From an uncultured Mycoplasmatota bacterium (GTDB lineage Bacteria; Bacillota_I; Bacilli_A; RF39; UBA660): a stretch of DNA of 35,707 nucleotides. The notes under the pieces were generated by a model. It searched no databases, had not been told where the DNA came from, and was given only the letters and a program-made list of their open reading frames with translations. The stretch is taken from NCBI GenBank assembly GCA_947649355.1, contig CANSRG010000008.1, positions 1-35,707 on the forward strand, given 5' to 3'. Position numbers and translations under genes: made by a program. This document shows, in pieces, positions 1-35,707 of the stretch (its first letter is position 1; every line of letters begins with the position of its first letter).

Positions 1-15
1 TTTTTTCATTTTTAT

Positions 16-50
16 AAAAAAAACTGCTAACAAATTTACTTTGTCAACAG
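16..50 (-). terminator. Possible minus-strand terminator hairpin
   Basis: Read on the minus strand, CTGTTGACAAA (40-50) can pair with TTTGTTAGCAG (24-34) through 11 bp including two G-U pairs. The stem is followed by eight T (16-23). No minus-strand gene lies upstream of it in the window, so its client is unknown. Confidence 0.3.
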
Positions 51-55
51 TCTGG

Positions 56-81
56 AACTTCAAAAGAATTGAAGTTTTTTT
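56..81 (+). terminator. Terminator of the gene left of the window
   Basis: AACTTCAA (56-63) and TTGAAGTT (69-76) form a perfect 8-bp stem with a 5-nt loop, followed by a run of T. It probably ends a plus-strand gene lying before the window. Confidence 0.75.
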
Positions 82-82
82 G

Positions 83-112
83 TTGCATCTTTTATCTAAA
101 AAATGGTATATT
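83..112 (+). promoter_or_regulatory. Sigma-A-type promoter of the methyltransferase gene
   Basis: TTGCAT (83-88), an 18-bp spacer and TATATT (107-112) preceded by TGG (extended -10). The predicted start is near 119. An AGGTG ribosome-binding site at 134-138 precedes ATG 145. Confidence 0.6.
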
Positions 113-144
113 GATTATGATTTTTATTTAGAGTAGGTGTATTT

Positions 145-2208
145 ATGGAAACAATGGAAAATGCTTTAAAAAAGAGGAATCTTACTGTTTATGATTTTCA
201 ATATGCTTTACAACATTGTTCACTAAAAGATTATGGAATAATGTCTTTGCATACATTTTGTCAAAACTTATCTATAAGTGTTGCTACAGGAAGAAATTGG
301 ATTCGTTTAAAAAAAATTGATCCCTTGTTTTCTTATCAAAATTCTTTTTATTTTTCTGTAGAATATTTTGAAATGTTTCAAAAATCTTTGTTAAAAGAAA
401 CAAATCTTTTATTAAAAAATGGTCGTAACAAAAAGTTTATTTCAGGTAATTCTTTGTATAAATCCTATTTGTCGGCTCAATCTAAAAATGCGAAAGTTAT
501 TATGGAACTTATTGATACTTTAGAACAAGAGAATGTTTTTATTACTGATCAGGTAATTCTTTTTTTGTTAGTACAATGTGCTGTTGAATTACTATCTTCT
601 TTTGAAGGAATTTCTTATAATGTTTTTGATTATATTGAAGGATATACGTCTAGTCCTTATTGTTTTTTGATTGATGATTTTCAAATAGCTAGGGGAGAAT
701 TGTTTTCTTTTTTTCATAAACATCCAAGTCTTTTAAAAACCTATTATTATGAACCTTTTGAAGATGTATTGGGGTTTTTATATATTTCTTTAAAAAATCT
801 TGGTGAACGTAAAGCGATGGGGTCTTATTTTACTCCAACAAAAATTGTTAAAAAAATGTTAAATCAGTTATTTTCGATGAATTCTTGTTCTTGTAAAACG
901 GTGTTTGATCCTTGTTGTGGGACAGGTAATTTTCTTCTTCAACTTCCAGAAGATATTCCTTTTTCTAATGTTTACGGAAATGATATTGACTCTATAAGTG
1001 TTAAAATTACTCGTATATCTTATGCTTTAAAATATCAAATTCAAAATCCAGATATTATTTATTCACATATTACCAATACTAATTATTTGTGGGATGATAG
1101 TTTTATGTTTTTTGATTTTGTAGTTACGAATCCGCCTTGGGGTTATTTATATTCTTATGAAGAAAAAATGTATTTACGTTCTAGGTATCTTTCTGTTACT
1201 GGTGCTAATGTAGAATCTTTTGATGTTTTTATTGAACGGGCTTTATCTAGTTTAAAACCAGGTGGTGTCTTTTCTTTTGTTATTCCAGAATCTTTTTTGA
1301 ATGTAAAAGCTCATCTACCTATTCGGCATTTATTAAAGAATCATTCCATTCAATACTTAGAATTTTTAGGAAATGCTTTTGATCAGGTACAATGTCCATC
1401 TATTATTTTGCATGTGATAAAAGATGAGCCTTTTCATACAACCGGTATGATTGTTCGTGATAAAAAACGAGAATTTGTTATACAAAAAGAAAGAGAATTT
1501 ACTTTAGAATACTTTTCTTATTGGATGGATGATAATGAAGAAGATGTTATAAGAAAAATGGAAAATGTTTCTCCTAAAGTTACTCTTTTTGAAAATGCAA
1601 CTTTTGCTTTAGGAATTGTTACTGGAAATAATAAAAAATTTTTGTCTAGTACAAAAGAATTTCAAAATGAAATTGTTTTAAAGGGTGCTAATTTACTAAA
1701 ATATCGAATTATGAGTGAACATGCTTCTTATCTTTCTTTTAAGCCTCAGTTATTTCAACAAGTTTCTTCAGAAGCTATTTATCGTGCGGAAGAAAAATTA
1801 TTATATCGATTTGTTTCTAATCAACTTGTTTTTTCTTATGATAATAAGCAAACCCTTTCCTTAAATAGTGCAAATATATTGATTCCTAAAGTAGAAGGTT
1901 TAGATATAAAATATATTTTGGCTCTTTTTAATTCTAGACCTATGCAGTTTTATTTTAAGAAAAAGTTTCATTCTGTGAAAGTTTTAAAATCCCATATTGA
2001 ATCTTTTCCTATTCCTGTTATTTCTACTAATTCTCAGCAAGAAATTATTACTTTGGTTGATCAACTTCTTTTAGAAGAAAAGAAAGAAAAAGTTTTAACT
2101 CTTTATAATGAAATAGATAAACTTGTTGCTAAATTATATAAACTAGAGGAAAAAGAGTATCTCTTAATCTGTTCTTCTATGGATGGAGAAAATTTATTTT
2201 TATTTTAA
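145..2208 (+). CDS. HTH-containing N6-adenine DNA methyltransferase
   Basis: Predicted S-adenosylmethionine-dependent DNA adenine methyltransferase of the large N6_Mtase/Eco57I-TaqI-like type, 687 aa. A helix-turn-helix-like stretch lies near residues 36-60. A GSYFTPTKIV segment (226-235) precedes motif I DPCCGTGNF (255-263), and the catalytic motif NPPWGY is at 329-334. After about residue 470 the protein resembles a TaqI-type target-recognition region (a segment around KGANLLKY). No nuclease motif is visible and no restriction or specificity-subunit gene adjoins. It could therefore be an orphan regulatory methylase or the modification half of a system whose partner lies elsewhere. It has its own promoter and terminator, so it is not part of the rpsF operon. 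The methyltransferase call is firm; its biological role and target site are unknown. Confidence 0.85.
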   Translation: METMENALKKRNLTVYDFQYALQHCSLKDYGIMSLHTFCQNLSISVATGRNWIRLKKIDPLFSYQNSFYFSVEYFEMFQKSLLKETNLLLKNGRNKKFISGNSLYKSYLSAQSKNAKVIMELIDTLEQENVFITDQVILFLLVQCAVELLSSFEGISYNVFDYIEGYTSSPYCFLIDDFQIARGELFSFFHKHPSLLKTYYYEPFEDVLGFLYISLKNLGERKAMGSYFTPTKIVKKMLNQLFSMNSCSCKTVFDPCCGTGNFLLQLPEDIPFSNVYGNDIDSISVKITRISYALKYQIQNPDIIYSHITNTNYLWDDSFMFFDFVVTNPPWGYLYSYEEKMYLRSRYLSVTGANVESFDVFIERALSSLKPGGVFSFVIPESFLNVKAHLPIRHLLKNHSIQYLEFLGNAFDQVQCPSIILHVIKDEPFHTTGMIVRDKKREFVIQKEREFTLEYFSYWMDDNEEDVIRKMENVSPKVTLFENATFALGIVTGNNKKFLSSTKEFQNEIVLKGANLLKYRIMSEHASYLSFKPQLFQQVSSEAIYRAEEKLLYRFVSNQLVFSYDNKQTLSLNSANILIPKVEGLDIKYILALFNSRPMQFYFKKKFHSVKVLKSHIESFPIPVISTNSQQEIITLVDQLLLEEKKEKVLTLYNEIDKLVAKLYKLEEKEYLLICSSMDGENLFLF

Positions 2209-2242
2209 TATTTTATTCTTTTTTTTAAAATAAACTATATAA

Positions 2243-2251
2243 TGTGGATAA
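2243..2251 (-). promoter_or_regulatory. Perfect DnaA-box sequence
   Basis: TGTGGATAA on the plus strand is the complement of the consensus DnaA box TTATCCACA. It sits between the methyltransferase gene and the rpsF promoter and overlaps a TATAAT (2238-2243). I saw no cluster of further boxes, so this is at most a single regulatory or titration site, not an origin. Confidence 0.4.
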
Positions 2252-2284
2252 GTAAATTTTCATTTTTATTATATTTACTTTTTT
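2250..2284 (+). terminator. Terminator after the methyltransferase gene
   Basis: AAGTAAAT (2250-2257) pairs with ATTTACTT (2273-2280) across a 15-nt loop, followed by T residues to 2284. Confidence 0.55.
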
Positions 2285-2331
2285 ATAAACATTTCGTGTT
2301 GTTATTCTGGAAGTTTTTTTCTAAAAAAATG

Positions 2332-2360
2332 TTTACTTTGTGTGGTTTCAATGTTAAAAT
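2332..2360 (+). promoter_or_regulatory. Promoter of the rpsF-ssb-rpsR operon
   Basis: TTTACT (2332-2337), a 17-bp spacer and TAAAAT (2355-2360) with an upstream TGT (extended -10). The predicted start is near 2367, immediately before a hairpin. Confidence 0.6.
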
Positions 2361-2361
2361 A

Positions 2362-2414
2362 GGTCTCGAGAAAGAAATTTCTCCTTGCTTTTCGTTTGGA
2401 AAGCCATTTAGACC
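2362..2414 (+). promoter_or_regulatory. Structured rpsF leader RNA
   Basis: GAGAAA/TTTCTC (2368-2373 and 2378-2383) closes a GAAA tetraloop. GCTTTTC/GGAAAGC (2387-2393 and 2398-2404) closes a GTTT loop. An outer pair GGTCT/AGACC (2362-2366 and 2410-2414) would make a three-way junction just before the ribosome-binding site at 2419-2426. In many bacteria the rpsF leader binds the S6:S18 complex for autoregulation, so that is the likely role. I did not find the CCG-containing loop of the known motif, and the predicted start near 2367 would exclude the outer stem. Confidence 0.45.
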
Positions 2415-2431
2415 ATAAGGAGGTGTAGAAA

Positions 2432-2722
2432 ATGCATAAATACGAAATTATGTTCATTGTAAAAGCTACTATGGAGAGTGATGCTGTTAAAAATACAGCT
2501 GAAACTTTTAAAAAGTTAATTTCTGATTTAAAAGGAAATGTAGCTGAATACAAAGAATTAGGTGAAAAAAAATTAGCGTATCCTATTAAAAAAGAATTAA
2601 ATGGATACTACTATGTAATGCAAGTAGAAGCTGATAAAGATTGCATTATGGAATTTGATCGTAAAATTCGTTTAGATGAAAATGTTTTAAGACATTTAAT
2701 CATTCGTCAAGAAGAGGAGTAA
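2432..2722 (+). CDS. rpsF: 30S ribosomal protein bS6
   Basis: Small-subunit protein S6, 96 aa, normal length. It begins with the typical YEIMFIVKATM strand and contains the ELGEKKLAYPIKKE segment characteristic of S6. S6 pairs with S18 on the platform of the 30S subunit. It is the first gene of the conserved rpsF-ssb-rpsR operon, with ssb starting 3 nt after its stop. The ATG has a strong AGGAGGTG ribosome-binding site (2419-2426). A folded leader precedes it and may mediate feedback. Confidence 0.97.
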   Translation: MHKYEIMFIVKATMESDAVKNTAETFKKLISDLKGNVAEYKELGEKKLAYPIKKELNGYYYVMQVEADKDCIMEFDRKIRLDENVLRHLIIRQEEE

Positions 2723-2725
2723 TAT

Positions 2726-3211
2726 ATGAATAAGGTAATTTTAATTGGAAGACTAGCAAGAGATCCTGAAATGAGAACAACTGGTTCTGGAGTTTCTATG
2801 ACTCGCTTTACTATTGCAGTATCACGTCCTATTAGTCCTCAAGCAGGTGGACAACCTCAAACGGATTTTATTGGATGTATTGCTTGGAGACGTCAAGCTG
2901 AAAATATTGCAAAGTATTGTTTTAAGGGTTCTCAAGTTGCTGTAGAAGGTAGAATTCAAACTGGTTCTTATGATGGAACAGATGGTCAAAAACATTATAC
3001 TACGGATATTGTAGCTGATAATGTGACTTTTCTTGGAACACGTGGGAATGGAGAATCTAATTCTTCTAATGGATTTGGGGATACTAGCTATTCTGCTCCA
3101 ATGCCTTCATATAATGAACCTCAAGTTATGCCATCAACCGATATTTCTGAAGATCCATTCAAAGATTTTGGAGAAGAAATTTCGTTATCTGATGATGACT
3201 TACCATTCTAG
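2726..3211 (+). CDS. ssb: Single-stranded DNA-binding protein
   Basis: SSB, 161 aa, coats single-stranded DNA at replication forks and recruits repair partners. The OB-fold occupies about residues 1-108 ([19 protein letters not shown] at the start; the usual [16 protein letters not shown] segment). A low-complexity Ser/Asn/Pro linker follows. The acidic interaction tip SDDDLPF ends the protein, as in functional SSBs. It lies between rpsF and rpsR, the standard arrangement, with a GAGGAG ribosome-binding site inside the end of rpsF. Confidence 0.97.
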
Positions 3212-3228
3212 GAAAGGAGAGTTTATTT

Positions 3229-3444
3229 ATGGCTGAATTTAGAAGAAAAAAGAAAAAAATATGTCAAATGTGTGCTGGAAAAAGTGTTGATTATAAAGAT
3301 GTAATGATTATCAACAAATATATTAGTGATAAGGGTAAAATATTACCTAGACGTATGACTGGTGCATGTGCTAAGCATCAAAGACATATTGCAGAACAAA
3401 TTAAGTATGCAAGATTTATGGCTTTAATTCCATATGTAAAATAA
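3229..3444 (+). CDS. rpsR: 30S ribosomal protein bS18
   Basis: S18, 71 aa. It carries CQMC near residues 12-15 and C-x-KHQ around 47-51, the cysteine-containing (C+) zinc-binding form, as opposed to the C- paralogue some Bacillota keep for zinc starvation. The rest ([17 protein letters not shown]) is the conserved S18 core that contacts S6 and 16S rRNA. AAGGAGAG precedes the ATG. The operon terminator begins 3 nt after the stop codon. Confidence 0.96.
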
Positions 3445-3446
3445 TG

Positions 3447-3474
3447 AGAATACTTTTCAGAAGTGTTCTTTTTT
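3447..3474 (+). terminator. rpsR: Terminator of the rpsF operon
   Basis: GAATACTT (3448-3455) pairs with AAGTGTTC (3461-3468) with one G-U, loop TTCAG, then a T run (3469-3474). The ATG at 3444 of the following frame lies against this hairpin, so it is not a credible start. Confidence 0.7.
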
Positions 3475-3482
3475 GTTATACT
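3454..3482 (+). promoter_or_regulatory. Possible promoter of the HipA-like gene
   Basis: TTTTCA (3454-3459), a 17-bp spacer and TATACT (3477-3482), embedded in the rpsR terminator. The predicted start near 3489 would leave almost no leader before ATG 3492 or 3498. Confidence 0.4.
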
Positions 3483-3491
3483 TTTTATGTG

Positions 3492-4382
3492 ATGTGTATG
3501 GAAAGAAAAAATGGTTTTTGTATTTTAGACTTTCATAAAATTATTCGTACAATTCCTAGAAATCAAGAAGGAAATATTTATGTATTTCTTTTAGATGGGA
3601 AAGAATATTTTTTTAAAGAATGTGAAGAAAAAGAATGTTACGTAGAACTATTTTGTGAACAAGTGGCTCGTTTTTTAGGTATTTCGACAGTACATTATGA
3701 TTTAGCAAGAATGGAAAATATGACAGGTGTTTTTTCGGAGGGTTTTAATCCAAATCATTGTATGGAAACTTCTTTGAAAGAAATTTTAGAGATTTTTTAT
3801 CATGATGTTGTCTGTAATTATACAGATGATTTTTCACATGCTTTTTTTGTAGAAAATACTTTTAATTTAGAAAATATTTGGGAAGCTTTAGATTATTATT
3901 TTCGGGATTATAAAGATAAGAATATTGTAGTTTCTAGAATTATGAAACAATTAGTTGATTCTTTTATTTTACAAATTTGTACTGGTAATTCTGATTTACA
4001 TTATTTAAATTTAACAGTACTAAATGAAGAAGAACCTATTCTTGCTCCTAATTATGATTATGAAAAATGTGATTCTGTTTTAAGTTCTTTAAATACTTAT
4101 ACTTTACAAGTTTCACCACTTCGATTTTTTTCTAAAAATGATGGTATTACTACGATACTAAAATTTTTGCAATTCTCTTCTTGTGAATATAAGGAATATT
4201 TTTTAAAAAAGGTATCTTTGATGCCAAGTCCTTTTGAAATCTTTTCTAAAATTGAAGACCAATTACTTATTCCTATTCCATCTTTTATAAAAGAGATTTT
4301 AAGTTCAAAGTATTTAGAGGAGAAAGAAAAAATAGAAAACGTTATTTTGGAATTTCAAGAATCTAATTTTCGAAAAAGATAA
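3492..4382 (+). CDS. HipA-like Ser/Thr kinase-fold protein
   Basis: About 296 aa (from ATG 3492; ATG 3498 is equally possible). It resembles the C-terminal kinase half of HipA. A lysine in the strand DGKEYFFKE (residue 42) and a Glu in YVELFCEQVARFLGI fit the ATP-binding Lys and alpha-C Glu. GNSDLHYLN (165-173) matches the HipA catalytic loop N-x-D-x-H-x-x-N. LAPNYDYE (184-191) matches the LAPxYD metal-binding segment. HipA kinases phosphorylate targets such as glutamyl-tRNA synthetase, but no HipB-like antitoxin is adjacent and the full HipA N-terminal domain is missing. The gene sits alone between two terminators with its own promoter. The fold assignment is an inference from motifs; the substrate is unknown. 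Confidence 0.65.
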   Translation: MCMERKNGFCILDFHKIIRTIPRNQEGNIYVFLLDGKEYFFKECEEKECYVELFCEQVARFLGISTVHYDLARMENMTGVFSEGFNPNHCMETSLKEILEIFYHDVVCNYTDDFSHAFFVENTFNLENIWEALDYYFRDYKDKNIVVSRIMKQLVDSFILQICTGNSDLHYLNLTVLNEEEPILAPNYDYEKCDSVLSSLNTYTLQVSPLRFFSKNDGITTILKFLQFSSCEYKEYFLKKVSLMPSPFEIFSKIEDQLLIPIPSFIKEILSSKYLEEKEKIENVILEFQESNFRKR

Positions 4383-4411
4383 AAATAATTCGATATTGTT
4401 TTATCTTTTTT
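4373..4411 (+). terminator. Terminator of the HipA-like gene
   Basis: A perfect 12-bp stem, AAAAAGATAAAA (4373-4384) with TTTTATCTTTTT (4399-4410). It overlaps the last codons of the gene and ends in T. Confidence 0.75.
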
Positions 4412-4419
4412 CTATTCTT

Positions 4420-4428
4420 TGTTATAAT
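4420..4428 (+). promoter_or_regulatory. Extended -10 promoter of the rplI-dnaB operon
   Basis: TGTTATAAT: a TGn extended -10 with consensus TATAAT (4423-4428). The -35 is weak (TTTATC at 4399-4404, 18 bp away). Confidence 0.55.
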
Positions 4429-4456
4429 ATATTTACTTTGAAAGGATGTCTTATTT

Positions 4457-4897
4457 ATGAAAGTGATTTTATTAAAAGATGTAAAAGGGCAAGGTAAGAA
4501 AGATCAAATAGTAAATGTTAGTGATGGATATGCAACTAATTTTTTAATAAAACAAGGTCTTGCTGTTGCTCTTACTAATCGTAGTAAAGAAGTTTTGGAT
4601 AAATCTTTATTAAATCGTCATTTAGAAGAGGAAGCGAAAGTTTTAGAATTTGAGAAAATGGCTCAAGAATTACAAAAGAAAAAGATTGAATTTGTTGTTA
4701 AGACTGGCAAAGATGACCGTGTTTTTGGTGTGATTTCTACAAAGCAGATTAGTGATGAATTTAAAAAAATGGGATATGACATTGATAAAAAATGTATTAA
4801 ATGTGATCATACCATTGATTCTTTAGGAACTCATGAAGTTATGATTGAACTTCATAAGAGAGTTGTTTTTTCCTTTTTGATAGTATTAAAAAAGTAG
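4457..4897 (+). CDS. rplI: 50S ribosomal protein bL9
   Basis: L9, 146 aa, the elongated two-domain protein that binds 23S rRNA near L1. The N-terminal domain has the signature [15 protein letters not shown] and [14 protein letters not shown] long helix (about 45-75) links to the C-terminal domain with [14 protein letters not shown]. The last residues (FSFLIVLKK) are more hydrophobic than the usual charged L9 end. AAAGGATG precedes the ATG. It opens the operon that continues with dnaB, 9 nt downstream, a standard pairing in Bacillota. Confidence 0.95.
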
Positions 4898-4906
4898 GTG
4901 ATTTTT

Positions 4907-6256
4907 ATGGTTTCTAGAGTAATGCCTCAAAATGTAGAGGCAGAGATGAGTGTTTTAGGCGTTCCTTTTTTGAATCCTCATTCTCTTGAAAAAATTATGG
5001 AAACAATTACGGAGGAAATGTTTTTTGTAGAGGCTCATAAGAAAATTTTTAATGCTTTGGTAAGTCTTTATAAAAGTCATACTCCTATTGATATTACTAC
5101 TGTAAAAAATGAATTAGATAAGCAAAAAAATTTAAATGCGATAGGTGGTTTGGAGTATCTAACAGAAGTGATTGATTCGGTTGTTACTAGTGCGAATTTA
5201 GATTATTATATGAATATTATGAAAGAAAAAGCTATCCGAAGACATTTAATAGATACTGCAACTAATATTATTACAGATGCTTATGATGAGGAAGAAGATT
5301 TAACTCGTCTTTTAGATCAATCAGAACAAAAGATAGGGATGGTTGTACGTGCTCGGCAAACGAGTGAATTTAAAACTATTGCTGAGGCTTTACAAGAGGC
5401 TCGTGAAAATTTAGAACGCATGAGTCATGATCGAAGTTTGATTACTGGTATACCTAGTGGTTTTATTGAACTTGATAAAGAGACTAGTGGGTTTCATGAA
5501 GGAGAACTTATTATTTTGGCAGCAAGACCTGGTATGGGAAAAACTGCTTTTGCTTTGAATGTTGCCACGAATGCTGCGATGAAAACTGGAAAAACAATAG
5601 CAATCTTTAATCTAGAAATGAGTGCTGAACAGCTTGTAAATCGTATGCTTAGTGCAGTTGGTCAAATCGAAGGAGAAAAATTAAAAACTGGAATGTTAAA
5701 TGATAATGATTGGAAACGTTATACAGAAGCAATGAGTGAATTATCCGAGACTAATATATATATTGAAGATAATGCTTCTATTACAGCTCCTGAGATTAAA
5801 GCTAAGTGTCGGAAACTTGCTGCATCTCCAAAAGGGCTTGGTCTTGTAATTATTGATTACTTGCAGCTTGTTACAACGGGTGGTCGTGTAGAATCTCGTC
5901 AGGTGGAAGTATCTGAGATTTCCCGTGCTTTTAAAACAATGGCAATGGAACTTAAAGTTCCTGTAATCGCGCTTGCTCAACTTTCTCGTAATGCAGAGAG
6001 AAGAGAATCCAATCAACCTAAATTGGCTGATTTAAGAGAATCTGGTTCTATCGAACAAGATGCTGATTTAGTATTGTTTGTAAATCGTCAAGATTATTTT
6101 GAAACGAAAACGGCTGATAATAAACTTACGATTGTTCCAGCTGAAATCATTATTGCAAAACATCGTCGTGGTAGTACAGGACTTATTCAAGTTTTATTTG
6201 AATTAAATAAGAGTTGTTTTAAAAATTATACGCCAATGGATGAAAATGCATTTTAG
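4907..6256 (+). CDS. dnaB: Replicative DNA helicase
   Basis: DnaB-family (B. subtilis DnaC) hexameric 5'-3' helicase, 449 aa. The N-terminal primase-interaction domain covers about residues 1-150. The RecA-like domain has Walker A ARPGMGKT (about 206-213), NLEMS, Walker B VIIDYLQL, and the DLRESGSIEQDAD and AKHRRGSTG (arginine-finger region) motifs near the end. I chose ATG 4907 because AGGTG lies 8 nt upstream; the GTG at 4898 would overlap that site. The usual AEQSVLGA near the start reads AEMSVLGV here. It lies between rplI and a peptidase gene. Confidence 0.96.
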   Translation: MVSRVMPQNVEAEMSVLGVPFLNPHSLEKIMETITEEMFFVEAHKKIFNALVSLYKSHTPIDITTVKNELDKQKNLNAIGGLEYLTEVIDSVVTSANLDYYMNIMKEKAIRRHLIDTATNIITDAYDEEEDLTRLLDQSEQKIGMVVRARQTSEFKTIAEALQEARENLERMSHDRSLITGIPSGFIELDKETSGFHEGELIILAARPGMGKTAFALNVATNAAMKTGKTIAIFNLEMSAEQLVNRMLSAVGQIEGEKLKTGMLNDNDWKRYTEAMSELSETNIYIEDNASITAPEIKAKCRKLAASPKGLGLVIIDYLQLVTTGGRVESRQVEVSEISRAFKTMAMELKVPVIALAQLSRNAERRESNQPKLADLRESGSIEQDADLVLFVNRQDYFETKTADNKLTIVPAEIIIAKHRRGSTGLIQVLFELNKSCFKNYTPMDENAF

Positions 6257-6268
6257 GAAGGTGTCTAA

Positions 6269-7804
6269 ATGAAAAAGGATAAAATTTTAATTGGGATTTT
6301 TGGTGTGTTTTTGATTTTGTGTTTTGTTATTCAAGGTTTTGTACCTAAAACAAAAAATCCAAAGAGTGTTTATCAAGTTTATTTAAATGGAGAAAAAATA
6401 GGACTAGTTGATAATAAAGAAGAACTTTTAAATTTAATAAATGAAGAACAACAAGATATAAGAAATACTTATTCGGTACGGCAAGTTTATCCTCCAAATG
6501 GTTTTGATATTGAAGAATATGTTACATATGACGAAAATGTTGTATCTGCAAATAATATTTATCAAAAAATTAAAGAACAAAGTGACTTTACTGTAGAAGG
6601 CTATGAAGTGACGATTACACGTCCTAAAACTGAAAATGAAGAAGAAAAAGTTACTAAAATCTATGTTCTTGATGATGAAATATATAAGGAAGCAGAAAAA
6701 CGTTTTGTTACTACTTTTGTGGATGAAAAAGATTTTTATGCTTATATCAATAATACTCAAGAGGCTATTCGAGATGTGGGTTCTATCATTAAGCATATGG
6801 AGTTTGAAGAAAATATATTGATTAAAAAAGCTTATATTTCAACAAAAGAAAAAATTTTTACGAATGCTAATGAGCTTACACAATATTTGCTTTATGGAAC
6901 TACTGAACCCACGGAAAGTTATGTTGTAAAAAAAGGAGATACGATTTCTTCTATTGCCGAAGCTAGTAAATTAAATGTTCGAGAGCTTTTAATTGCCAAT
7001 CCTCGTTTTAAATCTGAAAATGCTATTTTAGCAATTGGAGATAAAGTTTCTAATAGTATTATCAATCCCCTTTTAACTCTTTATCAAGAGCTAAGAGTTA
7101 CTGAAGATGTAGAACAAGCTTTTACTAAAAAAACTGTGATTGATAATTCGATGCGTTATAATACAAGTAAAATTACTCAAAATGGTGTGACAGGACTCGC
7201 AAGAATTACTCAAGAACTTCGTGTAGTAAATGGAGAACGTACACAAGATACAAACCTTATTAGTAGTGTTACAATTCGTGAAGCTGTTGAAGAAATTACT
7301 TCTGTTGGGCCAACTTATACTTATAATCCTAGTAATTTTGGACATGGTAGTGCAGGTGGTACTTATAATACTGGATTAGACTGGGGCTGGCCAACTAAAA
7401 CTCCTTATGTTATTACTACTAATTATGAGTGGAGATGGGGAAGTTTTCATAATGCCTTAGATATTTCTGGTACTGGTTTTGGCTCTCCTATTTATGCTGC
7501 ACGTGGTGGTGTTGTAGTAGAAAGTTATTCTTCTTGTGCTAATTATGGTTGGTATGGTAGTATGTGTGGTGGTTCTTATGGAAATTATGTAGTCATTCAA
7601 CATGAAAATAATTTTTATACGATGTATGCTCACTTAAAAACAGATTTACAAGTTGGAGTAGGTAGTAAAGTAAACCGTGGTCAAGTAATAGGATATATGG
7701 GAAGTAGTGGTTCATCTACAGGGACTCATTTACATTTTGGTTTTGCAGTTGGCATGCCAAATCATGGTGGTAAATGGTATAGTCCATGGAGTTTGTATCA
7801 ATGA
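6269..7804 (+). CDS. Membrane-anchored LysM-G5-M23 peptidase
   Basis: Predicted cell-wall endopeptidase, 511 aa. One N-terminal membrane helix or signal anchor (6-24) is followed by about 190 residues without a clear assignment. A LysM peptidoglycan-binding module is at about 216-261 (SYVVKKGDTISSIAE). A G5-like domain spans about 268-345, with a Gly/Tyr-rich linker after it. The LytM/M23 zinc peptidase domain runs from about 378 to 511, with metal and catalytic residues H394, D398, H455 and H487-x-H489 (THLHFG). M23 enzymes cleave peptide cross-bridges. It is co-transcribed with dnaB and overlaps walJ (ATGA at 7801-7804). It occupies the place where the walRKHI genes precede walJ in many Bacilli. 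Confidence 0.88.
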   Translation: MKKDKILIGIFGVFLILCFVIQGFVPKTKNPKSVYQVYLNGEKIGLVDNKEELLNLINEEQQDIRNTYSVRQVYPPNGFDIEEYVTYDENVVSANNIYQKIKEQSDFTVEGYEVTITRPKTENEEEKVTKIYVLDDEIYKEAEKRFVTTFVDEKDFYAYINNTQEAIRDVGSIIKHMEFEENILIKKAYISTKEKIFTNANELTQYLLYGTTEPTESYVVKKGDTISSIAEASKLNVRELLIANPRFKSENAILAIGDKVSNSIINPLLTLYQELRVTEDVEQAFTKKTVIDNSMRYNTSKITQNGVTGLARITQELRVVNGERTQDTNLISSVTIREAVEEITSVGPTYTYNPSNFGHGSAGGTYNTGLDWGWPTKTPYVITTNYEWRWGSFHNALDISGTGFGSPIYAARGGVVVESYSSCANYGWYGSMCGGSYGNYVVIQHENNFYTMYAHLKTDLQVGVGSKVNRGQVIGYMGSSGSSTGTHLHFGFAVGMPNHGGKWYSPWSLYQ

Positions 7805-8583
7805 AGTCTGTTGTTTTAGCAAGTGGTTCTGAAGGAAATTCTACATTTTTTTCGGATGGAACTACTAAAATATTATTTGATATTGGAAAAAATGCCAAGT
7901 ATATTAAAGATCATTTAAAAGAAATAGATGAAGAACCATCTGATATTTCTGGTATTGTTATTAGTCATACCCATGATGATCATGTGAGTGCCCTTCGTGT
8001 TTTTTTGAAAAGTTATCATCCTACTGTTTATGTTACTGAGAAAATGTTTTATGATTTAGAATGTCTAAAAGATTATGATTCGGTTGTTATTTATGAGGAA
8101 GACTTTTCAATTGGCAATATTTTTATTGAGTCTATTAGAACAAGTCATGATGCGAGTGATTCTAGAAATTTTTTGGTAAGAAGTGGTATGGAAAAACTTG
8201 TTTATCTTACGGATACTGGTTATTTAAATCGTAAATATTTTTCTAAGTTAATGGATGCAGATTATTATTTAATGGAAAGTAATCATGATATTGAAATGCT
8301 TATGGAAGGGCCTTATCCTAAATGGCTTAAACAACGTGTTTTAGGAACATTAGGTCATTTATCTAATAAAGATAGTAGCTTTTATTTAACAAAGCTTGTG
8401 GGAGAGCATACAAAAAAGGTTATTTTAATGCATTTGTCTCATACGAATAACACAGAAGAAAAAGCATTGGAAATGTTACAGAAAACTTTTTTAGATTATG
8501 AAATATCTTTACCATTTGTTTGTTGTGCTAAACAAAATGAAGTAACGAGGGTTGTCGATGATAAAAATATTGTGCGTGGGTAA
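7801..8583 (+). CDS. walJ: WalJ/YycJ metallo-beta-lactamase-fold hydrolase
   Basis: MBL-fold protein, 260 aa, with the WalJ start MKSVVLASGSEGNSTFF and the metal-binding motif SHTHDDHVSAL (HxHxDH). Further conserved acids and histidines (TDTGYLN, MESNHD, GHLSN, MHLSH) complete the two-metal site. WalJ homologues are linked to coordinating wall synthesis and replication and have nuclease-like folds; the substrate is unsettled. The start is ATG 7801, overlapping the preceding stop, and not the longer in-frame start at 7786. The WalJ-RlmH pairing is conserved in Bacillota even though walRKHI are absent here. Confidence 0.88.
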   Translation: MKSVVLASGSEGNSTFFSDGTTKILFDIGKNAKYIKDHLKEIDEEPSDISGIVISHTHDDHVSALRVFLKSYHPTVYVTEKMFYDLECLKDYDSVVIYEEDFSIGNIFIESIRTSHDASDSRNFLVRSGMEKLVYLTDTGYLNRKYFSKLMDADYYLMESNHDIEMLMEGPYPKWLKQRVLGTLGHLSNKDSSFYLTKLVGEHTKKVILMHLSHTNNTEEKALEMLQKTFLDYEISLPFVCCAKQNEVTRVVDDKNIVRG

Positions 8584-8995
8584 AATAAAAGAACCTTATC
8601 TTTTTCATTTTATTGAAGATTATCAAAAAAGGATTTCTAAATATCATGCAATATCTATAATAGAAGTGAAAGATAGTGATTCTTTAGAGAAAGAAAAAGA
8701 ATTACTTTCTAAATATATTGGTTCTAGAGATTTTGTCATCCCTTTAGTAATTGAAGGTAAGTCTATGACAAGTGAAGAATTTTCAAAAAAAATTGATGCT
8801 ACCTTTATAGAGCATCCTGTGATTACTTTTATAATTGGAAGTTCTTTGGGATTACATGAAGATATAAAAAAACGTGGCAATTTCTTACTTTCTTTTTCTT
8901 CTATGACATTTCCTCACGGAGTGTTTCGGGGAATTCTTTTAGAACAAATTTATCGAGCATTTAAAATTTTAAATCATGAGAGTTATCATAAATAG
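8558..8995 (+). CDS. rlmH: 23S rRNA pseudouridine-1915 N3-methyltransferase
   Basis: RlmH (SPOUT class), 145 aa, methylates pseudouridine 1915 in helix 69 of 23S rRNA on the assembled 70S ribosome. It starts MIKILCVGKIKE and keeps the SAM-binding knot TFIIGSSLGL, then LSFSSMTFPH and ILLEQIYRAFKI, ending in YHK like the family. ATG 8558 has GAGGG 7 nt upstream and overlaps walJ by 26 nt; the TTG at 8552 would lack this spacing. Confidence 0.94.
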   Translation: MIKILCVGKIKEPYLFHFIEDYQKRISKYHAISIIEVKDSDSLEKEKELLSKYIGSRDFVIPLVIEGKSMTSEEFSKKIDATFIEHPVITFIIGSSLGLHEDIKKRGNFLLSFSSMTFPHGVFRGILLEQIYRAFKILNHESYHK

Positions 8996-9006
8996 GAGGT
9001 ATGAAA

Positions 9007-9678
9007 ATGATACAAATTGGGAATAGTTGGGATGAAAAATTAAAAGTAATATGGGAAAGTGAAGGATTTCAAAATTTTTTAAAGATGATTGATCATGAAT
9101 ATTTAACACATACGATTTTTCCTCCAAGGGGATGTGTGTTTAATGCTCTTAAACTTACTCCTTATGAAAATGTAAAAGTAGTTATTATGGGGCAAGATCC
9201 TTATCATGGCGAAGGAGAAGCACATGGTCTTTCTTTTTCTGTTTTAAAAGGAGTAAAGGTTCCGCCTTCCTTACAAAATATTTATAAAGAACTTTATAGT
9301 GATTTAGGTGTTTCTATTCGTCAAGATGGAGATTTGACGGGGTGGGCTAAAGAAGGTGTCTTACTTTTAAATGCAGTTTTGACTGTGGAAAAAGATAAGC
9401 CTGCTTCTCATCGAAACTTTGGTTGGGAAAGACTTACTGATTATATTATTCGTATGATAAATGAAAAAGATGAGCCTGTAGTATTTATTTTGTGGGGGAA
9501 TTTTGCAAAAGAAAAAATGAAATTTATTACTAATCCAAAACATTATATTATTACTTCTCCTCATCCAAGTCCTTTTTCGGCACGAAATGGATTTTTTGGA
9601 AGTAGACCATTTTCTAAATGCAATTCTTTTTTAGAAAAAAATGGGCTTACTCCTATTGATTGGGGACGTATAGAATAA
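9007..9678 (+). CDS. ung: Uracil-DNA glycosylase (family 1)
   Basis: UNG, 223 aa, removes uracil from DNA to start base-excision repair. It contains the water-activating loop GQDPYHGEGEAHGLSFSV, the uracil-binding ILWGNFAKEK, the DNA-intercalation loop HPSPFSAR, and FGSRPFSKCN. ATG 9007 sits 7 nt from AGGAGG; the earlier ATG 9001 would be only one base from it. It is the last gene of the rplI operon and is followed by a terminator. Unlike the UNG-inhibited state of some phages, nothing nearby suggests mobile DNA. Confidence 0.96.
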   Translation: MIQIGNSWDEKLKVIWESEGFQNFLKMIDHEYLTHTIFPPRGCVFNALKLTPYENVKVVIMGQDPYHGEGEAHGLSFSVLKGVKVPPSLQNIYKELYSDLGVSIRQDGDLTGWAKEGVLLLNAVLTVEKDKPASHRNFGWERLTDYIIRMINEKDEPVVFILWGNFAKEKMKFITNPKHYIITSPHPSPFSARNGFFGSRPFSKCNSFLEKNGLTPIDWGRIE

Positions 9679-9684
9679 TTTATA

Positions 9685-9711
9685 AAAACTTGTTTTTTGA
9701 TAAGTTTTTTT
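9685..9711 (+). terminator. Terminator of the rplI-ung operon
   Basis: AAAACTT (9685-9691) pairs with AAGTTTT (9702-9708) followed by T residues. Confidence 0.65.
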
Positions 9712-9807
9712 ATTTTAAATATTCTTTGTTACTGTATGAATTCTTTCTGTTGATTTTTTAGTAGTAGAATTCTTTCAGATTTTTGTTTTCTTTTTTATTA
9801 AAAATAG

Positions 9808-9836
9808 TTGACGAGCATAGGATTAAATGATATTAT
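9808..9836 (+). promoter_or_regulatory. Promoter of the str operon
   Basis: TTGACG (9808-9813), 17 bp, TATTAT (9831-9836). A second register, TATAAT at 9834-9839, would have a 20-bp spacer. The 5' leader of about 90 nt holds a hairpin GGTTTTAC/GTGAAACC (9857-9864 and 9869-9876). Confidence 0.6.
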
Positions 9837-9931
9837 AATTTTGATTTTTGAATTATGGTTTTACTTTGGTGAAACCTTATTTAAAGAGATTTTTGATACA
9901 CCAGGGTGTGTGTATATAGGAAGGAGAGTTT

Positions 9932-10348
9932 ATGGCTACTATTAACCAACTTGTAAAAAAGGGAAGAAGTAAAAAAACTAAAAAAAGTAAGAGTCCAGTT
10001 TTAAATGTAGGATTTAATACAATCGAGAGAAAGCAAACAAATACTACAAGTCCTCAAAAACGTGGTGTTTGTACTCGTGTTGGTACAAAAACTCCAAAAA
10101 AACCGAACTCAGCACTTCGTAAATTTGCTCGTGTAAGATTATCTAACGGAAGAGAAGTTGATACTTATATTCCAGGTGAAGGTCACAATTTACAAGAACA
10201 TAGTGTTGTTTTAATTCGTGGTGGACGTGTAAAAGACTTAATCGGTGTTCGTTATCATGTAATACGTGGTACACTTGATACTCAAGGTGTTGCAAATCGT
10301 AAACAAGGTCGTAGTAAATATGGCGCAAAAAAACCAAAACAAAAATAA
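9932..10348 (+). CDS. rpsL: 30S ribosomal protein uS12
   Basis: S12, 138 aa, decoding-centre protein and the target of streptomycin-resistance mutations. It has the conserved [21 protein letters not shown] and [23 protein letters not shown] segments. Two positions stand out. The normally near-invariant LPGVRYH reads LIGVRYH, with Ile104 at the place of E. coli Pro90. RVYTTTPKK reads RVGTKTPKK. The N-terminal region is Lys/Ser-rich and about 14 residues longer than in E. coli, as in many Gram-positives. Strong AAGGAGAG site; first gene of the str operon. Confidence 0.97.
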
Positions 10349-10366
10349 TAGAAGGAGGAAAAAATA

Positions 10367-10834
10367 ATGCGTAAAAGAAGAGCAGAAAAAAGAGATGTAC
10401 TTCCAGATTCTATTTACAAATCTAAAGTTGTTACAAAACTTATTAACCAGATTATGTTAGATGGAAAAAAGGGTACTGCTCAAAAGATTTTATATGAAGC
10501 TTTTGATATTGTTGCAGAGAAAACAAATCGTCCTGCAATTGAAGTGTTTGAAGAAGCTTTAGAAAATATTAAACCAGCACTTGAAGTGAAGTCACGTCGT
10601 GTTGGTGGAAGTAACTATCAAGTTCCAATTGAAGTTAGTAATGAAAGACAACAAACATTAGCTTTAAGATGGCTTGTAAATTATGCAAAAACAAGAAATG
10701 GCAAGGGAATGGCTTTAAATCTTGCAAATGAAATTGTTGATGCGGCTAATGGTACTGGTGGTGCTGTTAAAAAACGCGAAGATATGCATAGAATGGCTGA
10801 AGCAAATAAAGCATTTGCTCACTATAGATGGTAG
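10367..10834 (+). CDS. rpsG: 30S ribosomal protein uS7
   Basis: S7, 155 aa, the assembly-initiating protein of the 30S head that contacts E-site tRNA. It begins [14 protein letters not shown], contains [20 protein letters not shown] and the beta-hairpin [14 protein letters not shown], and ends with KAFAHYRW. An AAGGAGG ribosome-binding site lies 18 nt downstream of rpsL. In E. coli S7 represses this operon; no comparable intercistronic structure is evident in the short gap here. Confidence 0.97.
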
Positions 10835-10843
10835 GAGGACTAT

Positions 10844-12919
10844 ATGGCAAGAGATGTTAGTATAGAAAAAGTACGTAATATCGGTATCATGGCTCATATT
10901 GATGCTGGTAAAACTACTACTACAGAAAGAATTTTATTCCATACTGGTGTTACTCATAAAATTGGTGAAACTCATGATGGAGCTTCTCAAATGGACTGGA
11001 TGGAACAAGAAAAAGAAAGAGGTATTACAATTACTAGTGCAGCAACAACTGCTCACTGGAAAGGGTATCGTTTTAATATTATTGATACACCAGGTCACGT
11101 AGACTTTACTGTTGAAGTTTCACGTAGTTTAAGAGTACTTGATGGTGCGGTATGTTTAATTGATTCTCAAGCAGGTGTAGAACCTCAATCTGAAACTGTT
11201 TGGCGTCAAGCAGATGAATTTTCTGTACCTCGTATGATTTTCGCAAATAAAATGGACAAAATGGGAGCTGATTTTGAATATAGTTTAACAACTATTAAAG
11301 ATCGTTTAGGCGCTAATGCTAAACCTATTCAATGGCCAATTGGAGCAGAAAGTGATTTTAAATCAATTATTGATTTAGTTACAATGAAAGCTTATCAATA
11401 TGATGGTAAAGAAGATGAAAATCCAATAGAAATTGAAATTCCTGCAGATTATAAAGAACTTGCAGAAGTAAAACGTAATGAACTAATTGAAGCAGTTGTT
11501 GAATTTGATGATGCTTTAATGGAAAAATATTTAAGTGGAGAAGAACTTACTGTAGAAGAAATTAAAGCTGCTATTCGTAAGGCTACTTTGGAAGTTAAAT
11601 TTTTCCCAGTATTATGTGGTACTGCTTTAGGAAATACTGGTGTTAAATTGCTTTTAGATGCAATTGTAGATTATATGCCATCTCCTACTGATATTAGTGC
11701 AATTGAATGTACAGATATTAAAACTGGAGAAGATGTATTACGTCACCCAAGTGATTCTGAACCATTTACTGCATTAGCATTTAAAATTATGACAGATCCA
11801 TTTGTTGGACGTTTAGCGTTCTTCCGTGTTTACTCTGGTAAACTTACAAGCGGTTCTTATATTTTAAATAGTACTAAGGGTGAAAAAGAAAGAATTGGAC
11901 GTATTTTACAGATGCATGCAAATAATCGTAAAGAAATTACTGAAGTTTTCTGTGGAGAAATTGCAGCTGCTGTAGGTCTTAAAAATACTACTACTGCAGA
12001 TACATTATGTGATGAAAAAAATGCTGTTATCATGAAAGGTATGGAATTCCCATTACCAGTAATTGATGAAGCAATTGAACCTAAATCAAAAGCGGATCAA
12101 GAAAAACTTGGAACTGCTTTACAAAAACTTGCTGAAGAAGATCCAACATTTAAATATAAAACAGATCCTGAAACAGGACAAACTGTTATTAGTGGTATGG
12201 GTGAACTTCACTTAGACGTTTTAGTAAGAAGAATGAAAGATGAATTTAATGTAGAGGCTAATATTGGTCGTCCACAAGTTGCTTATCGTGAAACTATTAA
12301 AGCTACTGCTGAGTGTGAAGGTAAGTATATTAAACAATCTGGAGGACGTGGACAATATGGACATGTTTGGGTTAAATTTGAACCTAATCCAGAAAAAGGA
12401 TATGAATTCGTTGATGCTATTGTTGGTGGTGTTGTTCCTCGTGAATATATTCCTGTTACTGATAAAGGACTACAAGAAGCTATGGCTGGTGGAATTTTAG
12501 CAGGATACCCAATGGTAGATGTTAAAGCTACATTATTTGATGGTTCTTACCATGATGTCGATTCGTCTGAAATGGCATTTAAAATTGCAGCTTCTATGGC
12601 TTTAAAAGAAGCTAAGAATAAATGTCAACCAGTATTATTAGAACCAGTCATGAAAGTTGCGGTTACTGTACCAGATGAATATATGGGAAATGTTATGGGA
12701 GATTTAACTAGCCGTCGTGGTCGTCCACTTGGACAAGAATCACGTGGTAATGCACTTCAAATTACAGCTATGGTTCCACTTGCTGAAATGTTTGGATATG
12801 CAACAACCTTACGTTCTAATACGCAAGGACGTGGAAACTTTGTAATGGAATTAGATCATTATGAAGAAGTACCAAAATCAATCGCTGAAGAAATCATTAA
12901 GAAAAACAGCGTTAACTAA
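10844..12919 (+). CDS. fusA: Elongation factor G
   Basis: EF-G, 691 aa, the GTPase that drives translocation. G motifs are in order: [10 protein letters not shown] (P-loop), [10 protein letters not shown] (switch I), DTPGHVDF (switch II) and [10 protein letters not shown]. Domain II, the III/V ferredoxin-like folds and the domain IV tip segment ([30 protein letters not shown]) follow at the expected distances, and the length is typical. The stop of rpsG is 9 nt before its ATG with TAGGAGGA between. Whether a second EF-G-like factor exists cannot be told from this window. Confidence 0.98.
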
Positions 12920-12928
12920 AAATAATAC

Positions 12929-12957
12929 TTGAATTTAATTCAAGCATTAGATAAAAT
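12929..12957 (+). promoter_or_regulatory. Candidate internal promoter of tuf
   Basis: TTGAAT (12929-12934), 17 bp, TAAAAT (12952-12957). The -35 lies within a perfect 7-bp inverted repeat, CTTGAAT/ATTCAAG (12928-12934 and 12938-12944). There is no T run, so the repeat is not a terminator. Confidence 0.45.
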
Positions 12958-12988
12958 AGAATAGTAAATTGAAAGGAGAAAAAATCAA

Positions 12989-14155
12989 ATGGCAAAAGAA
13001 AAATTTGATCGTTCAAAAGAACATGTTAATATTGGTACTATTGGACACGTAGACCATGGTAAAACAACTACTACAGCTGCTATTACCAAATTATTTGGAA
13101 CATTTGTTGCTTATGAAGATATCGACAAAGCTCCAGAAGAAAGAGAAAGAGGTATTACAATCAATACTGCACACGTTGAGTATTCTACTGAAAAACGTCA
13201 TTATGCTCACGTAGACTGCCCAGGACATGCTGACTATGTTAAAAACATGATTACTGGTGCTGCTCAAATGGATGGTGCTATCCTTGTAGTTTCTGCATCT
13301 GATGGACCTATGCCTCAAACAAGAGAACACATTTTATTATCTCGTCAAGTTGGAGTTCCTAAAATTCTTGTTTACATGAATAAATGTGATCAAGTGGATG
13401 ATCCTGAATTACTTGATTTAGTAGAAATGGAAATTAGAGAATTATTAGGAGAATATGAATTCGATACTGAATGTCCTATTATTCGTGGATCTGCATTAAA
13501 AGCTCTTGAAGGAGATGCTGATGCTGAACAATCTATTCGTGATTTAATGGCTGCTGTTGATGAATATATTCCATCTCCAGTTCGTGATACTGATAAACCA
13601 TTCTTAATGAGTATTGAAGATGTATTTACAATTTCTGGACGTGGTACTGTTGTTACAGGACGTGTTGAACGTGGACAATTAAATCTAAATGATGAAGTTG
13701 AAATCGTTGGACTTAAAGATACTAAGAAGACTGTTGTTACAGGAATTGAAATGTTCCGTAAATCACTTGACTTTGCTCAAGCTGGTGACAACGCAGGTGT
13801 TTTACTTCGTGGTATCTCTCGTGAAGATGTTGAACGTGGACAAGTTCTTGCTAAACCTGCAAGTGTTACACCTCATCATAAATTCACTGCAAGTGTATAC
13901 GTGTTAACTAAAGAAGAAGGCGGACGTCATACTCCATTCTTCTCAAATTACAGACCACAATTCTATTTCCGTACTACTGACGTAACTGGTGTTATCGAGT
14001 TACCAGCTGGTGTTGAAATGGTTATGCCTGGTGATAATATTGATATGACTGTTGATCTAATTGCTCCAGTAGCATTAGAGAAAGGTACTAAGTTCTCTAT
14101 CCGTGAAGGTGGACGTACTGTTGGTGCTGGTGTTGTATCTGACATTATTGAATAA
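12989..14155 (+). CDS. tuf: Elongation factor Tu
   Basis: EF-Tu, 388 aa, the GTPase that delivers aminoacyl-tRNA. It has [10 protein letters not shown] (P-loop), [15 protein letters not shown] (switch I), [13 protein letters not shown] (switch II), NKCDQVDD and GSALKAL, then the two beta-barrel domains ending [11 protein letters not shown]. It is slightly shorter than the common 393-397 aa form. Last gene of the str operon, possibly also driven by its own promoter in the 69-bp gap, with AAAGGAG before the ATG and a terminator just after. Confidence 0.98.
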
Positions 14156-14162
14156 TAATTAC

Positions 14163-14195
14163 AAAAGTTCTGAGTTTTCTCAGTTCTTTTTTTTT
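14163..14195 (+). terminator. Terminator of the str operon
   Basis: AAAAG-TT-CTGAG (14163-14174) folds with CTCAG-TT-CTTTT (14179-14190): a CTGAG/CTCAG stem, a symmetric TT/TT internal loop, then AAAAG/CTTTT, and a T run to 14195. Confidence 0.7.
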
Positions 14196-14210
14196 GACTT
14201 TTAGGAGTAA

Positions 14211-14278
14211 TGTTATAGTAGATTGAAAATAGAGTAAAGTCAAAAAGATAACACATAGTGATACTTTTGTTTTACTCT
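14211..14278 (+). ncRNA. Candidate small hairpin RNA or leader
   Basis: TGTTATAGT (14211-14219) is an extended -10 with a predicted start near 14226. From 14231 to 14278 an extended hairpin follows: AGAGTAAA pairs with TTTACTCT at the base, and CAAAA plus G pairs with CTTTTG above it. No T run follows, so the transcript may continue into the downstream serine-hydrolase gene as a leader. The remaining bases up to about 14340 hold nothing recognised. Confidence 0.3.
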
Positions 14279-14366
14279 CTATCATAAAAACTAGGAAAAA
14301 GAAATAAAATGATTAAAAATGTTTTTTTTTCGTAATTTTTTTCACAATAATAATATCTAAATAAGG

Positions 14367-14372
14367 TATAAT
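14367..14372 (+). promoter_or_regulatory. Consensus -10 before the serine-hydrolase gene
   Basis: TATAAT 25 nt upstream of the GTG start. No convincing -35 at the proper distance. Confidence 0.4.
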
Positions 14373-14396
14373 AAATATACTATTGTAGGTGATGAA

Positions 14397-15419
14397 GTGA
14401 AATTTTATAAGCTTTTTATTTTTTTATCTATAAGTATTATTTTACTTGGTAGTGTTTTAGTGGCAAATCAAATATATATGAAAGAGAAAATAGAATTTTT
14501 AGAAAAAACAGAACAACGAAAACAAGAAGAGATGAATTCTAAATTAAATTATGAAGAAAGTATGTTAAAAAAAGAATTGTTTGAATTGGAACTTCGTAGA
14601 AAAGAGCTTTTTTCAGAATGTATGAAAATGCCTTATACATCTTCTAATTTAGAAAATTCTTTTGAAAATCTTTCTCGTAAGTATGCAGATAAAGATTTTT
14701 CTTTTATGTATTTTGATATAAAAAATGAATTTCTATATTCCTTTCAAGAAAATAAAATATATTATGGAGCAAGTCTTATTAAACTTTTAGAATCTCTTTA
14801 TTTAATCAATTATGCAATGGCGGGTAGTATTTCTTTGGATGATACATTGGTTTATAAAAAAGAACATATTTCAGATTATAGTTTATGTTTAGAAAATCAT
14901 TCTTTGGGAGAATCTCTTTCTTTAAAAACATTGATTTCTTATATGCTTTCTTTTAGTGATAATGCTGCCCATGAAATGATTTTTGAATATATTGGGATTG
15001 ATGCTTTAAAATCGTATGCTTCTTTTTTAAATGTTACCTTATCTATTACTTCTAATGAACATTTTGGAAATTTAACTGCTTTGTCTGGAATGAATATTTT
15101 AAAAGAAACTTACAGAGTCTTATCTCTTCATAATTCTTATAGTGAACTTCTTTCTTCTTCTATGAATAATAGTTATTATAATTTTCTCAATTTTGAAGAA
15201 ACTACTTTCTTACATAAATATGGCTTTACTTCACCTTATTATAATGAACTTGGGATATATAATAGTACTTATCCATATTTAATTTCTTTATTTACTAACT
15301 TACCTTCCCTAGAATATCAAACTTTTATTCCAGAATTTAGTAAAGAAGTGTTTTCTATATATCAATCAAATCTTAAAGAGAAGGAAGATTATTGTAATTC
15401 GGTTAAAAATTCTGTTTAA
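14397..15419 (+). CDS. Beta-lactamase-fold serine hydrolase, membrane-anchored
   Basis: 340 aa, GTG start with AGGTGATG upstream. A membrane helix (4-23) is followed by a charged coiled-coil-like stalk (28-75) and a class A beta-lactamase-type domain. Active-site motifs are S126-x-x-K129 (ASLIKL), S187-D-N (SFSDNAA) and H273-K-Y-G in place of KTG. I do not see the Glu-x-x-Leu-Asn of the omega loop that class A beta-lactamases use for deacylation. This suggests a wall-active peptidase or esterase rather than an antibiotic-resistance enzyme; that is inference. It faces a FemX-like gene with a shared bidirectional terminator. Confidence 0.72.
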   Translation: MKFYKLFIFLSISIILLGSVLVANQIYMKEKIEFLEKTEQRKQEEMNSKLNYEESMLKKELFELELRRKELFSECMKMPYTSSNLENSFENLSRKYADKDFSFMYFDIKNEFLYSFQENKIYYGASLIKLLESLYLINYAMAGSISLDDTLVYKKEHISDYSLCLENHSLGESLSLKTLISYMLSFSDNAAHEMIFEYIGIDALKSYASFLNVTLSITSNEHFGNLTALSGMNILKETYRVLSLHNSYSELLSSSMNNSYYNFLNFEETTFLHKYGFTSPYYNELGIYNSTYPYLISLFTNLPSLEYQTFIPEFSKEVFSIYQSNLKEKEDYCNSVKNSV

Positions 15420-15445
15420 AAAAGAATAGGTCTTTCTATTCTTTT
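15420..15445. terminator. Bidirectional terminator
   Basis: A perfect 10-bp stem, AAAAGAATAG (15420-15429) with CTATTCTTTT (15436-15445), with A and T tails on both sides, between two convergent genes whose stop codons abut or overlap it. Confidence 0.8.
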
Positions 15446-16700
15446 ATTTCTTTTTTATTACTTTAATATCTGTTTTGTTAAATAGTTTTGCAAGCTCTCC
15501 TTTATTTTTTAATTTATTATATTGTGCTTTTTTAATAGGAAGATCAAATTCACCTATATATTCATAGATTCTTGGATTAAATCCTAATTTAAATTCATTT
15601 AATCCATTATAAGGATTTTCCTTTGTGAAATCTCCAGTAATGCCATTTAAATCTGCATAGTCAAAATTTTCTTTGTAATAAGATAATATTTCATGGTGTA
15701 AAAAATAATTTGCATCAAATTGTTTCATTTTTTTATTATAACCACTTATCAGTATGTGGATACGTTTTTTGTGTTTCATTACAAGTGCTCCAGCAATATA
15801 AATTTTATCTTTTTGTTTATTTAATTCAGTTGCTTTTTCTACATCTTGCTTATAACAAAGAAGTTTTCTATCGGAGTCCATTTTTTTGTTAATGTTTTTT
15901 TTCGTATTTTCTTTTTCTAATACACTATTAAAATAATTATTTTTTTCTAATTCTTTTTCATATAAATTTCTTGCATTTAGTAAAAATTCTTTGCTATCTA
16001 TACTAACTAAAAATAAATCTATTAAATTATCTTTTATAAAAGCATTATAATAATCTTTATAATAAAAATCGTTAATTTTTCTTTTTTTCTTAATAAAATT
16101 TTGTAAAATATCTATTCCAGATTTTTCAGATAATTCTATATGCAAGCCTTTTGCTTTAGCACGATTGATTTTATTTCTTGTATTTTTAGAAATAGATTTT
16201 AAACTATAATTTTTTAATGAAATAATTGCACTAAATCTTGGAAGTTGTGATTCAAAATATAAGTTTTCTTTTAATCTTTGGTAATCATTTTTTAATAATA
16301 TTTCTAAAATATCATAATTCCAATTGTATGTTTTTATTCCATTTGTTGGGTCTATTTCACTTATAGCGATTTCTGGATTTAGTTTTATAAAAACCACATG
16401 TTTTTTCTTGTAATATTCTTGTAATGCTTTTGTAAAATCTCTTACTAATTCTTCATTAAAATAGTCTAGGATGAATCCTTTTGGTGCATAACCATATCTT
16501 ATGTGAAATTTAATGTTTTTAAAGAGAATGAGTGATGCTGCTTTTATTTGATTGTATTCATTTATAAACCCTATCATTTCATAGTCAAATTCATTTTCTC
16601 CCATTAAAAGAGCATAGTTTAATGTTTGATAGTGAGTACTTAATGGACTTTGTTTTACGAATTCTTGGAATTCTTCTAAGGTTAATTCTTTTATTGTCAT
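15444..16700 (-). CDS. FemX/FemAB-family aminoacyltransferase
   Basis: 418 aa, similar to the FemABX/MurM family that adds amino acids from aminoacyl-tRNA to the lipid II side chain. The first half has GYAPKGFILDYFN and FIKLNPEI, typical of the first GNAT-like domain. A Lys/Glu-rich helical arm (about 240-300) matches the coiled coil of FemA proteins. HHEILSYYKENFDYADLNGITGDF and YNGLNEFKLGFNPRIYEYIGEFDLPI are the conserved end of the second domain (each shown in family context). ATG 16700 is preceded by AGGGGGA. It implies branched peptidoglycan cross-bridges; which amino acid is added cannot be told. Confidence 0.85.
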   Translation of the reverse strand: MTIKELTLEEFQEFVKQSPLSTHYQTLNYALLMGENEFDYEMIGFINEYNQIKAASLILFKNIKFHIRYGYAPKGFILDYFNEELVRDFTKALQEYYKKKHVVFIKLNPEIAISEIDPTNGIKTYNWNYDILEILLKNDYQRLKENLYFESQLPRFSAIISLKNYSLKSISKNTRNKINRAKAKGLHIELSEKSGIDILQNFIKKKRKINDFYYKDYYNAFIKDNLIDLFLVSIDSKEFLLNARNLYEKELEKNNYFNSVLEKENTKKNINKKMDSDRKLLCYKQDVEKATELNKQKDKIYIAGALVMKHKKRIHILISGYNKKMKQFDANYFLHHEILSYYKENFDYADLNGITGDFTKENPYNGLNEFKLGFNPRIYEYIGEFDLPIKKAQYNKLKNKGELAKLFNKTDIKVIKKK

Positions 16701-16728
16701 GAGTATCCCCCTCTTTTTAATAGGATGT

Positions 16729-16756
16729 ATTATATCATAAATTTGAAAAAATGCAA
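16729..16756 (-). promoter_or_regulatory. Promoter of the FemX-like gene
   Basis: On the minus strand: TTGCAT (16756-16751), 16-bp spacer, TATAAT (16734-16729). It overlaps the oppositely directed promoter of the DUF308 gene. Confidence 0.6.
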
Positions 16757-16771
16757 ATTTTCTGTTATAAT
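16743..16771 (+). promoter_or_regulatory. Promoter of the DUF308 gene
   Basis: TTGAAA (16743-16748), 17 bp, TATAAT (16766-16771) with TGT before it (extended -10). Its -35 lies inside the spacer of the divergent promoter. Confidence 0.65.
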
Positions 16772-16791
16772 CTTTTTAAGGAAGTGATTCT

Positions 16792-17439
16792 ATGTATAAT
16801 GAAGAGAAGAAGAAAAAAAAGAAAAATAAACAAGAAACGATATTTCATCATTTCTTTCATAAAAGAACTAAGCGACTTTTAACGAATTTAGATCGTTTGT
16901 TTTATAAGATTATGTGGTATCAAATTGCAGCATGTATCTCTATTATTATTATTGGCATTTTGCTTTTATTTTTTCCAGAGTTAAGTGATAAAGTAATTGG
17001 TGTTTTGTTTGGATTAAATATTTTATTTTTTGGTGGAGTGAATATATATGCTTATTTAAAAAGAAAAGATATTCCAATGTTTCAATTTCATTTATTTTAT
17101 GGAATTATAGGAATACTACTTGGTATTTTTACGATTCTTAATCCATTTTTCTTTACACAAATGATTACAATTTTTATTGGAATTTGGATATTATATATGG
17201 CGATTACTAAGATTGATTTTTCTTTTCGTTTAAAGAAATTAGGCGAGAAAGCTTGGTTATTGCTTTTAGTAAGTGCTTGTTTAGAAATATTTATGAGTAT
17301 TCTTATTTTTATCAATCCTTTTAGTGGATTAGCTATAACTAGACTTGCAGGAGCTTATTTTATTCTTTGTGGAATTGTAAATTGTAATGATGCGATTTTA
17401 ACAAAAAATAGAGCTTTTGATTTTTTAGAAAATTTATAA
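16792..17439 (+). CDS. DUF308/HdeD-like membrane protein
   Basis: 215 aa. A very Lys-rich cytoplasmic start (residues 5-13) and a short amphipathic region precede about six membrane helices arranged as three pairs (43-62, 66-87, 95-118, 122-140, 155-175, 180-200). The repeated pairs with GILLGIFTILNP-like turns are typical of DUF308/HdeD proteins, some of which relate to acid stress; no enzymatic residues are visible. The GAAGTG site precedes ATG 16792. There is no terminator after it, so transcription may run into the next gene through the G-tract. Confidence 0.7.
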   Translation: MYNEEKKKKKKNKQETIFHHFFHKRTKRLLTNLDRLFYKIMWYQIAACISIIIIGILLLFFPELSDKVIGVLFGLNILFFGGVNIYAYLKRKDIPMFQFHLFYGIIGILLGIFTILNPFFFTQMITIFIGIWILYMAITKIDFSFRLKKLGEKAWLLLLVSACLEIFMSILIFINPFSGLAITRLAGAYFILCGIVNCNDAILTKNRAFDFLENL

Positions 17440-17444
17440 TATTC

Positions 17445-17476
17445 TTGACAGGGGGGGGGGTATATTGTGATAAAAT
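17445..17476 (+). promoter_or_regulatory. Poly-G promoter, probable phase-variable switch
   Basis: A consensus TTGACA (17445-17450) is followed directly by ten G (17451-17460) and then TAAAAT (17471-17476), giving a 20-bp spacer at this tract length. Loss of three G would give the optimal 17 bp. An alternative TATATT (17461-17466) is only 10 bp away. Homopolymers of this length are slippage-prone, and tracts between -35 and -10 are a known phase-variation design (for example the poly-A of the Mycoplasma hyorhinis vlp genes). Function here is inferred. Confidence 0.65.
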
Positions 17477-17503
17477 CATCATAGGAAGCTATGGTGTTTT
17501 TAT

Positions 17504-19057
17504 ATGAAGTTAAAAAGATTTAAAGAGAAAAATAGAAAAAAAGAAAGTATGATACTATTTACAATCTTGTGTATCTTACTAATAGGAGGAGTGTTTTTCT
17601 ATTCTTCCTTTGCCTTATTTGAAGTAAAAGAAAACTTTAATATAATAAAAGGAAATGTCGAAAGTCCAGGAGATTTATATTTTGCTTATTATGTAGATGA
17701 TGTAGTAACAACGGAAATGCCAAATAAGAATAGTGGGTATACTCTATCAAGTAAATCAAGTTGTACTAATGGAGTCACGATTTCTTTTGATGACGAGAAT
17801 TGGACAGCTTATGTAAATTACTCTAATTATAAACAAGAAACAAGTTCTAGAACTAAATGTACTTTATATTTTGAAGAGAAAACATTTTCTAATTCTTTAA
17901 TAGCCTGTAGTCAAAGTGGAAAAAGTATATCTACTTGTTTAAACGAAAATGCTAATTTGAACGAAAAAGAATTAGCATATGATGAAACTATAGATAATAA
18001 TCTAAGATTTATTAGTTCTAATCCAAGTAATTATGTAACTTTTGGTGATGTTTATGAAACTGATATTTATGATATATACAATAGTGAAGAAAAGTGGTAT
18101 TTTGGCCTTAATTTAACATCAATGGAAGAGTGTGAAACCTTTAAAATAGATAATAATATATTAGAAGAAACGACTTGTCAAAAAACACATTCTCGAGGTG
18201 ATAAAATTTTATGGCGAATGATAGGTAGTATGGAAAATATAGAAACTTCTAGTGGAGAAAAAGGAGCGAGAATAAAACTAATAAGAAATGATTCTATAGG
18301 GCCATGGAGTTGGGATTCCTCAGAATCAAGTATCAATCGTGGGCTTGGTGTCAATGAATGGTCAGAATCAGATATGAAAACCATATTAAATGAATATTAC
18401 TATAATGGCTTATCGAATCAAACTTGCCCTGTGAGCTATAGTAATACATCTCTTCCATGTGATTTTAGTAAGATTAAGTTTCCTGAAAATGCCAAAAGCA
18501 TGATAGAAGAAGTGGTCTGGAATACAGGAAGTAATGAAGTAGAAATAAGTTTTGAGAAGATAAAAACCTCAAAATTTTATGAATATGAAAGAAGTAATAA
18601 TACAGGAAAAAACTGTTCAAGTGTAAAATATTGTAATGACGATATAGAAAGAACAATAAAATGGACAGGGAAAATAGGATTATCGTATCCAAGTGATTAT
18701 GGTTATGCAACAAGTGGAGGAAGTAAAATAAATAGAGAAACTTGTTTAAATACAAATCTTTATGATTGGTATGAAGATATGTTTGATTCAAGTACCATAA
18801 GAGGAATAAGTGATTGTTATCAAAATGATTGGTTTTATAATAATGGAATACCTCAATATTTTATGACTCCATATGCAGAATCTAATAATAATTCTTTAGT
18901 TTTTTTAGCATATTATGGTAAAGTGTTTATAAAAGACGCGAGTGACTCTTTATCTTATGATAATGCCTTTTGGTCTCGGCCAACTATATACTTAAAAAAT
19001 GAAGTAAAAATTATAGAAGGTATTGGAACTTCTGATAACCCTTATGTTCTTAAATAA
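17504..19057 (+). CDS. Membrane-anchored surface protein, unknown function
   Basis: 517 aa. A basic start, one membrane helix (about 17-38), then a large extracytoplasmic part rich in Ser, Asn, Thr, Tyr and paired Cys. The sequence after the helix (IKGNVESPGDLYFAYYVDD, then a Cys-containing beta-rich stretch to about 128) and the end (WTGKIGLSYPSDYGYATSGG; WSRPTIYLKNEV; GTSDNPYVLK) look like uncharacterised exported proteins of gut Bacilli with a DUF6273-like C-terminal module. That resemblance is recalled, not computed. It has no LPXTG motif. Start ATG 17504 has GGTG 7 nt upstream. The G10 promoter tract makes it a candidate on/off surface antigen or adhesin. Confidence 0.6.
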   Translation: MKLKRFKEKNRKKESMILFTILCILLIGGVFFYSSFALFEVKENFNIIKGNVESPGDLYFAYYVDDVVTTEMPNKNSGYTLSSKSSCTNGVTISFDDENWTAYVNYSNYKQETSSRTKCTLYFEEKTFSNSLIACSQSGKSISTCLNENANLNEKELAYDETIDNNLRFISSNPSNYVTFGDVYETDIYDIYNSEEKWYFGLNLTSMEECETFKIDNNILEETTCQKTHSRGDKILWRMIGSMENIETSSGEKGARIKLIRNDSIGPWSWDSSESSINRGLGVNEWSESDMKTILNEYYYNGLSNQTCPVSYSNTSLPCDFSKIKFPENAKSMIEEVVWNTGSNEVEISFEKIKTSKFYEYERSNNTGKNCSSVKYCNDDIERTIKWTGKIGLSYPSDYGYATSGGSKINRETCLNTNLYDWYEDMFDSSTIRGISDCYQNDWFYNNGIPQYFMTPYAESNNNSLVFLAYYGKVFIKDASDSLSYDNAFWSRPTIYLKNEVKIIEGIGTSDNPYVLK

Positions 19058-19058
19058 G

Positions 19059-19083
19059 ATTCATTTAAAAGATGAATTTTTTT
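19059..19083 (+). terminator. Terminator of the surface-protein gene
   Basis: ATTCAT (19059-19064) pairs with ATGAAT (19072-19077), followed by a run of T. Confidence 0.65.
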
Positions 19084-19107
19084 GATAGAAATAAGTAAAA
19101 GTAAAAT

Positions 19108-19136
19108 TTGCAAAAATGGATAAAATAACATATAAT
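19108..19136 (+). promoter_or_regulatory. Promoter of the ysxC gene
   Basis: TTGCAA (19108-19113), 17 bp, TATAAT (19131-19136), 20 nt before the ATG. Confidence 0.6.
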
Positions 19137-19155
19137 AAAACAACGAGGTGTAATT

Positions 19156-19740
19156 ATGAAAATTGATTCTGTAGAGCTTACTCATATTGCAGTAAGACAA
19201 AGTCAGTATCCTGAACCTTTTTCTCCTGAGTTTTTACTTGTTGGTCGTAGTAATGTAGGGAAATCTAGTTTTATCAATGCTATTATTGGAAGGAAAAACT
19301 ATGCGAGAACTTCTAGTAAACCTGGAAAGACTCAAACACTTAACTTTTATCATATCAATCAATCTTTTTATTTAGTGGACGTGCCTGGTTATGGGTATTC
19401 TAAATTATCAAAAGATAGTGATCGTAAAATTGGGATGATGATTGAAGAGTATTTGAAAAGTAGAACAAATCTTCATCATGTTTTTATGCTTATTGATTAT
19501 CGTCATAAACCTACTGAAGATGATATTTTAATGTATGATTTTTTGAAATATTATAATATTCCTATTACTATCGTGGCTACTAAATATGATAAAGTAGGTG
19601 CATCTATGCGAGCAAAGCAAGATAAACTTATTAAAGATACTTTAAAATTAACTACTCTATTTGTACATTTTTCTTCTACAACAAAAAAAGGAAGAGAAGA
19701 AATATATAAAATTATGGGAGATTCTTTAAACATTTCTTGA
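19156..19740 (+). CDS. ysxC: YsxC/EngB ribosome-assembly GTPase
   Basis: 194 aa, TRAFAC-class GTPase of the YihA/EngB/YsxC family, required for 50S subunit maturation. G1 GRSNVGKSS, the switch I region SSKPGKTQTLNFY, G3 DVPGYGYSKL and G4 TKYDK (usual TKADK) are followed by a short SS-containing G5. Normal family length. ATG 19156 is preceded by GAGGTG. It is followed by secG, with the ysxC stop codon 50 nt before the secG start. Confidence 0.95.
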   Translation: MKIDSVELTHIAVRQSQYPEPFSPEFLLVGRSNVGKSSFINAIIGRKNYARTSSKPGKTQTLNFYHINQSFYLVDVPGYGYSKLSKDSDRKIGMMIEEYLKSRTNLHHVFMLIDYRHKPTEDDILMYDFLKYYNIPITIVATKYDKVGASMRAKQDKLIKDTLKLTTLFVHFSSTTKKGREEIYKIMGDSLNIS

Positions 19741-19790
19741 TATTTTTTAGGTTTTGTGATAAATTAAATGGGAATTGGAGGAATAAACTT

Positions 19791-20009
19791 ATGTTAGAAA
19801 CTATACTTTTAATTGTCTCTGTTTTACTTATTGTTATGATTCTTTTACAAAGTAATAAAGCAAGTGATGCTGGGCAAATTATTACTGGTGGAAATGATCG
19901 TTTATTTGGTCAAGTTAAAGAAAGAGGAATGGAGTTATTTGTAACTCGTTTAACTGCTTTTTTAGGTCTTGTTTTCTTTGGAATTTCTTTAGCTTTATTT
20001 TTAATGTAG
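19791..20009 (+). CDS. secG: Protein translocase subunit SecG
   Basis: 72 aa, two membrane helices (2-21 and 50-71) joined by a cytoplasmic loop with the SecG signature LLQSNKASDAGQIITGGNDRLFG. It assists SecYE and SecA in protein export. ATG 19791 is set by GGAGGAA 8 nt upstream; the longer frame from 19737 begins inside the ysxC end and lacks a ribosome-binding site. SecG upstream of rnr and smpB is a conserved Bacillota arrangement. Confidence 0.92.
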   Translation: MLETILLIVSVLLIVMILLQSNKASDAGQIITGGNDRLFGQVKERGMELFVTRLTAFLGLVFFGISLALFLM

Positions 20010-20016
20010 AGGTTTT

Positions 20017-20358
20017 ATGGAACAGGTTTTTGAAAAACCAGGTGTTACTGCCTATAATATTCCCACTTATTTTGATGGAACAATTCTTTTTTTAGATGTT
20101 CATGGTGGGCATGATACTTATTGTAAGTTTCATGGTGGAGATCAATTATTTATTTGTAAAAATGGGGAAGGAACCTTTGAAATAGAAGATAATATAATAC
20201 CTATTAAAGAAAATATGCATATTATAGTTCCTAAAGGAGCTACTTACACTTATACTGGACATTTTCAAATGTATCAAGTTCAAATTCCTTCTCCTGATTT
20301 GTCTTTATTTGAAGATATTAAAATCAATGAAAAAAGCGAACGTACTATTACTAAGTAG
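20017..20358 (+). CDS. Small cupin-fold protein
   Basis: 113 aa, single-domain cupin of unknown function. GGHDTYCKFHGGDQLFICKNGEGTFEIED and the later IVPKGATYTYTG are the two cupin motifs, with a reduced histidine set (H-x-x-D and HGGD-type residues). Cupins bind small molecules or metal-dependent substrates. It starts 7 nt after secG behind AGAGG, so it belongs to that operon. The operon terminator overlaps its stop codon. It occupies the place of the esterase found between secG and rnr in some Bacilli. Confidence 0.65.
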   Translation: MEQVFEKPGVTAYNIPTYFDGTILFLDVHGGHDTYCKFHGGDQLFICKNGEGTFEIEDNIIPIKENMHIIVPKGATYTYTGHFQMYQVQIPSPDLSLFEDIKINEKSERTITK

Positions 20359-20367
20359 TGCGTTTTT
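20340..20367 (+). terminator. Terminator of ysxC-secG-cupin
   Basis: ACGTACTA (20340-20347) pairs with TAGTGCGT (20356-20363) with one G-U, followed by T. The stop codon TAG is part of the stem. Confidence 0.65.
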
Positions 20368-20408
20368 ATTTATATTTGTCTTCTTTTGTCAATTTTGATG
20401 ATGGTTTA

Positions 20409-20437
20409 TTGTTTGAAATTTTAATATAGGGTATAAT
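20409..20437 (+). promoter_or_regulatory. Promoter of rnr-smpB
   Basis: TTGTTT (20409-20414), 17 bp, TATAAT (20432-20437). Confidence 0.55.
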
Positions 20438-20459
20438 ACTATTAAAGGTGGTGTTCTTT

Positions 20460-22571
20460 ATGAAAGAAGAAATCTTAAAAGTTTTAGAACCTATTCATGA
20501 AGCTCAAGATATTTTTTCTATCAATGATTTACTTGGTCTTAAAAGTGCTGATGAACTACGAGAACTAGAAGAGTGTCTAGAAGAATTAGTAAAAGAGTAT
20601 GTTTTGTTTCGTACTAAAAAAGATAAATATCTTTTGCTTAAAAATTGTCCTAGTTTAAAGATTGGTAAGTATCAAGCCAATAAAAAAGGGTTTGGTTTTG
20701 TCATTTTGAAACAAGAAGATGATTTGTATATTTCTAGTGATTTTACGAATGGTGCGATTGAGGATGATATTGTTTTAGCTGAAATTATAAAACGTGGAGT
20801 AAAACCAGAAGGAAAAATAATTCGAATTATTAAAAGAGAAATTAGTCAAGTAGTTGCAACAATACTTGAATCAAAAAAAGGACTAGTAGTGAAACTTGAT
20901 GATGATAAATTAGATTTAATGATTAAGCTTGATAAAGATTCATTAAGACAATGTGTTCCTGGTCATAAAGTTGTTATTAAGTTAGTAAAAGAATTAGGGA
21001 AAAAACGTTATCTTGGGAAAGTTACTAAAATTTTAGGTCATAAAGATGATCCTGGGATGGATATTTTAAGTATTGCTTATAAATATCAAATTGAACCTCA
21101 ATTTGATGAAGAAGTAGAACAAGAACTTTTAAATATTCCAAGTGAGGTAAGTGAAGCTGATTTAGTTGGAAGAAAAGATTTTACAAATTCTCTTATTTTT
21201 ACTATTGATGGAAGTCATACTAAAGATATTGATGATGCGATTAGTTTTCAAAAAGAAAAAGATTATTATATTTTAGGAGTCCATATCGCAGATGTTTCTC
21301 ATTATGTAAGGGAAAATACTGCACTTGGTGATGCAGCTTATGAACGTGGGACTTCAAATTATCTTGCTAATACTGTAATACCGATGTTGCCACATCAACT
21401 TTCTAATGGAATTTGTTCTTTAAATGAAGGAGTATTACGACTTACTATGTCTTGTGTTATGAAAATTGATTTTTCTGGGCATGTAGTAGATTATGAAATT
21501 TGTCCCTCTTATATTCGTAGTTCTAAAAAAATGACTTATGAAGCAGTAAATGATATTTTAATGCGTGATATCGTGGCTTTAGGATATGAAGATTATGTAG
21601 ATATTTTAAAAGGAATGAATGAACTAGCTCATGTATTACGAAAAGAAAAGATGAGTAGAGGTTATATTGATTTTAATTTAGATGAACCAGAGATTATTCA
21701 AGATGAACAAGGGCGTGCGATAGATGTTGTTCGTGTATTAAGAGAAGATGGAGAAAAGCTTATTGAAGATTTTATGATTGCCGCTAATGAAACGGTTGCA
21801 TCACATATTTATAATATGGATTTACCTTTTATTTACCGAATACATGGTAAGCCTAATACAGAGAAAATTGATGATTTTACGAATTTGCTAAAAGTTTTAG
21901 GTTATTCTCTACAAACAAGGGTTATTGATATGAATCCTAAAACAATGCAACACATTTTAGAGGAATTAGATGAAAAGCCTGAGTTTAGTATTTTGTCTTC
22001 TATGCTTTTACGAAGTATGAAAAAAGCAGAGTATAGTAAAGAAAATATCGGTCATTTTGGTTTGGCTTCTAAAGCTTATACACATTTTACTAGTCCAATT
22101 AGAAGATTTCCAGATTTAACTGTGCATCGTTTATTAAAAAAGTATTTGGTTGAAAAAGATTTTTCTATGTCTACTATTGATTATTTAAATAATAATTTAG
22201 TTTTAGTTGCAGAACATTCTAGTGAAAGAGAAGTCGCGGCTCAAAGTGCTGAACGAGATGTTGAAGATATGAAAATGGCAGAATATATGGAAAGCCATAT
22301 TGGAGAAGTTTATGAAGGTGTCATTGATACAGTTACAAACTTTGGGTTCTTTGTAGAGCTTCCTAATTTGGTGGAAGGTTTAGTGCATGTAAATACATTA
22401 AAAGGAGATTATTATACTTATGTTCCAGAGTTGTTGGCTTTAATTGGTAATTCTACTAAAAAAACTTATCGTATTGGAGATAAGGTCGTTGTAAGATGTA
22501 TTCGTGCTAGTAAAGAAGCTGCTTTAATTGATTTTGAATTGGTGGAGAATAAAGATGGAAGTAAGGAATAA
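20460..22571 (+). CDS. rnr: Ribonuclease R
   Basis: RNase R, 703 aa, processive 3'-5' exoribonuclease that digests structured RNA and works with tmRNA/SmpB in clearing non-stop transcripts. An N-terminal winged-helix and cold-shock domains lead to the RNB catalytic domain with [15 protein letters not shown] (metal-binding Asp residues) and [26 protein letters not shown] is conserved and an S1 domain ([17 protein letters not shown]) ends the protein. ATG 20460 is chosen for AAAGGTGG about 7 nt upstream. It overlaps smpB by 17 nt. Confidence 0.96.
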
Positions 22572-22980
22572 GAAAGCATATTTTGATTATACAATTTTAA
22601 AAGAAATTGAAGCTGGAATTCTGCTTTGTGGTACAGAAATTAAAAGTATTCGAAAAGGTTCTGTTGATTTAAAAGATAGTTTTGTAACTATAAAAAATAA
22701 TGAAGCTTTTCTTTTAAACGTTTATATTGCAAAGTATGATGAAGGAAATCGTTTTAATCATGAAGAAAGACGAACAAGAAAATTGTTGTTACATAAAGAA
22801 GAAATAAGAAGACTTAAAGAAGAAAAAGAGCAAGAGGGAATTAGTATTGTTCCTTTAAAGTTGTATTTAAAAAATAATCATGCAAAAGTTTTAATTGCAA
22901 TTGCCAAAGGAAAAAAATTGTATGATAAAAGGGAATCTATAAAAAAAAGAGACTTAGATAGAGAACAAAGACTTTATTAA
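22555..22980 (+). CDS. smpB: tmRNA-binding protein SmpB
   Basis: 141 aa, binds tmRNA and stands in for the anticodon stem in trans-translation. It has [28 protein letters not shown] and the C-terminal basic tail [19 protein letters not shown], which enters the mRNA channel. The start is ATG 22555 with GGAG 8 nt upstream, inside the end of rnr. No tmRNA gene was recognised in this window. Confidence 0.95.
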
Positions 22981-23016
22981 GTTTTTTTGGTAGTTAAATC
23001 TTAAAAAATAGTATTT

Positions 23017-23053
23017 AAAAAGAGAACGGAATTTTATTCTTTGTTCTCTTTTT
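23017..23053. terminator. Bidirectional terminator, smpB and ABC exporter
   Basis: AAAAAGAGAAC (23017-23027) pairs perfectly with GTTCTCTTTTT (23043-23053). The stop codon of the convergent ABC gene lies in the loop. Confidence 0.8.
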
Positions 23054-24797
23054 TCTCTTTTAATTCTAAATTATATAGTTTTTGATAAATTTTATTTGAT
23101 TTTAATAATTCTTCATGAGTACCTTCACCTAATACTTTTCCATTATCAATTAGTATTAAACGATCACTATTGATTATTGTTGATAAGCGGTGGGCAATAA
23201 TTAGTATTGTATATTCTCCTTGCATGTTTTCTATAGATTCTTGAATTTCTTTTTGGGTTTCATTATCTAATGCACTTGTAGCTTCATCAAATAAAATTAT
23301 TTCTGTTTTTTGTACTAGTGCTCTTGCAATGGCAAGTCGTTGTCTTTGTCCACCAGATAATGTTACTCCAGATTCTCCTAATAAAGTATTATAACCATCT
23401 TTTAATGTAATAATAAAATCGTGTAAACAAGCTTTTTTGCAAGCTTCTATGATTTCTTTTTCTGTTACATCTTCTTTTATAATCGTAAAATTTTCTTTGA
23501 TACTCATATTAAAAATATAAGGATTTTGACTAATTATTGATAAATTTCCGCGGATTGATTTTTTATCTAGTGAGGTAATTTTCATTCCGTCTAGTAAAAT
23601 ATCTCCTTCATTCGGGTAATATAATCCAGCGATTAAGTTAAAGATAGTTGATTTACCTGAACCACTTTTTCCTACAAAAGAAACGGTTTCATTGGGTTTG
23701 ATTTTGAAACTTATATTTTTTAAAACAGAGTTATCTTTTTCATATTCAAAAGATACATTTTTAAATTCGATGTTTCCTTCTACTTTTTGTATTTGCTCTG
23801 TTCCAAATTTTTCTTTTGGAAATTCTTTGTTATCTATTACATCAAAAATTCTTTTAGCGGCTAAAGTAAAACGAGTTAAGTTTTCTAAAAATCCTTCAAT
23901 ATTATCAGAAATACTTATAATGTGACCACGATAGGAGAAAATTATGATCATCGTGGCAACTTCAAGGTTTCCTTTTACAATAAAATATATACCAGTAGCT
24001 GTGATTAAAAAGTCTAATATGTCTCGTACATTTCCATTCCATAAACGAAACGTTGCTCGTGTTCTTATCATTTTGTATGTTGCTTGACCTAAATCAGTTG
24101 CAATTTCATTTGCTTTTTTTAAAAAACTTTCTTCTGCGTTTAGTACTTTAATGTCTTTTGCCCCTCTTACTAATTCACTAATGAATCCAGAAGCTTTTTC
24201 TTTCTTTTCTCGTTGTATCTTTCTTTTTTCTTGAACTTTTTTCATTGCATATTTTTGAAGAAAGAAAAGGATTAGTAAAAATACTAAGAAAATTAAAAAT
24301 ATTATTTTGTTTAAGAAAAAGATACTTAGAAAAACTCCAATATTTGAAATCGCGAAGGTAACATAATCAATTATCATGACAAAGATATCTGCTAAAGTTT
24401 CTGAGTCTGTACCTATTCTTTCAATAAAGACTCCACTTGAATTTTTATTTAGTGTTTCTGTATTGATTTTTAATGTTTCTTTTGCTACTTCTAGTTGTAT
24501 GTTTTTTTGAACTGCAAAGAAATATTTGTTAGAACAATAGTTATTGAAAAAACGATCTAAATTTCTTAAAAGTTCAATTCCTAAAATTAGTAAAGAAATC
24601 CAAAATAATTGTTCAAATGTTTCGTTTGTTAAAGCGAGAATTTGTTTAGCTGCTAAGAGTGGAGCTAAAATACTGATTCCACAATAAACGATGCAACCTA
24701 ATAAAAAATAAATTAAATATTTTTTATCTTTTCTTGCGAATTTGTAAGTTCTTTTTAAATAAGTCCATGCTCCTTTTAAGCTTTTTTTCTCTTCCAT
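23034..24797 (-). CDS. ABC exporter, fused membrane and ATPase domains
   Basis: 587 aa half-transporter of the MsbA/LmrA/Sav1866 type, acting as a dimer. The membrane domain (about 1-310) has six predicted helices. The ATPase domain (about 345-575) has Walker A GKSGSGKST, Q-loop SQNPYIF, signature LSGGQRQRLAIARAL, Walker B ILFDEATSALD and the switch AHRLST, all intact. Substrate (drug, lipid or peptide) cannot be deduced; no peptidase C39 domain or peptide gene is adjacent. AGGAGG precedes the ATG. It is a single-gene unit, with no heterodimer partner next to it. Confidence 0.9.
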   Translation of the reverse strand: MEEKKSLKGAWTYLKRTYKFARKDKKYLIYFLLGCIVYCGISILAPLLAAKQILALTNETFEQLFWISLLILGIELLRNLDRFFNNYCSNKYFFAVQKNIQLEVAKETLKINTETLNKNSSGVFIERIGTDSETLADIFVMIIDYVTFAISNIGVFLSIFFLNKIIFLIFLVFLLILFFLQKYAMKKVQEKRKIQREKKEKASGFISELVRGAKDIKVLNAEESFLKKANEIATDLGQATYKMIRTRATFRLWNGNVRDILDFLITATGIYFIVKGNLEVATMIIIFSYRGHIISISDNIEGFLENLTRFTLAAKRIFDVIDNKEFPKEKFGTEQIQKVEGNIEFKNVSFEYEKDNSVLKNISFKIKPNETVSFVGKSGSGKSTIFNLIAGLYYPNEGDILLDGMKITSLDKKSIRGNLSIISQNPYIFNMSIKENFTIIKEDVTEKEIIEACKKACLHDFIITLKDGYNTLLGESGVTLSGGQRQRLAIARALVQKTEIILFDEATSALDNETQKEIQESIENMQGEYTILIIAHRLSTIINSDRLILIDNGKVLGEGTHEELLKSNKIYQKLYNLELKEKKENKE

Positions 24798-24824
24798 ATT
24801 TTAATACCTCCTAAATCGCTTTAC

Positions 24825-24830
24825 ATTATA
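24825..24830 (-). promoter_or_regulatory. -10 of the ABC exporter promoter
   Basis: TATAAT on the minus strand, about 30 nt before the start codon. The -35 is poor. Confidence 0.4.
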
Positions 24831-24875
24831 TCGTAAAATAATAATGATTAAAAGCTTATTTTTTAATTCCTTTTA

Positions 24876-24884
24876 TGTTATAAT
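24876..24884 (+). promoter_or_regulatory. Extended -10 of the small membrane-protein gene
   Basis: TGTTATAAT: consensus extended -10, divergent from the ABC exporter promoter. Confidence 0.5.
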
Positions 24885-24913
24885 ATTTTTACAAGAAAGG
24901 AAGGGGTTTTCTT

Positions 24914-25270
24914 ATGGAAGCATTTACTGATTTTTTAGTTTCTAATTATTTATGGTTTTTGGTTACTTCTATTGTTTTAATTTTTGCTTTAATTGGTTAT
25001 TTAGTAGATCAAAATGAACAAAAAAAGGGATTGTCTACAATCAATAAAGTTCGACAACCAGATTTAAATATCGAAGATTTGGCAGCGATGGCTCAAAATA
25101 AATCTTTAAATAATGCAGTTAGTGATGCGATGAAATCACCAACTGTTGTAATGGAACAAAAAAATATACCTTATCAAATGCCACTTCCAACTACAAATAC
25201 TATTCAAGATGTAACACAAAATGTAGATGCAAATTCTACAACAATTGGTTTTGATGTTTTGACAAAATAA
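24914..25270 (+). CDS. Small single-pass membrane protein, unknown
   Basis: 118 aa, not recognised. One N-terminal membrane helix (about 12-32) is followed by a soluble tail that begins basic (QNEQKKGLSTINKVR), passes through an acidic helix (LNIEDLAAMAQNKS) and then an extended Pro/Thr/Asn-rich region. The DLNIEDLAAMA stretch might be a docking peptide, which is speculation. The ribosome-binding site AGGAAGGGG and the promoter are strong, and a terminator overlaps the end, so it is a real monocistronic gene. Confidence 0.6.
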   Translation: MEAFTDFLVSNYLWFLVTSIVLIFALIGYLVDQNEQKKGLSTINKVRQPDLNIEDLAAMAQNKSLNNAVSDAMKSPTVVMEQKNIPYQMPLPTTNTIQDVTQNVDANSTTIGFDVLTK

Positions 25271-25289
25271 GTGAATGCTTATTTTTTTT
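25265..25289 (+). terminator. Terminator of the small membrane-protein gene
   Basis: AAATAAG (25265-25271) pairs with CTTATTT (25278-25284), then T residues. Confidence 0.7.
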
Positions 25290-25310
25290 GTATTTTTTTG
25301 ATAAGAAATT

Positions 25311-25385
25311 CTCCCAATTAAAATGGATGTTTTTTCTTGTTTGACTTTTGTTAAATAAATCATATAATAGTTTATAAATTGGGAG
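25311..25385 (+). promoter_or_regulatory. Orphan promoter flanked by an inverted repeat
   Basis: TTGACT (25341-25346), 16 bp, TATAAT (25363-25368) is a near-consensus promoter reading toward the insertion element. It lies between CTCCCAATT (25311-25319) and its exact inverse AATTGGGAG (25377-25385), which could be operator half-sites. No intact gene follows; its original target was probably displaced or disrupted by the insertion element. Confidence 0.45.
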
Positions 25386-25390
25386 TTATG

Positions 25391-26285
25391 TCAATATTTG
25401 GTACATAAAAGTGAGGGGGATTTATAGAATTTTCTCACATTTATTTTGTTTTTCATAGGAGAAGAAAACCCTAAACTTGAATGAAGTCGAATAGGATTAT
25501 AAAACCCCTCAATAAAATCAAAAATAGTTTTATAAGCGTCTTCAAAGTAGTATAATGTTTTAGTAGAAAGCCATTCTTTTTTTTAAGTGGCATGAAAAGA
25601 TTCTTGAATCGCATTTTGATCACAAGAATGGTTTAGTTCAGTATAACTATATAGAAAATGATTTTCAGCAAGAATTTTTCTATATAATTTTGAACGAAAT
25701 TGAGAGCCTTTATCAGAATGAATAATGAGACCTGGGAAAGGTTTTCTTTTTTTATAGCATCTCTTAAAGCAATTTCAACATCAACCGTTTTTTGAGTTTT
25801 AGCAAGAGTCCAACCAACAATTTTTCTACTGAATAAATCCATAAAGCTGATTAAAAATAATGTACCATCATATTTTGTAGAAATATAAGTAATGTCTGTA
25901 GTCCAAACTTGATTGATATGAGTAATATTAAGATTTAAAATTAAATTATGAATCAAAGTACGTTCTTCTGCAGTCATAGAAGATTTACGATAAGGAAATT
26001 TTTCCGAATGGATGCTAGCAATATTTAAAAATTTCATTTCTTTACTGACCTTTTTTTGAGAAAGAAAGATACCTTGATGATGAAGTTCAGCAGTGATTCT
26101 AGGAGCCCCATAAGTGCCATGAGAATCCCAATAAATCTGGAGAATTTTAATAAGTAAACGAGCTCGTTTATCTAGTTTGTCTTGGGAAGTGTGAACCCAA
26201 TGATAGAAGCTATTTCTAGATATATTAAGGGCTTTACATTGAGCTTCGATAGAATAATATTTAGAATTTTTTAAAATAGAAAAGT
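25391..26285 (-). pseudogene. IS3 transposase OrfB (integrase), broken
   Basis: DDE integrase half. The upstream part encodes the helical IYWDSHGTYGAPRITAELHHQ region, and QVWTTDITYI contains the first catalytic Asp. The second Asp is in IIHSDKGSQF. Downstream, DQNAIQESFHAT and RLHSSLGFSSP follow, the first ending at a stop where Leu is expected. A one-base loss in the A7 run (plus-strand T7, 25747-25753) shifts the frame before the second Asp. A TAA (25583-25585) replaces the expected TTA. Normally this frame is expressed by -1 slippage from OrfA. Confidence 0.75.
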
Positions 26286-26288
26286 AGA

Positions 26289-26569
26289 TTATGGTTTTTC
26301 TTTGATGTAAAACCCTAAAGTTTTTTTTAAGATATCATTGGTAGTTTCTAATTCGGAAATACGTTTTTTTAAAGAGCGAATTTGTTCTTCAGGAGAAATA
26401 TAATCTGAATCAAAAACTTTGTTGTTCTTGTTGTAAGCGGTAATCCATTTTTCAAAAGTTTTTAAAGGAATGTTAAGTTTTTTAGCAGTATCCATAGTAG
26501 ATTCATGACCTAAAATAACTAATTCGGTGGCCATTTTTTGAAATCCGGAGAATAGTAAGAATTAGCCAT
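26289..26569 (-). pseudogene. IS3 transposase OrfA, frameshifted
   Basis: HTH and leucine-zipper half of the transposase. The true start is ATG 26569-26567 with GGAGGTGAC upstream, reading MANSYYSPDF. An A6 run (plus-strand T6, 26534-26539), where seven are needed, throws translation off. The remaining frame (STMDTAKKLNIPLKTFEKW as HTH, then EEQIRSLKKRISELE coiled coil) is otherwise open to its stop at 26289. Confidence 0.7.
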
Positions 26570-26635
26570 ATTGTCACCTCCTTTCTGTGATTAAAAATAA
26601 AATTATTCCAATTTCCTTCTTGACAACAGGAACCC

Positions 26636-26711
26636 AAAAGAAACTCTGATAAGAAATGTGCTTAGCAACAAAAGATATGTTGCTAAGTCGAAAGCATAAG
26701 AAGTTTCTTTT
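26636..26711. repeat. Nested inverted repeat in the IS leader
   Basis: CTTAGCAACA (26661-26670) and TGTTGCTAAG (26678-26687) form a perfect 10-bp inner stem. AAAAGAAAC (26636-26644) and GTTTCTTTT (26703-26711) form an outer one. It lies between OrfA and the right end, in a stretch (26570-26820) without any coding sequence. Confidence 0.55.
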
Positions 26712-26857
26712 GCCTATTGATCAAGAAGTTTTCTCGGCATAAAGTTATTTTCTAAAGTAAGTGTACAACTAAAAGCGAAGGTAAAGAAAATAAATAGATA
26801 TCTTTACACAAAATTTACGTTCCCCCTCAAAAAGTTGTACCAAAAATATACTAACAT

Positions 26858-26886
26858 CCCATTATCAAGTGATAATGGGGGGGGGG
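26858..26886. repeat. Hairpin running into a second G10 tract
   Basis: CCCATTATC (26858-26866) is inverted as GATAATGGG (26871-26879), which continues into ten consecutive G (26877-26886). TTGTGATATATT follows (26887-26898). It lies just outside the right end of the insertion element. The region from here to 26996 holds no other recognised feature. Confidence 0.6.
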
Positions 26887-26996
26887 TTGTGATATATTAA
26901 GATTAGTGATATAGTTTTGGAAGTAACAGAAATATAAAATTTAACAAAATCATCCATGAATTTTGGTATGTATGATATATATTTAAAAATAATCAT

Positions 26997-27275
26997 TTGC
27001 AAACTGATACACAAAGTGGTACACAAACTGATACACAAAGTGGTATACAAAGTGATACACAAAGTAATAGATTTCATACAATACAGAAAAAAATATTAGA
27101 ATATTGTATTGAACCGAGAACATCAAAAGAAATCCGAGATTATATAGGAATAAGTTCGAAAAGTTATGTTGCAACTAATATATTGAAACCAATGATTGAT
27201 AGTAAAAAATTAGAATATACAAATAAAAATAGTACCAATGCTCGAAATCAAAAATATGTTACATACAAAAGATAA
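26997..27275 (+). pseudogene. C-terminal remnant of an AlbA_2/AAA_4-type DNA-binding protein
   Basis: 92 codons from a TTG without a convincing ribosome-binding site. The first 24 residues are four-residue repeats (QTDT, QSGT, QSGI, QSDT). The rest (KKILEYCIEPRTSKEIRDYIG and NILKPMIDSKKLEYTNKN) is a winged-helix. It resembles the last domain of the large COG2865-type predicted transcriptional regulators, including the closing NARNQKYV. The N-terminal 300 or more residues are absent and the frame is closed by stops upstream. The fragment may or may not be expressed. Confidence 0.5.
27000..27071 (+). repeat. 12-bp tandem repeats
   Basis: Six units of CAA-A(C/G)T-(G/A)(A/G)T-A(C/T)A type in frame, alternating in a 24-bp higher-order pattern, encoding the QTDT/QSGT repeats. 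Confidence 0.7.
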
Positions 27276-27350
27276 TTAAGTATATATATAAGTTTAAATT
27301 TTTGTTCTCCTGTGTTTCTAAAATTTTTTATAGATTATATTTTAAAAATT

Positions 27351-27359
27351 TGCTATAAT
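27351..27359 (+). promoter_or_regulatory. Extended -10 of cdaA-cdaR
   Basis: TGCTATAAT (TATAAT at 27354-27359). It overlaps the ATG at 27358, which rules that codon out as the cdaA start. Confidence 0.6.
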
Positions 27360-27390
27360 GGACAAGACAAAGAATAAAGGATGTGAAAAT

Positions 27391-28215
27391 ATGTCATTAG
27401 CTTCAATTTGGTCATTGTTTACAAAAGTATTAGATATTTGTATCGTTTGGTTTTTGTTTTATTTTATTTTAAAAAATATTCGAAATAATGTAAAAATGAT
27501 TTTAATTGTAAAAGGGGTTTTATTGGTTTTAGCTATTGAAATTTTAAGTAAAATTTTAAATTTGTATACAGTAGGTTTGTTGTTAGAATATGTTGTAGAG
27601 TGGGGACCACTTGCTATTATTGTTATTTTTCAGCCTGAAATTCGTACAATGCTTGAAAGTATTGGAAGAACACAGCTTTTAGGTCGTCATAAAGTTTTAA
27701 CTGGTGATGAACGTGAAAAAATGGTTGTTGAAATTATGAAGGCAGTAGAATTTTTGAAAAAAAATCGAATTGGAGCTTTAATGGTTATTGAAAGAGATGT
27801 TTCTTTACAAGAATATATTGGACGAGCTACAAAAATTTATGCGGATATTTCTAATGAACTTTTAAGTAGTTTATTTTATCCAAATAGTCCATTACATGAT
27901 GGTGGTGTGATTTTACAAGGAGACCGCATTACTTGTGCTGGTAGTGTATTTCGTACTAGTATGAATCCTACTATTAGTAAAAAACTTGGTACAAGACATC
28001 GTGCTGCTTTAGGTATTGCAGAAGAAAGTGATGCGCTTGCTCTTGTTGTTTCCGAAGAAACTGGTAGAATCAGTATTGCTTGTGATGGGGAGCTTCATTA
28101 TAATCTTTCTTTGGATGATTTTCGAATGATGCTTATTGATGAGTTAAAACCTAAAACAGAAGTATTTTATGATTCTGATATAAAAGATGAAGAAGGTGAA
28201 AGTGAAAATGAATAA
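27391..28215 (+). CDS. cdaA: Diadenylate cyclase CdaA
   Basis: 274 aa, membrane c-di-AMP synthase that makes the second messenger from two ATP and controls potassium and osmolyte balance. Three membrane helices occupy about residues 1-80. The DAC domain follows, with PLHDGG (residues 167-172) and GTRHRAALG (RHR at 202-204). The usual DGA motif reads DGG here. ATG 27391 is chosen because AAAGGATG precedes it and the upstream ATG overlaps the promoter. It overlaps cdaR by 8 nt, the standard regulator pairing; glmM, often third, is missing here. Confidence 0.94.
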   Translation: MSLASIWSLFTKVLDICIVWFLFYFILKNIRNNVKMILIVKGVLLVLAIEILSKILNLYTVGLLLEYVVEWGPLAIIVIFQPEIRTMLESIGRTQLLGRHKVLTGDEREKMVVEIMKAVEFLKKNRIGALMVIERDVSLQEYIGRATKIYADISNELLSSLFYPNSPLHDGGVILQGDRITCAGSVFRTSMNPTISKKLGTRHRAALGIAEESDALALVVSEETGRISIACDGELHYNLSLDDFRMMLIDELKPKTEVFYDSDIKDEEGESENE

Positions 28216-29566
28216 GTTAATTTCTCTTTTAAAAAAATTATATCTTTTCTTTGATGAAAAATTTATTACTCCGATTAGTCGTGCTATTTATTTTCTTTTT
28301 GAAAAATTAAAGAATAATCCTCTTCATATAGAAAAGTTTTTGAATAGACCTATGGTTCTTGTTTATATTTCTTTGTTTCTTTCTATCGCGGTTTTCTTTT
28401 TGGTAGATTCTCAAGTTATTACACTTGTAGAAACGGAAGCTGAAATTTTGGCAAATGAACCTGTTACGGTGTTATATAATAAAGAGAGCTATGTTGTAGA
28501 AGGTCTTGTAGAACATGCAGATATTATTTTGACTGGTCGTAAAAGTGCTCTTTATTTAGCAAAGCAATTAGGAGAACATGAAGTGGTTCTTGATTTATCT
28601 GATTATGAACCAAGCGATACTCCGAGAAAAGTGTATTTAAGTTATAATCAAACTGTAGATAATATTGATTATAAATTAGATCCTGCCTATGTTACTGTAG
28701 TAATCAAAAAGAAAGAAAGTGAGCAACGAAGTATTTCATATGAACTATTAAATGAGAATAAATTAAATGAAAAGTTTTCTGTTTCTAATGTTTCTATGGA
28801 TCAAACTACAGTCATTGTAAAAGGGTCTCGTGATGCGATTGATAAAATTGCTACTGTAAAAGCATTGATTGATTTGAGTAATCCTAAATTCACAGAAGCT
28901 ATTACATATGAAGTTGATAATATTCCGCTTGTTGCTTATGATAAAGATGGACGTGTTTTAGAAAACTTAGAGATTGTTCCACATACTATTAGTGCTAGTA
29001 TTTCCTTTAGTACTTATAAATCTACTGTTCCGTTAGTAATATCTACTACTGGTGATTTAGTGGCTGGAAAATCTATTTCTTCTATTACTATAAATGGTAA
29101 AACAAATTATACTGTAGATATTTATGGTGATAAAGAAGAGATTGATAAAATTAAGAGTGTTCCAGTTATCATTGATGTCAATGGAAAAGGTTCTAGTGGT
29201 GCTTTAACGTTCCCTGTGAGTATTAAAAAGCCTACTGGTGTTCGTTCTATTAGTGAAATGGATGTTAAAGTAGTGGTAACATTTGGAGATGAAAAGCAAA
29301 AAACTTTAAATATTACTAATATTCGAGCTAATAATTTGGCTAGTGGTCTTACTGTAAATCGAACTAGTGATGAAGCTATTTCTGTTCAAGTAAAAGGGGT
29401 ACAGTCTGTAATTGATACTATTAGTGAAGAAAATATTTCTGCTTATATTGATCTTACAAATTATACGGCTGGTACTCATGATGTGGATGTTAAAATTGAA
29501 AGTATTGATCCACGTGTTCAATTTGTTGTTACAAGTAAAGTGAATGTAGTAATATCAAATTCATAG
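28208..29566 (+). CDS. cdaR: CdaA regulator with YbbR repeats
   Basis: 452 aa, extracytoplasmic regulator of CdaA. A basic cytoplasmic start and one membrane helix (about 50-68) are followed by four YbbR-type beta repeats (segments such as VEGLVEHADIILTGRKSAL, VIVKGSRDAIDKIATVKALID and VQVKGVQSVIDTISEENISAYID). ATG 28208 has GAAGGTG upstream; the frame start at 28187 lies within cdaA. Co-transcribed with cdaA and closed by a terminator. Confidence 0.9.
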   Translation: MNKLISLLKKLYLFFDEKFITPISRAIYFLFEKLKNNPLHIEKFLNRPMVLVYISLFLSIAVFFLVDSQVITLVETEAEILANEPVTVLYNKESYVVEGLVEHADIILTGRKSALYLAKQLGEHEVVLDLSDYEPSDTPRKVYLSYNQTVDNIDYKLDPAYVTVVIKKKESEQRSISYELLNENKLNEKFSVSNVSMDQTTVIVKGSRDAIDKIATVKALIDLSNPKFTEAITYEVDNIPLVAYDKDGRVLENLEIVPHTISASISFSTYKSTVPLVISTTGDLVAGKSISSITINGKTNYTVDIYGDKEEIDKIKSVPVIIDVNGKGSSGALTFPVSIKKPTGVRSISEMDVKVVVTFGDEKQKTLNITNIRANNLASGLTVNRTSDEAISVQVKGVQSVIDTISEENISAYIDLTNYTAGTHDVDVKIESIDPRVQFVVTSKVNVVISNS

Positions 29567-29593
29567 AAGTAGAAGTTAATCTGCTTCTTTTTT
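29566..29593 (+). terminator. Terminator of cdaA-cdaR
   Basis: GAAGTAG (29566-29572) pairs with CTGCTTC (29581-29587) with one G-U, followed by T6. Confidence 0.7.
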
Positions 29594-29613
29594 CTTTAGA
29601 AAGGATAATTTAA

Positions 29614-31242
29614 ATGTTAAAAGATTTTGAAATTGCAAAAAAAAATAAAATGAAACCTATTGTAGAAGTTGCTTCTAATGCTCATATACCTCCTAAATGT
29701 TTACAGTTATATGGGAATTATAAAGCGAAAGTAAATATTGATATGAATTCTAATTCTTCAAAATTAGTTTTAGTAACTAGTATAAATCCTACTCCTTATG
29801 GGGAAGGTAAAACAACTGTAGCGATTGGACTTCATGATGCTTTTTCTAAAAAAGGAATTTCTTCTATGCTTACTTTAAGAGAGCCTTCTTTAGGACCTGT
29901 ATTTGGTGTTAAAGGTGGAGCTTGTGGTGGTGGGTATGCTCAAGTAGTTCCAATGGAAGATATCAATTTACATTTTAATGGAGATTTCCATGCAATTACT
30001 ACTGCGAATAACTTAATTTCTGCTGCGATTGATAATTCTATTTATCAAGGGAATCCTCTTTCTTTAAATCCAGAAGAAATTTATTTTACAAGAGCGATGG
30101 ATATGAATGATCGTGTTTTAAGAGAAATTACAATTGGAAAAGGGCCTAAAGTAAACGGAGTGGAAAGAACAGAACATTTTACTATTACTGCGGCTTGTGA
30201 GATTATGAGTACTCTTTGTATGGCTGTTGATATAAAAGATTTGCGAACACGAATTGATAAAATTATTGTTGGAAAAACTTATGATGGAAATTTTGTGTAT
30301 GTTCGTGATTTAAATATTACTGGTTCTGTTCTTGCTTTACTTAAAGATGCTATCCATCCAAATCTTGTTCAAACTTTAGAGGGAAATTTAGTTTTTGTTC
30401 ATGGAGGACCTTTTGCTAATATCGCTCCTGGTTGTAATTCTATTCGGGCTTTAAAAATGGCTAGTTCTATATCTTCTTATGTCATTACAGAAGCAGGGTT
30501 TGGTTTTGATTTAGGAGGATTTAAATTTTTAGACATTGTGGCTCGTAACTACTCTTTAACCGTTTCTTCTATTGTTTTAGTTGTTACTCTAAAAGCAATT
30601 AAACATCATGCAAATAACAATACCTTATCTTCTTTAGAACAATTAAAACTTGGTTTTTCTAATGTTCGAGCTCATTTAGACAATTTAGTAATGTTACAAA
30701 TTCCTTTTGTTGTAACACTTAATCAATATGAAAGTGATACAGAAGAAGAAATCTCTTTATTAGAGGAATTACTTCAAGAGTACCATACTAAACTTGTTTT
30801 AAATTCTGTCTTTTTAAATGGTGGAGAGGGTGCATTAGAGCTTTGTGATGCTGTAATGGCTTGTCAAAATGAAGAAATGCATTATTTATATGAAAATAAT
30901 TGTTCTTTAAAAGAGAAAATTTTAATTGTTTGTAAAAAATTACTACATGCGAAAGATGTGTTATATACTGAAAAAGTTTTAGAAAAAATAGCTGATGCAG
31001 ATCATTTTTTTCCTAATTTACCTATTTGTATTGCTAAAACTCAATATTCTTTAAGTGATGATAAAAAGCTGCTTGGCTATCCTAAAGATTTTTCTGTAAC
31101 TGTAAAAGATATTCGTGTATACCATGGAGCTGGTTTTATTACTGTTTATTTAGGAGATATTTTGACTATGCCAGGATTACCAAAAGAGCCTGCCGCGTGT
31201 TTGATTGATGTTGTGGATGGGGAAATTACTAATATATTTTAA
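29614..31242 (+). CDS. fhs: Formate--tetrahydrofolate ligase, divergent
   Basis: 542 aa (family about 555), converts formate, ATP and THF to 10-formyl-THF. PTPYGEGKTT (59-68) is the ATP loop. LREPSLGPVFGVKGGACGGG, with Arg89, and the VPMEDINLHFNGDFHAI stretch are conserved. KTQYSLSDDKKLLGYP and MPGLPKEPAACLIDV near the end are typical. Departures: ANIAHGCNS of the family reads ANIAPGCNS (Pro272), and GADLGAEKF reads GFDLGGFKF (297-305). The gene stands alone between terminators. It probably functions in one-carbon metabolism, but the changes raise the possibility of altered activity. Confidence 0.88.
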   Translation: MLKDFEIAKKNKMKPIVEVASNAHIPPKCLQLYGNYKAKVNIDMNSNSSKLVLVTSINPTPYGEGKTTVAIGLHDAFSKKGISSMLTLREPSLGPVFGVKGGACGGGYAQVVPMEDINLHFNGDFHAITTANNLISAAIDNSIYQGNPLSLNPEEIYFTRAMDMNDRVLREITIGKGPKVNGVERTEHFTITAACEIMSTLCMAVDIKDLRTRIDKIIVGKTYDGNFVYVRDLNITGSVLALLKDAIHPNLVQTLEGNLVFVHGGPFANIAPGCNSIRALKMASSISSYVITEAGFGFDLGGFKFLDIVARNYSLTVSSIVLVVTLKAIKHHANNNTLSSLEQLKLGFSNVRAHLDNLVMLQIPFVVTLNQYESDTEEEISLLEELLQEYHTKLVLNSVFLNGGEGALELCDAVMACQNEEMHYLYENNCSLKEKILIVCKKLLHAKDVLYTEKVLEKIADADHFFPNLPICIAKTQYSLSDDKKLLGYPKDFSVTVKDIRVYHGAGFITVYLGDILTMPGLPKEPAACLIDVVDGEITNIF

Positions 31243-31266
31243 AAGGGACCTTTAAAGATCCCTTTT
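31241..31266. terminator. Bidirectional terminator, fhs and DUF378 gene
   Basis: AAAAGGGA (31241-31248) pairs with TCCCTTTT (31259-31266). The stop codons of both convergent genes overlap its ends. Confidence 0.8.
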
Positions 31267-31474
31267 ATTCAAATGGATGTGAGTCTATATGGTGAAATAA
31301 TACACCAATATTTACTAATCCACATATACCAATTAAAGTATATATAATTTTTACAATCATAGAACCTGCTTCAAAAATGGCAGTTACTAAGTTGAAATCA
31401 AATAATCCAACTAGACCCCAGTTGACAGCTCCGAGGATTGTAAAAACTAAACAAATCTTATAGATAATTTCCAT
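31265..31474 (-). CDS. DUF378-family small membrane protein
   Basis: 69 aa with two membrane helices. MEIIYKICLVFTILGAVNWGLVGLF is the DUF378 hallmark (here cited by its parts ILGAVNWGL and GICGLVNIGVLFHH). The function of the family is unknown. The ATG at 31474 is preferred over 31483 because AAAGG then lies about 7 nt upstream. Monocistronic. Confidence 0.8.
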   Translation of the reverse strand: MEIIYKICLVFTILGAVNWGLVGLFDFNLVTAIFEAGSMIVKIIYTLIGICGLVNIGVLFHHIDSHPFE

Positions 31475-31645
31475 TTTTCCCATCCTTTCATTGTTATTAT
31501 GGATGTATTAGAAAGAAAATATACATTTTTTAAATTATTTTTTGTTTCTAATGTTTTTTTAAAATATGGTTTTTTAAAATAAATTTTTTTATTCATATTT
31601 CTTTTTTTCTAAAATATAGTGTAATAGAAAAGGAATGTGGTGAAA

Positions 31646-32740
31646 ATGAAAAAAGTTTTAGCAGTACTGTTTTGTTTCTTATTTTGTGTTACTGGTTGTG
31701 GTAAAAAGGGTACAGAAAATGTGGTAAAAGATTTTACGGCAAAAGTTAATGATACAAAAAGTTATACATTGAAAGGGAACATGGAAATATATTCAGATGA
31801 AGAAACCTTTACATATAGTTTAGAAGTAGATTTTTTGAAAGATTCTTTTTATAAAGTAAAAATGGTTAATCAAACGAATAATCATGAACAAATTATTTTA
31901 AGAAATAGTGATGCGGTTTATGTTATTACACCTTCTTTAAATAAAAGTTTTAAATTTCAAAGTGAATGGCCAGATAATTCCAGCCAAGCCTATTTATTAA
32001 AAGCTATTGTGAATGATATTACTCGTGATACTTCTTGCGTAGTTGAAGAAGTTGATGGAAATTATGTCATAAAATCCTCTGTTCATTATCCGAATAATCC
32101 TGAGTTAAAATATCAAAAAGTTACTTTGGATAAAGAGAATAATATTAAAAAAACGGAAATTTTTGATGAAAAAGATAAATTAAAAATGAAAGTTACTTTC
32201 TCAACTATTGATTATAAAGCTAGTTTAAAAGAAGAGGATTTTAAATTGGAAGATTATGTAAAAGAAACAAAAACAGAAACAAATAATCAAACAGAAAAAG
32301 AAGATAAAAAAGAGGAGTGTTCTGATGAAGCGACTTGCAAAGATGATACAAATTGTGAAAAAGATAATTGTACAAAAAAGACAGGGTCTTTAGAAAATAT
32401 ATTATATCCTTTATATATTCCTAGTAATACTTATCTTTCTAAGAGCGATAAAGTTAGTACAGATGTTGGGGAACGTGTAATATTAACATTTGGTGGCGAT
32501 AAAAACTTTGTTCTTGTCGAAGAGAAAGCTAGTGTTAGCGATGAATTTGAAGTTATTCCTGTTTATGGAGATCCACTTATCGTAAATGATACTATTGGTG
32601 CATTAGGTGCAAATTCCTTATCTTGGACAAAAAATAATATTAGTTATTATTTAGCTGGTAATGATTTAACTACGAAAGAACTTTTATCGATTGGTGAAAG
32701 TATTGGCTATAATAATCAAACTGTTTCGAAAGAGAAATAA
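31646..32740 (+). CDS. LolA/YdcC-like lipoprotein
   Basis: 364 aa predicted lipoprotein. A short signal peptide ends in the lipobox VTGC with the modified Cys at about residue 18. The next 200 residues (a beta-rich FTAKVNDTKSYTLKGNMEIYS series) look like the LolA-fold of Gram-positive YdcC/GerS-type lipoproteins. A charged, Cys-containing linker (about 210-250) follows. The last 110 residues, with GDKNFVLVEEKASV, resemble DUF4367. Family members bind lipids or act at the envelope. ATG 31646 is preceded by AAGGAATG. Function not established. Confidence 0.68.
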   Translation: MKKVLAVLFCFLFCVTGCGKKGTENVVKDFTAKVNDTKSYTLKGNMEIYSDEETFTYSLEVDFLKDSFYKVKMVNQTNNHEQIILRNSDAVYVITPSLNKSFKFQSEWPDNSSQAYLLKAIVNDITRDTSCVVEEVDGNYVIKSSVHYPNNPELKYQKVTLDKENNIKKTEIFDEKDKLKMKVTFSTIDYKASLKEEDFKLEDYVKETKTETNNQTEKEDKKEECSDEATCKDDTNCEKDNCTKKTGSLENILYPLYIPSNTYLSKSDKVSTDVGERVILTFGGDKNFVLVEEKASVSDEFEVIPVYGDPLIVNDTIGALGANSLSWTKNNISYYLAGNDLTTKELLSIGESIGYNNQTVSKEK

Positions 32741-32754
32741 TGTTTCTCTTTTTT
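32729..32754 (+). terminator. Terminator of the lipoprotein gene
   Basis: AAAGAGAAA (32729-32737) pairs with TTTCTCTTT (32743-32751), followed by T. It overlaps the stop codon. Confidence 0.75.
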
Positions 32755-32780
32755 CGTCTTCTTTTTAGAATTATAATTCG

Positions 32781-32809
32781 TTGCAATTTATCTTTGTTTT
32801 TTGTATAAT
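32781..32809 (+). promoter_or_regulatory. Promoter of the gene at 32827
   Basis: TTGCAA (32781-32786), 17 bp, TATAAT (32804-32809). Confidence 0.65.
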
Positions 32810-32826
32810 ACGTTTAGGTGATGGAA

Positions 32827-33339
32827 ATGAAGAAGGAAAAATTAGTTTATAAAACAGAAGAACAAACAGAAATTTTTAAATTTTTTATGATTTTATTTGT
32901 TGTAGTTGGTTTAATAGTAGCTGTTTTCTTTTTTAGTAAGTTTTTTATTAAAGAAGAAGTGAAAGACTATCAATATACAGCGGGTTCTATAAGCACTGAT
33001 AAAGCAATTGTTGGGACTATATTTAATCAACCTGAAAAAACTTATTATGTTTTAGCTTATGATAGTACAGGAGTTCATTCTAAAAGTTATTTGACTTATT
33101 CTGGATATTATAAGAATTCTCAAGAAAATGCTCTTATGGTTTATACTTTAGATTTAAATAATGGGATGAATAAAGAATATTATGTAAAAGAAAATAGTAA
33201 TCCAAAAGCTACTTCTATTAAAGATTTGAAAATGTTAGATGGGACTCTTCTTAAAATTCAAAATGGTAAGATTGTAAAATATTTAGAAGGTCTTGATGCA
33301 GTTAAAAACGAACTTAAAGTTACAAAGGAGAAGAAATAG
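32827..33339 (+). CDS. Single-pass membrane protein, possibly thioredoxin-like fold
   Basis: 170 aa. Membrane helix at about 18-40, then an extracytoplasmic domain. A strand pattern (KTYYVLAYDST, ENALMVYTLDL) with a closing LKMLDGTLLKIQNGKIVKYLEG is like the end of thioredoxin-fold lipoproteins and TlpA relatives. There is no CxxC, so it would be non-redox. Fold assignment is tentative and I do not recognise a family. ATG 32827 lies 6 nt from AGGTG. Monocistronic, with its own promoter and terminator. Confidence 0.6.
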   Translation: MKKEKLVYKTEEQTEIFKFFMILFVVVGLIVAVFFFSKFFIKEEVKDYQYTAGSISTDKAIVGTIFNQPEKTYYVLAYDSTGVHSKSYLTYSGYYKNSQENALMVYTLDLNNGMNKEYYVKENSNPKATSIKDLKMLDGTLLKIQNGKIVKYLEGLDAVKNELKVTKEKK

Positions 33340-33354
33340 TCTTCTTTTTTTTTT
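33329..33354 (+). terminator. Terminator of the gene at 32827
   Basis: AGAAGA (33329-33334) pairs with TCTTCT (33340-33345), followed by a run of T; it overlaps the stop codon. Confidence 0.7.
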
Positions 33355-33391
33355 GTGTTTATGTTACTATTATTTATAGTAAGGTGAATAT

Positions 33392-34561
33392 ATGAAAGAT
33401 TTGAATAAAGGATTTTCTTTAAGATGGGTTTCCATTATTATTGTAATTACTGCTGTTGTTACTAGTCTTACAACAGGTGTTATTATTTATAATAATAGTA
33501 AAATTGTTCTTGGTACAACTAGCATTCGTGACGATGATGCTTTGCGTGAATTTCTAAAAGTTTATAATAGTTTGGATGAAAGTTATTATGAAGATATCAA
33601 TAAAACTGAAATGATTGATGAAGCTATTGCGGCGATGCTTAAGTATTTGGGAGAAGATTACTCCACTTATTTGGATAAAGATGAAACAAATGATTTATCA
33701 AATCGGTTAAGTGGTAAATTTAAAGGAATAGGGATTTCTATTTCTAATAATCGAGAAATTGTTAAAGTGTATGAAAATACACCCGCTTTTTCTGCTGGTT
33801 TACAGCCTGGAGATATTATTTTAAGTGTCAATAATAAAACTACAGAAGGATTAAATCAAGTGGAATTATCTAATTTAATTGATAAAATCAATGAGAATAC
33901 GATTTTAGTTCGTCGTGGAGAAGAAGAAATTATTTTTTATGTTACTGCTGATGTGATTAACCGTCCTTTAACGACTCAAATTATTGATAAAGAAACTCAA
34001 AAAATAGGTTATATTTTTATTTCTGCTTTTACAGATATAGTTGGGGAGGAATTTCAAAAAGCCTTGGTAGATTTAGAAAGTCAAGGAATGAGTCGTTTGA
34101 TTATTGATATGCGGGGAAATTCAGGAGGGTATTTAAAAGGCGCTACTGATATTGCAAGTCTTTTTATTGAAAAAGGAAAAAAGTTATATAGTTTAGAAAC
34201 AAAAGAAAAAACAGAACATTTTTATGATGAGACGGATGAAAAAAGAGATTATCCTTTGATTATTTTAATGGATGAAAATACTGCTAGTGCAAGTGAGGTT
34301 TTATCTGCTGCTTTAAAAGATAGTTATGAGAATGTGTTGTTTGTAGGAAAAATTTCTTATGGGAAAGGAAAGGTTCAGCAAACTAAAACTTTAGAAGATG
34401 GTAGTATGGTTAAATACACGACTGCTAAGTGGTTAAGACCTAATGGCGAATGTATTGATGGGTTTGGTCTTTCTCCAGATTATGAAGTTGATTTAATGCA
34501 AAATGAAGAAGGAACTTGGGTAGATACTCAGTTAGAAAAAGCAATTGAACTATTTAGTTAG
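33392..34561 (+). CDS. CtpA-type S41 serine protease with PDZ domain
   Basis: 389 aa carboxyl-terminal processing protease. N-terminal anchor helix (about 12-34), S41 N-terminal helical part, PDZ domain (about 105-180) with SGKFKGIGISI and AGLQPGDIILSV. The catalytic domain has IDMRGNSGGYL (substrate-binding Gly residues), nucleophile Ser299 in ENTASASEV and Lys325 in SYGKGKVQQ, the Ser-Lys dyad of tail-specific proteases. It acts outside the membrane on envelope proteins. AAGGTGA precedes ATG 33392. The substrates are unknown; neighbours are envelope proteins. Confidence 0.92.
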   Translation: MKDLNKGFSLRWVSIIIVITAVVTSLTTGVIIYNNSKIVLGTTSIRDDDALREFLKVYNSLDESYYEDINKTEMIDEAIAAMLKYLGEDYSTYLDKDETNDLSNRLSGKFKGIGISISNNREIVKVYENTPAFSAGLQPGDIILSVNNKTTEGLNQVELSNLIDKINENTILVRRGEEEIIFYVTADVINRPLTTQIIDKETQKIGYIFISAFTDIVGEEFQKALVDLESQGMSRLIIDMRGNSGGYLKGATDIASLFIEKGKKLYSLETKEKTEHFYDETDEKRDYPLIILMDENTASASEVLSAALKDSYENVLFVGKISYGKGKVQQTKTLEDGSMVKYTTAKWLRPNGECIDGFGLSPDYEVDLMQNEEGTWVDTQLEKAIELFS

Positions 34562-34569
34562 TTCTTTTT
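34547..34569 (+). terminator. Terminator of the ctpA-type gene
   Basis: GAACTA (34547-34552) pairs with TAGTTC (34559-34564), followed by T5. Confidence 0.65.
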
Positions 34570-34570
34570 C

Positions 34571-34599
34571 TTTATAAATTGTTTAAAATCTTGTATAAT
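34571..34599 (+). promoter_or_regulatory. Promoter of the DUF402 gene
   Basis: TTTATA (34571-34576), 17 bp, consensus TATAAT (34594-34599). It covers the ATG at 34598, so that is not the start. Confidence 0.5.
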
Positions 34600-34624
34600 G
34601 TTAAAGAGAAAGCGAAGTTATTAT

Positions 34625-35158
34625 ATGAATCATATTAAAATTGGAGATAAATTGAAAATTGAATGTTTTAAACATAATGGGTATTTAGATAGGACAAGCG
34701 ATGAAGCAACTGTAGTTTATTTTGATTCTAACGTGTTAGTTGTTGCAAATGATCACACTAGACTTACAGAACATAATGGTACTAGTCATTGTACAAAAGA
34801 ACCAGCTATTTTGTTTTTTTATAAGAAAAAATGGTTTAATATTATTGGGCAATTAAAAAAAAGTGGATTATTTTACTATTGCAATATTGCTACTCCTTAT
34901 ATTATTGATGGAAAGAGTATCAAATATATTGATTATGATTTGGATTTAAGAGTATATCCAGATGGTGGTTTTAAAGTTTTGGATCGTAATGAATATCGTT
35001 ATCATAAAAAAATTATGAAATATGGACCTCTTCTTGATTCTATTATTCAAAATTCTTTGTCAGAACTTATAGAAATGAAAAGAAAAGATGAAGGTCCCTT
35101 TCAAAAAAATGTTGTAGAGAAGTATTATGAAGTTTTTCAAAACTTAAAATCTAAATAA
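34625..35158 (+). CDS. DUF402 protein, Ntdp-like nucleoside phosphatase
   Basis: 177 aa of the DUF402/YgaC family, whose Bacillota members hydrolyse nucleoside tri- and diphosphates. KIGDKLKIECFKHNGYLDR opens the beta barrel. PAILFFYKKKWFNIIGQLKKSGLFYYCNIATP (cited by KKWFNII and YYCNIATP) and the acidic IDYDLDLRVYPDGGFKVLDRNEY segment (D-x-D-x-x-V) provide the likely metal-binding site. A C-terminal helix follows. The start is ATG 34625, since the earlier ATG overlaps the -10; its ribosome-binding site is weak. Confidence 0.8.
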   Translation: MNHIKIGDKLKIECFKHNGYLDRTSDEATVVYFDSNVLVVANDHTRLTEHNGTSHCTKEPAILFFYKKKWFNIIGQLKKSGLFYYCNIATPYIIDGKSIKYIDYDLDLRVYPDGGFKVLDRNEYRYHKKIMKYGPLLDSIIQNSLSELIEMKRKDEGPFQKNVVEKYYEVFQNLKSK

Positions 35159-35202
35159 TTTCTTAATTAAATATGTGTTTTTCTTATCAAAAATTATCTG
35201 TT

Positions 35203-35229
35203 AAATTCCTTTATTTATAGGAGTTTTTT
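35203..35229 (+). terminator. Terminator of the DUF402 gene
   Basis: AAATTCCT (35203-35210) pairs with AGGAGTTT (35219-35226) with one G-U, followed by T residues. Confidence 0.65.
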
Positions 35230-35257
35230 ATTTTTTTTAAAAAAATGCATTTTTTGC

Positions 35258-35286
35258 TTGCATTCGCATAAACTTTGTTGTAGAAT
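35258..35286 (+). promoter_or_regulatory. rrn promoter P1
   Basis: TTGCAT (35258-35263), 17 bp, TAGAAT (35281-35286), behind an A/T tract with AAAAAATGCATTTTTT (35240-35255). A 5'-end hairpin GTTGTT/AACAAC (35296-35301 and 35308-35313) begins about 3 nt after the predicted start. Confidence 0.65.
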
Positions 35287-35380
35287 GAATATCATGTTGT
35301 TGAAAGAAACAACTGAAACAGCTTAAATTATTGAATTTTTTTCAAAAAATAAAAAAAATGAAAAAAATTGTAATTTATGC

Positions 35381-35409
35381 TTGCATTTACACTTTAGATG
35401 GTGTAGAAT
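35381..35409 (+). promoter_or_regulatory. rrn promoter P2, tandem copy of P1
   Basis: TTGCAT (35381-35386), 17 bp, TAGAAT (35404-35409), exactly 123 bp after P1 with identical hexamers. It is followed by the hairpin GTGTTGT/ACAACAC (35417-35423 and 35429-35435). Confidence 0.7.
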
Positions 35410-35524
35410 GTAAATCGTGTTGTGAAAAACAACACTTGAGATTATCGAATCTTGAAACATTTTTCGAAAAATTTATTGTCAAAAATAAATGTAAAAGAAA
35501 AATGAAAAAAATGTCAAAAAAGTG

Positions 35525-35553
35525 TTGACAAAGAAAAAAAGATTTGATAAACT
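35525..35553 (+). promoter_or_regulatory. rrn promoter P3
   Basis: Consensus TTGACA (35525-35530), 17 bp, TAAACT (35548-35553) with upstream TGA (extended -10). The predicted start near 35560 begins the hairpin TTGCACTT/AAGTGCAA (35558-35565 and 35571-35578). Confidence 0.65.
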
Positions 35554-35586
35554 CATATTGCACTTGAGAAAAGTGCAAAAGAAAAC

Positions 35587-35600
35587 GATCTTTGAAAACT
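35587..35600 (+). promoter_or_regulatory. rrn boxA-like antitermination/processing element
   Basis: GATCTTTGAAAACT resembles the boxA-like CTTTGAAAACT element upstream of 16S in many Bacillota. The leader continues to a small hairpin AGATTT/AAATCT (35646-35651 and 35655-35660). No other feature is seen in the leader. Confidence 0.6.
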
Positions 35601-35662
35601 AAGTAAAAAAGTCAATTTGAGTAGCTTCGATTAAACTTAAAATTTAGATTTTATAAATCTTT

Positions 35663-35707
<45 letters not shown>

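Follow-up and report, generated by a model that had tools for sequence, protein, structure and literature searches.

A poly-G tract in the promoter spacer of a surface-protein gene as a probable phase-variation switch in an uncultured RF39-type bacterium

Homopolymer tracts in known systems

In pathogens, promoter-spacer slippage is known from single genes or small numbers of them. In Mycoplasma hyorhinis a homopolymer occupies the promoter spacers of the vlp surface lipoprotein family, the tract being poly-A and the genes forming one clustered family. Campylobacter and Helicobacter carry many poly-G tracts of about 8-11 residues in each small genome, affecting surface structures, and their poly-G/C tracts lie mostly inside coding sequence. 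The textbook phase-variation loci with spacer homopolymers are porA, fetA and opc of Neisseria, in which the tract is located between the -35 and -10 elements of a surface-protein promoter and its length alters both spacing and transcription (PMC2791445, PMC5320596). The PARCEL (DUF285) lipoproteins of M. capricolum and M. agalactiae, which are lipobox proteins, have homopolymeric or dinucleotide (TA) contingency tracts in their 5' flanks or poly-G in the coding start, with empty sites in relatives (PMC2996958).

Here, we describe a G10 tract within the promoter of a surface-protein gene in a stretch of 35,707 nucleotides (the window) from an uncultured Bacilli lineage, and we contend that this element is very probably a slipped-strand promoter-spacer phase-variation switch, the organism probably varying its surface through stuttering DNA copying. 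The arrangement is that of the Neisseria loci, but about 37 genes are involved in this genome instead of one to three, the products are single-anchor proteins and not outer-membrane proteins, and the resting spacer measures 19-20 bp. With vlp it shares the spacer homopolymer, but not the poly-A composition or the single clustered family. Most of the downstream genes belong to the same repeat family (TIGR02167) as the mycoplasma PARCEL proteins; their N-termini, however, show no evident lipobox, the lineage has cell-wall genes (FemAB is encoded in the window), and the promoters are uniformly poly-G. In contrast to Campylobacter and Helicobacter, the tracts are found mostly in promoters, with few coding examples.

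Given the porA/fetA/opc and PARCEL precedents, the mechanism is of an already known kind. Judged against the searchable literature, what is new is the scale, the uniform design, the strand bias, the off-optimum set-point and the lineage; nothing on phase variation in an RF39-type lineage was found in the literature searched, the coverage of which is incomplete. Spacer slippage appears here to be the usual means by which dozens of surface genes in each genome are controlled, in a host lineage that is uncultured, probably commensal and spread over many genera. Metagenome reads that already exist can thereby serve for a direct test of surface variation in the healthy gut.

The promoter, its gene and its neighbors

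The promoter begins with a -35 hexamer of exact consensus, TTGACA (17445-17450, + strand), which is followed by the G10 tract on the coding strand (17451-17460), the predicted slippage site, by the remainder of the spacer, TATATTGTGA (17461-17470), and by the -10 hexamer TAAAAT (17471-17476), giving a spacer of 20 bp. Re-reading of the sequence thus bore out the hexamers, the tract and the spacer length that the first-pass annotation had given; the G10 does adjoin TTGACA as it had claimed, but TAAAAT does not come directly after the G run, ten bases lying between them. Those ten bases include the TG of an extended -10 (TGaTAAAAT), positioned two bases 5' of the hexamer (TGATAAAAT), and a TGN precedes the -10 in 81 of the 112 listed promoters of the genus. 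The 5' leader (17477-17503, +) is near-identical across paralogous cassettes and contains a short CATAG/CTATG inverted repeat, and the ATG of a 517-aa open reading frame follows at 17504, confirming a gene 27 bp 3' of the -10.

This gene (17504-19057, +) encodes a family W surface protein with a basic N-terminus, one N-terminal membrane helix (helix 2-28 of the model) and a long part predicted to be extracytoplasmic. Neither Pfam nor NCBIfam assigned it confidently to a family (the best was DUF4179 at an E value of 0.04), the TIGR02167 and PF03382 (PARCEL/DUF285) repeats gave no match in this protein, and its AlphaFold2 model is poor, with a mean pLDDT of 43. The earlier description of an exported, single-anchor client is nevertheless supported by the predicted helix and long exported part together with the PARCEL surface proteins at sister loci, and exposure on the cell surface may be presumed. 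Paralogues of family W share their N-terminal halves, whereas their C-terminal halves differ and have been swapped between paralogues. A terminator-like inverted repeat (GATTCAT...ATGAATTTTTTT; 19058-19085, +) lies 3' of the gene.

Upstream, a DUF308 membrane protein is encoded at 16792-17439 (+), and its stop codon is separated from the -35 by 5 bp that hold no terminator; downstream, an EngB-type GTPase is encoded at 19156-19740 (+). In at least nine congeners engB directly follows the DUF308 gene without a surface gene, mostly with a terminator-like repeat between the two, and from this empty site it follows that the promoter and gene of the window are an inserted cassette. Since no terminator separates the DUF308 gene from the -35, some read-through is possible and could blunt the switch at this locus. 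In a stronger form of this argument, the switch would be real in its form and irrelevant here, with transcription simply entering from the DUF308 gene. The 5-bp gap speaks for this, as does the terminator that congeners have directly after DUF308, but both the gene and its promoter, which has a perfect -35 and an extended -10, are intact, and we regard irrelevance at this locus as unlikely. At the start of the window (145-2208) an Eco57I/TaqI-like restriction-modification methylase is encoded.

Only two runs of six or more G or C residues occur in the window, both of them G10, at 17451 and 26877. The second (26877-26886, +) has a -10-like TTGTGATATATT on its 3' side, but its -35 is poor and no gene for a surface protein follows, and it is probably a relic of the same promoter module. 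The short open reading frame after this tract (26997-27275) contains QTDTQSG repeats.

A genome-wide set of poly-G promoters

The genome (1.46 Mb in 86 contigs, a fragmented assembly) was surveyed by pattern searches and by reading fetched sequence stretches. It contains 48 runs of G7 or longer, of which two, G50 and G23, lie at contig ends and look like artefacts of sequencing origin. About 37 of the 46 others are flanked by a -35 and a TANNNT hexamer, and in every case it is the coding strand that carries the G residues, so that the window's tract has 36 comparable ones in its genome; their lengths are G10 in 27, G9 in eight and G11 in two, with the weak 26877 site included. Apart from the contig-end artefacts, the remaining G7+ tracts are mostly within coding sequence. 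The promoter pattern had 39 matches in this genome against none for the reversed control, and a search for its poly-C version found none. A third-order Markov model of the window, applied to both strands of the whole 1.46-Mb genome, predicts about one run of G8+ and 0.03 runs of G10+, where dozens are present.

The promoters form three groups, TTGACA-G-TAYATTGTGATAAAAT (the type in the window), TTGACTTA-G-TATGATGGTACAAT and TTGACTTTTA-G-TTATGGTAGAAT, the flanks of which differ while each gives a 20-bp spacer at G10. Among the readable clients, at least 18 have a PARCEL/DUF285-type N-terminus, four belong to family W and one is prepilin-like, and full-length proteins at sister loci (L061, L064 and L069) were confirmed as PARCEL/DUF285 by TIGR02167/PF03382 repeats. 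About fourteen further clients are cut short by the end of a contig, as the poly-G promoter repeats are where contigs break. PARCEL repeats and family W domains are carried by many open reading frames of the genome. Taken together, the roughly 37 switches would constitute a combinatorial surface-variation system operating on two protein families.

The first-pass annotation had judged a G10 run improbable by chance and had proposed a search for further TTGACA-poly(G)-TATAAT-like promoters in the same genome, and the census agrees with it on the first point and supplied about 37 such promoters on the second. Its reading of the locus as a probable switch is strengthened by this repetition, by the surface-protein clients, by the recurrence in congeners and by the length differences between sister copies; its picture of a single switch gives way to that of a regulon. 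The tract is dispensable for family W, two intact paralogues of which lack a long one: L147 (G000:C11) has A4G5 and a 19-bp spacer, and L146 (G000:C20) a decayed -35. Both are apparently locked versions of the poly-G switch.

Tract-length differences and reading-frame versions

Within this genome, 16 pairs of promoters have at most one difference in the 35 bp downstream, and the number of G residues differs in seven of them. On one contig of G060, a genome of another genus, three promoters are identical but for their tracts of G9, G10 and G11. The window's own promoter type is represented by six fully readable copies, all of them G10, a point against the switch reading, and length variation at the window's own tract is a prediction.

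Family W is associated with poly-G in a second architecture. In the rabbit-gut MAG CANQRX01, eight family W homologues (L106-L113) have a G10 inside the coding start, about 27 codons in, and in all eight this length stops translation early, while G9 or G12 would open the long frame; the G9 in the coding start of L071, in the window's genome, is likewise out of frame. With a coding-start G10 in a relative and a promoter G10 here, family W is placed under a poly-G switch in two different ways, although no frame switch is found at the window locus, where the tract lies upstream of the -10.

Loss of mismatch repair can be ruled out as the cause of slippage, as mutS is intact in nearly all congeners, and for the same reason slippage may be slow.

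Other coding tracts of this genome were also noted. L075 (G000:C16) has a G11 inside another coding sequence, with a stop at 156 as it stands and 242 aa at G10, and L085 (G000:C27:4983) has a G10 that is the open length, giving 280 aa; as judged from their frames, both are possible translational switches in non-surface genes. At L062 (G000:C3:38551) a G9 separates open reading frames of 298 and 601 aa that G8 would fuse into one of 895 aa, and the GGGAGGGGG there may be a ribosome-binding site instead.

Spacer set-point and the proposed mechanism

Spacer lengths were counted among the matches listed per genome (112 poly-G promoters of the genus, 135 ordinary ones and 113 from other genera). 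Among the listed poly-G promoters of the genus a spacer of 19-20 bp is by far the commonest (89 of 112), with 20 bp in 58, 19 in 31, 21 in ten, 22 in six, 18 in five, and 17 and 25 in one each, whereas ordinary TTGACA-TGNTATAAT promoters of the genus have 16-18 bp in 119 of the 135 listed. In the 112 listed genus promoters longer tracts go with shorter flanks (r=-0.58, p=2e-11), showing that the two compensate and that the spacer is kept near 20 bp, a constraint with a bearing on the predicted effect of tract length on transcription. An E. coli library gave high expression with spacers of 15-19 bp and clearly lower expression beyond (PMC8695583).

In the mechanism that we propose, replication slippage would alter the number of G residues between the -35 and the -10, hence the length of the spacer, and the changed spacer would alter how often the housekeeping RNA polymerase initiates at the surface-protein gene. 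The resting G10, with its 20 bp, would most likely lie at, or just past, the upper limit of the spacer lengths that are active; a single deletion (G9, 19 bp) would then raise expression and insertions would lower it. The idea that G7, with an ideal 17 bp, is the ON state that the switch needs appears unlikely in view of the 19-20 bp that the genus keeps, the compensating lengths and the activity of the E. coli library at 15-19 bp. Since poly-G promoters rest at 19-20 bp and ordinary ones at 16-18 bp, one slip may suffice, and G10 to G9 is the plausible step, G7 being probably unneeded. L066, in which G10 with a shortened flank gives an 18-bp spacer, and L147, with its 19-bp spacer and intact gene, are consistent with this one-slip model without proving it.

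The listed promoters of other genera of the family have spacer peaks at 15-16 and at 19-20 bp, with 17-18 bp scarcer (18 of 113). Resting spacers of 15-16 bp, which are frequent there, would count as active by the E. coli library, and the equation of resting with OFF is therefore not general. It can be speculated, as a tentative reading that we hold to be somewhat short of even, that the tracts form a family-wide contingency regulon of genome scale, built from coding-strand poly-G promoters, in which tract and flanks have evolved together to leave the resting spacer off-optimum by a genus-specific amount (about 20 bp here, 15-16 bp in several others), and, jointly with this, that the set-point keeps the majority of surface genes low while a steady minority is on. 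The resting spacer lengths across genera offer many natural replicates for how contingency loci are tuned.

The constancy of the spacer could also be read in another way. A shared activator resembling MerR might distort an over-long spacer of 19-20 bp, the poly-G then being a fixed structural or binding element that does not slip; the maintenance of about 20 bp through compensating tract and flank lengths would fit, and MerR-family promoters have 19-20-bp spacers (PMC8113463). The spacer length alone, however, fits the MerR type, as the spacer (G10 plus the ten bases after it) contains no dyad operator, the number of G residues differs between near-identical copies, other genera have 15-16 bp spacers or tracts of G14-G16, and a relative switches family W through the reading frame. 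A MerR-like arrangement is therefore very unlikely, and the slippage switch remains the preferred reading.

Cassette structure and recombination

The family W cassettes have a module in common that has the -35 as its exact left limit and extends into the gene, the bases upstream differing among copies. It may be asked whether the tract and its flanks serve mainly as a recombination handle by which surface-gene cassettes are swapped, duplicated or converted, the length of the tract being of little account. The limits of the module, the contig breaks at these repeats, the empty site in congeners and the exchange of C-terminal halves among paralogues are all in keeping with such a handle, but it leaves unexplained the strand bias, the position between the hexamers in unrelated promoter groups and genera, and the constraint on the spacer. 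As the main function we consider it very unlikely; as a second function beside the switch it is compatible with our reading.

Distribution in the genus, order and class

In a set of fragmented assemblies, one per species, the pattern was present in 33 of the 36 congener genomes examined, with up to 92 matches each and at most one per genome for the reversed control. Across the order it was detected in 75 of 288 genomes and 30 of 102 genera, the reversed control matching in three genomes and the poly-C version in two of the 288, and of the class members that lie beyond the family (some 341) about 11 were positive, mostly with one site apiece. The strand controls and this spread tie the tract to the coding strand and largely to one family. 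An origin by chance or assembly artefact, which the contig-end G50 and G23 do resemble, has a negligible probability and is refuted by the Markov expectation for G10 runs and by the recurrence of this architecture in numerous genomes that were assembled separately, with controls near zero.

Some promoters differ from the common design. G298, a genome of another genus, has G14-G16 right up to the -10 (TTGACAAAGTAG...GTATAAT) with spacers of 19-21 bp, which would represent a different build of the same switch as far as sequence can tell. G439, from another family of the class, has three similar TTGACAC-G9 promoters with a 19-bp spacer, possibly of independent origin. Several reversed-control matches are concentrated in a few genomes (G143, G329, G133 and G204), which suggests another G-tract family with different surroundings.
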